From Mytilisepta virgata (lineage: Eukaryota; Mollusca; Bivalvia; Mytilida; Mytilidae), in contig JAPWFG010000015.1 of the NCBI GenBank assembly GCA_028015205.1, forward strand, positions 6,820,001-6,884,000: DNA of 64,000 nucleotides, given 5' to 3'. Below the pieces are notes generated by a model. The model had not been told where the DNA came from. It ran no database searches and worked only from the letters and a program-made list of their open reading frames with translations. How positions within the stretch are numbered: position 1 is the first letter of the stretch; every line of letters starts with the position of its first letter. Positions 1 to 64,000 of this stretch are shown here, in pieces. Made by a program: the position numbers and the translations under genes.

Positions 1-3000
1 AGACATATATTTAAGTTGTTTGTAGTTATGCAATGTATCTAGGTTAGACTTATCTGAGTTTCAAGTATAAAATCATGTTTCACTTGTTCCACCACCAAAG
101 TACGATTGTTACACGACAAAAGTGAAAAAAAGTTTGGTATTTCATTTAACTTAACTTTCATATGTCAAGAATTTATAGTATTACACGGAGTTAAAGGTAA
201 TGCTAATTAATGTAGAACATCCATGTTGAATACCACAATATATTCCATCTACCCGTTAATGTCAAAACGTCAAGAAAACATCGCCTTTCCAGATTTGAAA
301 ACAAAACAAATTGCGTAAAACTAAAAAGAAAACAACCACAGGATTATTATTTAACTTTTTTAGTTTCATACTTTGTATAAAGCCATATTATGCATGATCT
401 TTCCGATTATTATGTTTGTATTTACATAGTTTCCTTCGTTTTTCTGTCATAGGTGCCATTCTCACCTCCGATGACTTTCTTCGATTTTATGTCACTATAC
501 AATGAGAAAAAAATATCATTCATAGAATGATTCTGTAAATCTACAAATCTCTGAAATGGTGTCATCCTCTTGGCGTATCTGTTTATAATAAATAAACCTT
601 CTAAATAAATGTATGACTAATATCAATAAATGTTCAGTGTGTTTCGAAAAAGAATAGTATACAGCATGCTAAGTTATCACACCCCTATTTCTCAACTACC
701 TTTATGTATTGTTAGACTTACTTTCATGCTGAACATGCATGTACTGTTTTCGTCGAACACAATCAATGAATAAGATGAATAACTGAACACAAGAAGTTGA
801 AAATAAGAGCAAATTTATTTCTAAATTTTTTAATACATGTATATTATCATAATCATTGATATTATTTGTAAACAAAGATCAAGTCTTTTATAAAATAAAA
901 TATCTTCATGCATTTTAACTAAAGAGAACAGAAGAAAATGAATATACAAATTCCTAAACTTTCAAACCACAACATTTAAAGATTTCACGGTTGGGACGTT
1001 TTTTTTTTCAAAATCCAGAATATTGTGAATAGTGATGAATGAAACATGACCGCTATATGAATAATGAAATACCGCTTCAAAAAATGAATAATGAAATATT
1101 TTTCATTATTCGCCAAAAATTGAAATTGTTAATTAGAACCTGACAAATTACATTGGAAGTTTTATTAAATGCCATAAATTGTTTAAATTTTGAAATTGAT
1201 CATGTCCTATCACCTTTTATTTAGTTTTACTTCACATCAATTGTGCTCATTTGTTTTATTAACTGTGGCAAAATGTGCAAATTTTATTTTTTTGACCAAT
1301 ATATGACGTTCCGCTTCAAATCCTTATAGCCGTACATGTTCCTCGTCCCCATATGATGTATTTACAATTCGAGAACGAGGATTGCATTTGCTAGCAACTA
1401 TTAAAAACATTTAAATAATTGACTTATCCACCCTTAAACATTGTACAATACAAACATAAGGACACATTTTTATCGAATTGGTCTACAACAGATGCAAAAC
1501 AGCTGTAGACTCAAATAATCTTTGTTGCCACACGTTAAACTCAATAACATTTCTTGTTCGTGAGGTTATTAGGAGAATTAATCACTTAACAAGAGTTCGC
1601 ATAATATGATCCTCTAAACGAGAATCATAAGCAAAAATAGCTATATCTTTCTAAACTTGTATTTGTTAGACAGGAACAGAATATACAGAAACGAATTAAT
1701 TCAATTTAATCCGGATATGTATAGCAGTGAAATATTTAACATAGCATTTGATTTTAAATAGATAAGTACGATAAAAGGAAGCCGATGTACATGTAGTACG
1801 GCCGACATTGAACTTTTTGTCATCAATTCAAAATATAGAAAAAAAAGTACTTCCTAAATTTGTAAAAACTTAATCACAGAACTGTGAAATTATATTTTAA
1901 ACTTAAGGATGCTCGCTGGTCATGTTTTGATCTTTTTGTCAGATTTTCGGAATCCTCGGGTTTTATCCATTTCTTAAACATGAAATTTTTTGCCCATGAA
2001 CCCCCACTTTTTTTTTATAATTCAATCATACATGTCATATATACCTTAAAATGGTATTTGACAAAATTTTATGAAATCCTTTTTATTTTTTCATACATCT
2101 TTGACAGACTGAAGTTGTCAATGCAAAGACAATGAAAAATCCAGTGAAAACCCATTTCCTGCAAAGTTTCAAGGCCTCATAGCTCTAAAATGAGCACATG
2201 AACCTATATTTTTTTTCTTCCTTATTTGTATACTATTCATATGTTCTCTCAAACCAAAACACCTATTTCAAATCGTATTTATTTCCTATTAAACCTTTTT
2301 TGATTTTGTGAGATTTTAAGAATTACTGCAGATATTTTTAACAAACAAGCTAAAGTTCAAATTTATGTTTTATTTAGGAAAAATATTCAAACCAAATTAT
2401 CGTCAATAAGTGAATAATTTACATTAGTAATAGAAACAAAATACTGTGCGGGATAATGAAAAATCAATGAAAAACCTTAATTTATACTTGCCGCTCAAAA
2501 ATAGTTTAATTAAATGTCCTTGCGATATACCATATTACCTTGTATACCTTTTGATTATTCTTCGACGGGCAGAATTCAACCCCTAGTTATTAGTAATTTA
2601 GCTAATTACGTACCGTTTTCTCTTTTTTTGTTCTAGTGGGCAGTTACATTATAAAAATGTAATTACAGGCAAACTTCAACTAATCGCAATATATATTTTT
2701 GAAAATTAAATTCGAGAGTTGGAATAAATATACTTAACACTGTTGGTGGTGTAAAATTGTTCAGAATCAATATATGGTAAGGAATATAAATGAAAATCGG
2801 TAGATAAAGTAGGAATGGTTTTTAATTTACTATATAATTTGTTTGTTTTCTATTTGACAGCCTACTTTGACTGATTTTCTGACAGCTTGTATGTATGATT
2901 GACGCTAGAAAATATGTAGGACGGTTCAACATGTTGTGATATGAAATAAAATTTATAAAATTATAATTTGTGATAGCTGCTACTCTAGTTTTGAGTGAAA

Positions 3001-3150
3001 TGGTCTTGTGTAACTATTTATTGCTTTGAGATTGGGAAAACATCAAACTAGATAGTTGGAAATATCAACAGACTTACCAATGAATCAACGTTACCTAACG
3101 GACAGAGTATGGTAAGCCGTTCTCGTCAAAACTATGTTTAAAACATTTTT
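1..3150. other. AT-rich non-coding stretch
   Basis: I see no convincing exon, RNA gene or element. The only open frame of note (1884-2135) is low-complexity, Phe/Tyr/Ile-rich and lacks recognisable domain or splice-site context. Short AT-rich inverted sequences such as the one near 1080-1110 are too simple to interpret. Confidence 0.5.
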
Positions 3151-3157
3151 CGAAAAT

Positions 3158-3268
3158 TTTACACACTGAGAATTTAAAGAAAACACACACTAAGATTAAA
3201 AAACCTAAAAATACACACTGAGAATAAGAAATTACACACTGAGATTTCATAAAGACGCATTGAGATTA
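3158..3268. repeat. short minisatellite (ACACACTGAGA core)
   Basis: The motif ACACACTGAGA or a close variant recurs about five times at irregular 20-30 bp spacing, separated by A-rich spacers. It is a degenerate tandem array with no coding potential. Confidence 0.6.
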
Positions 3269-3544
3269 CGAAAAATGAAAAACACATCTGCCTGATAAAT
3301 ATTGCACGGTCCCTTAGAAAGAAGCAAGCTAGTTAACTGTAAACATTGTAACTATGTTTCATGACAATAAATAAACTAGGTTGAGGCAGTCGGAAACGAC
3401 AGCTATTTCCGCATTCTCCACATGTTGTATCCCGGTGCATTTTTTTCACATTCCCATTTTTTAATACAGGCCCAAATGTTGGTAAATCAAAATTCTAAAA
3501 CCTACTGATCATCTGCATAATGTGTGACAATACTGTATAGAAAT

Positions 3545-4310
3545 AAAACTAGAGGCTCAGAGGGCTGAGCCTGTATCGCTAACCTGGCATGAAAGCCATT
3601 TTTGTTGATGTAAATCAAAGAGAGAAGTCACTTCTCCCAATCATTATTAAGTGTGGTAAGCATTGTAGGACCCGTTTCTTCAGCAAGGTCCATTTACCAA
3701 CAGGTCAGCATATTCTAACAATTAGCGGTTCTCCAGACGATTTTTGCATGTATTTCCCGTATGGTCTTATGGTAACCTAAGTCTTCTGATGGTGGTCATC
3801 TTGAATGAGGGATTGGCATCAAAGTAACAACATTTGGTCAGCACCTTATGAGGAAGATTCAGGCCATGTTTGGTTTCAAGCAATTCTGCTTTTCTGTTGA
3901 TTTTTGTTATATGCCATATACATTTTCTGTCAAATTTGGCCCTATTTGACCAAACAGTTTCAGAGAATTTTTTTAAACCAACCAGTCAGACACAAGAATT
4001 GCCAATGGTGGCCATGTCTTTCGCCTAATCTGGGCAAAATGAGAAAGTTTTGTAACAAACCTCCCACATATGCTTCCTGTCAAGTTTCGTTCCATTTAGC
4101 AAAGCGGTTTCAGCGAAGATTTCTTTAAATTAAGTAATCAGAAACAAGAATTTCCCATGGTAGCCATGCTTTTCATCTAATCAGTATGAAAAAAATAATT
4201 TCATAAAAGACTTCCTGTCAAGTTTGGATTACAGTTTTGGCCAAGCAGTTCCAGAGAGAAAAAAAAATTCATCAACCAATGCGAAAAAAGATTTAAGCTA
4301 GAAATGAAAG
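3545..4310 (+). repeat. dispersed repeat, 'GAGCCTGTATCGCT' family, copy 1
   Basis: It begins with a gaggctcag...gagcctgtatcgct head and continues with phrases such as 'cagaaacaagaatt' and 'tggccatg'. These recur in the longer copy near 51,230-52,852. Small open frames inside it (3589-3780, 3904-4128) are products of the repeat and not genes. Confidence 0.6.
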
Positions 4311-4527
4311 AAGAGTTTCATTCACTAGCTTAAAGTTTCCAATTTTTTAAATTCCACCCCTAAAGGCACACATTTCTAAAAATAAAAATGATACAACCTT
4401 ATTGTAAATCTAAATACAGAGTGTGACAATACTGTGTAGAAATTAAATGTATAAAAAAAATGAACGAGGAGTTAAGGTCACAAGCTTATATTCACAATTT
4501 TGAAATTTAACCCCTGTGGGCCCAATG

Positions 4528-4735
4528 TTATGGACTAGGGGGAAAAGCTGGCTTCGTCCGATGGTTCAGATTTATGGGCGGACATACAAAAACACATCAG
4601 CTTCCATTTTACATTTTATCCAGACAAAGATTACGTCACATACACCGTTACAACAGTAGTCAAAGGGACACAACTCCAATTCAACCCTCACACAAAACTA
4701 CACGACCATACGAAATACAGATATGTAACATCCCG
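4528..4735 (+). repeat. about 200-bp dispersed repeat, copy A
   Basis: This stretch is nearly identical to 6103-6308. Both start near 'atgttatg.actagg.gg', run through 'gctggcttcgtccgat' and end near 'acgaaatacagat'. The matching short ORFs in both copies come from the shared repeat. No transposon termini are evident. Confidence 0.75.
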
Positions 4736-4759
4736 CCCCACAAAAAAATTTCCTAAGTT

Positions 4760-6100
4760 TTTACAAATAGTCGTTTGTTTTGTAAAGTTTCAATGAACTT
4801 CTTGGCTGTAAGTCTGTAATTGAAAGTCCGAATAATTAAGTTGTACAATAAATAAATATGATAAATTTCATAGAGTACACAGAAGATACTGCTGATCTTT
4901 CGGCACACTAGTAACCATTATAAAACACACCCATCGACGCTGCACTTAACCTGAAAGTCTGGCATCCATCAGTCCTCCGGCTGGACCTTCATGCACGCAT
5001 TACTTTCATGCAGTGATACACATTGCAATGGCATTTTTACCAGTCAAAACATGTCATATAAATAGCTGAATATAACTTTGATAAGATCATCGGAGATCTT
5101 AAACTCCTAACATAGTGACAATCATTCAAATGACAAATTTTTCATAAGCACACAATATTATATAAAAAAATCGACTACTTCTCCCTCCCTCTCGTATCAT
5201 CACTCATACACTACTATCGGCATAAAAAATAATGCTGCAGATGAAAAATGTCAGGAAAATACATTCCACCAATGGTTTTGTTTATGATCAATATCACACC
5301 GCTAAATGACAAACTCAAACAAAACAGCAAAATTCTATGTAAACCGTCCAAATATTCTTATAAACTTTTTTTTTAAATATAAATATATATGAAGCTAATC
5401 AATTGAATTTACATCTATGGCGATGCAATCATCACCATCATAAGGTATTCCTGAAAATGTCCAATATATGAAAGTCGGCGATCACTGTAAAATAAACAGG
5501 TCGAAAAATAAATCGGTCATCATATTTAGTAGATCTGTCATCTTCAAGACATCAAAGTCCAAATTGAAGATTATAACCATGGAGATGCAATGGTCTCCAA
5601 TTGATCAGAAAAATCGAAAAGTTATCATAAAGGTTTATGTGCATAATTTTTTAAAGTTGAAGTAGAAATATGAAAGTCAGTCGGCGATACAGTTATCATC
5701 GGATAATAAGTTGATGACGGGATTATTTACAAACAGTTCAATACACATTTGTATACATGTACATTGCAGACAACGAATCTCACGTGCAGACAGGATACAT
5801 AACAATATACAAACTGACAAGACAGGGTCTGGTTGGTCCGCAAATGAAAGTTCAAAATAACAAAATCATCCAAAATTGCCAAAGTTAGGTCGGTAATAAA
5901 TCAAACTGGAAACAAATGTTCAAAATTATAATGAATATCCCAAAGTGATAAGTTATATAAAGTTACACTGATAGAAGCCATGATCGAATGAAGCTGAGAA
6001 ATTTGTTAAAAGTTTTCAAACACGAAATTTCAATAATCAGTCGCTGCAAATGTCCAAAAGTCGCTGAAACTGCTAAAATTGATCTTCTTTTAAATTCTCC
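4760..6100. other. no recognisable gene
   Basis: AT-rich sequence between the two copies of the 200-bp repeat. No exon-like frame, RNA gene or clear tandem structure is visible. The 65-codon frame at 5468-5665 is Lys/Ile-rich and has no family features. Confidence 0.4.
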
Positions 6101-6102
6101 AC

Positions 6103-6308
6103 CATGTTATGAACTAGGAGGAAAAGCTGGCTTCGTCCGATTGTTCAGATTTATGGGCGGACACACAAAAACACATCAGCTTCCATTTTACATTTTATCC
6201 AGACAAATATTACGTCACATACACAGTTACAACAGTAGTCAAAGGGACGCAACTCCAATTCAACCCTTACACAAAACTACACGACCATACGAAATACAGA
6301 TATATATA
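6103..6308 (+). repeat. about 200-bp dispersed repeat, copy B
   Basis: Second copy of the 4528-4735 repeat in the same orientation, with only scattered substitutions. It leads directly into the 152-bp tandem array that follows. Confidence 0.75.
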
Positions 6309-6316
6309 ACACCAAC

Positions 6317-6800
6317 ATTTTGAAAATCAAAATTATAAAGCCTGATTGCGCATCTACATACAGTATGTGACACTACTGTATATAAATTAAATGCATGAAA
6401 TCAAAAATGACAGACGAGTTTAGGCCAGAAGCTTAATTTTTTGGAAATTTGACCCCTGTGGGCCCCAGTGTTTGAAAATCAAAATTCTAAAACCTAATTG
6501 CGCATCTACACACAGTATGTAACAATACTGTATAGAAATTGAATGCATTAAATCAAAAATGAAAGAGGAGTCACATGTTTAAATGCTTAATTTTCGAAAT
6601 TCGACCCCTCTGGGTACCAATTTTAGAACATCAAAATTCTAAAACCTAATTGCGCATCTGCATACAGTGTGTGAGAACACTGTATACAAATTAAATGGAT
6701 AAAATGAACGAGGGGATCTGTAGACCAGATTATCTAACAGTCGGACAGACGTAGGGACCGACTGTACGACACACCGACGGACAGACGGACCGACGGACCG
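6317..6800 (+). repeat. 152-bp tandem repeat (about 2.7 units) with GAC/CGG-rich tail
   Basis: The phrase 'atcaaaatt.taaa.cctgattgcgcatct' and variants recur near 6326, 6478 and 6630, giving an exact 152-bp period. Each unit includes a 'gacccctgtgggccc' phrase and 'acaatactgtatagaaatt'. The array ends in a simple gac/cgg run (about 6725-6800). Related fragments occur near 3489 and 4390, so the unit is dispersed as well as tandem. Confidence 0.75.
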
Positions 6801-7695
6801 ATTACATATATCTCCGAACTGCATTCGATGTGCAGGGACAACAAAATGAATAATATGAAAAGTCAACAATGACATACACAATTATATTAAAGCAACCCAG
6901 CTGACAGAACTCCAGACCAAACATAACATAAAAGAGCACAAAACATAAACATTAACAACAGAGAGTCAGGATACTCTGACTTGGTAAAGACACTGAACAG
7001 TGGCGGGATTAAACAGGTTTTATTGGTACCCAAACCTCCCCCTTATCTATCATGATACTCTGGTTTATAAAACATACCATAAAAACTATACAGTATGATT
7101 ACCAACAAGGTGATCGCTTTCTAGAACTGCAAAATTATAGTGGACAGTGTATAATTTTAATAGTATGGTCAGAATGTGTTAGTTTGAACTGTATAATTAG
7201 CTAAGGCTCTCATAACCGCAGATGTTGCTCTGCTAAACGAAAAACTCTGATTTCATATTTGTAGCCCTAACTGTGAACATATATTAAATAACGTTTATTA
7301 TGTTATATTTTTGATGATTGGTAGTGTAAAATGAAGCGTCTTCCTGGCACAATTGTATAAAATATTGTCAGCTATTTTAAGAAGTATACGATATATCCAT
7401 ATTATGTTTTCAAATACTGATATCGTTAAGAGGAAATATACAACTTTTTAGGTATTTATAGTTATTGATCATTCTAACGAATTTATACTTTCTTAATATT
7501 GTCAGATATGACTTTATACTGAAAACTATAACCTGCACCGTATTAATCCAGAAAATGGGGGAAGTTGACGAACACACTAGGCATTGCCTCATATGGTGTA
7601 TATGGAATTTAACGGTGTTTTCTCGTTTAAAATAGAAGTAATTGAACCGAAACCGTTTTATATCCACCCACTATTAGCTGTGCTAGTGGATTACC

Positions 7696-7770
7696 TCTTT
7701 AGCTCAGTTGGTAGATCGGTGGACTACTGTACCAAAGATCCTTTGTTTAATCCTTGCCTGATGCAGTAGG
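7696..7770 (+). repeat. tRNA-like sequence (tRNA pseudogene or SINE head)
   Basis: The segment contains TAGCTCAGTTGGTAGA, a good match to the tRNA A-box/D-arm. About 40 bp further on, TGTTTAATCC stands where a B-box would be, but that box is degenerate. I cannot fold a clean acceptor or anticodon stem, so a functional tRNA is unlikely. A relic tRNA or SINE head is the better reading. Confidence 0.5.
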
Positions 7771-7927
7771 TAGTTTTTGGAAACACCCCATGCTCTACTG
7801 TAACAGAAGTATTTAACCTAAGAAGGGATTTCATGTCATATATGGCTCATATGGCCCGTGTTAAGATTTAATTGTCACCCATTAATGTATGTACATGTAC
7901 TCCATTGATAATTAGAGGTTTTCTTGT

Positions 7928-8221
7928 TCACAAAAAATTAAACAAATGACTATTTGATGTGTTTTTAGAGGAATTCGTAGCATTAGGAGTTGCAGAGGAA
8001 ATGATTCCTGAAGTATTTCCACTCGCATCAGTGATCCGGGAATTTTCACTATTGTCGATTAACAGTTGACGCAAACTCATATCTTCACTTTTGTCATTTT
8101 CGACGGATATGCAGCCTTCTTTTATATCTGTATTTGTTGATACCTCACATGAATTCATATTGTCATTTATGGGAAATTCGTGGCCACCAGCAATGACAGA
8201 TTTGCCCTTATACTGGCAGTC
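7928..8221 (-). pseudogene. possible out-of-frame C-terminal extension of the Ig-receptor tail
   Basis: Directly after the TGA that ends the receptor tail (8220-8222), the +1 frame stays open for about 97 more codons. It is rich in Ser, Asn, Asp, Glu and Thr, like the preceding cytoplasmic tail. The switch point lies at a T4 run on the minus strand (AGCTTTTGAC), where a 1-nt length difference would join the frames. It could be a homopolymer error, a recent frameshift, or chance. The frame's own ATG lies upstream at 8329 inside the receptor exon, so it is unlikely to be a separate gene. Confidence 0.4.
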
Positions 8222-9794
8222 AAAAGCTGCACTGTTCTCGTCCAAACAAATGTTCGCATCTGACAAATTCAGCGTAGGTATAGCTTCCGTTGTTATGAGT
8301 ACTATAACTATGAAGATATTCCATATCATTTACGTTTAGTGATGTATAGGGGAAAAGACAACCATCACCTGCGTTGCCTCTGATCTGGTTGGAATCCGGT
8401 AACGTGTTTACTCCACTCTGTATTGACTCTTCAAAATTTAATTCGGTCACAGAAGATGCAATACATGGCTCATGTAATTTCTCTCTAGAAGACAGTATGT
8501 GTTCTGATATGTCGACTGGAGATTTTTTGCGCTCATGTTGACTACCATGGGGATTTTCGATTGATATTTGATCTAGATGTTCGACTTCATCAGTTACATT
8601 ATAACAGGGTGCGTCTTGGTTCCTTTCGTGTATTTCAACCATTATAGGCTGTTCGTTTGGTGGAAAATTTAGCATCTCCCTTTCATCAATAGTTTCGTAA
8701 TGAGAATCTTCACCATCTGATCCATCAAGATTTTCGACCTCACCGATGACTTGCATTCTTTCCTCGATTTGCATGCTTTGCATGTCTTCATTTTCTGATT
8801 TTTGATCCAACTTTAAAGCCCCTTGACGATTTCTGTATTTAAGAATTACAAAACAACATCCAAAATAAACACATGATATCACACCAACTACTGTAGCCAA
8901 AAGACCAAAGTTAAACTGTGAGACCATCCCTAGTAAAATGAAACCATAGGAATTAATTACATCTGCCGGTCATGAAAAATAAACTCTTTAGTTTTTTAAC
9001 GAGTTGTAAATTATATATAAAACTGGCCAAACTTTATATCCGTTGATGCAGGTAGAAAGCATAGAATATTTGTTTTGTAACAGTCGTATTTTTTTTGATC
9101 AATTTGTTAATTAAAGAACAAAGAGAAATTTACTCATGGTAAGTCAGGAAAGTTGGAAATGTATTAAATGAATCGTCCATTAAATACTATTCAGTGTATA
9201 GTCATGATAGTTGATGAAGTAGATTATGTTCGCTGTTTTATTGGGTATATATAAATAATATTTCCAAATTATAAAGAAGACCTCATTTGTTCTGATACAT
9301 ATTGTAAGGTTGTTAGGCGTAGATCCAATAATTAATGTAGTTAGGTGGCAAGGAAATGTCAACGTTAAGGGACTTTTTGTTGTTTGTCCTGGCTTCTGAA
9401 TAATGAGGCCGATGAAAAGGAAATTTCCAATGGATTTTTAGAAAACATCAGATGCAATTTATTTATGCGATGTTCGATCAGCTATATCCTTACGTGTAAT
9501 TTGTTGACCACCGATGTAGTTGTAAGCAGGACATACATTTTAGAATACGACCTTTACATTTTTAAGGTCAAATCTTGCATGCAGAACAAATTGAATATAC
9601 ATGTAGTTATAAACTACAAAATTATGACGAATATAACGAAATATATTGATATGCAAAATCATAATTTCCCTACTCGCTCTCGAAAGGAATACTTTGATGC
9701 AGGCAATAGTGTCTGCATTCAAATTTTCATTGTTCATATGAATCTCGTATCTCGGTATCATGTCTAGCACCAGGTGTTATTGTTTTAATCTCAT

Positions 9795-9834
<40 letters not shown>

Positions 9835-10851
9835 TAAATATTATATCTAAATATAAAACAGTCCATTCTCTCATTTAAATCTCAGATGCTTATACTACCT
9901 TTTTGATCTGCTGCCTCAGTGTAATCAGTAGTTAGTTCCACTGCCTCAGTGTAATCAATAGTTAGTTCCACTGCCTCAGTGAAATCAGTAGTTAGTTCTA
10001 CGTTTGGTTGATTTGTAGTCAGTTCCGCTGGTGTTTGGGTAGTTTTGCTTACCATTGTAGTATATTCTGCACAAATACAACAGTAATATAAGACCTAATT
10101 ATCGGTAAATGACTTGTTTTGAAACTTTTATCTCAATTTGACATAACTTGACAATAGGGGATTCAAGTTATAAATAACACACACAAAATAAGAACATCAG
10201 TCCATAATACTGACAGATGTATTTAGGGTTTGTTTTACTACTGATCTTTTCAATTGTTTTCAGTTTATAATTATTTCGTTGGTTGTTCTCCGGGGTTTGT
10301 CATTTGTTTCGATTTTCCCCTCTTTCGACTATCCCTTTGGTTTTTCTTGACTTTACTTACTTACAATAAAAATTTATCCTGAGGATAAGATAAAACGAGA
10401 GTTTTACATTAACCTTTCCCGAGAAATAGTGGAACTGAAAACATTTTAAGATACATGTCAAGAGCACTGTGTTTCCTTTTCTTCATTTGTAAAGGTCTTC
10501 AGCAACTACATATATATCAAGAACATACAAATATCTTACCAAATTGCTTGAGACATATTAAATTCGTGGAGACTTCTTGAATTGTTTGGAATATGCATTC
10601 ATAGACACCAAAGTCGTCTTCTGTTATATTAGATATCTGCAGAACAATTGACTTTTTGTTGACACCATATTTTACGGTAAATCGTTTGCTCACGGGTATT
10701 TTTGCGCTACCAGCTGAATCATCGAACAATGCCTTGTTATCTTTCCGCCATTTCGTTGCCGTCATGCGTGAACGGGAAGTACATGATAACTGAACTGTAT
10801 TTTCGATACTTGCATATATAGTTTTAATCTGATGTTCTCTTGATTCGGTTC
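8220..10851 (-). CDS. Ig-domain single-pass membrane receptor, 3' exons (partial gene)
   Basis: Three exons join in one frame: 10540-10851, 9899-10066 and 8220-8929. Each has a clear AG acceptor, the first two end in GT donors, and all junctions are phase 1, typical of Ig-superfamily genes. Exon 1 encodes an Ig-like domain with the B-strand Cys (QLSC), C-strand Trp (TKW) and F-strand DDFGVYEC. Exon 2 is a Thr/Glu-rich stalk with three 10-residue VELTTDYTEA-like repeats. Exon 3 begins with a hydrophobic membrane segment (about 23 residues) and a basic stop-transfer (KYRNR). A roughly 200-residue cytoplasmic tail follows, with SHYETI, which fits the ITIM pattern [SIVL]xYxx[ILV], plus other Tyr motifs (YTSL, TYAEF). 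The 5' end, including signal peptide and any further Ig domains, was not found. Ligand and function are unknown; a cell-surface inhibitory-type receptor is an inference. Confidence 0.72.
9797..9830. repeat. (CA)n microsatellite
   Basis: About 17 uninterrupted CA dinucleotides, located in the intron between the TM exon and the stalk exon of the Ig receptor. Confidence 0.95.
10215..10370 (+). repeat. retroelement-tail repeat module
   Basis: The phrases 'ggttgttctccg', 'tttcgattttcccctc' and 'ttgactttactta' are shared with 30,130-30,262. This looks like the 3' non-coding tail of a dispersed element, here inside an intron of the Ig receptor. Confidence 0.55.
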
Positions 10852-13800
10852 CTACAATGGTTATAAATAATGATACAAGTTTTAGCTTTCTAAAAAGCTG
10901 TAGACTGCTTCGCTGTATCTTAATTTATGGTAATGTGTGAGCATGTGGTTGCTGGTTTAGTATTGGAATTCTCTGTTGACCAGTAAAATTTTCCGCGCGA
11001 AAACAACAAATAGACACGACTATGGAGGTGTGCCTAGATTGGCAGAAGTTATAAAGTAGAGATCATGCATTTTTTGTTGTAAACGTAGGATTATAGTGTA
11101 TACGATTAAGTAAAACAAACCGTATGTATTGCAGATTAACAAAGCAAATATACACGTATTAATAATTGATTTCAATAATGAATTCAGAATATATGAATAT
11201 TACAAAAACATGTAATGACAGTTGATCGGAACTGATATACACATATTTAATTTTCCGGCTTTTGATGACTTATCATGCACGAGTAAAGTCTGTAATTTTT
11301 TATCTCATTTAAATCAATGGCTGTTGCTGAATCTCAGCCGCATCATAAAGTAACCAATCAGCGATCAGTACTTATTTCAAGATGGCGTGTATGTCTACTG
11401 AAACTAATAGCGCCGCACCGTGATGCGAAGCAACAATTATCATCCCATTTTACATGTATTCATACAAAGACGGTATATGGGATTTGATTTTTGGCCGTTT
11501 AACTGACCTTTAATAGTACATAGATGTTAAACTTGAACTACAGAAATCAGAATATTATACCAGTTGGTATATTGATATCTGTGAAAAAAAAATTCGTGTT
11601 GATAAACATCATATAAAAAAGCTTTAGAACACAACTCACCAAAATCACTACAGATGGCCGAGTTCTACGAACCAAAAACATCGTGTTCTTGTGGTCAAAA
11701 TCGTGCAATATACATTGTGTAAGAGATTTAATTGGTCAAGATAAATGTTAAAATAAGTAACGGAGGTAAAAATTAACTATTCTCAATTTTTTTCCTAGGA
11801 ATTGTTTAAAATTTAATTCAAAATAATCATTCAAACGAGTGATAAAACGTCTTCATGACAAAATACGCAATTACTGAGATATACGAGAAATGTAAAATTT
11901 GGATTTTCCTTTATAAATATCTACTAGGTTTTCTTTGCACTGTTATTAACACGGGTGTGACTAAACATCGAGTTCGAGTTAGAGTTCAAGTTACAGTTCG
12001 AGTTACAGTTCGAGTTAAAGTTCGAGTTAACGCGAGATATTGATTTCTAATGTCATTTATCAAGTTGCTTTTCGAGTTAAAATTCGAACTACGGATTAAG
12101 TTTAGGGAGAGGTAGGTAAAAAATATTCTGTAAATAGGCTCGTCAAAAAAATACCTAAATTTGTTGACACCTTCAGAAGAATACTTTCAGTGTACCCCAT
12201 ATATTTTGCCCAATAAAACAGGTTAAAAACGCTATTGTTTTCGTCTATTTGAACGCACCCCAAAAAATCCCTGCAAGTTTTGGGACCCCAAAAAATAGAA
12301 AAATCGGGAAATTTGACCCCAAAAGATAGTACTAGTCTATGTGTGAAACCTTTTGGAGATATACCCCCGCCCCCTTTTGGGATACAGTTATTGTGCGATG
12401 ATCTTAATTCTTCGCCGTTTAACCATCTGGATATCGCATATAGACATCAATGAATCTATATTTAAACTACAAAGTCAATATCAACTAAACATTACTTGAA
12501 TAATATATGAATGAAGTTTTATTTAGTGCTTTTTTCCAAACAGGGTGAATGATTGTTAAGTTTAGTAAACTTAAACATCGTAACCTAAATAAATGTTGAA
12601 ACATTCCAAGCCATATACGGAAAATAAAAGTATTAAACCTTTTTGGCCCCTTGTTTGGACCCCAAACCGGGGCTAGATTGACATTCTGACTTCCACTGTA
12701 TAACAAAATAAATATATCATTGAAGATTTCAAGTCATTGTCTGAAAACACAGCTGACTCTTACAATGTCAGTTGATTAGGCCTTATTTGGTTGGAATTCG
12801 CCATATACATGTAGTGTCTTTCAAATTTTCATTAGGCAAAAAAAAAAAAAAAAAAAAAATGTAAAAATTTAATTTTAGACTGTTTTGTAAAAGTTTTATC
12901 ACCTGTTAAACGTTACTGATTTCTGTTTTGAATTATACTTATTCAAAATAAGAATGATGCCTGTTAAAACATTGATTTCAGAGAGCGGCGATTAAGATTG
13001 TCCTCGAAGTTGTTTTTTGCAGCATAAGACAAGAAATTACAAAATTATAAAGATTAAGGTAATTTATTCAAATTTCAATTGCGATCTGAGAAACTAAAAG
13101 AATGAAGTATAAATATAGCAATCTATTATTTTGCTTTCAAGTATTGCATAAGAGAAATAACTTTGTAATGAAATATCGAAGTGGTATCGCAAATGTTTAC
13201 TTATATTTCATAGCCCAATTTTTTTGTACTGATTCGGACCGACGCAACAACAGGTTTCCAAGGTTTCGGAGTAATGACATACCTAGAATCAAACAGGTCA
13301 AACATAACAACAAATGTATCTCCATTATACACCAGCACTCTGACACAAACAACAGCAATTTCTATAATAAAAACAATCTCATTGTTAATTTCATAGATTT
13401 CAATTTGAGCACATTCTCACAAATTCTACTCTGATTTTTTTTATAATAAAAATTTGTCATTTGATTTTAGACCTGCGTGTATACAGATGATTCTTCTGTT
13501 GCGAGTTTTTTTTGTTAAGTTTATCTCTAGCAACTAAAAAGTTTAAATATGTTTTATCCTGAACCTGCTACATGTACTTCAGACGATTGTTACTAGATTG
13601 TTTTATTGTTCTTAACAAAAATACATACAAACCTTCAGACAAACAAATCCTGTAAAACTATTGAAACATAGGACTTATATTAATTAGTTTCCCGTGAGAT
13701 TATTTTTAAAATGTCATTGTTTTTTATTACAGAAATGGGGACGGAAGAACGGAAATATATTTTTGTAGTTTATATTATGGAAAAGGGAAATTTTAAAGCG

Positions 13801-14229
13801 TTTATTACTAAATTATTGCATTAAACAAAGAGATATTGTCATGTTTGGTGAATCAAAATATACGAGTTTTTAATTTCTCTTGGTGTAAATGTGCTCTTAA
13901 TGGTTGTCAGATACCCCGTTTTTTTCCGTTGGTACAAATTACCTCGAACCAGTATACATTACATAAGGAATACTTCCCGCCTGCTTACAATGGCATCGTT
14001 GGTTGCTATGGAATGAAATTAGTTGCTAAGGAAGCTATTTGAATTATACGTCTGTACATAGGTTAATGATTTAAAATGATATCAAAATTTTGAAAATTAA
14101 ACTTTCATCTGTGAGAAAATGTTCATGGTTGTCCAGTAAAATATAATAGAAAGTATACAATATACTATTTTAAGTTGGTAGGAATGATGTTTAATATTAC
14201 TCTAGATTTTATCAATTTTTGTGAAGTCT
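10852..14229. other. no recognisable gene; minisatellite and homopolymers only
   Basis: I searched the minus strand for upstream Ig-receptor exons. A donor-like site at about 11,638 exists, but its best frame does not give a matching phase-1 exon. Other contents are a 12-bp minisatellite (listed separately) and a long poly-A run at 12,838-12,859. Open frames such as 13102-13434 lack domain signatures. Confidence 0.4.
11963..12032 (+). repeat. 12-bp minisatellite (GTTCGAGTTANA)
   Basis: About six tandem copies of a GTTCGAGTTACA/AAA-type unit. The small ORF across it therefore reads a monotonous Arg/Val repeat and is not a gene. Confidence 0.8.
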
Positions 14230-15605
14230 GTTAAATGGTTGCTTGGGAATGGCTTAGGGAAAATTCGGGAATTCCTGCATATAATTGCAGCAGTTGGTCA
14301 GGATTAATACATTATAATCCCCGCGTTTCAGCGAAGCGCGAGGATATTGTTCTCCCTTTTGGTGTACGTACGGACGTTAGTAATGTCCAGGATAATCTCA
14401 GTAACCACTGGATGTAGAAAAATGAAACTTGGGTCATTGATTGCACTGTTTGTGGGGACTGTGCCAAATGTTTCAGAATTTGAATAGCGCCCCTTGGGTC
14501 CGGGCTACAAAGGGAGTCTAAGGGTACATTATTCCTTTGTAACGCAACTCCTCTCAGATTATTATTCCTTTGTCGCGCAATACCTCTCAGGGTATTATCC
14601 TAGCACTTCAGCGAAGGATATTGTTTTGCTTTTCGGCGTACGTCCGTACGTACGTTAGTAATGTCCAGGATATTCTCAGGAACCACTGGATGTAGAAAGA
14701 TGACACTTGGGTCATTGATTGTACTGTGTATGGAAACTATGCCAATGGTTTCGGAATTTGAGTAGGCCCCAGAGGTCGGGCTTCAAGGCAACCTAAGGGT
14801 AAATTATTTCCGGAAGTCTGAAATATCATTATGTTTTGGATTTTTGACAAGAAACCATGTTTTTCTGGATCACATCAACAGTAACAGATATTGGGATCAT
14901 TTAGATGTCATACATATGTGATTCCAACTTTGGTAAATTTCCTGAAAGTGTCTAAGACTATTATTTTTGGAAATTTACTAACAACTATAGATTGTTTTGG
15001 ATCATATTAGCTTTAAGTCTCCTCTCAGGTTATTTGAAATACGGAACTGAATGTTGGCTCATTAATTGCCTTGTAAATGTAGATTGTGCCAAAGGTTTTG
15101 AATTTGAGTAGGCCCCAGGGGTCGGGCTTCACAGGCAGCCTAAGGGTAAATTATTCACGGAAGTCTGAAAGACCATTATGTTTTTGATTTTTGATAAGAA
15201 ACCATGTTTTTCTGGATCATATCAGCAGTAACAGATATTGGGATCATTTAGATGTCATACATATGTGATTCCAACTTTGGCAAATTTCCTGAAAGTGTCT
15301 AAGACTATTATTTTTGGAATTTTACTTAACAACTATAGATTGTTTTGGATTATATTAGCTTTAAAACTCCTCTCAGATTATTTTGAATACGAGACTGTAA
15401 GTTGGGTCGATCATTAATTGCCTTGTAAATGTAGATTGTGCCAAAGGTTTTGAATTTTGAGTAGCGCCCCAGGAGGCCGGGCTACACAGGCAGCCTATGG
15501 GTACATTATTCCTTTGTCACGCAACTCCTCTCATGTTATTTGGAATACGTAACTGTAATTTGGCTCAGTAATTGCCCTGCCAATGTAGATTGTGCCAAAG
15601 GTTTT
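14230..15605 (+). repeat. complex tandem repeat, about 350-bp unit
   Basis: The block 'ggccccag.ggtcgggct' recurs near 14,768, 15,114 and 15,470. Each is followed by 'cagcctaagggta', and the first two also share a 'tctggatca...cagtaacagatattggg' segment. The 5' part (14,240-14,720) repeats a 'gttagtaatgtccagga' block twice. Copies are diverged, so the array is not recent. Confidence 0.75.
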
Positions 15606-16149
15606 AACTACTATCTGAACAAAAACATATTTGCAAAATTTTTATTGTAAAATGCACTTATTTGGAAGAAAAAATTGATCTGTATGAAAGGAGGTGTGTA
15701 ACTCAATTTGATAAGATTTTTTTGTACAGGATATATGGAGACATTTACTATGGTCAAAAACAAGGCCAATTTTCATATTTTCTTGTAATTTACTGGGGGC
15801 TCATTATAGATTATAGAAGGAGAAATGGGCCTCAACTCTTTGAATGTTAAACATGGGCAAAAAGAATAGAAATCAGTATAAATTCCATGTTAAAAAGTAG
15901 CCATTTGAATGAAGTTATCCATTGAATATTTCACCTGCCTTTAAAATATGAATGTGACATCAACTCCTTATTGATTATTGATGTTAGGCTTCTACTTTGA
16001 TTATAGAATGATTGTACATATGATGTACTTGAACAATAAGGTTTTAAAAGTTTGATTTCTTTCGTGGAGCGAAATTTGGGACCGAAAATGAGCGAATTTT
16101 CAAAATATGCTTCTTGTCTGAGGAGGACAAATATACCTAGGGAGCAAAT

Positions 16150-16330
16150 CAAAAAAACGTAATCAATTGGACAGACAAATCCGGGAAGACAAATGAACAA
16201 CCACAAGCACAACAAATAAACACTGAAAACTAAAAAAAAATGAACAACACGAACTCCTATAAAAACCAGGAGTGAACCCACAAAATAGAGGGGCGCAGCA
16301 CCCTAGTCCTCTTTGAATGCACCATTCTAC
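16150..16330 (-). repeat. retroelement-tail repeat, reverse orientation
   Basis: The reverse complement carries the same 'ggttcactcctggtttttataggag ... ttttctgtgtttatttgtt ... tgtctgtccaattg' order seen at 26,045-26,160 and 61,738-61,850. It is a truncated 3' tail of the retroelement described there, without RT coding sequence. Confidence 0.65.
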
Positions 16331-16359
16331 CCTTTCAGTGCTCCCTTCTGCTCTCTGCA

Positions 16360-19300
16360 AAAATAGAACTCATAAAATGGCATTAGCTAAGTGAATAAAA
16401 ATTCATATTTTTAGAAAGTTGACCTTTTTCAGATCCGAAAATTAACGTGTTAAAGTGCCCTATATCCTGAATATACGGCCCGCCTCCCTTACATCCAACC
16501 TGGAGCAGTGATATTAAAATATGTTACTTATTTTATATGTATATGTATAATAGATTTCAGGTGGTAGATTGACCTTTTACCTGTAAGACTTGAATTGGGC
16601 TACCTTAAGTTGTATCTGTTGTTCCAATTGTAAGATTAGCTGGAAATGTTTAAATGTTTTTTCAACATATGATGTGAGTTCAAGGCAACTGACAGTCAGG
16701 TGTGTTGAAATCTGATCTCTATTGACATGGATTTGCCAGTTTTTCTGCTGAATGTTTGTGGTTCTCTCCTGCTAAAACCCCAATAACCTATGGTCTGTGG
16801 TATTATCACATTACTCCGGATTCCTTCACCAATATGAAACTGGCCACTGGAATATAAGCATTTGTGTTGAAAATAAACCCCGTTGAAACCTGATTTTGCT
16901 GGTTCCTTAAATGTTCGATCACCTGCAGTAATTCTGTAGTTTAGATGATTCAATATGTATTCTATTCATGAAGAGACATGAATAAAAAGATCATACATAC
17001 TGTTTCGATGCAAAAAATTTAACTGGAAGTGTTGTCTTTCAAACTTGTACAGCGCTGAGATGCATGTATATTTTACCAGCTGCGTCCAAGATTGTAATTT
17101 TTATGGAAAACTCTCTTGTTACCATTTTAGTTTTTAGTTGAAAGAAATACCGGTAAGAAGTGGTGGCAATAAAAACTTCTTGTTATAACAATATTTTGTT
17201 TTTGGCTACAAAAATTTTATTACCAACTGGTAACAGATTTGCAGACACTTTTCAATGACCTTTTGTCACATGCACTAATGAAAATTTTGTCAATAATGAT
17301 AATGAATGCATTAATAACTCGTCACGAAAAAATCTTAGTGAGAACACTGCTATTTTTATTCAACTTTTGTTGAATCTTGATGTCTGTTCCATTTAGCGAT
17401 TTAGTGTTTGTCTTTTGATGCCACTCAACAACCCCTAGATATACCAATCAATAAATATTTTATAGTGTTCAGTCATGTATTATATTGTCTATTCGATGCT
17501 TACCTAACATCATTAAAATTCACTGTTAATGCACAATCGAATGAGTGAACTTGCATGCATGAAGATTTTTTTTTCTGTGATTTCTAACATTACATACTGT
17601 GATGATTTTTTACTGGGTATCCTTTTATTTTATTCTCCTGGGTATTTTTTCTGTGTATTTAAGAAATGTTGGTAATCAATTACATGTATATGAATTTGTT
17701 TACCGTGGTGTATATAATTTGTAATACAGAAGAATTTAAAAATAGTATGCCACTGTTGAATATGATATTTGAATTCATAGTGTTATTTAAAGGTTAGAAA
17801 AAAATGTTTCATTTTAACAAACAGACCCTACGTTAAGTTTTCACAGAAATCACCTTTTTTAATTGGAAAATTACCCTAACAGGTAAATTTATTTCAATTA
17901 TATAATTTATATAACCAAACATTTTTTTGTGTCTCTCAAGCCTTAGTGATAATATGGTGTCTGTCAGATATTTTATAATGAAATTAACATGAAATGTGAA
18001 AAAAAAATTGTGGTCAAAGTAAATATTTAAGGTAAAGGGCAGATAACCCTTTATTTACAATGAATATAAATCATAAAGAATAGGAATAACCTCCCTTTTA
18101 CTGTATAGTAATTTTTTACCAGGAAGATAATTCCTGAAGTTTTCTGTTTTTATTGTTATTTTTCTTATACTGATGTGATTTAAATCTTCACTCAATGATG
18201 ATAAAAATTTTCACTGATGTGGAATATCCTGTTTTCTTAATTATTTATTATACAACATTTGTTATGACGTTTTTAAAAAAATTATTTGGGCCTTATTTAT
18301 ATGTTGAAATTAAATTTTATCATCCATTTTGAACTGTATAAGTTCATTCAAGCTTACCCAATAAGAAACTAAAATGGCATACATCATTTTGCTGTTATGG
18401 AGTCAAACGAAGTTTACCTGTAATCATTCCAGTTTATTATTTTATTGGTAATCATCTTTGTGTATGCATTAAAATTTTAAAGTTGTTTTTTTTAATTTCG
18501 TACTTTATGTATATTCAGGACAATAATCAATTATTGTCAGATTTTCTCTGTATTTCAGTCTTTTTATCAGTTTGACTTTTTGTATTTTGACAAAACCAAT
18601 AAAGATTTTTTTTCCAATATAAGTACTTAGGATTTATAAAAGTCAAATAAAATTAAAAAGGAAAGAATGATGTTGTATTACCAAGATACAGAGATATACT
18701 TAATTTCAATTTTGGCTTTAGAAAAAATTAACATTTTTTAGTTACAATTACAACATATAATACATTTCACCAAATCAAATATTTTGGCAAACCACACCTT
18801 TCTAAAGCAAAGTCATGAAATTATATGCTTGCCAAAACTATGCCAGTATGTGATAGTTCAATAACATATCTGAATTTGATATCTAAGGTATATGGGAAAT
18901 TCTCATGACTTTTTTTATGATTTGGGCTGATAACTAATATAAAATTTATAAATAAGGATGGTATTATTTGTTCAAATTATCATTTAAAAAAATAACGGGA
19001 AGTAATACGTTTAACTAAACTTTTAAAAACCTCAAAAGCTTAACAAAAGATCACAACCCAGCTGGTTAGAGAAACAAAGGATGTTAGCATACATGTGCCA
19101 CTAACAAAACCCTTTTGCATGATTGTCATGTTTAACCTAATCACTGGGAATTAATAAAAAAATATTTAAAATTTGATTCTTGTTCTCTCTTTTCAGGAAT
19201 ATTATATTTTACATATTTAGGACTGTAATAAAATAATTTCAAATTTAATGATTATTTACATCATTTTCAAAATTTCATCCTAAATTTTGAAAATGTTCAC

Positions 19301-21100
19301 CTTCGACCTTTTTTCAGATTGATCACAGTATTTATATAAGTGATTGTTTTTCATTTTTATTTACTATCATTTTAATAGCAGCTACCTTAAAAAATTCCAA
19401 TATAAAAATTTACACAGTAATATATATATTACATAATTGGGACCAAGAAATTTATTGTTATATCTTTATATCTGTTATTATACGCCACTTAAGAACTGCC
19501 CTGTCGTTTTATACGTAAATATTTGCCTATAGATATTTTTTATATAGACTGTACGTACATTGTCTATTTTTTGACTTCTATATAAGGATATTTTCACAGT
19601 TGTTATTTTTAAGTCTCTGCTTGGCATAATTTACATAAAAATCTCATTCATAAAGGATCCAATACATTTATATTGTTCATTGGTAAAAACTTACCTGTAT
19701 TATATTTATAGCTTCGCATTTTCCTTTACAGCTTGAATTGATAAGCACTGGACATATTTAGTATTTTCTCACATTTTAGTGTTTTAAATAAGTATCCATT
19801 TTGTTCTTTATTAAAATATATAATTACTATTAAAATCATTATCAACATTCAAACCAGAAAAGGTCTAATGCTTTTAGTTTTGACAATTTTATGAGTGTTC
19901 TTTAACTTTCAAAGCTATCTAAGGAAAAGTTAAGAAAGTTTTAATGATTTTGAGGACTTTATGTAAAAACCAATTTCTTCAACAATATTTTCATGTTCTT
20001 AATATACTTTTGAAACTTCTGTCTATAGAAAATACAAGAATTTTAGTCCGAATAGAAATAAATATGTGTTAAGGGTTCAAGTACATAATTTTTATCATTG
20101 CACTTTTATTTACAAAACCATTTATAAAATATATATTCTTGGAATGGAAACAAAATATATTCAATAGGTGTTATTACAAGACATCCAGGAATAAACGATA
20201 TCAATATTTCTACAATTTCCTTCATGTCCTTATTGTGAAGTTTCTTGGCGACTGTGGTTTCATGTTGACCATTTCGTAACGTCAAAACAGACTGTAGCCA
20301 GTGAGTGTAGGCAGATCATCTAACATGGATTGTGTTAATTCAAACTGCAAATGGTTCTTGGGGGGCGGGAAGGTGGGGTGGTGGTATTTAAAAACATCTA
20401 CAAGATATCAATAAAAACTGCATCTACTGTTTTCTTTTATTGCAATTAGTTAATCACATTTATTATTGCCTTAATTTGTAAATGAGGAAATGTGTCTGAT
20501 TTTCTATAAGATCGATAGCAGACTTTCCGTTATTATGTAATTGAGTGATCGATAATTGCTTGAATTAGGTAAGGAGAAGATAATTTTACAAAGTGCATAT
20601 AATGTGCATTTGAAAATAAACGAAAACGAAGTTTAGGTTGGCAGGAATTCGTTTCAAATGTGACGATATCCTTTACATTTTAAACTATGTTTTGTTCACT
20701 TTGACCAAGGCGTTTTTCTGGAAAAAAAGCCGAAAAATCGTTCTTTTAATATTGTAGATGTATCCTTGTGGCGTTTGTTTGTTGTGTTCCATTCTCCTGG
20801 CTTTTTCTTTTCCTTGGACTTTGAATTTGTGGACTTTTCACACTGTTTTGTCGCCTCGATATTCTTTTGCCGATATTTTATATTATAAATGAAAACTTGT
20901 ATTATACCTTTGCTTTTTTTTTAAGAATACAAAGAGTCTTTCCATAGGGAAAATAGTCTATTTAAACATAACGCATTTTCCTGCGAAATTTCTATCGAAT
21001 ACGCGTAGTTTTATCTCTATTCCTCAGGATAATAGTTGTCATCTCGGGGACAATAAACTTACAATTCCTCTCATACCCAGTCAATAATATACATTTATAA
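16360..21100. other. long AT-rich non-coding stretch
   Basis: No exon-like frame above background, no RNA gene and no clear tandem array is visible over nearly 5 kb. T-rich runs and short AT-rich words dominate. It may be intergenic or intronic. The frame at 16696-16953 (minus) has no recognisable family. Confidence 0.4.
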
Positions 21101-21123
21101 TATACACTAGGTTGCTATCGGAA

Positions 21124-21202
21124 TTTATCAACCCAACAAAATGGTAATATTCACCGAGCCGTGGGCGAGGTGAATATTCATTTTGAGGGTTGATAAAATC
21201 CC
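21124..21202. repeat. inverted repeat, hairpin-forming
   Basis: Arms of about 30 bp pair imperfectly: 'tttatcaaccc...aaaatgg.aatattcacc' against 'ggtgaatattcattttgagggttgataaa'. They flank a 13-bp GC-rich loop (gagccgtgggcga). It may be a palindromic relic or the terminus of a short inverted-repeat element. Confidence 0.75.
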
Positions 21203-21259
21203 CATTCTATTCTTAGATCATCTTTAGGTTTAGGTTGCTATCAAATTCCGCGTAACCTA

Positions 21260-22320
21260 CTTTTTTGTCTCGCCTGCGACGAAAGTCGCTGGAAGCGAGA
21301 CATAGGTATAGCAATCCGGCGGCGACGGCGAAGGCGACGGCGACGGCGACGGCGTTAACTTTTTGTAAAACCTTAATAACTTTTAAAGTATAATACTTAC
21401 AATGTTCATCTTTGGTCCACAGGTGCATGAAGTGATGACCTTTTCAGCAGCACATTTTTAGATGACCTTGACCTTTTTTTCATGGTTCAATACCCACATA
21501 AACATTGCGACATAGTTTTACATTCAAATCCTTTTCTCAGAAACTATAATACCTAGAGTTATTATATTTGGTCTACAGTGAGATCTATATGGGTACATGC
21601 CAGTCTGACACCTGTCATTTGTCCTTGACCTCAATTGCACGGTTCAGTGAACTTCGAAAATCTGCGACATAGTTTTACATTCAAGTCCCTTTCTTAGTAA
21701 CTGTAATGTTTAGAGTCATCATATTTGGTATATAGTAAGATCTATATGGGTACATGGGAGTCTGACACCTGTCATGTGTCCTTGACCTCAATTTCACAGC
21801 TCAGTGACTTTGTCAATTTTTTCTTCTAAAGTCCATTTTTCTGCAACTACAATGAATAGACTCATCATACATGGCTTATAGCAAGATCTGTATGGGTACA
21901 TGCCAGTCTGACACCTTTCATGTGCCCTTGACCTCAATTTCATGGTTCAGTGACTTTGTCAATTTTTTCCTCAAAAGTTTATATTTCAGCAAGTGCAATG
22001 ACTAGATTCATCAGATATGGTCTATAGCTAGATCTATATGGGTACATGCCAGTCTGACACCTGTCATGTGTCCTTGACCTCAATTTCATGGTTCAGTGAC
22101 TTTGTCAATTTTTTTCTTTAAAGTCTATTTTACAGCAACTACAATGAATAGACTCATCATACATGGCTTATAGCAAGATCTGTATGGGTACATGCCAGTC
22201 TGACACCTTTCATGTGCCCTTGACCTCAATTTCATGGTTCAGTGACTTTGTCAATTTTTTTCTTTTACAGTCCATTTTTCAGCAACTGCAATATCTAGAC
22301 TCGCCATATATATAAGAACT
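21260..22320 (+). repeat. tandem repeat, about 146-bp unit, with CGGCGA-rich head
   Basis: The phrase 'gatct.tatgggtacatg' recurs near 21,582, 21,739, 21,885, 22,031 and 22,177. The last four steps are about 146 bp. Each unit carries 'cagtctgacacct.tcatgtg.ccttgacctcaatt'. The head (about 21,316-21,355) is a run of GGCGAC-type triplets. The ORF across it is an Ala/Val artefact. Confidence 0.8.
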
Positions 22321-23018
22321 TGCCCACCTCATATTTTCAGATTGATCACTAATGTTTTAATTAGGGGATAGACAAACAGGAAGGGGGGGGGGGGGAGAAG
22401 TATAACTTTGTGTATAAAGTTCCATCTAGTTTTTTCTCTTCGAATGGCATACCTAAGATAATTGATACAAAACTTACATGATTATGTATATAATCTATTT
22501 GAGAAAAAGTATTTTGTTGATCATAAAACCAAAGATCTTGTTTATTAAATTTCACACATAAATAATTTCACAACCCTCAATAGCCCCTGGCAAAATTGTG
22601 AGAACTACTAAAACATATCAAAACTATTGATCTATTGATTCATGACTTTGTAAATAAGTCTGTAATGTAATGTTAATTTTTGTGTGGATGTCCTTTCAAT
22701 AAGAATATTTGGATTGATATAAATATAAAAAGGATAAGTATATATTTAAACTTTGTTTCAAAATTGTTATATTTGTTGACACAAAATTTTATATAAATAT
22801 GGGTGGTTCTGAAATTTAAAATTAGCATACAAAAAAGCCATTGATTTATCACTTGAATGCCGGTTCTCGAAGAATTGACATAAAATGAGCGATGGTGCGC
22901 GCAGTATGGTGCAATCATCAAAATTTTGAGACAATTTATTTATCTTTTGGTGGTTTGCACGAAATACTTAAAATGCACAGTTTGATGATCCATAGAAAAA
23001 TTATTGATTGATTAGTTA

Positions 23019-23790
23019 TTGTTATCCCCTCGCCCAACTGAGTTGTGGAGGGTATATAGTATCTCGCCCGTCCGAGTGTCTGTCTGTCAGTCCGTCCGTC
23101 CGTCCGTCCAAGTGTCTGTCCGTTTGTCCCACCTCAGGTTAAAGTTTGCATTATCTAAGATACTACATGTGCTACATCAATCATCTTTGGTCAGTAGATC
23201 CGTCTTGGAGAGTGATGCTGCTTCAAATGATAATTGGATCACTCTGCCCTACATTTTCTGCTTGAATGACTCAGGTTAAAGTTTGTGTAAAGGTTCATAT
23301 CTAAAATACTACATGTGGTACATCAATCATCTTTGGTCAGTAGATGCGTCTTGGAGAGTGATGCTGCTTCAGATGATAATTTGGTCACTCTGACCTACAT
23401 TTTCTGCTTGAATGACTCAGGTTAAAGTTTGTGTTAAAGTTAATATTTAAGAAACTACATGTGGTACATCAATCATCTTTGGTCAGCAGATGCGTCTTGG
23501 AGAGTGATGCTGCTTCAGATGATAATTGGGTCACTCTGACCTACATTTTACACTTGACTTACTTTGGTTAAAGTTAACATTTTCATATCTGAGATACCAC
23601 TTCTTACACTTCAATGATCTAAGTAATAGTACCATTGAGATTCATACAGCTTTAGATGATATTCGGGTTATTCTGACCATACTTGAACAACGGACGAGGG
23701 GATTAGCTGTCATTTGCGACTGCTCCCATTTCTGGTTTAACGTCCAGCGAGCAGTATTTCAGTATAAGCTTTAGGATAAAGCGTGGACAG
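23019..23790 (+). repeat. tandem repeat, about 140-160-bp unit, with CCGT simple run
   Basis: A 'cgtccgtccgtccgtcc' run near 23,090 precedes three units sharing 'acatgtg.tacatcaatcatctttggtcag' and 'cttggagagtgatgctgcttca'. A fourth, diverged unit follows. Small ORFs inside are by-products. Confidence 0.8.
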
Positions 23791-24410
23791 GGGATATATA
23801 TATGCCTTTTGTCCTTGACCTCAATTCACGGTCCAGTGACCATATTAAGGTTTTTTGATGAGGTCAGTTTCTGACATATGGCTTTTGTCCTTGACCTCAA
23901 TTAATTAATTGCTCAAGTAATCACATAACAGCTTTCGCATGTCTGTTTCAAATGTACCATAATGGTAGGCAAATGATAGCATGGTCTTTGATAGTGCATG
24001 TTATTCTGGGTCAAGCGCGGACAGGCGAGACATCTTTTAGGGTCCACACTTGTTTTATCATTACCATACATTTGGAAATTTTTATGAATGTTAGGTTACT
24101 GTCGCGGGTACTCACAACCTCTTATGCTATTCTAGGCCAATCACGATCAAGAAAAAATGACATGTAATAATAATGATTAGACTAGTTTTACTATATATAG
24201 GCATGCTTCATTATTTAAAAGTATCGATAAGAAAAATTTTAAATTGTGTATCCTGTTCTATTTGTCAGGTGATACAACTGCCCATTGTCATGTGACAGGA
24301 CAATTATGTGACTATTAGAAATTTCTTTTAAGTGCTAACTAAACTTTCACATTTCCTTAAAATTTTCACTGAATAAAACCTATAATGAAGATATTTGTAA
24401 GTTGTAAATT

Positions 24411-24435
24411 TGGGAGCAACCATTTAATTTTTATG
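24411..24435 (+). repeat. solo terminal repeat resembling the 47,995-49,604 element
   Basis: GGGAGCAACCATTTAATTTT closely matches the outer end of the inverted-repeat element at 47,995-49,604. No partner end was found nearby, so it may be a solo or truncated end, or chance. Confidence 0.4.
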
Positions 24436-24674
24436 AAATTGACGATTTTAAAAAAAAACTAGAATTTGGTTTTGTTAAAACTGTAGTAAAAAAATAACAA
24501 TCCAAAGATAGTAATATTAGATATAGTAAATTTATACTATGCTGTATACGGCGCATTTCAAGGAGTTACCTCTCATCAGCAGCATTAAAACCGAAACATT
24601 TGGAAGACCAAATACCAAACTTATATTAAACAAGAAGTACTCAACCAAAAATACCGAAATAGGAAGCCAAATTT

Positions 24675-24878
24675 CAGCTAAGGAGATCTACCATGTGCAA
24701 TACAAGGAATGAACCCTTAGTATTTCTATTATTTTTTAATTTTGCTAAATACTGGTAATTTCTGTAACAAATCAATCAGCTAAGGAGATCTACCATGTGC
24801 AATACAAGGAATGAACCCTTAGTATTTCTATTATTTTTGAATTTTGCTAAATACTGGTAATTTCTGTAACAAATCAAT
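24675..24878 (+). repeat. recent 102-bp tandem duplication
   Basis: Positions 24,675-24,776 and 24,777-24,878 are almost identical, with about one substitution. This indicates a recent local duplication. No coding content. Confidence 0.9.
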
Positions 24879-25495
24879 AAAGTTATCTAAAAAAGGTTTG
24901 TTGGTTATGGGGGTATTTCGAAAGTCCTGTCATACCCGCCCACATTCATTTAAATGGAAAAGCCCTAAGCAAAATAGAAAAGGTTTTGACAAGTTTTTCT
25001 CTACACCAAACATTTCATTTCTTAAAACAAAAATTATGATATTTAAAAGGCTAAAATTATTTTTCACCTTTGTTATCTCACACATTAATTTCCTAGTTTA
25101 AAGAATGAAACTTTGATCTGCTTTTAATAGATAAAAATGTCAAGATAACAGGGAAAAAAATAGAAATTCATAAATATACAGAATGTCAGAAAATTTATAA
25201 AAAAGCAAGGAATTTATATATTAAATGTATACTCTATTCAGCTTATGTATTTGTGTAAATATTTTATTTTATTTTTTTTTAAAGAAAAGTAAATTTTACC
25301 ACTCATTACAGAGCCTCCTCTTAGTGCCTTAATCAAAACAATAAAGCCGTCCAACTGCAAGGATTATTTCCCCTGAACTGCCATTTTATGCCGCCTGTTC
25401 AACTTTTATGCATGAAGTCAGATTCTTGTACATTTTTATGCGGCTTTGATTTTTAAAAGATATTTGTACTGAATTTTAAAAGTAAAAGAAGATAT

Positions 25496-26185
25496 ATGTA
25501 TATTAATGACTTTGTTTTCAAAATTCATAGTTTTCTTGAAATTAAGGATACTACAGATACACTAAAGTCCGCTTCATATTTGGATTTGTTTCTTGAAATA
25601 GACTATGAGGCACATTTGAAGACAAAACTTTATGACAAACGTGATGACTTCAATTTTCCTATTGTTAATTTTCCCTTCTTGAGTAGCAATATACAAGCAT
25701 CGAATGTATATGGCGTCTACGTTTCTCAGCTTATCCAATTTTCAAGGGCATGCGTGAGTTATCCTGACTTTCGACAAAGAGGATTACTGCTGTCACAAAA
25801 GCTTCTTAACCAGGGTTTTATCAGGATAAGTTGATGTCATCACTTAAGAAATTTTACGGTCGTCATCACCAATTGATTGACCATTACAGTGTTCCAATAT
25901 CTAAGATGATGTTGTACCTGTTCCCACTGTCGTAACCTTTCATGTGCCTCCACCGATTTGTGACTTCCCCTGGATTTACTTTGTTGAACTTCACGACGGA
26001 TGCCGTATACGGAGCAGGAACTGCTTACCCTTCCGGAGAACCTGTGTTCACTCCTAGTTTTAATCGGAGTTCGTGTTTTTAGTTTTCTGTGTTTATTTGT
26101 TGTGCTTGTGGTTGTCCATTTGTCTTCCCAGGTTTGTCTGTCCAATGGATTACGTTTTGTATTGCTCCTTAGGTATATTTGTACT
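25496..26185 (+). pseudogene. Penelope-like-type retroelement fragment (RT C-terminus and tail)
   Basis: The frame at 25,496-25,834 includes SYLDLFLEIDYEAHLKTKLY, KRDDFNFPIVNFPFLSSNI and a YG-Y-SQLI-F-RAC pattern. This matches the C-terminal part of a widespread animal retroelement RT, whose layout resembles Penelope-like elements. At about 25,828 a shift moves the frame: GAT AAG TTG ATG continues as KLMSSLKKFYGRHHQLIDHY before stopping. The polymerase core (YADD) is absent, so this is a 5'-truncated, frameshifted copy. The non-coding tail (about 25,990-26,185) is the module also seen at 16,150, 30,060 and 61,740. Assignment to Penelope-like rather than another non-LTR group is moderate. Confidence 0.65.
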
Positions 26186-26199
26186 TTTTTAAGATTATT

Positions 26200-27780
26200 A
26201 CTACCGATCCGACTAGAAGTCGGACATTTGTCCCAGCAGAATATTGCAGCTGACGAACTGTTGGCAATAGCTTTTTTAACCTTGGAAAAGCATGGCGAAA
26301 ACTCAAAAATAATTTAAATGAGAAATCAATGATTGAGAAACACCAATTGTGGGGATATCTCAAACATTTTAAGCTGAAACGATATTGGTTTTCGTTAAGT
26401 GATTTCAGTTAGTCTTGATGAATGTGGAATATTTTTAGGAACAAAGAAGTGGAAGATAACCATAATTGACGTTTCCATTCAACTATGCGTATTTCACAAA
26501 ACATTTGAATTTCGGAAATGTTGTTTTTGACCCTTAACAGTATAATATAATGCAGACCTAATTTGCGATCAGTAAGTATATAAAGTATTGATAGTGCATA
26601 TGGAGGCATCTGTGTCCCATGGATACATTCTATCTTTCATTTCTGATTGATCAAAGTTGAGAATTATCGGAAAATGCATCACCAACTGAACAGGAAATTC
26701 GTGTATAGATGGATAGACCATTATAAACTGAGTCTGATTTTGAACAACCAACTTGGCCATGAAGAGCATAACCTTATTTTTGATGGATCCAATTTTGGGT
26801 TCAGAATTTATCCACCATATCCATTTTTACAGGTCATTGAAATCCATCAAATTACATGTACATGTATAGGAGATTGAAATCATAAAATGCAATGCCTTCA
26901 TAGCTGGTTATTGCATTACTATCTGACACTGCACCAATTCACTTATGTCTCCTATTTCAACAAAAACTATAATAAATTTAATTAAAGAAAAATTTAAAAT
27001 TTACGTAAAATTAAAAGCATGAGTTATATATGGTGAGATATATATAAAAAAAATTAACTTTATACTTTATTCAAGACCATTGCAAGAAGTTATTTAAGTG
27101 ATCTACTTATTTCACTCAAATTTTAACCACTTAATCATATCATGCATTAGCCTAAGCTTCACCCCTATGACTTTAACAATACGTTTTGCAAAATTATAGA
27201 AAACAAAGTCTAACCTTTACAGTTAACTGTCAACTTAAGTTTTAATTTTATTAATTTTATTTTAAATATTATCTTAAATCAATTTTAACTGACATTGCCA
27301 CCCTAACTGCCGACTAAATCAAGTATGGCACACCTTCTACGGTGTAATGCATATATCATTCCTCTTGAGATGGCCTATATTCTCTCCATCAATAAGATAG
27401 TCTGTATTACTGTTGGAATTTGTGGACTTGAAAACATCCAAAATCACTTTTAATAGTATTGACTTGTTTGAAACGACCAAATTTCCCGATTAATGTCACA
27501 CATCAGAGTGCATTTACAACGGGATGTCCTCGAAAAATGAAAATTTGAACCTTCAAGTCATAAAAACTACTTATTTCTAACGACTTGGGGGGGGGGGGGG
27601 GGCTTTGGATTTTTGATACATTATTAAAGCTTTTGACAGAGTTTAGCACCGGGGACTATAACGTAAATTATATGCCATGGGAATAATGGGCCTTGTTTTG
27701 GCATAGATTAGAGACTGCAGTCGAACTTCGGTAGCTCAAACTCGGATTTCTCTTTGAGTTCGAGCCATAGAAGTTGTACT
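26200..27780. other. no recognisable gene
   Basis: AT-rich sequence with a poly-G run at about 27,586-27,602. Several short frames on both strands lack any domain or splice pattern I recognise. Confidence 0.4.
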
Positions 27781-27789
27781 GTACATATC

Positions 27790-28123
27790 AGTATTATATG
27801 GCCACAGGCAAAGTCGTATTTGGTGAGGTGGTGCGAGGTGGTGTCGAAAGTTGCGTTTCTTGAACAGGAAGTGCCCAGAAGTGGTTTGCACGGAAAAACA
27901 ACGATGAAGAATGGACAAAAACCTAGAACAATAGTGGTGTACGACGACTGCCGAAATTTCCGGTAAAAAAACGGCGGGAAAAATAACTTTTAAAAAAATT
28001 CCGGGAAAATTCATCATTTCCTGTTGAGCATGCGCACGCACGAACCACTTAAGGTCATTTCCGATGACGTCACATCATGCACCACCTCGTCAAATGCGAT
28101 TTAAGCTGTGCCAATATACTACT
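27790..28123. mobile_element. small foldback element, AGTAGT family, copy 1 (334 bp)
   Basis: The left end AGTATTATATGGCCACAGG and right end CTGTGCCAATATACTACT are imperfect inverted repeats. The pairing extends about 43 bp to a GAGGTGGTG/CACCACCTC boundary. Flanking hexamers CATATC and CTTATC differ at one base, consistent with an aged 6-bp target duplication. The interior has a TGACGTCA next to TTTCCG, a GCATGCGCAC and a GGCGGGAAAA, the same motif classes as in the large element. No coding capacity. Confidence 0.72.
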
Positions 28124-28160
28124 CTTATCAAATAGAAAACAACGGGTAGTTATTTATAAC

Positions 28161-28863
28161 AGTAGTATATGGGGACAGTTCAGTTATCATTTGAGGAGGA
28201 GCTGATGAGGAGGAACCGGATATGATGTCACAGTAAGTGACGCGTATTTTTTCTTTATGAGGTAATACTTTGTCTTTATGACGTTATACGTGTTTTTTGG
28301 CTCTATGACGTCATCTTCTTTATGTTTCTAACGTTTTGATTTATTTTGTTATTTTCTCAAAAGTTTTTCTTCAAAAATTTCTATTCTTCAAAATTTCAGA
28401 AGAGCAGCGATGAGCAGCATGGAGCAAGAGAAGAGCGAAATGAGTACAGTGCAGAGCAGCGAAGAGCAACACGGGACAAGAGAAGAGCAGTAGCAGCAAA
28501 AAACGAAGAGGGTACGAGAGCATTGTGCTGAGCAGCGAAGAGCAAGAGGAGAGCAGCGATGACCAGCGAAGAGCAGCATGGAGCAAGAGAAGACATTTTT
28601 CAATCCGTTTTCTATTTCCATGACGTCATGAAACATAAAACAAAAAAAAACACCTATTGAAAACATAAAAAGAACATAACGTCATAAAGATGAAAAAACG
28701 TATCACGTTATAAAGACAAAGTATTGCGTCATAAAGACGAAAAACACGTACAACGTCATAATGACAGTCTTACATCACACGCGTCACTTACTGTGACGTC
28801 ATATCCGGCTCCTCCTCATCACCTCATACTCAAATGATAACTGAAATATTTCCATATACTACT
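28161..28863. mobile_element. small foldback element, AGTAGT family, copy 2 (703 bp)
   Basis: Termini AGTAGTATATGG and CCATATACTACT are perfect inverses. Inverted similarity continues through 'cagttatcatttgag', 'gaggagga.ccggatat' and 'gtgac.tcacagtaagtgacgcg'. The middle (28,400-28,600) is a gagcagcgatgagcagcatg minisatellite, related to the array of the 37,964-47,918 element. TGACGTCA/TGACGTTA sites recur. Flanking hexamers (tataac/aattac) match at four of six positions, so the target duplication is uncertain. Arg/Leu/Ser-rich ORFs in the middle are minisatellite artefacts. Confidence 0.75.
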
Positions 28864-29036
28864 AATTACGTACACATGGTCTAAATTGGGGTATGTATTA
28901 GCTGCATGGCGTGCCACAGGGTTCAATCTGAGGATCTCTTTTATTTATTATTTTTATAAATGATATAGTATTGGACATCAATTCAACTAACCACTTGTAT
29001 CAAGTTGTTTGCTGATGACACAAGTTTGTATCTCAT

Positions 29037-29265
29037 TATAGCGAGCGCGGCGAGCGCTATAGGAGCATATGCATTTTCTACATATGAATCATTTAGAAAA
29101 GTCTTTGTATAATGGGGGCAGCCATATTGTGTTACATACTAAGGCTAGAAAAAGTTTCGTTCGGCGGAAACGGAAGTAAGGGAAAAAACGTTCTTCAAAT
29201 TATAATTTTAGAGTCAGAATCGTGATACCGGAAATGGGTTTCTGGAAAAGGGCAATTCAGCTGTG
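29037..29265 (+). repeat. insertion in LINE, GCGAGCGCGGCGAGCGC-headed repeat
   Basis: A GC-rich near-palindrome (tatagcgagcgcggcgagcgctata) opens a segment that interrupts the LINE reading after LYLI. LINE sequence resumes about 230 bp later. It is probably a short dispersed repeat inserted into the LINE. Confidence 0.55.
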
Positions 29266-30016
29266 CTAGCATCATTGGCCACGCCAACAGCATATTAGAT
29301 GATCCACTAGAATCAGGAAACATCTTGAATAGTGATATTTCTAAAATTCACTAATGGTCTTCTGAGTAGTTGGTTTTTTTTTGATCCCCAGAAAACTGAG
29401 ACCATAACTATCCCAAGGAAATTTCATAAACCATATAATCTAAACCTATATATGAAGTTCTGAGGTTTCCTGTCAAACATCTTGGAGTTAATATATCGAA
29501 TGATGGTACGTGGCACAAACATATTGATAAGATTAGTGAAAAGGCCTACAGACATTTAATTATACTACGCAAAATTAGATTTATTCTTGATAGACAGACG
29601 CTTTAGACAATTTATCTCACATATATGAGACGTCTAAATGTTGAAATATTCCGATGTTATGTGGGATAATAACATTAATATATAAATACTAGTAAATAAA
29701 ATTAAAAAGGTTAAAATAGAGGTCGCGAGGGTTGTGACCAGCGGCAAAAGAATGGTCTCTTTGGGTAACTTAAGCATTGAAACTGGGTGGGAAAACATTA
29801 AGGATCTACGGGAAAAACGTAGACTACTTTGCTTCTATAAATTGAACAATAAAGCCGTACATTTATATGACCTAGTATATTTATCTGACCTAGTTACTGA
29901 GACATACAGACATATTCACAACTACAATACGAGAAATCCATGCGTTATGGACGTCATCATGACTTTGCTAACAGGTATGAAAAAACCGTTTCCCAAATTA
30001 AAATGGACCTGTTACA

Positions 30017-30262
30017 TTGATGCTGTCTCATACCGGATTTGACATAAGCAGCATGGTGGGTGTCATGCGGGAAGCAGAGACTGCTTACTCTTCCGGAGCA
30101 CCTGAGTCTGTACAACCGGTTGTTCATATGTTTTTAGTTTTTAATTGTAGTGCATGTATTGCTTTTCTTCTTGTCTTCGTTGTTCTCCGTAGTTTGTCAG
30201 TTATTTCGATTTTCCCCTCCTTCGAATATCCCTTTGGTATTTCTTGACTTTACTTATACCAC
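30017..30262 (+). repeat. retroelement-tail module inserted in LINE
   Basis: The 'gggtgtcatgcgggaagcag', 'actgcttactcttccggagcacctg' and 'tttagttttt' blocks resemble the tails at 26,000-26,150 and 61,690-61,850. The 3' half matches 10,240-10,370. It splits the LINE between its C-terminal region and its Cys/His end. Confidence 0.6.
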
Positions 30263-30720
30263 CTATCATAACCAGAACCGCATTATATTCCAATTATTTC
30301 ATTTTTACGAAAGTGCGATCAAGGAACTAATTACCGGAAAATATCAAATCAAGTACGTCTCTAGGAATCTTTAAAACTAGTGTACAATCGCAAAACGCTA
30401 AAACGCTCCCCTTTTACTAGTTCGGTAAGATCCGAGGTCAATATTTTCATGCAAGACTTAGGATGCGCGTCAGTTCTCTCAATCAACACCGTTTTATAAA
30501 AAAAATATTGTTACACCCCCGTCCTTTGTCAGTGCGGAGCAATCGAGTCTATTGATCATTATCTCCTTCACTGTCCACGTTTCCACCTCTAGCGTCATCA
30601 GCATATTGAATACATTATAAATAATCGTAGATTTAACAATAAGATTCTTCTCTTTGGGTCACTTTATTTGAGCGATGAACAAAACACAGAAATGTTTTGG
30701 CAGTTCAGTCATATATTATG

Positions 30721-31880
30721 AGTAGCAAACGATTTCCTAGTATATAAATACTCATCATTATTCATCAACATTCCAGTGCGTGTTATCTATCAAAATTATA
30801 TATCGTTTTTTCATATATGGATTCGTTATACATAATCGTTTGAGTATGAGAAAATTAACTATGAAAATTATTTTTTGTAAGATATGGATTTATATAAGCC
30901 CAAAACTTACTTCCGAATCCTATATTGATTATTTAATTAATCAATAAAACATGTTTACACTAGATCTATATATAACGTAATACGATACAATAAGGTGACT
31001 CTACTGATTTTTTGCTAAAAAATGACCAGATTGTAAATTTTTATGTATACTTTTAAAATACGGATAGAAAAACATGCCTTCGTGACTTAGTTTTGAAGAT
31101 ATTTGACACTGATTTAGGTATTTGAGTCGAAGACCCTAAATTTTTCATTTTTCAAGACAGTCACAAAAAACAGTCTAACTTTTTAACGAAAAAAGATAAC
31201 TTCACCGGGTCTTTTGTAAAATATGCTTTACTATATAGACATTGTTTTCTGACAAATAATTATTGAAAAAGATTGATTAACAAATTAGAAAATTATGCAA
31301 ATTTAAGCCAAATAAGGAATTCTGATAATAATTCGGTAGCTTTAGATGCTTGTAGAAAAAAAACCTCTACTGATTTTTTCTTTAAATTTTAGTATTCTTA
31401 TCATGAAGAAAAAGTGCTTATTGCAGAGATTTTTGAGAAAAATTCTAAATTTTAGGAAGGCATAAGGGTTTTTATCAATGGGCAATTCTCGGCAGATTCC
31501 GCTACCCTTCATATTGTAGTATAATCTGCCGTGGAGTGCAGAATTCGTTTTTGAAGAAAAAAAATAGAAAAAAGCGAATGCTGAAAACGCACGATTTGTC
31601 TGATTGTTGGCTCCCCACATGAAGCAGAATACGGCATAGTGTATATGGATCTACAGTTGTATATACTTTTTGCACATATGTGGTCGTTACATTCCACTGT
31701 ATTGAAAATACCCTTCAATACTTGAATACTTTATTAAATAAGTCACCAGACACATAAATGTGTAACAAATGAAACATGATTACAATAATAAAATAAATAT
31801 TGTTACAATAATACATTTTACCAAACAAATTAAAAAAATATAACTTTCATGCAGTTTTACATTAATTTGCATAACTTAAT
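30721..31880. other. no recognisable gene
   Basis: AT-rich sequence between two LINE remnants. Overlapping minus-strand frames at 31,342-31,718 have no domain features. Confidence 0.4.
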
Positions 31881-33775
31881 TTTCTATAAATTGAGAAATA
31901 TTGGTTAATAGTTCTACATGGCAAAGGGAGAGCAGACATTTCATTTTAAATTGGGTTTGGGTTTTCATGAAAATAAGAAAATAAATCTCTCAATAATTTT
32001 ATATTTTCATCTTGACATAAAAATAAATAGTGATATTCATCACCAATTCCTTCAAAACATAATTTGCATATTCTGTTTTCTCTCGGAACATTTCCCCATC
32101 TTTCAGTTTCTATTAATAATAATTTAATCTAAGTAAATATCGCTCCAGTTTGAACTCTGTTTTGAACATTCCGTAAAAGTTACCTCTAGAATTTTTGTCA
32201 ATATCTGAATACCAAGATTGGATAAATTGATCTTGCAAAATTTTCTTAATTTTGATTTTGATAAATTCAGGACTCAAACTGAATAAATAATATAAACCAG
32301 TAGAATTACAAAAATTTTCGACGTAATTAAGCCATTGAAATTTAAACCCTTCGAACTTTTCAAAATTCACAATAAGCCGATAAAATTTACTAGGTAGTTT
32401 ATTTGATGATTTTAAATTAAGCCAAAATCAACAATTCTTGTATTAATATGAACGCTTAATGTAAATCTTCCTAATTACCCATAAAACATGAAATTCGGAG
32501 TGCTTCCTCCGACTTTTAAAATTTTATTACAAAAACTGAAATGTACTCTTTCAATATCAGACACATTTTTAACCCTCATATCTCACATGAGTATGTCAGA
32601 ATTAGTAGGATCAGAGTGTCAAATAATTTCAATTGAAGATCAACTGGAAGTGGGAGATTTTCTATTTTCCTGAAAACAGCAATCATAGCTTTTTGGGCTT
32701 GCTTTATCATTTCAGTCTTTGAGCAGTAAAAATATATATTAAAAATTAAAACTTGTAGAAAACACAATACATTTAGTTTTATTAATATTAACTCTAAGCT
32801 TCCATTGATCACAATATCTACTGAATGCATTAATAGCATTGTGTAACCCTTCATATGTATCAGATAATAATACTACATGATCCTACATCATCTGAAATAA
32901 TATGAAAATTCTGAGATAAAAGTGTAATAGGTTCTCACTCGAGTTCAAAATGAAGTCTGGGAAATCTTCAACGAGTTTTCTAAAATTCATGTTTGAATTT
33001 TAAAAACGAGTTGAAGATTTTCCCGTTTTTCATTTTAACGAGTGTACCTATTTCTTCCGTAAAAACGGGGCTTTTAGGCCTCGCAAACCTATGTATTTTC
33101 AGTATGAACAACAGAAAAGGTATAGTAACGTTACGTTTGATTGGTCAAGAGTCACAATAAACGAATGTATTAAGGATTCTCATTGGAAGTCTATACTTAG
33201 ATTATAAACAAAGACTTTCAAATTGTTGATTTTCCTAAAAAAAAATCTAAATCATTTAAATAAAAAAAGAACAATAAAGGTTATAGATTTTCACCCTGTA
33301 TGACATCATGACACCATATATATTATTAGTATATATATTCTGTATTAATTTAAAACATGTTCCTCCCATTTAAGTAATTTCTGCCACAGCCCTGCTCTCC
33401 ATACAGTATCAAATACTCTACTAAAATCAACAGATCTTCTGATTCTGATTCTGACTAAAATCAACAAAACAGCTGAAAAGGTTTTTGGCAGAGACAAAGT
33501 ACAAAGAAATCAAACAATGAAGAATGAAAATGTTATCACAAGTGGAATGTCCTCTACGAAACCCAGATTGATTTTTATTTAATATATGAAATTCCTGAGA
33601 CATTACAGATAGCCTGGAGTTTAAAATTGAAGTAAAAACCTTGGCTAAACAGCTAATAAGTGTAATTGGCCTATACATTTCTGGTCGGTTAGCATCCCCT
33701 TTATTTTTAAATAAAGGCTTAATCATTATATTATGTCCTGTTTGCTGGAATACAACCTGAATTAAATACAAGATT
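31880..33775 (-). pseudogene. decayed LINE reverse transcriptase, minus strand
   Basis: The frame at 33,427-33,771 (minus) carries LINE RT blocks: PLFKNKGDANRPEMYRPITL, ISCLAKVFTSILNSRL and ILNKNQSGFRRGHSTCDNIF. Downstream on the same strand, 32,576-32,854 (RKIENLPLPVDLQLKLFDTL) and 32,113-32,370 (WSDIDKNSRGNFYGMFKTEF-like) match the C-terminal half of the same element class. A Cys/His end-like segment lies near 32,050. Frames are broken, and a hairpin sequence sits between RT and C-terminal pieces. This LINE lineage differs from the one at 28,908-30,720. Confidence 0.72.
32934..33049. repeat. inverted repeat (hairpin) inside the minus-strand LINE
   Basis: The arm 'actcgagttcaaaatgaa...aaatcttcaacgagtttt' pairs with 'aaaacgagttgaagatttt...ttcattttaacgagtgt' across a short centre near 'ttcatgtttgaa'. 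Arms are about 50 bp with a few mismatches. It looks like a small palindromic insertion. Confidence 0.75.
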
Positions 33776-34394
33776 AAATAATTTATATTGATTTCATGGA
33801 AGAATCAATGCAACATCTTCTAAAGGAAAACTTTGGGTACAAAATCGAAGAATCAACGAAGAAATGAAATTAAGAGACAAGAGACCAACCGGTTGATCTG
33901 TGGATAAGTAAAACAATGCATATGGACACAGGCGTGCCAGAAAAAAATAATCCAAGATATCAGGCTTATAATTTAGTACGCCAGATGCGCGTTTCGTCTG
34001 CATAAGACTTATCCTTGACTCTTGAATCAAAGTAGTTTAAATTTCGATTATTGGTTATCATTGAGGATCAATTGGCATCAGCTATTACACATTAAAAAAG
34101 GTATGGATATGGGGTATTGCCGGGGTTAATGGAATAAAAACCCAATTTAACATGCAAAAACAGAAATCCATAGCTCATCGCACGATTTTCAATGCAGTGG
34201 AACCAAAAACAAAAGCAAGCAGACAACTATGGGTTGCCCCAAACACAGCATTATGGAAAACCCAAATCTGGGATTTAGGACAATTGGAAAAAAGTGCGAA
34301 ATTTGAAAAATGGACGAAAAAATTTGGGAAGTGGGAAGAACTAAAAAAATGGATTGAGGAAATGAGTACCCCTGTGTCACCCCCACTTTCACCA

Positions 34395-34550
34395 CCAGAG
34401 GTTTCTATATATACCTCTGTATCTTGTTTGACTATCTGTATCATGCACCAGCTTGCTACACCCATTCATTACCGGAGGTTTCTATATATACGGTGTATGG
34501 TTTTTTTACTATGTGCATCATGCACAAGCTTGCTACACCCACAAAAATAC
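34395..34550 (+). repeat. two-copy short tandem repeat
   Basis: 'ggaggtttctatatatac' followed by 'catgca.cagcttgctacaccca'-type sequence occurs twice, about 80 bp apart. The 136-codon frame spanning it has no family features. Confidence 0.6.
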
Positions 34551-34860
34551 AACAATAAATAAAACTTTCTAGCTACACGATTGCGAACACTTTTGGTAGA
34601 TACTCTCACCCATAAATTATTAGTGATGGTATTTCCATCCAGGTAGTTATTGGTATTGGCGGGTGAAAGAGCAGAGTTATGGGTGCATACGGTGGGACAG
34701 TTTTCCTTTCGCTCTACACCATTTGCCCGTATTATAAAGTTTCTCTGCTGCCTTTTCATCCTCTTTACACATAGGACAAGGGCCTGAACGGAGGCATTCG
34801 CCGTACAGAGAAAAAAGATTATAAAATAAACTTTCAATTATGTGAAGTTTTAATCTGTGC

Positions 34861-35118
34861 ATCTCTTATTAATGTATTTATTGTAAAAATGAAATTGATG
34901 ACAAATTTCATTTCTGTCTGTCCTGCGATTTAACCCAGGATCTACGTGCAAAATTGTTCAATTATTTTAATACAGTAGAAAATAGTTTTAATAAGTTTAA
35001 TAACGTTGAGAAACTTAAAAGACTTCTGAATCCGTCAACACCAAGTGATATTAAAACAGTTACATCCTTTATAAAACAGTCATTAGAACTGAGAAGAGAG
35101 GATTATCATAACAATTAA
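34861..35118 (+). pseudogene. LINE 3' terminal fragment
   Basis: A frame without a start reads CKNEIDDKFHFCLSC, then DLRAKLFNYF, KLKRLLNPS and FIKQSLELRREDYHNN before TAA. The Cys-x(n)-E-x-x-x-HF-x(3)-C end followed by a Leu/Lys helix is typical of LINE ORF2 C-termini. Only the last 80 or so codons are present, as expected of a 5'-truncated insertion. Confidence 0.7.
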
Positions 35119-35555
35119 CTGTTTGTATATCTTCTTTATTGTCACATTTGTGTGTTATGTTGTATTTTGTACACCGTATGCTTATATCCTTAATGGGATT
35201 GTATTTTGCATTAATAGTAAAGTTAATTAATGATTATGTAACTTCTGCTGATAGAATATTTAGCTGATACTTTAAAAATATGTTATTGTCAAAAATAACA
35301 ATATGATTAGACACAAGTTTCAAACTTACGAGGTCTTCTCCGTAAAAGCTGATTAAATTATTATTTCACTCTGGTTTGATTAAAATATTCTCAATCAGGC
35401 CTTAATCATCAGTCATCAATTAATGATCCAACAAAAAATTAACTATTGACGTAATATAATGAGAAAAACTTATATATCAAGTTTCCTTAAAAATTATGTC
35501 TTTATGTCAAGTAAGGGAGATAATTCTATAATTGCATCCAAAAAGGAATTATCTC
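35119..35555. other. no recognisable gene
   Basis: AT-rich sequence between the LINE tail and the satellite-like array. No supported feature was seen. Confidence 0.4.
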
Positions 35556-35559
35556 CCTT

Positions 35560-37260
35560 TCTTTCTATAAAGGAAAACTATGTACTCCTCAACATATTTT
35601 TGTCATTAATTGTCCAAAAATATACAAAATTCCACCAGAGGGACATATCTTAGGCCATAAAGATTTGAAACTGATATTTGGTATATTTTTAGATGATAAT
35701 GTTGATATTTTATATAAACTCCCTTTATTGATACTTAGGTAGGTGTAATAATGAATTTCTGAATCGTGTCATGTCCATGCATATTGATATTTTATAAACC
35801 CGGGAAGAGACTTTGATTTTTTACAGCCTAAGATTTGTGACTTGAGGAATTTGGTATAGTTCTGGATGATTAATGGATATTATGATAATTATATAAAGTC
35901 CCTTTACTAATACATAGCTATGTATAGTAATGTTTTCAGAAACATTTCATGGCCATACATATAAATGTTATGAAAGGCCCGCAAGGGAGACTTGCAATTT
36001 TAACGGCCTAAGATGATTTTTGACTCGGATCTATTTGATATATTTTTGGCTGATAATTGACCAAAACTTGTTGAGAAGTATATAAATTCCCTTTATAATT
36101 GTTACTTTGTAAGGTATAATAATGTTTTTCTGATCATTCATGTCCATACACATTGATATTTTTAAAGCCGTTAGGAGACTTATTTTTACGGCTTCAGATA
36201 TGGACCTCTGATGGGAATTTAGTATATTTTAGGACAAATAATGACCAAAATATATTGAGAAGTATATTATTTTCCTTTATTAATAAACAGTTAGGAATAA
36301 TAATGAATTTCTGAAACATTTCATGCCCAAACATGTTGATAATTTGAAACCCAAGTGGAGACTTGCATTTTTAGGGACTAAAAATTTTGACTCTGGTGGA
36401 ATTTAGTATATATTTGGATGATAAATGACCAGAATATGATGAGAAGTATATACCTTCCCTTTATAAATACATAGTTGATATTTTGAAACCAAGGGGAGAC
36501 TTGCTTTTTTTTACGGCCTAAGAATTGTGGTGTAATTTGGTATATTTTTGGATAATTGACCAATATATATATGTTGAGAAATACATTTGTAAATTCATTT
36601 CCTTTATAATTACAGTGTGGTATAATAATTAATTTTTGATGCCTTTCATGTTCATATACATAGATATTTTGAGACCCAGGGGGAGACTTGCTATTTTTAC
36701 TGCCTAAGATATGTAAATCTGATGGAATTTGGTATATTTTGGACAATAAATGACCACAATTTGTCGAGAAGTATATACATTTCTTTTATTAATACCAAAT
36801 TTGGTATAATAATGAATTTCTGAAACATTACATGGTCATACACATTGATACTCTGAAGGCCACAGGGAGAGCAAAAGGGGGACTTGCAATTGTTTCGGCC
36901 CACGATTTTTTACTCTAATGGAATTTGGTATATTTTTGGACAATAAATGACCAAAATATGTCGATAAGTATTTTATTTCCCTTTATTAATACATAGTGTG
37001 GTATAATACATGTAGATATTTTAAGACCCAGGGGCAGACTTGCATTTTTTATGGCTAAGATATGCAACTCTGATGGGATTTGGTATATTTGTGGATGATG
37101 ATTGACCAAACCATATTGAGGATTTTATTAATTTCCCATAGTAATGCATATATATATAGTTGAGGTATAATAATTAATTTCTGATGCATTTCATATTCAA
37201 TGTCGGGTATGTGTATTGAAAAAAAAAATAGAATCATGTTTAATGTCTTGAGGTGGACAA
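35560..37260 (+). repeat. satellite-like tandem array, about 150-190-bp unit
   Basis: About nine to ten diverged units share an ordered set of phrases: 'gagacttgca.ttttacggcctaagat', 'ctctgatggaatttggtatattttt', 'gataattgaccaaaatatgt' and 'gaagtatat...tccctttattaatac'. Units vary in length. Short ORFs in several frames (for example 36,378-36,746 minus) repeat KIYQIPS-type peptides because of this periodicity. No gene is supported. Confidence 0.82.
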
Positions 37261-37957
37261 CCCTCATATGTGGCCTGGCTTTGACGTGGAGTGAGGGCTT
37301 AAATCGTGTTTAATGACATACTGTATTGATTGTATGTATTATAGAAGTGATGACAAACAGGGCCTGTCACTGTATGTTGCTGAGCAATTATATATTAATG
37401 TAGCATTATAAATTGCTTGAGTGCACAGCATACATGTAGATAAGTATATGTTTCTCTACAGGTAAAAACTGGCATTTCAAGTTATATTTATTGCACTGAT
37501 TTAATGAAAAGTGTCCCTTTCACTGAAATAAAATGGACAAAATAAAAGTATTGCATTTTCATTGTGGCTTAGAGTAAGTTATTATTTTTCTTCCTGCAGA
37601 TTTATTTGCGACTTTTCATTGAAGGTTATAAATCTATACTTATTTTCAATTCTACCATGGTCCATACCCATTTTAATTTATAGCTTGACTTTTCTATAAT
37701 ATTAATTTTGCAGCGCCAACAGTTCCTCCCCCCCCCCAAAAAAAAATAAATAAAACCAAAAAAAACCAAAACAAATCACAAACAACTTGGAATTAGAGCT
37801 GTAATAGAGATGTTAAAATTAACAGAATAGTTTGTTTTTCTAACTAGCTTGTGAATTTTACGAAAAATTTTACTTGCAAAACTTACAGTAAAGAGGGTCG
37901 GGAAGACCTTTTTCGGGACGTCGGGACAGCAAATTTCAATGGACAGGAATTCAGAAT

Positions 37958-37963
37958 GGCCTA
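37958..37963. repeat. left target-site duplication GGCCTA
   Basis: GGCCTA directly precedes the AGTAGTATATG terminus. It is repeated exactly at 47,919-47,924 after the CATATACTACT terminus. Confidence 0.85.
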
Positions 37964-38420
37964 AGTAGTATATGAGCACAGGCAAAAATTAGGATTTTAG
38001 GAGGTGGAGAGGAGGAGGAGCTGTTGAGGAGCCGAAAGTGACGTAACCGGAACCGGAAGTCACGTGACCGGAACCGGAAGTACCGGAAGTGATTTGCGCA
38101 TGCGCAACCGGAAGTGACGTGTTTTTCGCGCCGTTTCTTGACGGAAGTGACGCAAGTCACGTGGTAGGACCCGGATGTGTGGTCTGCGCATGTTCAGGAA
38201 CCGGAAGTGGTTATTGCGCGCATGCGCAACCGGAAGTAGCGGATTTTCGCGCCATTTGTTGCCGGAAGTGACGTAAGTCACGTGCTAGGACCCGTATGTG
38301 TTGTCTGCGCATGTTCAGGGACCGGAAGTGATTTGCGCGCATGCGCAACCGGAAGTGATGGATTTTTGCGCCATTTCTTTACGGAAGTGACGTAAGTCAC
38401 GGACCAGGATGTGCCATGTG
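37964..38420 (+). promoter_or_regulatory. motif-dense subterminal block, left arm
   Basis: This GC-rich block holds nine CCGGAAGT (ETS-type), three GCGCATGCGC (NRF1-type), three TGACGTAA (CRE half-type), three CACGTG (E-box) and three TTTCGCGCC/TTTTGCGCC (E2F-type) sequences. Much of it is a tandem unit of about 120 bp: the NRF1-type motifs start at 38,096, 38,218 and 38,337. These motif classes typify broadly active CpG-type animal promoters. Use as a promoter or as a binding platform is inferred from motif density only. Confidence 0.6.
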
Positions 38421-38429
38421 AATTATCTC

Positions 38430-40930
38430 CCTTTTCCCGCACTTCTCGGTCGTCTCTGGATCTTTCATCGGTCTGATACCCTCACTGTTATGTCGAAGTC
38501 CGACAGTATACGAAGTACACTATTGGATTATCTCCCCTTATCCCGCTCTTTTCAGTATTTTCTGTGAGGACTAAAGGTAGGATTGGATTATGTCCCCTTA
38601 CCTGCAAGTGATGCTTGTCACCATTAGATCAATGGAGGGATGTCCTTAGCAACCGCCTTAGCAACGGCGGTCCATTTCATTGCATTCACTTAGTGTCTCT
38701 TCTCTTGCTCCGTGCTGCTCATCGCTGCTCTTCTCTTGCTCATTGCTGCTCATCACTGCTTTTCTCTTGCTCATCGCTGCTCTTCTCTTGCTCATTGCTG
38801 CTCATCACTGCTTTTCTCTTGCTCATCGCTGCTCATCACTGCTCATCACTGCTCATCTCTTGCTCATCCCTGCTCATTGCTGCTCATCTCTTGCTCATCG
38901 CTGCTCATTGCTGCTCATCTCTTGCTCATCGCTGCTCATTGCTGCTCATCTCTTGCTCATCGCTGCTCATTGCTGCTCATCTCTTGCTCATCGCTGCTCA
39001 TCTCTTGCTCCGTGCTGGTCATCGCTGCTCTTCTCTTGCTCATCGCTGCTCAGTGCTGATCATCTCTTGCTCTTTGCTGCTCATCGCTACTCAGGACCTT
39101 ACTCGCGTGCTCATTTCGCTCCTGCTGCTTGTCACTGTTCGTCATCGCTGTTCATCTCTTGATCCACCCTTTTTCCGCACTTCTCGGTCGTCTCTGGATC
39201 TTTCATCGGTCTGATACCCTGACTGTTATGTCGAAGTCCGAGAGTATACGAAGTACACTATTGGATTATCTCCCCTTATCCCGCTCTTTTCATTTGGGGG
39301 TATTTTCTGTGAGGACCAAAGGTAGGATTGGATTATGTCCCCTTACCTGCAAGTGATGCTTGTCACCATTAGATCAATGGAGGGATGTCCTTAACAACCG
39401 CCTTAGCAACGGCGGTCCATTTCATTGCATTCACTTAGTTTCTCTTCTCTTGCTCCGTGCTGCTCATCGCTGCTCTTCACTGCTCATTGCTGCTCATCTC
39501 TTGCTCATCGCTGCTCATTGCTGCTCATCTCTTGCTCATCGCTGCTCATTGCTGCTCATCTCTTGCTCATCGCTGCTCATTGCTGCTCATCTCTTGCTCA
39601 TCGCTGCTCATTGCTGCTCATCTCTTGCTCATCGCTGCTCATTGCTGCTCATCTCTTGCTCATCGCTGCTCATTGCTGCTCATCTCTTGCTCATCGCTGC
39701 TCATTGCTGCTCATTTCTTGCTCATCGCTGCTCATCGCTGCTCTTCTCTTGCTCAGCGCTGCTCATTGCTGCTCATCGCTACTCAGGACCTTACTCGCGT
39801 GCTCATTTCGCTCCTGCTGCTTGTCACTGTTCGTCATCGCTGTTCATCTCTTGATCCATCCTTTTCCCGCACTTCTCGGTCGTCTCTGGATCTTTCATCG
39901 GTCTCTAGGGTCTGATACTCTCACTGTTATGTCGAAGTCCGGGAGTATACGAAGTACACTATTGGATTATCTCCCCTTATCCTGCTCTTTTCATCTGTGG
40001 GTGATGTTTTCTGTGAGGACCAACGGTAGGATTGGATTATGTCCCCTACCTCCAAGTGATGCTGTCACCAATAGATCAATGGAGGGGTGACCTTAGCAAC
40101 TGCCTTAACAACGGCGTCCATTTCTATGATACACTTCGTTTCTCTTCTCTTGCTCCATCCCGCTCCTCGCTGCTCTTCTCTTGCTCTGTGCTGCTCATCG
40201 CTGCTCTTCTCTTGCTCATCGCTGCTCATCACTGCTCATTGCTGCTCATCTCTTGCTCATCTCTTGCTCATCGGTGCTCATTGCTGCTCATCTCTTGCTC
40301 ATCGCTGCTCATCACTGCTCATCGCTGCTCATTGCTGCTCATCACTGCTCTTCTCTTGCTCTTTGCTGCTCATCGCTACTCAGGACCTTACTCGCGTGCT
40401 CATTTCGCTCCTGTTTCTTGTTGCTGTTCGTCATCGCTGTTCATCTCTTGCTCCGGGCTGCCCATCGCTGCTCTTCTCTTGCTCATCGTTGCTCTTCTCT
40501 TGCTCATTGCTGCTCATCACTGCTCATCGCTGCTCATCTCTGGCTCCGTGTTGCTCTTCTCTTGCTCTTTGCTGCTCATCGCTACTCAGGACCTTACTCG
40601 CGTGCTCATTTCGCTCCTGTTGCTTGTTGCTGTTCGTCATCGCTGCTCTTCTCTTGCTCTTTGCTGCTCAATGCTACTCAGGACCTTACTCGCGTGCTCA
40701 TTTCGCTTCTGTTGCTTGTTGCTGTTCGACATCGGTGCTCTTCTCTTGCTCATCGCTGCTCTTATCTTGCTCTTTCCTGCTCATCGCTACTCAGGACCTT
40801 ACTCGTGTGCTCATTTCAGTTTTAGGGCTATTGCTGCTAGTGGTGGTCGATTGTCGTTATTCAAAGATTGGATCTGTGAGAGAGCACACGGTGGGTCACT
40901 CTGCATTTATCCAGGCTTGTGACTGGCTAT
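38430..40930 (+). repeat. higher-order repeat with 31-bp minisatellite, left arm
   Basis: Units open with a roughly 250-bp unique-like block ('ttcccgcacttctcggtcg' to 'agcaacggcggtccatttc'), starting near 38,430, 39,170 and 39,860. Each block leads into a gctcatcgctgctcattgct array of 31-bp period, closed by 'ctactcaggaccttactcgcgtgctcatttcg'. The last unit contains several repeats of that closing block. Because 31 is not a multiple of three, all three frames stay open and read the same periodic Cys/Leu/Ser/His peptide, which explains the long overlapping ORFs. No real CDS is inferred. Confidence 0.85.
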
Positions 40931-41202
40931 CATAAGGTAGGCTGCATTAATCCTCCTCAATTTTTTAAGGCCACTCTGCATTTATCCAGGCTTGTGACTG
41001 GCTATATATACACTGAACCGCAAAAGAAACGTCGCACAAAATGACATGTTCACATACATTTATTTCAAAGTGACATTTATATATTTTAAATTAATTTTTA
41101 CAAAATTTAATGAATGATTTACAGTCTTTTGGTTACAATGTTCACAAAAACGTCACAATTGTCGCAACGTCACATGATTTCAATGCTGTGCTCCCACGTC
41201 CG

Positions 41203-42240
41203 TTAATAACGTGTATGTCCTCCACCGGCACCAATTACTGCGGCACATCTTCGGTACATGGAGTTGATGAGCCGATTAATAAACGCCATCGGAATACTTG
41301 CCCATACTCTCTGAAACGCTTGTGAAAGTTCAGCTGCAGTTGTCGGACTTGGCTGCTCATTATTCAACTGTCTTTGAACTTCGCCCCATAAATGTTCAAT
41401 AGAGTTTAAATCTGGACTCAAAGCCGGCCAATCCATAACATTAATGTTATTCTGCTGTAGGAAGTCTCTTGTGGCACTTGCGGTATGCGCACGTGCATTG
41501 TCCTGTTGGAAAGTCTTGTTTTGATGACGTGCGAAATGGGGCTGAACATGGGGTGTCAAGACTTGGTCGATGTAACGGGCAGCTGTTACGCCATTTCCTC
41601 TGCCTGGGCCAAGGTTCTGAAAGATGACTGGACCAAGTTTAACGTTAAGGCCGATACCACCCCATACCATGATGCTAGCTCCTCCCCACGCGTCTGTTTC
41701 CAGAATGCAGCTGTCTTCGTAACGTTCCCCGCGTCTTCTCCACACTCTGGTTCTGCCATCGGCTGTTGAAATGCAGTAACGGCTTTCGTCAGAGAAGATG
41801 ATGTTACGCCATTGTCGATTTCGCCAATTCTGTCGCTGAGTGGCCCACTGAAGACGAGCTTGACGGTGTCGAGGAGTAAGAACAGGTCCTCTTGCTGGAC
41901 GGCGACATCTCATGTTTCTAGCAGCTAATCGCCGACGAACCGTATCATCACTTATGGGTCGTCCATGTGTTCCAACAGTGTTTCTGGCAGTTTCGGCAGC
42001 TGGGGTGAACCAATTCATCAAATGGTGACGAACAATGCCTCTATTCTGTCTAGGGGTAGTGACTTGGGGTCTACCACTCCGTGGACGGTCATTTGTGCTG
42101 TTTGTTGCATTGTACCGTGTCCGTAGACGTTCAATTGTTCGAACAGCACAGTTGAAGTCGTTGGCAATAACTCTGGCAGATTGCCCAGCATCCAATCGAC
42201 CAATGGCCTGTTCTCCATGTTGTGGAGGCAGACGTGGCAT
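41203..42240 (-). CDS. Tc1-family DD34E transposase
   Basis: This would catalyse cut-and-paste transposition of its own element into TA sites. N-terminal helix-turn-helix DNA-binding regions (about residues 10-65 and 90-130) flank a GRPR-like basic motif (RPRSGRP). The catalytic triad is visible: Asp in IIFSDES, Asp in FQQDNARAHTA, and Glu in NSIEHLWGE exactly 34 residues after the second Asp. The frame is open for 345 codons, the usual family length, with no stops. An in-frame ATG exists at 42,303, but TATAAAAG lies just beside it. I therefore place the start at the ATG at 42,240 (MPRLPPQHGE), downstream of this presumed TATA box. It appears intact; activity is not shown. Confidence 0.9.
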   Translation of the reverse strand: MPRLPPQHGEQAIGRLDAGQSARVIANDFNCAVRTIERLRTRYNATNSTNDRPRSGRPQVTTPRQNRGIVRHHLMNWFTPAAETARNTVGTHGRPISDDTVRRRLAARNMRCRRPARGPVLTPRHRQARLQWATQRQNWRNRQWRNIIFSDESRYCISTADGRTRVWRRRGERYEDSCILETDAWGGASIMVWGGIGLNVKLGPVIFQNLGPGRGNGVTAARYIDQVLTPHVQPHFARHQNKTFQQDNARAHTASATRDFLQQNNINVMDWPALSPDLNSIEHLWGEVQRQLNNEQPSPTTAAELSQAFQRVWASIPMAFINRLINSMYRRCAAVIGAGGGHTRY

Positions 42241-42287
42241 AGCTTCTGTGTCAACACTGATACTAACACTCTTTAATTTTCCCCGGC

Positions 42288-42296
42288 CTTTTATAC
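42288..42296 (-). promoter_or_regulatory. TATA box of the Tc1 transposase
   Basis: TATAAAAG on the minus strand lies about 50 bp upstream of the chosen ATG at 42,240. It would place transcription start between the two possible ATGs, favouring the shorter protein. Confidence 0.55.
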
Positions 42297-42434
42297 CCAT
42301 CAAGGAGCATGAATTTCACGAACATTTAAGATTTAAGAAAAATTACCGCCAAGTGTGTCCCACGAGCGGTTTTAGGTGCGGTCGCTCTACGATATCAACT
42401 GAAAATTATTCAACCGAAAATTTAATTCACAGGT

Positions 42435-42538
42435 AATTTAATCTTACCTGGTGATGTAATCGTAATACTGATTATATAAAAATCTTAATTTAATCTTACC
42501 TGGTGATGTAATCGTAATACTGATTATATAAAAATCAT
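42435..42538. repeat. 52-bp tandem duplication inside the Tc1 element
   Basis: Two near-identical 52-bp copies (42,435-42,486 and 42,487-42,538), each with 'ttacctggtgatgtaatcg', lie between the transposase and the right terminal repeat. It could be an internal subterminal repeat or a replication slip. Confidence 0.85.
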
Positions 42539-42718
42539 TAATTAATATTTATTTTGAATTTTGCTAACATTTTGAAAAAGCGACGTTTCTTTTGCGGTTC
42601 AGTATATGTATAAACATATATAGGCTGCATTACCCTCCTTCCCTTTTTTATAGTTTTTTTAAATTTTTTATTTTTTTTATATATTTTTTTTCTGGTTTTT
42701 TTTTTCTTTGTACCAATT

Positions 42719-43295
42719 TCACATAGAGTCATTGCTGTCTTCAGCTGGTGGTAGGTCGTAGTCGTTCAATACACGATTAAGCAGATATTTTCGTTTTTCT
42801 ACGGCATATTCCCATGATTCTTTTGATTCGTAGTCTTCCTCTTCTCTCAAGCGTTTAGCCGTTTTCTTGATCTTTCAATGTACGGGGTCTTTTATTCATG
42901 TCTTGATGCCAGGACAATAGTCCGAGGTAATGGTTTCGCATTTCGTCTCTGTATGTGTCAAACATGTCTCGATATGCTACCAAGCGTGCCTCGTCTTCTT
43001 CCATTCCGGCTTCGACAAGTTCGTTTACTTTCTGTGAGTATTCCGATTGATGTACTTGAAATGTTCTATTCAAAATGACTTCCCATGGAGACTGTTCGCA
43101 TTGCTCTTCGGAGTCTTCGTTGGACTCCTGTTCACTACTTTGTTCGGATTCCTCGTTATCGGCTTCTGTGGTGGTATCTGAGACTGAATTACTATGGTCT
43201 GTTGAATCCTTCTCCATACCGTGTGCATTCTTTTTGTGTCGCACTATGTTGAAGTTTCGCTTGGACTGGTATCCACATATGTCACAGGTATACAT
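42719..43295 (-). pseudogene. ORF-B, left-arm copy: C2H2 zinc-finger protein, frameshifted
   Basis: Homologous to the intact right-arm ORF-B at 44,638-45,213. It shares the N-terminal C2H2 finger (YTCDICGYQSKRNFNIVRH then KKNAH) and the long Glu/Ser/Asp-rich acidic stretch. Near 42,894 the left copy has one extra A (AATAAAAGACC versus AATAAAGACC on the coding strand). The frame is diverted after DMNK and stops early, at 146 codons instead of 191. The homologous 3' sequence continues to the original stop position at 42,719. It is probably inactive as a full-length protein. Confidence 0.75.
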
Positions 43296-43751
43296 TTAAG
43301 ACGTCTTTCTTTCCTTGGATTCAATAGTAGAATGAGCTGTGGTCGTCCTGCAAGTGCTTATATTACCTACAGGTTCCTCAACGGCTTGTTGATTCATACA
43401 CAAACGTTTGGCAAAGTATTCGTTTCGAGATTGTTGCAGTTCAGATTTCACTTTTCTGATGAGGTTTCTATTAAGTCTTGTCCACTCGTTGTCAATCCTT
43501 CTACACCCCTTGCAGACATTCATGTTTTTGTAGAATTCCGCAAAGCTCTTGTTCATTTGACACTTTGTACATTTCTTGTTTGGATCCACTTTGCTGGGTC
43601 TTCCACTTGTGTTGTCCAGCCGTTTGGTTCTCTCCACTTTGGTTGGAAGTATTTTCTTTTTCATTTCTGGTTTTGCTTTGGTCTTTGAAAGATCCACAGG
43701 TATTAAGTATCTACCAGGAACCAATAAACCGAGAGGCGTTTTCGACTCCAT
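43296..43751 (-). CDS. ORF-A, left-arm copy: small Cys-x2-Cys zinc-ribbon-type protein
   Basis: A 151-codon open frame from ATG at 43,751. A Lys/Pro-rich N-terminus is followed by KKCTKCQMNKSFAEFYKN and CKGCRR (about residues 60-85). This CxxC-x(14)-CxxC pair with a K-x-C...FYxN context resembles small zinc ribbons of phage, viral and element-borne proteins. A charged, Arg/Gln-rich helix-like region follows. It ends in TAA immediately followed by the ATG of ORF-B in the same frame. The first half lies in the element's unique centre and the second half in the palindrome. Function is unknown; nucleic-acid binding is inferred from Cys pattern and basic charge. Confidence 0.6.
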   Translation of the reverse strand: MESKTPLGLLVPGRYLIPVDLSKTKAKPEMKKKILPTKVERTKRLDNTSGRPSKVDPNKKCTKCQMNKSFAEFYKNMNVCKGCRRIDNEWTRLNRNLIRKVKSELQQSRNEYFAKRLCMNQQAVEEPVGNISTCRTTTAHSTIESKERKTS

Positions 43752-44335
43752 TGGTACGTGTGTGTTGTTTGACGGTCTTCAAACAACTGACGAAATTAAA
43801 CAAAACCTCTGAATATATTTTCGTTAAAAGCTTTCCATTGGCGTCATGGTGGCGAAGATTGTGTTTGTCTATTCATTCAGACAACACAGTTCGCAGCTCG
43901 TCATTGTAGTTTGCTGCTCATCATTGCTCATCTTTTGCTCCGCGCTGCTCATTGCTGCTCATCTCTTGCTCATCGCTGCTCATTTCTGCTCATCTCTTGC
44001 TCATCGCTGCTCATTGCTGCTCATCTCTTGCTTATCACTGCTCATTGCTGCTCATCTCTTGCTCATCGCTGCTCATTGCTGCTCATCTCTTGCTCTTTGC
44101 TGCTCATTGCTACTCAGGACCTTACTCGCGTGCTCATTTCGCTCCTGCCGAGTCCTAACCCCAACCCTAACTCTAACCCTAACCCTAACCCTAGTTCTAA
44201 CCCTAATTTTAACTTTTACCCTAACCCTAGTGCTGCCTCTAACCCATATCGTAGGACTGTCTCGTACTCTTACTCTAAGCGCTCATACCTCACGTCGTTG
44301 GATCACCTAAGCAAGCGTGACTGTTTGCCTCGTGT
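43598..44335. other. unpaired centre of the palindrome
   Basis: Arm homology ends at 43,597 and resumes in inverse at 44,336. The 738-bp centre holds the 5' half of left ORF-A, its presumed upstream region, a minisatellite block (43,905-44,150, same orientation as the left arm), telomere-like repeats, and an 80-bp unique piece. The asymmetry truncates ORF-A on the right side. Confidence 0.75.
44154..44252 (+). repeat. interstitial telomere-like repeats (CCCTAA)n, degenerate
   Basis: About 100 bp of CCCTAA and one-base variants (ctctaa, ccctag, ttctaa), with six or so exact hexamers. It is the C-rich strand of the TTAGGG-type repeat used by molluscs and vertebrates. Degeneracy and flanking sequence on both sides show this is internal and not a chromosome end. 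Confidence 0.85.
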
Positions 44336-44376
44336 CCAGCAAAGTGGATCCAAGCAAGAAATGTACAAAGTGTTAA

Positions 44377-44637
44377 ATGAACAAGAGCTTTGCGGAATTC
44401 TACAAAAACATGAATGTCTGCAAGGGGTGTAGAAGGATTGACAACGAGTGGACAAGACTTAATAGAAACCTCATCAGAAAAGTGAAATCTGAACTGCAAC
44501 AATCTCGAAACGAATACTTTGCCAAACGTTTGTGTATGAATCAACAAGCCGTTGAGGAACCTGTAGGTAATATAAGCACTTGCAGGACGACCACAGCTCA
44601 TTCTACTATTGAATCCAAGGAAAGAAAGACGTCTTAA
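44377..44637 (+). pseudogene. ORF-A, right-arm copy, 5'-truncated
   Basis: Identical in sequence to the last 86 codons of left ORF-A (MNKSFAEFYKNMNVCKGCRR to KERKTS). The upstream half is absent because arm homology begins at 44,336. The first CxxC pair of the zinc ribbon lies before the only in-frame ATG: a K-C-T-K-like sequence partly survives but is out of context. A product starting at 44,377 would lack half of the metal-binding site. Confidence 0.7.
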
Positions 44638-45213
44638 ATGTATACCTGTGACATATGTGGATACCAGTCCAAGCGAAACTTCAACATAGTGCGACACAAA
44701 AAGAATGCACACGGTATGGAGAAGGATTCAACAGACCATAGTGATTCAGTCTCAGATACCACCACAGAAGCCGATAACGAGGAATCCGAACAAAGTAGTG
44801 AACAGGAGTCCAACGAAGACTCCGAAGAGCAATGCGAACAGTCTCCATGGGAAGTCATTTTGAATAGAACATTTCAAGTACATCAATCGGAATACTCACA
44901 GAAGGTAAACGAACTTGTCGAAGCCGGAATGGAAGAAGACGAGGCACGCTTGGTAGCATATCGAGACATGTTTGACACATACAGAGACGAAATGCGAAAC
45001 CATTACCTCGGACTATTGTCCTGGCATCAAGACATGAATAAAGACCCCGTACATAGAAAGATCAAGAAAACGGCTAAACGCTTGAGAGAAGAGGAAGACT
45101 ACGAATCAAAAGAATCATGGGAATATGCCGTAGAAAAACGAAAATATCTGCTTAATCGTGTATTGAACGACTACGACCCACCACCAGCTGAAGACAGCAA
45201 TGACTCTATGTGA
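44638..45213 (+). CDS. ORF-B, right-arm copy: intact C2H2 zinc-finger protein
   Basis: A 191-codon frame. Residues 2-25 form one C2H2 finger (CDIC, then twelve residues, H, KKNA, H). Residues 30-75 are strongly acidic (EADNEESEQSSEQESNEDSE). The C-terminal half is helical and charged, ending near YLLNRVLNDYDPPPAEDSN. The start codon directly abuts the TAA of ORF-A in the same frame. A single finger suggests nucleic-acid or protein contact and the acidic region could act in transcription, both inferred. The left-arm copy differs by few residues plus a frameshift, so this is the only full-length copy here. Confidence 0.65.
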   Translation: MYTCDICGYQSKRNFNIVRHKKNAHGMEKDSTDHSDSVSDTTTEADNEESEQSSEQESNEDSEEQCEQSPWEVILNRTFQVHQSEYSQKVNELVEAGMEEDEARLVAYRDMFDTYRDEMRNHYLGLLSWHQDMNKDPVHRKIKKTAKRLREEEDYESKESWEYAVEKRKYLLNRVLNDYDPPPAEDSNDSM

Positions 45214-45389
45214 AATTGGTACAAAGAAAAAAAAACAGGAAAAAATATATAAAAATAAAAAATTTAAAAAAATTAAAAAAAAGGGAAGGAGGGTAATGCA
45301 GCCTATATATGTTTATACATATATATAGCCAGTCACAAGCCTGGATAAATGCAGAGTGGCCTTAAAAAATTGAGGAGGATTAATGCAGC

Positions 45390-47585
45390 CTACCTTATGA
45401 TAGCCAGTCACAAGCCTGGATAAATGCAGAGTGACCCACCGTGTGCTCTCTCACAGATCCAATCTTTGAATAACGACAATCGACCACCACTAGCAGCAGT
45501 AGCCCTAAAACTGAAATGAGCACGCGAGTAAGGTCCTGAGTAGCGATGAGCAGCAAAGAGCAAGATAAGAGCAGCGATGAGCAAGAGAAGAGCAGCGATG
45601 TCAAACAGCAACAAGCAACAGGAGCGAAATGAGCACGCGAGTAAGGTCCTGAGCAGCAAAGAGCAAGAGAAGAGCAGCGATGACGGACAGCAACAAGCAA
45701 CAGGAGCGAAATGAGCACGCGAGTAAGGTCCTGAGTAGCGATGAGCAGCAAAGAGCAAGAGAAGAGCAACACGGAGCCAGAGATGAGCAGCGATGAGCAG
45801 TGATGAGCAGCAATGAGCAAGAGAAGAGCAGCGATGGGCAGCCCGGAGCAAGAGATGAACAGCGATGACGAACAGCAACAAGAAACAGGAGCGAAATGAG
45901 CACGCGAGTAAGGTCCTGAGTAGCGATGAGCAGCAAAGAGCAAGAGAAGAGCAGCGATGAGCAGCAATGAGCAGCGATGAGCAGTGATGAGCAGCGATGA
46001 GCAGTGATGAGCAGCGATGAGCAAGAGATGAGCAGCAATGAGCAGCGATGAACAAGAGATGAGCAGCAATGATCAGCGATGAGCAAGAGATGAGCAGCAA
46101 TGAGCAGCGATGAGCAAGAGAAGAGCAGCGATGAGCAGCACAGAGCAAGAGAAGAGCAGCGAGGAGCGGGATGGAGCAAGAGAAGAGAAACGAAGTGCAT
46201 CATAGAAATGGACGCCGTTGTTAAGGCAGTTGCTAAGGACACCCCTCCATTGATCTATTGGTGACAGCATCACTTGGAGGTAGGGGAACATAATCCAATC
46301 CTACCGTTGGTCCTCACAGAAAACATCACCCACAGATGAAAAGAGCGGGATAAGGGGAGATAATCCAATAGTGTACTTCGTATACTCCCGGACTTCGACA
46401 TAACAGTGAGAGTATCAGACCCTAGAGACCGATGAAAGATCCAGAGACGACCGAGAAGTGCGGGAAAAGGATGGATCAAGAGATGAACAGCGATGACGAA
46501 CAGTGACAAGCAACAGGAGCGAAATGAGCACGCGAGTAAGGTCCTGAGTAGCGATGAGCAGCAAAGAGCATGGGTTGAGCAGCAATGAACAAGAGAAGAG
46601 CAGTGATGAGCAAGAGAAGAGCAGTGGTGAGCAGCACGGAGCAAGAGATGAGAAACGAAGTGCATCATAGAAATGGACCTCCGTTGCTAAGGCGGTTGTT
46701 AAGGACATCCCTCTACTGGTAACAGCATTACTTGGAGGCAAGGGGACATAATCCAATCCTACCTTTGGTCCTCACAGAAAACATCACCCACAGATGAAAA
46801 GAGCGGGATAAGGGGAGATAATCCAATAGTGTACTTCGTATACTCTCGGACTTCGACATAACAGTCAGGGTATCAGACCGATGAAAGATCCAGAGACGAC
46901 CGAGAAGTGCGGGAAAAGGGTGGATCAAGAGATGAACAGCGATGACGAACAGTGACAAGCAGCAGGAGCGAAATGAGCACGCGAGTAAGGTCCTGAGTAG
47001 CGATGAGCAGCAAAGAGCAAGAGATGAGCAGCAATGAGCAGCGATGAGCAGCACGGAGTAAGAGATGAGCAGCGATGAGCAAGAGATGAGCAGCAATGAG
47101 CAGCGATGAGCAAGAGATGAGCAGCGATGAGCAAGAGATGAGCAGCAATGAGCAGCGATGAGCAAGAGATGAGCAGCAATGATCAGCGATGAGCAAGAGA
47201 TGAGCAGCAATGAGCAGCGATGAGCAAGAGATGAGCAGCAATGAGCAGGGATGAGCAAGAGATGAGCAGTGATGAGCAGCGATGAGCAAGAGAAGAGCAG
47301 TGATGAGCAGCAATGAGCAAGAGAAGAGAAACTAAGTGAATGCCGTTGCTAAGGCGGTTGCTAAGGACATCCCTCCATTGATCTAATGGTGACAAGCATC
47401 ACTTGCAGGTAAGGGGACATAATCCAATCCTACCTTTGGTCCTCACAGAAAATACTGAAAAGAGCGGGATAAGGGGAGATAATCCAATAGTGTACTTCGT
47501 ATACTCTCGGACTTCGACATAACAGTGAGGGTATCAGACCGATGAAACATCCAGAGACGACCGAGAAGTGCGGGAAAAGGGAGAT
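45390..47585 (-). repeat. higher-order repeat with 31-bp minisatellite, right arm
   Basis: Inverse counterpart of 38,430-40,930, with the same opening blocks (near 46,200-46,460, 46,660-46,915 and 47,340-47,575) and closing 'gagcacgcgagtaaggtcctgag' blocks. Copy numbers of minisatellite units differ from the left arm, so the arms are not identical in length. Overlapping long minus-strand ORFs here are periodicity artefacts. Confidence 0.85.
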
Positions 47586-47589
47586 AGTT

Positions 47590-47918
47590 CACATGGCACA
47601 TCCTGGTCCGTGACTTACGTCACTTCCGTAAAGAAATGGCGCAAAAATCCATCACTTCCGGTTGCGCATGCGCGCAAATCACTTCCGGTCCCTGAACATG
47701 CGCAGACCACACATCCGGGTCCTAGCACATGACTTACGTCACTTCCGTCAACAAATGGCGCGAAAAACACGTCACTTCCGGTTGCGCATGTGTGACTTCC
47801 GGTTCCGGTCAACTTTCTGTGACGTCATTTCCGGTTCCGGTGACGTCACTTCCGGCTCCTCCACAGCTCCTCCTCTCCACCTCCTCAAATCCTAATTTGC
47901 CTGTGCCCATATACTACT
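47590..47918 (-). promoter_or_regulatory. motif-dense subterminal block, right arm
   Basis: Mirror of 37,964-38,420 with one fewer 120-bp unit. It has five ACTTCCGG (ETS-type, reverse), a GCGCATGCGC-type site, TGACGTCA sites and TTACGTCA half-type sites. The outermost 60 bp matches the left end closely (gctcctcctctccacctcct). Confidence 0.6.
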
Positions 47919-47924
47919 GGCCTA
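47919..47924. repeat. right target-site duplication GGCCTA
   Basis: Exact copy of the hexamer at 37,958-37,963, immediately outside the right terminus. Confidence 0.85.
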
Positions 47925-47994
47925 TTTCAACGTCGGGAATACGGGATGTAAATCTGTCTTATCTCTAATTATGTTTAAAATGATCAACTGATTA

Positions 47995-49604
47995 GGAAGC
48001 AACCATTTTATTTTTATGGGGGGGGGGGGGGGGGGACATGGAAGTAATCTTAAAGTCCTGCCTTTTTTTTTTAGCAAAATTTCTTTTTTTTACTGCCTGG
48101 TGTTGTCCTGCCTTTTTTCTGGGTTCATGCGGTCCTGTCTTTTTTTTTTAATCTCAGAAATGACTTCAGCAAAATAGTAAATGAACACCGATATAAATCC
48201 AATGCAATGCACGACCATAAAAATAAATTCCTACAATACTTTATATGATAACAATCTAAGATACCAATTTCAATTGCACTGTATATGTATTTTTGTGTAA
48301 TTAACAATCACCAGCAGTGCTCAGGGTCGAAATAGTTGAAAATCCAAAATAAACCAAAATCTATGAATATTTTGTTGTTTCATTGATAGCCTACATACAC
48401 CGAAACTGGTTCATTGGAGCTGTATTTTAAATAATAACACTTTTGGATGCACACTTCAGTTTCTAGAATATAAGACTATCATATTACAATCTCTGATACC
48501 AATCTGAATGCGTATTAAATAAAGAAAGGATAATGTTGGAAATTGTCTTAGACAAAAAATGACAAACATATTGTGTATAAATGATTACCAAAAAAGCAAG
48601 ATGCAAAAAAGATTTCTTCTGTAGTTTGGTGATGGGTTTGGGGAGACAACCTTCTTAATCTCAGGTCCTCTGTTGTGATATATATATCGAGCCCATTATA
48701 ATAATGCCAGCACTTGTTCGGTATGCACACACAACCACTGAAATGTGATCCATTGCGAAAAGTTATACAATATAAAGAGGATTTAATTTGATTGATTTTC
48801 AACTCAGCGGGTAGTCGTCCAAGTGGGCAAGTCACGATCAACCTCACAATACATTACTGGCGGGTTTATGTCTATCTGTTTTGTTGGTGACGAAGTTCGT
48901 ATTCCATCACATTCTGCTGAATTTTGAGTCTTCTGGCGACAACAGAAACGGTGGCGGTTATTTTTATACTACTTGTCGACACAGTCTTGAAAAGTGTCAT
49001 TATTCTCCCAACTCAAACACAATAGGTTGCATGTTTTGGCAGTAACTGGTACGCGACATTGGTCTATACAGTGTTGACAAAGCTGTTTATAGTTTACAAA
49101 AAATAATTCCTGTTCTGATTCATAACAGTCCCATCTAATAGTGTCTCTATTGAATTGTCTGAATTGTTTTAGCCAAACAACTTTACCCTGTCCATATTGT
49201 TTTCTGTTAAACAGATTGTGAATTGCAACTAGATTAGAAGCCCATGGATGTGACATTTGTAAACTAAGTTCCTCTGTGTATATATTACAGTCGCACTGTA
49301 ACGTACTATATTAGTTTTCCGTTCATTATGTACTAAAAGTATTCAGATTTTATAGATACTTATCCTAAAGAAACAACAATTAGGACCCAGCAATTAATGA
49401 ATGGTTGTTTTCAGTGTTTTATTTTGTTTTTTTTTTACTTTTTGTTTTGCCTTCTCTATTTTCATACTTGATGGTTTTCAATTAAAAAAAGATTTTTTGG
49501 TCGGTATGTATCCTGCCTTTGTTTCACTACATTTTTCATCCTGCCTTTTTTTCCTGAGGATATTTTGTCATCCCCCCCCCATAAAAATCAAATGGTTGCT
49601 CCCT
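47995..49604. mobile_element. 1.6-kb inverted-repeat element with poly-G ends
   Basis: The left end GGAAGCAACCATTTTATTTT is followed by TTATG and an 18-bp G run. The right end is its inverse (nine C, then ataaaaatcaaatggttgctccc). Both sides are flanked by TTA, as expected of PIF/Harbinger-type 3-bp duplications, though TTA is common in AT-rich DNA. Near both ends 'cctgcctttttt' phrases recur. No transposase motif was recognised inside. It lies 76 bp outside the AGTAGT element. Confidence 0.65.
48548..49256 (-). pseudogene. broken coding sequence in the poly-G-ended element
   Basis: Two minus-strand frames, 48,969-49,256 (95 codons, with CQHCIDQCR and CNLLCLSW) and 48,548-48,847 (99 codons), are separated by stops and a frame change. 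The second includes YCITFRNGSHFSGCVCI and KCWHYYNGL. The spacing of a HF dipeptide and a W-x-YYNG block recalls ubiquitin-peptidase-like domains in some transposon proteins. That link is weak. It is probably a decayed element gene. Confidence 0.35.
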
Positions 49605-49619
49605 TAAATAAATACAAAG

Positions 49620-51225
49620 TCGAACAATTTTTCACAGTAGACCGGGAAGTTACCAAATTATATATACATGTATAATTATCACACTGAGAAATTAAAATTT
49701 ATAATCAGAACAAGGCAACCTAGGATCACGATATATAACCCGGTCAATAAAAATTTAATTGTATTGAGACGATTTTGGACCAATTGGCAGTCCAAATTCT
49801 TCGGGATTCAGGATGAGCTCTTTTTTCCCCGGGATTTCGGGATTTGCTATTTTTTTCAACGGGAAGTCGGGATCAGAACCCGAAAAATATATTGCAATAT
49901 AATGACAAAATAATATTTCTACAGTTTATTATAAAAATTATATAGTACAAAATTTAATGATACAAGTTATATTCTTTATTTATAATTCAAAAATTGTAAA
50001 TATCTCATTGTAGTTTTTATAACACATCCTTTGCAAAGCTCACCAAGACTGTCTTCAATTGAATGCAGGACAACTCGGCACATTACAAACTCGGGATATG
50101 TCAATCTCGGCATAGTATAAACTTGGCCTATACAAATTCTGCCCAATGTAACTTACATGTATAAAGCGAAAGGTAACCCGATATTGATAGAAAATACCGC
50201 TTGATAGTAATATCCAAGTGAATTCCAAGAGAAAAATTTCCAGAAAATAGCCCCAAATTTTTTTTCAGAAAGGGGGGAGGGCGGGGGTTTGGTATCATAG
50301 GGGTACAATATCAGGTCCTGTCCACGAATACCTGTGCATGCTATATGGTAGTAGTATTTAAATTGTGCATATCTCATGGATAATCATTTAAATATGTGTG
50401 TGTTTGTGTATATATATATATATATGTGTGTGTTTGTGTATATATATATATTTGTTTTTCTGTTAATACGAATAAATATAATACAGGTAGGTAGCATTTC
50501 CTAATAGTTTATTTTTACCCCATGGTTTTTATTGCAGTTGATAAAAGAAATGTTTAAATTCATTTAATAGAACATTAAATACATGATAAATTGCATAATA
50601 CCTATATGGGAAACAATGATAATCTCATTGACAATTTATTATTATTATAAATTTCACTGCGGCGTGCAAGTAGATGATTATGGTCCATGGTGATATTATA
50701 CCTAATGATTCAAATTCTTCGAGTATTATATAACAATATGTAAAATTAAAATTAGAATTTGATATTAAAATTGAAATTTTATATTGAAATTAAAATTAAA
50801 ATCCCTGAAGAAACCAAAAAGTGAATTAAGTTTACAATCTTTCGTAAAAATGGCAATACATGTATATGCAAATATAAATAATTTTATTTGCACAAATTGT
50901 TAAATTATTTCATAAATTATATTCTCAGGTTGGGACATAGTGAATCTCTTTCTGTTGATAGGAAACTATAATTATTATTTGTTAGTTTAATACTGAGTCC
51001 AGTAGGAATAGAAAGTGTTGTCAATTCTAAACTCCAATGATGCGAGTGCTTAATCTGATTTGAATAATATGGATATCTGAAACTTGTTTTTGAGTTTATC
51101 AACATTAGGACCTCGCCTGATAGTTAAAAATGTTCCGAAGAACTAAAGATTTCAAGAATAAATAATGTTTCAGGTCTGAGTTGATTTTAATACATGGTAG
51201 GATATGCTTCAAAAAGATTTATTTA
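49620..51225. other. no recognisable gene; TG/TA microsatellite at 50,391-50,453
   Basis: AT-rich sequence. The only clear structure is a two-copy compound microsatellite 'gtgtgtgtttgtgtatatatata' near 50,391-50,453. A palindromic 'ttaaaattgaaatttt' cluster near 50,760 is simple sequence. Confidence 0.5.
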
Positions 51226-51227
51226 TT

Positions 51228-52852
51228 AAACAAGAGGCTCACCAGAGCCTGTATCGCTCACCTGGAGTCTGGCTTTCATTGGACAATTAATCAACTATTT
51301 GACCAAGTTTGTTGCAATTGGTTCAATTGTTCAGGGAAAATTTGTTGAAGATTTATTTTTCATAAGGTTTAATGTTAAAATATGTTCCCTGATGCTGGTA
51401 GTCCTGGCAGGAAGCTGATAAAATTGACCAGGAATAAGGGTGAACCTTAAATAAATGTAACAGAACCCGACCTCAAATTACACAAACCAATAACTCCTAT
51501 ATAGAATTTGGGATTCTCTTCAAAATTTCAGGGTAGGTAGATCTCAACATGGCAAACATTTTTCAATTTACATTTCACTTCTATCTCAAATAGTTTTGGA
51601 GATAAATGCAAAAATGTTAAAATTTTGAAAATTTGACAAAAAAAGGGCAATAACTCCTAAATGGGTTTTGGGATTTCCTTTAAAATTTCAAGGTATGTAG
51701 ATCTCAACATGGCAAACATTTTTCAAATTTATATATCACTTTTATCTCAAATAGTTTTGGGGATAAATGACGAAAAATGTTAAATTTTCAAAATTTGACA
51801 AAAAAGGGCAATAATTCTTAAATGGGTTTTAGCATTTCTTTCAAAATTTCAGGTTAGGTAGATCTTGTCATGCTGATCAATTTTACCCCATGTCAGATTT
51901 TTGATATCTGTAACGGTTTTTAAGTTATAAGCCAAAAACAACACATGCACCCCTATATTATATTTTTAGCTACGACAGCCATGTTTTATGTCAGATCAAA
52001 ATAAACTGAGGATCGTTTGTAGAGGACATGTCATAGATCATTCCTATTAAGTTTCAATCCAATCGGCCCAGCGGTTTCAGAGGAGAAGATTTTTGAATGA
52101 AAAAATTTTGAAAATTTGACAAAAAAAGGGCAACAACTCCTAATTGGGTTTTGAGATTTCCTTTAAAATTTCAGGGTAGGTGGATCTCAACATGGCAAAC
52201 ATTTTTCAAATTTACATTTCACTTCTATCTCAAATAGTTTTGGAGATAAATGACAAAAAATGTTAAAATTTTGAAAATTTGACGAAAAAAGGGCAATTAC
52301 TCCTAAATGGGTTTTGGAATTTCCTTCAAAATTTCAGGGTAGGTAGATCTTGTCATGCTGATAAATTTTACCACATGTCAGATTTTTCGATATCTGTAAC
52401 AGTTTTTGAGTTATAAGCAAAAAACAGCAATTTACGCCTATGTTCTATTTTTAGCAACAGTGGCGATGTTTTTCATCGGATCATTATAAAATGAGGATCG
52501 TTTGTGGAGGACATGTCATATATCATTCCTATGAAGCCTCGATCCAATCTGCCCAGCCGTTTCAGAGGAGAAGATTTTTGAAAATCAGCCAATCAGAAAC
52601 AAGAATTGCCTCTGGTGGCCATGTTTCTTGACCAATCAGAACTAAATGAGGAAACTGTGTTGAGGACCTTCCATACACCACTCATGCAAAGTTTGGTTGG
52701 AATTGGCCAAATGGTTTCTGAGGAGAAGATGTTTGAATGAAAAGTGTACGACGGACGGACGGACGGACGACGGACGACGGACGACGGACGACGGACGACG
52801 GACGAAAAGTGATGGCAAAACCTCACATGGCCTTTGGCCAGGTGAGCTAAAA
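51228..52852 (+). repeat. dispersed repeat, 'GAGCCTGTATCGCT' family, copy 2 (1.6 kb)
   Basis: Opens with 'gaggctcaccagagcctgta' and 'tcgctcacctgg' and ends with 'ggccaggtgagct', so the outer ends are weak inverses (TCACCTGG/CCAGGTGA). Inside, a block of about 130-180 bp ('ttgacaaaaaa.gggcaataactcctaaatgggtttt') recurs near 51,640, 51,800, 52,120 and 52,290. The 3' end has a (GGAC/GAC)n run at 52,748-52,805. A truncated relative lies at 3,545. Function and class are unknown. Confidence 0.7.
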
Positions 52853-53975
52853 ACAATATAGGAATTAAATTATAATAACAAACTATATACATGATATAAT
52901 TACAAAAGATAGTGGGCCGAGTTTGTAATATGCCGAGCATTGTGCCGTGATGTCTTGCTTCGCTTCTTAAACATAATCAATTACCTATTGAAATAATCCA
53001 TTCATATTTATTATACAACTGAACCCTTGTACAAAAATATGCTATGATATGCAATTATTTACTAACAATATCAAGAAGTTATTTTGTTACATATACCTCC
53101 TAATAAATATTTGTATTTCTTAGTAAGAATATATAATAAGCTTAATGCATGAAAATTGAACATTACATAAAAATAAATGAATGCTCAGGATGTACTGTAT
53201 TTTTTCCTATTTCACTAAAAAGACTAATAAAGATAAGTATACAAATATATAGATGTTTATTATATTTAGGTTGAACTGATTAGAATTCGGTGAATTGCTC
53301 ACAATGTTTTAATCTTTAATTTTTTGGTCACGTGCATACCTGATAAGGCTATTTTAGAGATGACAACAACCCGATACAAGTTTTTATTATTCAAATTCAA
53401 ATTCTTTATTGATTTAAATCCAACAAAGGATTGTGATCAGCAAAAAAAAAAAAAAAAAAAAACAAAACAGAATAACAAATGTAATTCTTTGATACCAATT
53501 TTGATGCACATGATGTGCACATTTCGTCGATTTACGACTGATCAGTTGTGCTCAAGGCCTAAAATGTTAGAAACCAAAACAATACAAAATGTTGAGGAGC
53601 AAATTCAAAATGACCAAAAGGGGTAAAGCCAATATGTTATAGCTATGCGGGAGGGAGATACTACATAGTTTTCAAAAATTTTACAATTTTGAAGGAGTAA
53701 ATTTTAAATATCAATTAAATAGAAATGACTTTGCTACATCATGCTGCAAAAAAAAATCCATTCTTCTTCACAAAAATTAAGAACAACAACATTTATAATC
53801 AGATATTTCCCTAAAATCACAAAACGCTTTTTTTACTTTTGTAATGAAGCAAAATGAAAATAACACAAATATTTGAAAATTAAGAGCATCAGTATAACTT
53901 GTACATAATTAATACCGAAAGTTACAAAAATAAAGGACATGTTGATTATACAAAGTAAATATAAATCTCTACATT

Positions 53976-54242
53976 GGGGCCTCGGTGGCAGAGTGGTTTA
54001 GGTAGTTTGTCATGACTACTAATGATCATTAGCCTGTCAACGCTGGGGTTGTGAGTTCGAATCTCACCTGTGGTGGGGTGTGTTCAACTCAGATCTTAAT
54101 TGACAAGGATTGCTAATTTTCCTACCGAAGGTCGGTGGTTCTCTGCGGGTACTCCGGCTTCCTCCACTAATAAAAACTGGCCACCGCGAAATAGTCAAAT
54201 GTGCTGAAAACGGCGTTAAACTCCAACTAAAGCAAACAAACA
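53976..54242 (+). mobile_element. tRNA-derived SINE, copy 1
   Basis: The head has GTGGCAGAGTGGTTTAGG (A-box, Ser/Leu-type tRNA) and GGTTGTGAGTTCGAATCTC (B-box). A body with 'ctgcgggtactccggcttcc' and 'aaaaactggcc' resembles the core shared by many aquatic-animal SINEs. The tail ends 'ggcgttaaactccaac' before an A/C-rich stretch. The pol III promoter boxes look intact. Confidence 0.8.
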
Positions 54243-54542
54243 ATCTCTATATTTTACAATATCTGACGAAAAAAGGTAATATTATAATGTAATTGGAACA
54301 CAAATGTTATATGAAGTAAAGCAATCCACCAAGAAATGTTATAAGCATATAAATCCTTTTGTTACCTGAATTATAAACCTCGAAATAAGATAATTTTATA
54401 AGCACATACAAACTTTAAATACTTGAATAATAAAGCTTAAAAAAAAGGATAGTTTCCAAATCATCTGAGAACTGAGAATTATACATACATGTATATAATA
54501 TAATAATTTCTTATATTGAAATACATATTCTACATTTCATAA

Positions 54543-54801
54543 AGGGGGCCGAGTGATCTAGGTAGTTCGTCATTACTACTAATGATCACTAGCCTGTCAA
54601 CACTGAGGTTGTGAGTTCGAATCTCACCTGTGGCGGGGTGTGTTTGACTCCGATCTAAACTGACAAGGATTGCCAATTTTCCAACAGAAGGTCGGTGGTT
54701 CTCTCCGGGTACTCCGGCTTCCTCCACCAATAAAAACTGGCCGCCGCGAAATAGCCAAATATGCTGAAAACGGCGTAAAACCCCAAGTAAACAAACAAAA
54801 C
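54543..54801 (+). mobile_element. tRNA-derived SINE, copy 2 (A-box damaged)
   Basis: Same family and orientation as copy 1, 300 bp downstream. The head lacks several bases through the A-box (gggggccgagtgatcta), while the B-box (ggttgtgagttcgaatctc), the core and the tail are preserved. It is probably unable to be transcribed efficiently. Confidence 0.8.
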
Positions 54802-54809
54802 ATTTCATA

Positions 54810-55770
54810 GAAATTAAAAGTACAACATTAATCTATGATATAGATTATTTCTCAAATTTTAAATCAACAACTCTATATATTATCATAAAACACACAAGAT
54901 TTGTCACATTAATGAATATCATAATAGAAAAGCTCTATTGAAGTTAAAATTAAATTATCAAGATCTTATTTCTAAATAAATAAATTTATAATAATTCAGT
55001 TTTATACATATATATGTAATTATTTCATAAATGTGTTTCTATTTCCAGAAGTACATTCTAAAAACTATTTGAAAAAAGCAAATAAACAATATCTAATATC
55101 AATTGTAGAAATAAGGAAAATGCAGACATTAAATATTTTGGCTGAAACAAGTATGTACATGTAGTATAAACCAAGTACAAAAAAGTTTCTCTGATTTTTA
55201 TCAGATTGTGATTTTTGTATTGAAATTTTTCAATTTACATATAAAAACAACTGGTTACAGAACAACTTATATAATTAATCAGTTTTATTTTCATTCATAA
55301 CAGAAAAGTAGAAAATATTCTATTTCTGGATATATCATAATCTTTTATTTTGACACTTTATATGATTGTTAATACTTGTTATTCTATATTAACATTGGTA
55401 TTACATACAAAATAACTGGTTACCAAAAAAAAACTTGCAATAAAAATTTTCATTTTCATTCATAAAAATAAAAGTAGTGACCATTGAATTACCACTCCAA
55501 TTGTTTCATCAAAACATTTCTGCAAAAATATCCTTTTTTTTTGTTTACCTGAATGTTACTCATTAATTTAAAATGCATTGTTTAATTGTTTAAAACTGCA
55601 TTATTCAAAGAACAGCTTACTCTCACAGGCTTTCAACTGGCGCTTATGTTCCTAATTTTCCTCCTTTTTTTTGGACATCCCTCATTTTCCTAATTTTTGA
55701 GTTCAAATCCTAAAATTGACTTACGTTTCTATCAAAATTCCTACTTTTTGCAAACATGATGTATTATTCC
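54810..55770. other. no recognisable gene
   Basis: AT-rich sequence between the SINE pair and the next tandem array, with nothing supported on either strand. Confidence 0.4.
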
Positions 55771-55839
55771 TTTCTTATAACATGTTTTTGTCCCTCGCCA
55801 CAACGCAACGCGGAGATATAGAAATGCCGGGCGTCGCCC

Positions 55840-56360
55840 ATCTCCATTGTAAGCACTCTCACGCCTTCATTTATTTACGGATCTTAATGAAAGTTATATG
55901 GAAGATGTGTTTTGATGGCAGCTTGATCAAGTTTGATTCAAGTGCAATAACATGATTTTTTGGGGAGTTCTATCTTTAACCGGTTTTCAGTTGTCAGTCA
56001 ACGAAATGGCCATACAGTGCATCAAATTTATTTCGGTATTTTGTGATACATTTTATTATTGCCCTTTTATCTTTGAAATTTTGTAAAAACTGCCTTGTTA
56101 GCATTCTCACGAATACATTTATCTGAAGACTTTGATGAAATTCAAATGGAAGACTTGATTCGATGGTATGTAGATCAAATTTGAGTGTGGTAACATGATT
56201 TTTGGCGGAGTTATATCCCTTTGAACTTTGACATTTTGCTAAAATTGCCTTGTTAGCATTCTCACGAATACATTTATTTGCAGATTTTGATGACATTTAT
56301 ATGGAAGACTTGTTTTGATGGTATCTAGATCAAGTTCAAATTCGAGTGCAGTAAGACATT
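55840..56360 (+). repeat. tandem repeat, about 160-250-bp unit, three copies
   Basis: Phrases 'agcactctcacg.cttcattta', 'gatgaaa.tt.atatggaaga.ttg.tttgatgg' and 'gatcaa.tttga.t..agtg.a' recur in order near 55,850, 56,100 and 56,255. Minus-strand ORFs inside echo the repeats. Confidence 0.7.
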
Positions 56361-56634
56361 ACTAAGTAAATATTGTGTTGGATCTATTTAGCTTTCTCCA
56401 CTAAAGGAATGCCATATCGCAGGGGACATTTGAACATGTTCTTTAATCGTAGTAAAATGTCATTAATGATCTATATTATTGTAAACCAATAGTAGTTTTA
56501 GTATCTTCAGATACCGATAAAGATCTACTAGAGATTGGTTGTAGTCATGAATGCATACAGTCAGAAATTTACTTGATGTCTTGATGACTATGACCCTGTT
56601 ATCTCTGCTAAAGATCTAATTATGGCATCGGTAA

Positions 56635-59600
56635 TTATGAGTGTAGGTAAGTTAAACTTTTTGACCCTAATTTTCTGGAATCAGCATTTCCTTTAATAAG
56701 CTTCATTATGCCATCATGCCCCCTTGACCAAGCCAGGTCAATCGGTGTCTGACCTTTGCCATCGGCTTTATTTACATCACCATTGTTTTCAAGTAATAAT
56801 TTCAACATTTCTATATTACCATTCTCACAGCATACATGCACTGGAGTCTGACCTATATTGTTACACTGATTTATATCCGCTTTGTATTCAAGTAATACTT
56901 TAACAGTCTCATTAAAGCTAACCTCCCGCCTTAGTTTATCATAATAATCGAAAGATGTTTTGCACTTCCTGTATTGATAAATGCCAGCCTTATTTTTCAA
57001 AAGAGATTTGACAGTACCAGCAGATCCTATATAAGCTCTATGTAATGATGACTCTCCATATTCATCACAGTGAGACACATCAGCATTGTTCTTCAGTAAC
57101 AGTTTTACTGTATCTGTATGTCCTCCTTCACAAGCTATATACAATGGTGACTGTCTATATATATATCACACTGAGAGACATCAGCATTGTTCTCCAGTAA
57201 CAGTTTTACTACATCTGTATATCCTCCTTCACAAGCTTTATACAATGGTGACTGTCCATCTTCATCACACTGAGAGACATCAGCATTGTTCTCCAGTAAC
57301 AGTTTTACTATATCTGTATATCCTTCTTTACAAGCTTTATACAATGGTGACTCTCGATCTTCATCACACTGAGAGACATCAGCCTTGTTCTCCAGTAACA
57401 GTTTTAGTACATCTGTATGTCCTCCTTCACAAGCTTTATACAATGATGACTGTCTATCTTCATCACACTGAGAGACATCAGCATTGTTCTCCAGTAACAG
57501 TTTTACTATATCTGTATATCCTTCTTTACAAGCTTTATACAATGGTGACTGTCCATCTTCATCACACTGACAGACATCAGCATGGTTCTCCAGTAACAGT
57601 TTTAGTACATCTGTATGTCCTCTTTCACAAGCTTTATACAATGGTGATTGTCCATCTTTATCACACTTAGAGATATCAGCATTGTTCTTCAGTAACAGTT
57701 TTACTATATCTGTATGTCCTCCTTCACAAGCTTTATACAATGGTGACTGTCCATCTTCATAACACGGAGAGACATCAGCATTGTTCTTCAGTAACACTTT
57801 TACTGTATCTGTATGTCCTCCTTCACAAGCTTTATACAATGGTGACGGTCCATCTTTATCACACTTAGAGACATCAGCATTGTTCTTCAGTAACAGTTCT
57901 ACTGCATCTGTATGTCCTCCTTTACAAGCTTTATACAATGGCGACTATCCATCTTTATCACACTTAGAGACATCAGCATTGTCCTTCAGTAACAGTTTTA
58001 CTATATCTGTATGTCCTCCTTCACAAGGTTTATACAATGGTGACTGTCCATCTTTATCACACTGAGAGACATCAGCATTGTTCTTCAGTAACACTTTTAC
58101 TATATCTGTATGTCCTCCATCACAAGCTATATACAATGGTGACTGTCCATCTTCATCACACTTAGAAACATCAGCATTGTTCTTCAGTAACAGTTTTACT
58201 ATATTTGTATATCCTCCTTCACAAGCTTTATACAATGGTGATTGTCCATCTTTATCACACGGAGAGACATCAGCCTTGTTCTGCAGTAACAGTTTTACTG
58301 TATCTGTATGTCCTCCTTCACAAGCTTTATACAATGGTGACTGTCCATCTTCATCACACTGAGAGACATCAGCATTGTTCTCCAGTAACAGTTTTAGTAC
58401 ATCTGTGTGTCCTCCTTCACAAGCTTTACACAATTGTGATTGTCCATCTTTATCACACTTAGAGACATCAGCATTGTTCTTCAATAACTGTTTTACAATA
58501 TATGTATGTCCTCCTTCACAAGCTTTTTACAATGGTGACTGTCCATCTTTATCACACTGAGAGACATCAGCATTGTTCTTCAGTAACACTTTTACTATAT
58601 CTGTATGTCCTCCATCACAAGCTATATACAATGGTGACTGTCCATCTTTATCACATTTAGAAACATCAGCATTGTTCTTCAGTAACAGTTTTACTATATC
58701 TGTATGTCCTCCTTCACAAGCTATATACAATGGTGACTGTCCATCTTTATCACACTTAGAGACATCAGCATTGTTCTTCAGTAACAGTTTTACTATATCT
58801 GTATGTCCTACTTCACAAACTTTATACAATGGTGACTGTCCATCTTTATAACACTGAGAGACATCAGCATTGTTCTTCAGTAACAGTTTTACTATATCTG
58901 TATGTCCTCCTTCACAAGCTATATACAATGGTGACTGTCCATCTTTATCACACTTAGAGAGATCAGCATTGTTCTTCAGTAACAGTTTTACTATATCTGT
59001 ATGTCCTACTTCACAAGCTTTATACAATGGTGACTGTCCATCTTTATCACACTGAGAGACATCAGCATTGTTCTTCAGTAACAGTTTTACTATATCTGTA
59101 TGTCCTCCTTCACAAGCTTTATACAATGGTGACGGTCTATATTCAGCACACTGAGAGACATCAGCATGGTTCTCCAGTAACAGTTTTACTGTTTCTGTAT
59201 ATCCTCCCTCACAAGCTGTATACAATGATGACGGTCCATATTTATCACACTGAGAGACATCAGCATTGTTCTCCAGTAACAGTTTTACTATATCTGTATG
59301 TCCTCCTTTACAAGAAATATACAATGGTGACTGTCCATATTCATCACACTGTGAGACATCAGCATTGTTCTCAAGTAACAGTTTTACAGTATCTGTATGT
59401 CCTCCTTCACAAGCTATATACAATGGTGACTGTCCATATTCATCACACTGAGAGACATCAGCATTGTTCTCAAGTAAGTGTTTTACAGTATCTGTATGTC
59501 CTCCTTCACAAGCTATATAAAATAGTGACTGTCCATATTCATCACACTGAGAGACATCAGCATAATTTTCTAGTAATAATTTAACGTTATCTTTATAACC

Positions 59601-61072
59601 CAGTTCACAAGCTTTATATAAAGGCGACATCTTCTTATCATTAACTGTATTGACAGTACATCCTATTTCAATCAGAAACTTTACAATGTCTGTATATCCT
59701 TCTGTTACGGCTTCTATCAGAGGAGTAGTTATTTTTGGTTTATTAAACAATGAGAAGATATAACGTTCATCAACACCTCCTCTATCCATTTTTACATATT
59801 TCATTTCAGTGAAAACTGATTTTATGTTATCTCTGCTTTCTGTCCAGTATGTAATTAACTTTTCTCTGTATTTCTCATACTTTAATTGTTTATTATGTAG
59901 GGAGCTATAAATATAATTCTCTCTCAAATCTTGGAAAGTACGGTCAAAATATATTTCTTCAATGTATTCCTCTACTGGTATAAAACTGGTTTGATGGCTA
60001 TCAACAGATTTAAACATAAATCTATCCCCTATGAATGTACCAGGTGCATACTTTATAAAACATTCTGTAAGATGTTTTCCACATATAATAGCTGCAATGT
60101 CATAAATTTTATCATGTATAATACTATAAACACTATTTATCTCCTTGGTAAATGTACCAACAAGAGCTGATAAGCTTTTTTTAATCGAATTTTTATCTGT
60201 TTGAAGATTTAAATCTAACTTACATTCCTTGAAAATGTTCTCAATTGTGTTCTTAATATCTTCCTGAACACCCCTTGGATTTAAAAATTCAAATTTAAAA
60301 CCGTTTTTAAAAATTATACACAGACAGAGGGAACAAAAATGTGCAGATTCTCTTATCTTTAGCTCTTCAATGTCATTTTTAATAGTGTCTAATGGTTCAG
60401 ACAAAAGGAGATTAATTCTATCAAAGGATTGTTCAACTGACAGCTTACAAAGTAATGGAAAGAAATCAAATTTACCAATTATATGTTTTTTAATCTTTTT
60501 TATCATGTCTTCTGAAATGTATTGTTTTAAAATTAACGACCTTTCGTTTGGCAATAAACTTAAATCTGGGGAAAGCAAATTACATTCTTGTTCAAATAAG
60601 TTAAGTCTTTCAATCTGGTGATCTCTAAATATGTGAAGTCGACATGAAACTATTATTTTGGTTGAACAATTGGTAGCTGTCTTTACTTTCTCGTCTGTTC
60701 TTTCAACTGTTTTTTCTTTCCCAAATATCTTCTTTAATTTCCATGTGTTATCCTTCCACATTTTGATTGTTTGAATATTAATTGTTTCTTTGCCAAAAAT
60801 ATCATCTATTACAAAGACTTGTTTCTTTTTAAAATTATAGTATCGTATAATGTCAGCTGGACCTGACACACAAGTTACAATCTCATACTGGTCATGTTGA
60901 GTTAACTCTAAAGTCACGTGATGGACGATTGAAGATTTACCTGATCCAGAACTTCCTGTTACAACAACAGCGTTAAATGACAAAACTTTGTCTTTTACGA
61001 ACTTCGATGCTCTTGTCACAACAAACTCCTGATCTTCATATTTCCATTCCTGAATATCTGTTTTAATTTGAT
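56635..61072 (-). pseudogene. STAND NTPase with about 31 ankyrin repeats (broken gene, 5' exon missing)
   Basis: The exon starts at 61,072 after a ttatttgcag acceptor, phase 1; the ATG at 61,097 lies in the intron. The N-terminal 450 residues hold a P-loop NTPase: Walker A TGSSGSGKSS, Walker B VFVIDDIFG, then KIIVSCRL. These suit the nSTAND3-like group found with HEPN/DZIP3-type domains in mollusc proteins. From about 59,720 the protein is 33-residue ankyrin repeats (SPLYKACEGGHTDIVKLLLK type), about 31 of them, the last three diverged. Three lesions interrupt it: TAT-to-TAA at 58,527-58,529, CAG-to-TAG at 57,945-57,947, and a ta-run frameshift near 57,155-57,165. Intact parts would bind nucleotide and protein partners, plausibly in innate sensing (inferred). 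Lesions could be allelic or assembly errors. Confidence 0.75.
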
Positions 61073-61384
61073 CTGCAAATAATACAACGGTTATCATTAT
61101 TTATACAGTTGCAGTACCTGCATACATCCTGATGAGTGATCAAATAGATATGTTTTTATGCAATTTGACCTATAGCATGTTTGGCAATGCACTGCAATAC
61201 TTCTATATACATCTGGTTGTCAGATACTGCTCTAATTTAGAAATGATTCATTCATGCCATGCTCTATCCTTAGACCATGGTTAGATGTTATATTTGTTTA
61301 TATTTTCCACTCAGAAATAGCAATATTAACAAATATAATGCATACTCAAGTTCAAATGAGCATAGAGAATGGCACCAGTGAATT

Positions 61385-61870
61385 TTGTCTTGAGTAGCAA
61401 TATACCAGCATTGCCTGAATATGGCGTTTATCCTATTTTAAAGGACATGCGCGAGTTACCCTGACTTTCGAAAAAGAGAACTACTGCTGTCACAAAAGCT
61501 TCTTATCCAGCGTTTCATCAGGGAGAAGTTGATGGCATCACTAAGGAAATTTTACGGGCGTCATCACAAATTGATTGACCGTTACAGTGTTCCAATATTT
61601 AAGATGATGTTGGACCTGTTCCCACTGTCGTAACATTTCATGTGCCTCCACCGATTTGTGACTTCCACCGGATTGACTTTGTTGAACTTCACGACAGGTG
61701 CCGAATATGGAGCAGGGATTGCTTGCCCTTCTGGAGCACCTGGGTTCACTCCTGATTTTTATAGGAGTTTGTGTTGTTCATTGCTTTTTAGTTTTCTGTG
61801 TTTATTTGTTGAACTTGTGGTTGTTTATTTGTCTGTCCAATGGATTGGTTAAAATATGCCGAATAGTTTA
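61385..61870 (+). pseudogene. Penelope-like-type retroelement fragment, copy 2
   Basis: Closely matches 25,680-26,160: 'agtagcaatata.cagcat', the REKLMASLRKFYGRHHKLID reading, and the 'gagcagg.a.tgctt.cccttctgg' tail ending at 'ttgtctgtccaatgg'. Here the KLM...FYGRHH segment is in a clean frame, where the copy at 25,496 is shifted. It is 5'-truncated well downstream of the RT active site. Confidence 0.65.
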
Positions 61871-61879
61871 AAAGGAGAA

Positions 61880-63330
61880 GATCAAAATGTGAAAAGTTTA
61901 CGGACGACGATGGACGCAAAGTGATGACATAAGGTCACATGGCATATAGGCCAGATGAAGTAAATCTGTCAAGCTTTTGTAGAGTTAGAAAGATTCGTTA
62001 TACTAAAAATTCTTTGGTTTCACAAGTTATTAAATGTAAAAAGAGTAACTTCCTCGTGTATAGCTCTGTCCTTGGATATTTTTGGTATTACTCCTTTTGG
62101 TCATTTCAGCATTTTTGAATTTTACTTTCAACCTTTTGGATTATTGTTTTGGTCCTCAACATTTTACAAATGTTTTAGGCCTTAAGCACAACTGATGAGT
62201 CATAAATAAACAAAGTGTGCACATTTTATGTATCCAAATTGGTACAATGTATCAAAGAATTTGTTGTTATTAGTATCTGAGGTGTTTTTCTGAATTTGAA
62301 AAATAAAATAATAATTAGGCCACACCAAACTGAATTTTAGTTCTAAGGTTTTTGGACTGCAAAAATTGGTGCAAGTAAGCAAAGATCAATTTTGTTTGTG
62401 GATTAATTTTTTTAGGCGATGGATCAAATTTACGTGCGGCACATATTTTTAAAAAAATAATATACTGCTAAAATGTGTGAAAATAAAAATTTTTACAAAA
62501 TTTAAGGATCAGGCAAACAATTTTTATTTTTTTAATTTCTTGAAAAATGAAGAATTTAGGGCGATTTGTCAGCATGGCAGAAATATTTTTTCTTGAAATA
62601 GGAGTGGCGAAATCCAAAGAACTAAAGATCAGTTTGGTGTGGAGTTAATGAATAAAAAACAACACATTCATTCTTTTTTTACAATTAAGATCTTCATTTT
62701 TGAAATTAAACTTTTTCAAAGAAGCAGAAATGTTTGCTTGATCTTTATTAAATATTCATCAATAACCATAGAATTTTAGTAAAGAACTTATTTTATTCAA
62801 AAGTCCAAAATATGACCAACTGCTAATTATAATATTTGTAATCTAAGTTTTAAATGCAAATTTTTTTATTCTCCCAATATAGTTATACATGTTTAAAATA
62901 ATATAATAATGTTAGTTTCTCACATTAAATGTAGATCTAACATGGGGATCTCGTGTATAAAAATTGATAACTGTAACCTATGGGTTACAAAAGTCTCCCA
63001 AACGAAGGCCAAAATATACAAATACCTTTAATGAATCTATACAAACAAATGAATACAATATTTTCTTATTTATTAAATTAATAAAATATGAACATTCCAA
63101 TCTGTGTTGATATGTTCTTTGTAATGCAAGACTTGGGCGACTGATTAGACAAATGCCTTTGTACAGACATACTTTTTAGGCAAGACCACCTCCATTATAA
63201 AACCACTTTTATGATGCATATAGGGTGGTTTTATAAGAGGGTGACTACTGTTATAATTTTCATTTCATTTATCAATAAATATGATTATTTAAAATGTATG
63301 TTTTCTTTAATTTGAAGTAAGTCTTATCCG
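61880..63330. other. no recognisable gene
   Basis: AT-rich non-coding sequence. Nothing on either strand shows domain or splice-site support. Confidence 0.4.
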
Positions 63331-63339
63331 CATTTGAGC

Positions 63340-63910
63340 CTCATATCCTCTGCACTCCTTATGGACCTCCTTTCAAAAAAAAATTGGACAAGAGCTCCTC
63401 ATTTCCAGCCTATTCCGGCTGGATCTGGGGGTATTCACCCAATTCTACATTGCTGAAAACAAAACATTTTTCAAAATGATTCTATAGTAACACCAACTCT
63501 ACCTAGACCCCCCAAAACTACCTTAAAGACCCCCACAGAAAATCATCTTTGTTGGACCCCCTTACAAAAATTTGGGCAGGCGTTCCATGTGTCCAGCCTA
63601 TCCCGGCTGGTTCGGAGGGTGGCACACAACCACTTCTAAATTGCTGGAAACAAAGAATTTGTTTCATTTTGAAGTGAATTGTATCCACTCTTGGGCCCTA
63701 AAATTAATTCTGCACTCCTTTTTGGACGCCTTTAAAAAAATTAGGGGTTCGCCTAGAGATGCATATTGAATGTATCCTAAAGTTAAATAAGTTATGAACA
63801 TGCTGCAAATGTTTTTTCCCCATATGTTTCTATAGTAAACCCCACCGCTATTTGGACCCCCAAATATAACCTTAATGGACCACCAGAAAAATCAAAATGC
63901 TGGAAAGCAG
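63340..63910 (+). repeat. diverged tandem repeat, about 180-200-bp unit
   Basis: Phrases 'tggacc.cctt.caaaaaaa', 'cagcctatcccggctgg' and 'attgctggaaacaaa' recur in order near 63,360, 63,550 and 63,715. The frame at 63,572-63,769 is part of this repeat and not a gene. Confidence 0.65.
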
Positions 63911-64000
63911 TGGTGGAAAGATTGCAACTGTAGTTATGTATAATTTCAAACTGAATTTTATCACAGATTCATTCTTAGTTATGTGAGATCAATTACAGTG

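Follow-up and report, generated by a model that had tools for sequence, protein, structure and literature searches.

The 64,000-nt stretch of Mytilisepta virgata DNA analysed here (the window) contains a palindromic element of ~10 kb at positions 37964-47918, and the question raised by this locus is which machinery could have inserted an element that consists almost wholly of its own inverted repeat. Judged from its ends and their counterparts elsewhere in the assembly, the element is probably a non-autonomous Polinton derivative mobilised in trans (probability roughly 0.87). The original prediction had offered a foldback family mobilised in trans, perhaps with an integrase of Polinton type, or else an undescribed class. 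The former is supported by integrase-bearing Polintons with the same termini, terminal repeat and target duplication; the latter is not needed for the integration.

Structure and ends of the palindromic element

The features of the element are compiled in Table 1. Both termini consist of AGTAGTATATG, in which 11 bp are identical as predicted, while base 12 differs (A/G) before matching is renewed, and the exact GGCCTA on both flanks was likewise borne out. The inverted arms were described as 3.6-4 kb long and making up nearly the entire element, which agrees with the lengths of ~4.0 kb on the left (37964-41010 and 42603-43597) and ~3.6 kb on the right (44336-47918). Their collinear pieces are 94-99% complementary, the outermost 267 bp of the two arms reach 86% only, and the left arm is interrupted. 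The left terminal repeat is piecewise 78-92% similar to the ends of the Polinton loci L027 and L017 and contains the motif CCGGAAG nine times, compared with no occurrence in the 9,055-bp middle of the element. The promoter-like motifs, formerly taken for host-like cargo, belong to this shared Polinton end.

The interruption of the left arm is a nested Tc1-like transposon, which had been missed by the original prediction. Its transposase frame (41206-42315, minus strand) is open and matches the Pfam domains DDE_3 (8.5e-16) and HTH_Tnp_Tc3_2 (2.2e-12); the transposase in the left arm is part of the nested unit. The statement that no matching enzyme is encoded therefore holds for Polinton enzymes, for which eight frames remained unmatched, but not for this open Tc1-like frame. 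For the element as a whole, neither a TA duplication nor Tc1-type ends were found, its duplication being 6 bp long.

Table 1. Features of the palindromic element and its flanks (window positions)
Feature	Position	Strand	Remarks
Target-site duplication, left	37958..37963	.	6 bp, GGCCTA, exact
Polinton-type terminal repeat, left	37964..38413	+	starts with AGTAGTATATGAGCACAGGC
Left arm, outer	37964..41010	+	from arm comparison; tandem repeats of 10, 21 and 31 bp
Tc1-like transposon, nested	41011..42603	-	short inverted ends adjoining TA; missing from right arm
Left arm, inner	42604..43597	-	holds frameshifted copy of C2H2 frame; 98.4% to right arm over 995 bp
ORF1, open frame	43299..43742	-	CxxC...CxxC motif
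'Spacer'	43598..44335	.	738 bp; first 435 bp 89.5% to inner arms of L025
Half central hairpin, cut within loop	44304..44335	+	exact match to centres of L025, L089 and L090
Right arm	44336..47918	-	from arm comparison
ORF2	44638..45210	+	191 aa, one C2H2 finger, acidic stretch, helical C-terminal part
Polinton-type terminal repeat, right	47469..47918	-	last bases ...ACTACT
Target-site duplication, right	47919..47924	.	6 bp, GGCCTA, exact

Polintons and probable derivatives in the assembly

Searched with at most one mismatch, the terminus occurs in the 1.03-Gb assembly at 692+777 = 1,469 places, which comprise Polintons and derivatives together, versus 0+1 places for the reversed pattern. An exact 6-bp duplication was found in 25 of 29 end pairs (23 of 27 after dropping two duplicated loci), among them three Polintons (C2:5492604, C2:6637097 and C5). 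The original prediction was to fall if other copies lacked consistent termini or 6-bp duplications; these data do not refute it. Among the 23 exact independent targets there is a leaning towards NWYRWN, with 18 of 23 conforming at each inner position. Eight of the pairs were those of the window element, C6, C9, C2:26.4M, C13b, C14, C9b and the C5 Polinton, and the 21 others were paired by eye from 100 listed terminus places, where 26 convergent pairs were recognised and 22 were used (including C2:26.4M). C3:38956847, C4:833780, C4:7437081 and C4:42837530 were left out of the duplication table, as were L014, L026, L027 and L028, whose two ends were not found within 10 kb.

The Polinton at L027 was recognised by Pfam matches to rve (6.2e-15), Chromo (7.8e-10) and a Pox_A32-like ATPase (4e-5). 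The integrase has 120 matches in the assembly, of which the first 50 listed show 95-100% identity, and integrase-bearing Polintons of this genome have the end, the terminal repeat and the 6-bp duplication in common with the window element. The (AGT)2//(ACT)2 end motif and the 6-bp duplication are those given for (vertebrate) Mavericks in PMC8097293. No PolB or capsid domain was detected by Pfam in the Polinton frames scanned, and the polymerase assignment therefore rests on one labelled relative: a piece of the polymerase region from C5 matches the PF03175 protein P0036 (50% identity over 96%), the sole Pfam-labelled protein among the 120 matches listed.

A tblastn comparison (E<=1e-4) of the window element with eight Polinton frames, namely the integrase, the ATPase, two pieces of the polymerase region and four others, gave no match. 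The element is therefore regarded as a derivative and not as an autonomous Polinton; by this test the set of rve integrase, protein-primed PolB, ATPase and capsid proteins is not encoded by it. Polinton-derived frames, one PC4-like and one of 91 aa, lie inside five family copies, and part of the PC4 frame lies in a sixth. The PC4-like protein alone was modelled by AlphaFold2 with a pLDDT of 42, a model on which nothing here relies, and the 91-aa frame shows a sub-threshold match to Bcl-2. No match to PDB sequences was obtained for a 485-aa Polinton frame, and nothing relevant on Polintons with PC4 or Bcl-2 appeared among the papers listed.

Inverted arms, centre and open reading frames

In six relatives of ~15 kb the parts that were read are palindromic. 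Within a copy the arms are 99-100% identical outside the centre, while between copies four of the six differ by 8-18% in the compared pieces. The palindromes at C2:26.4M and C13b, the only two read over their whole length, have arms of 99.95% identity over 5,546 bp and of 99.96% and 99.89%, respectively; the arms at C1:31.44M and C2:38.4M are 100% and 100% identical in sampled stretches, and those at C5:8.96M 99.3%. Lesions of ORF2 are identical in both arms of L012, and likewise in those of L025. In the window element the ORF regions of the two arms have 98.0% identity with each other, and the left one is nearer to L014 (98.8%) and L011 (98.5%); by these comparisons and the 86% of its outermost 267 bp, the window copy itself shows no homogenisation and may be a recombinant. 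That the arms of other copies are nearly identical had escaped the original prediction.

An imperfect central hairpin is common to several family copies; none turned up in the Polinton loci compared. This shared hairpin, too, had gone unnoticed before. Its innermost 38 bases are 94.7-100% identical (28 pairs, 8 copies), the eight centres having been chosen by a 32-base pattern with at most 2 substitutions, a selection that favours similarity on one side. When +-50 bases are compared, conservation is lower at the centre than in the flank for 6 of 10 pairs. The palindromes C13b and C5:8.96M have a different centre of degenerate TTAGGG repeats. The 738-bp stretch formerly called a spacer is indeed unpaired, but it is probably no spacer: by its similarity to L025 it appears to belong to the inner left arm, the corresponding part of the right arm being absent, and it closes with one half of the hairpin at the family's centre. 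CCCTAA occurs in it five times at 44165-44224 (shuffled sequences: mean 0.22, maximum 3).

The dN/dS values of ORF1 scatter about 1 (0.13 to 2.43 where defined; 28 pairs, 8 copies) and no protein relative was found at E<=0.001; ORF1 was rejected as a gene candidate and is probably not a gene. The zinc-finger ORFs of the original prediction do contain a C2H2 finger; they are, however, one frame in two inverted copies with a single finger each, the right copy being open (191 aa) and the left one frameshifted. For this frame, ORF2, seven protein relatives were found (best E 8.5e-66), and dN/dS amounts to 0.20-0.54 (10 pairs, 5 copies), although in-frame stops are present in two of the copies. The AlphaFold2 model of ORF2 (pLDDT 72) had no Foldseek match in the PDB at E<=0.001, single zinc fingers appearing at E above 1, and no relatives in viral contigs were present among 44 pattern matches.

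Proposed mobilisation and copying, and alternative explanations

With Polintons the family shares the (AGT)2//(ACT)2 ends, the 6-bp duplication and the terminal repeat of integrase-bearing copies, and some family copies hold the PC4-like and 91-aa Polinton frames; the window element differs in being almost wholly inverted repeat and in lacking matches to the eight Polinton frames. Very long, internally repetitive inverted arms are also typical of the foldback-like elements FB of Drosophila and Galileo. FB has repeats of 10, 20 and 31 bp and a duplication of 9 bp, and Galileo and Foldback are associated with P- or MuDR-type transposases, for which no match was obtained among three window frames scanned by Pfam. 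The ends here are different, the likely helper is a Polinton, and the duplication is 6 bp long in 25 of 29 pairs, not 9 bp, nor 7 bp as in Galileo (PMC3573991). The centre joining the identical arms resembles, as a likeness only, the hairpin telomeres and concatemer junctions of poxvirus type. In these, two identical arms meet at an imperfect palindromic centre with unpaired bases. Adenovirus forms a panhandle, a self-complementary genome folding on itself. The AAV snap-back genome is similarly self-complementary, self-folding and helper-dependent (PMC8235507). In contrast to both viruses, the family described here is known as a set of integrated repeats that are inherited with the genome.

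Since the ends are shared with integrase-bearing Polintons, a Polinton integrase is the likely mover and would insert the family elements in trans, and the protein-primed Polinton polymerase would copy them. We see an even chance that the displaced palindromic strand folds to a hairpin about the shared central loop, its halves serving as mutual partner strands and being equalised every cycle through repair or copying; such copying is suggested by arms that are alike within copies and 8-18% apart between copies, together with the shared hairpin. After insertion the palindrome would decay, often via one-sided loss of DNA beside the centre, and the window copy has apparently undergone a loss of this kind and has also acquired the Tc1-like element. 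It is a tentative and on balance doubtful proposal that the family represents a hyperparasitic replicon, an animal-genome counterpart of satellite viruses. A linear element bearing a Polinton end on one side and a conserved hairpin on the other would be copied around that hairpin by the protein-primed Polinton polymerase to a palindromic dimer, which the integrase would then insert. Selection would maintain ORF2, along with a PC4-like ssDNA-binding protein in some copies, for the needs of the cycle. If the overall interpretation is right, virus-like Polintons are themselves parasitised within an animal genome. The within-copy likeness and between-copy difference would be a trace of DNA copying, and the protein-primed cycle presumed for Polintons would become testable; the arms could moreover be a clock for the time of insertion, if identical when inserted. 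Palindromic or non-autonomous Polintons were not described in the literature titles and abstract openings listed, paywalled papers and Repbase lying outside this scope.

A serious rival to hairpin copying, possible although short of even odds, is that the arms of what would still be Polinton derivatives became identical by chromosomal gene conversion or by ectopic duplication, such as a terminal-repeat extension of Galileo type. Gene conversion can take place between long inverted arms, and the arms of the window copy are not mutual nearest relatives; extended, internally repetitive terminal repeats are described for Galileo in PMC3573991. Against this stand identities of ~99.9% over ~7-kb arms outside the centre in the two fully read copies and of 100% in the stretches sampled from a further two. 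One centre common to several copies 8-18% apart would not result from late independent duplication, whereas conversion could yield it.

That the family is moved by some unrelated transposase of the cut-and-paste kind, or by the enzyme of the nested Tc1-like unit, is very improbable, and this reading was rejected. IS3EU and Dada make 6-7 bp duplications, according to the original prediction, and Ginger2 prefers 6-bp AT-rich targets; Ginger2 termini are, however, TGTNR (both in PMC2836005) and those of the family AGTAGT. The Tc1-like unit is nested, adjoins TA and occurs in one arm only, and it is with integrase-bearing Polintons that the end, terminal repeat and duplication are shared.

Equally remote is an assembly artefact, although large palindromes are a known hazard of assembly. 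At the window locus the arms differ and the Tc1-like unit is one-sided, and other loci are alike with duplications of their own; an artefact is therefore unlikely here. At 25 of 29 pairs the flanks have nothing but the 6-bp duplication in common, and of four further long pairs for which no integrase was listed, three are palindromic at the midpoint. An inverted repeat of ~53.5 kb at C5 may itself be an artefact and, considered as a double Polinton, was rejected as support, its flanks being palindromic too; what lies there is either a duplication in inverted orientation or an error of assembly, and within it sits a 13.3-kb Polinton that has a CTCATT duplication of its own.

The window element and its family

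The palindromic element at 37964-47918 of the window is bordered on either side by exact GGCCTA, which confirms the 6-bp duplication of the original prediction. Its termini agree over the predicted 11 bp and, after a mismatch at base 12, agree again, and its inverted arms of ~4.0 and ~3.6 kb, likewise as predicted, are complementary at 94-99% in collinear pieces. The inner part of the arms is 98.4% complementary over 995 bp and the outermost 267 bp 86% only. Tandem repeats of 10, 21 and 31 bp were found in the arms, and the GC content per kb was 0.38-0.51 within the element versus 0.25-0.40 outside. Outside the element, 28397-28593 shows weak similarity (73-75%) to the short-repeat arrays of its arms. 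A 99-bp tandem repeat with 26 copies lies at 57033-59618; its unit of 33 codons suggests a repeat-protein gene, which we take to be perhaps of the ankyrin type.

The left arm carries a nested Tc1-like unit (see table) that is missing from the right arm and is possibly a young insertion. This unit was considered as the source of the 6-bp duplication and rejected, as it cannot explain such a duplication.

Features of the nested Tc1-like unit (window positions) and frames of a Polinton of the same genome (stretch L027)
Feature	Position	Location or strand	Evidence
Nested Tc1-like unit	41011-42603	left arm of window element	short inverted ends, adjoins TA, open transposase frame
Tc1-like transposase frame	41206-42315	-	370 aa stop to stop, open; Pfam DDE_3 8.5e-16, HTH_Tnp_Tc3_2 2.2e-12
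ATPase-like frame		L027	Pox_A32 4e-5
Integrase		L027	rve 6.2e-15, chromodomain 7.8e-10
CARD frame	7805-8773	L027	CARD 5.4e-11, weak PC4 match

The whole assembly (1,034,323,453 bases in 109 contigs, the window being C15:6820001-6884000) was searched for related copies. The left 431 bp of the element gave at least 60 matches, with 40 of 2,885 candidates scored. The terminus AGTAGTATATGNGCACAG, with at most one mismatch, occurred 692 times forward and 777 times reverse, Polinton ends included; the same pattern read backwards, used as control, occurred 0 and 1 times, respectively. Exact 6-bp duplications flank 25 of 29 end pairs, among them Polintons, the inexact ones being C14 (5/6), C9b (4/6), C5:3157568 (4/6) and C3:37309056 (5/6). 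Two exact pairs, C1:24979129 and C3:38427477, have the flanks of an insertion already counted, and their removal leaves 23 exact pairs of 27. The pairs C1:23472814/C1:24979129 and C3:38898261/C3:38427477 share identical (or inverted) flanks where read and the same 6-bp duplication, and probably reflect segmental duplication of DNA that contains the element. The targets of the 23 insertions tend toward NWYRWN (18/23 at each inner position, four in all) with weak symmetry, and weak target symmetry is expected of retroviral-type integrases.

Polintons with the same ends

Some long copies with the shared terminus are Polintons. The Polinton in L027 terminates in the same terminus as the window element, and its end is 78-94% identical to the element's ends in the 12 longest pieces. 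Its integrase gave at least 120 matches, with 116 candidates scored out of 3,012. Identity in the first 50 listed is 95-100% across 349 or more of the 351 residues, and five of these contain a stop. Three Polintons have exact duplications (CCAGAC, GTTAAG and CTCATT). No polymerase or capsid domain was detected by Pfam in the Polinton frames scanned. A polymerase-region piece of the Polinton on contig C5 has 233 relatives. Among the 120 of these that were listed, one (P0036, 50% identity over 96%) carries PF03175, the protein-primed type B polymerase family.

The promoter-like motif CCGGAAG occurs 9 and 5 times in the terminal 450-bp stretches of the window element; it is absent from the middle of the element (9,055 bp) and appears 3 times in the remaining 54,045 bp of the window. 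TGACGT occurs 4 and 7 times in the terminal stretches, 3 times in the middle and 21 times in the rest of the window. Since Polinton ends are enriched as well (10 and 7 CCGGAAG in 600 bp), this enrichment is a feature of the shared Polinton end. Vertebrate Mavericks have (AGT)2//(ACT)2 ends and 6-bp duplications (PMC8097293), the same end motif and duplication length as in the family described here.

On C5, 10884800-10938800 (L017-L022) forms a ~53.5-kb inverted duplication with 17.25-kb arms 99.87% identical. Host flanks are part of it, the arm contains a Polinton of 13.3 kb, and the middle is made of tandem repeats; the structure is a chromosomal inverted duplication or an assembly error.

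Arm identity and the palindrome centre

Several long copies are nearly perfect palindromes where read. C2:26.4M forms a palindrome from end to end, its arms matching at 99.95% over 5,546 bp and then at 99.06% over 4,165 columns that span the centre. In C13b, arm identity is 99.96% over 5,127 bp and 99.89% over 1,753 bp on either side of a ~930-bp spacer, and C1:20.5M (10 of 14.6 kb read) reaches 99.5% over 4,515 columns that likewise span the centre. The 20-bp flanks of these three are unlike save for the duplication. From the 13-16 kb pairs in the terminus list, two with a listed integrase and two already examined were excluded and the midpoints of the remaining four were read. At their centres, C1:31.44M and C2:38.4M form palindromes (100% identity over 530 and 540 bp, respectively, outside the centre itself), C5:8.96M has arms at 99-100% flanking ~490 bp, and the midpoint of C4:833780 is Polinton DNA with no palindrome. 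In 300-bp stretches 1 kb within the ends, arm identity was 100% in C1:31.44M, 100% in C2:38.4M and 99.3% in C5:8.96M; the control Polinton C2:5492604 gave no arm match in the same stretches. Between copies, C2:26.4M was 92.2% identical to C1:20.5M (6,069 columns), 89.8% to C1:31.44M (549 columns) and 82.2% to C2:38.4M (269 columns), the latter two being 88.5% identical to each other (269 columns). The longest arm pieces match at 86-93% in C6, C9, C9b and C14 and at 97% in C13a; C6, C9, C9b and C13a have one ORF region apiece.

Eight copies (C6, C9, C2:26.4M, C9b, C1:20.5M, C7b, C1:31.44M and C2:38.4M) have the same central hairpin, with a stem of ~11 bp (GCAAGCGTGAC) and a 16-nt loop, which the pattern search found in none of the Polinton loci examined. 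An internal mismatch of 4 nt (CTAA versus ACCA) is common to five of these; C6 and C1:20.5M show symmetry at that place, and the C9b hairpin is cut. Across 28 pairs the innermost 38 bases are 94.7-100% and the innermost 56 bases 83.9-100% identical, in copies chosen by a 32-base pattern with at most two substitutions, which biases toward similarity on one side. When ±50 bases were compared in 10 pairs, similarity was lower at the centre than in the gap-rich flanks in six of them and higher in four. CCCTAA repeats stand before and TTAGGG repeats after the centre in several copies. Such telomere-like repeats, which lie at 44165-44224 in the window and also occur in L012, L015, L025 and L089-L091, flank or fill the centre; where flanking, their orientation is the reverse of that of a telomere fusion. 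The window copy retains one hairpin half (44304-44335), fused within the loop to DNA from inside ORF1, and on the right-hand side ~0.7 kb next to the centre seems to be absent. On one side of the loop in C6, C9 and C9b, the outer-arm repeats start no more than ~20-90 bp away, as expected if chromosomes lose palindrome centres.

The ends, the duplication and the terminal repeat are common to the family and to Polintons; the arms are near-identical inside several long copies, and several copies share a centre. We propose that family elements would be integrated by the Polinton integrase and copied by the Polinton polymerase, and that the displaced palindromic strand may fold as a hairpin, the arms being equalised by repair or copying. 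Chromosomal gene conversion is a serious rival as the source of the arm identity. In the window copy, the left ORF region shares more identity with L014 (98.8%) and L011 (98.5%) than with the right arm of the same element (98.0%), and therefore this copy, which may be recombinant, lends no support to homogenisation. Palindromic or non-autonomous Polintons were not described in the titles and abstract beginnings of the literature searched; PMC4028283 cites an earlier proposal of Tlr elements as non-autonomous Polinton derivatives and argues against it.

Frames carried by the family

ORF2 of the window element (191 aa) had no tblastn match (E≤1e-4) in the Polinton loci L017-L022 and L027, of which L017 and L018 cover the C5 Polinton end to end and L027 part of another. 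Seven relatives were found elsewhere, and an alignment of six sequences showed conservation of the C2H2 finger and the C-terminal part. Values of dN/dS were 0.20-0.54 (10 pairs, 5 copies), the low ones coming from pairs with L009 or L024, whose in-frame stops were skipped; three pairs of fully open copies gave 0.38-0.54 on few changes. Because ORF2 is disrupted in L009, L012, L024, L025, L028 and the window left arm, and a zinc ligand is altered in L014, it is not required from every copy. ORF1 showed no clear selection in 28 pairs.

None of the eight Polinton frames used as queries, which include two pieces of the polymerase region, matched the window element or L009, L014, L016, L023, L024, L068 and L093. 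The sole match in L011, L012, L013, L015, L025 and L028 was between the PC4-like part of the CARD frame and the PC4-like gene that these copies themselves carry (27-30% identity). This gene (Pfam PC4 2.6e-18 for C13b) and a 91-aa frame whose Bcl-2 match is sub-threshold (E 5e-4 for C13b) are both close to Polinton frames. Both are present in C2:26.4M, C1:20.5M, C13b, C9 (arms unequal) and C7b (read in part only), and C14 has the PC4 frame in part; the PC4 frame of C9 is shifted and the 91-aa frame of C1:20.5M has a stop. Neither was found by tblastn in the window copy, C6, C9b or C13a. For PC4, 20 of the 21 pairs had dN/dS of 0.11-0.35; the remaining pair, C2:26.4M versus C1:20.5M, gave 0.53 on three changes. 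Against three Polintons these two copies gave dS 0.65-0.72 and dN/dS 0.18-0.23. This selection may have acted in a Polinton ahead of capture. A small frame that is shared with the palindromes and has a sub-threshold Bcl-2 match lies at L015:6970-7239, and together with the CARD frame of L027 it is possible apoptosis-related cargo.
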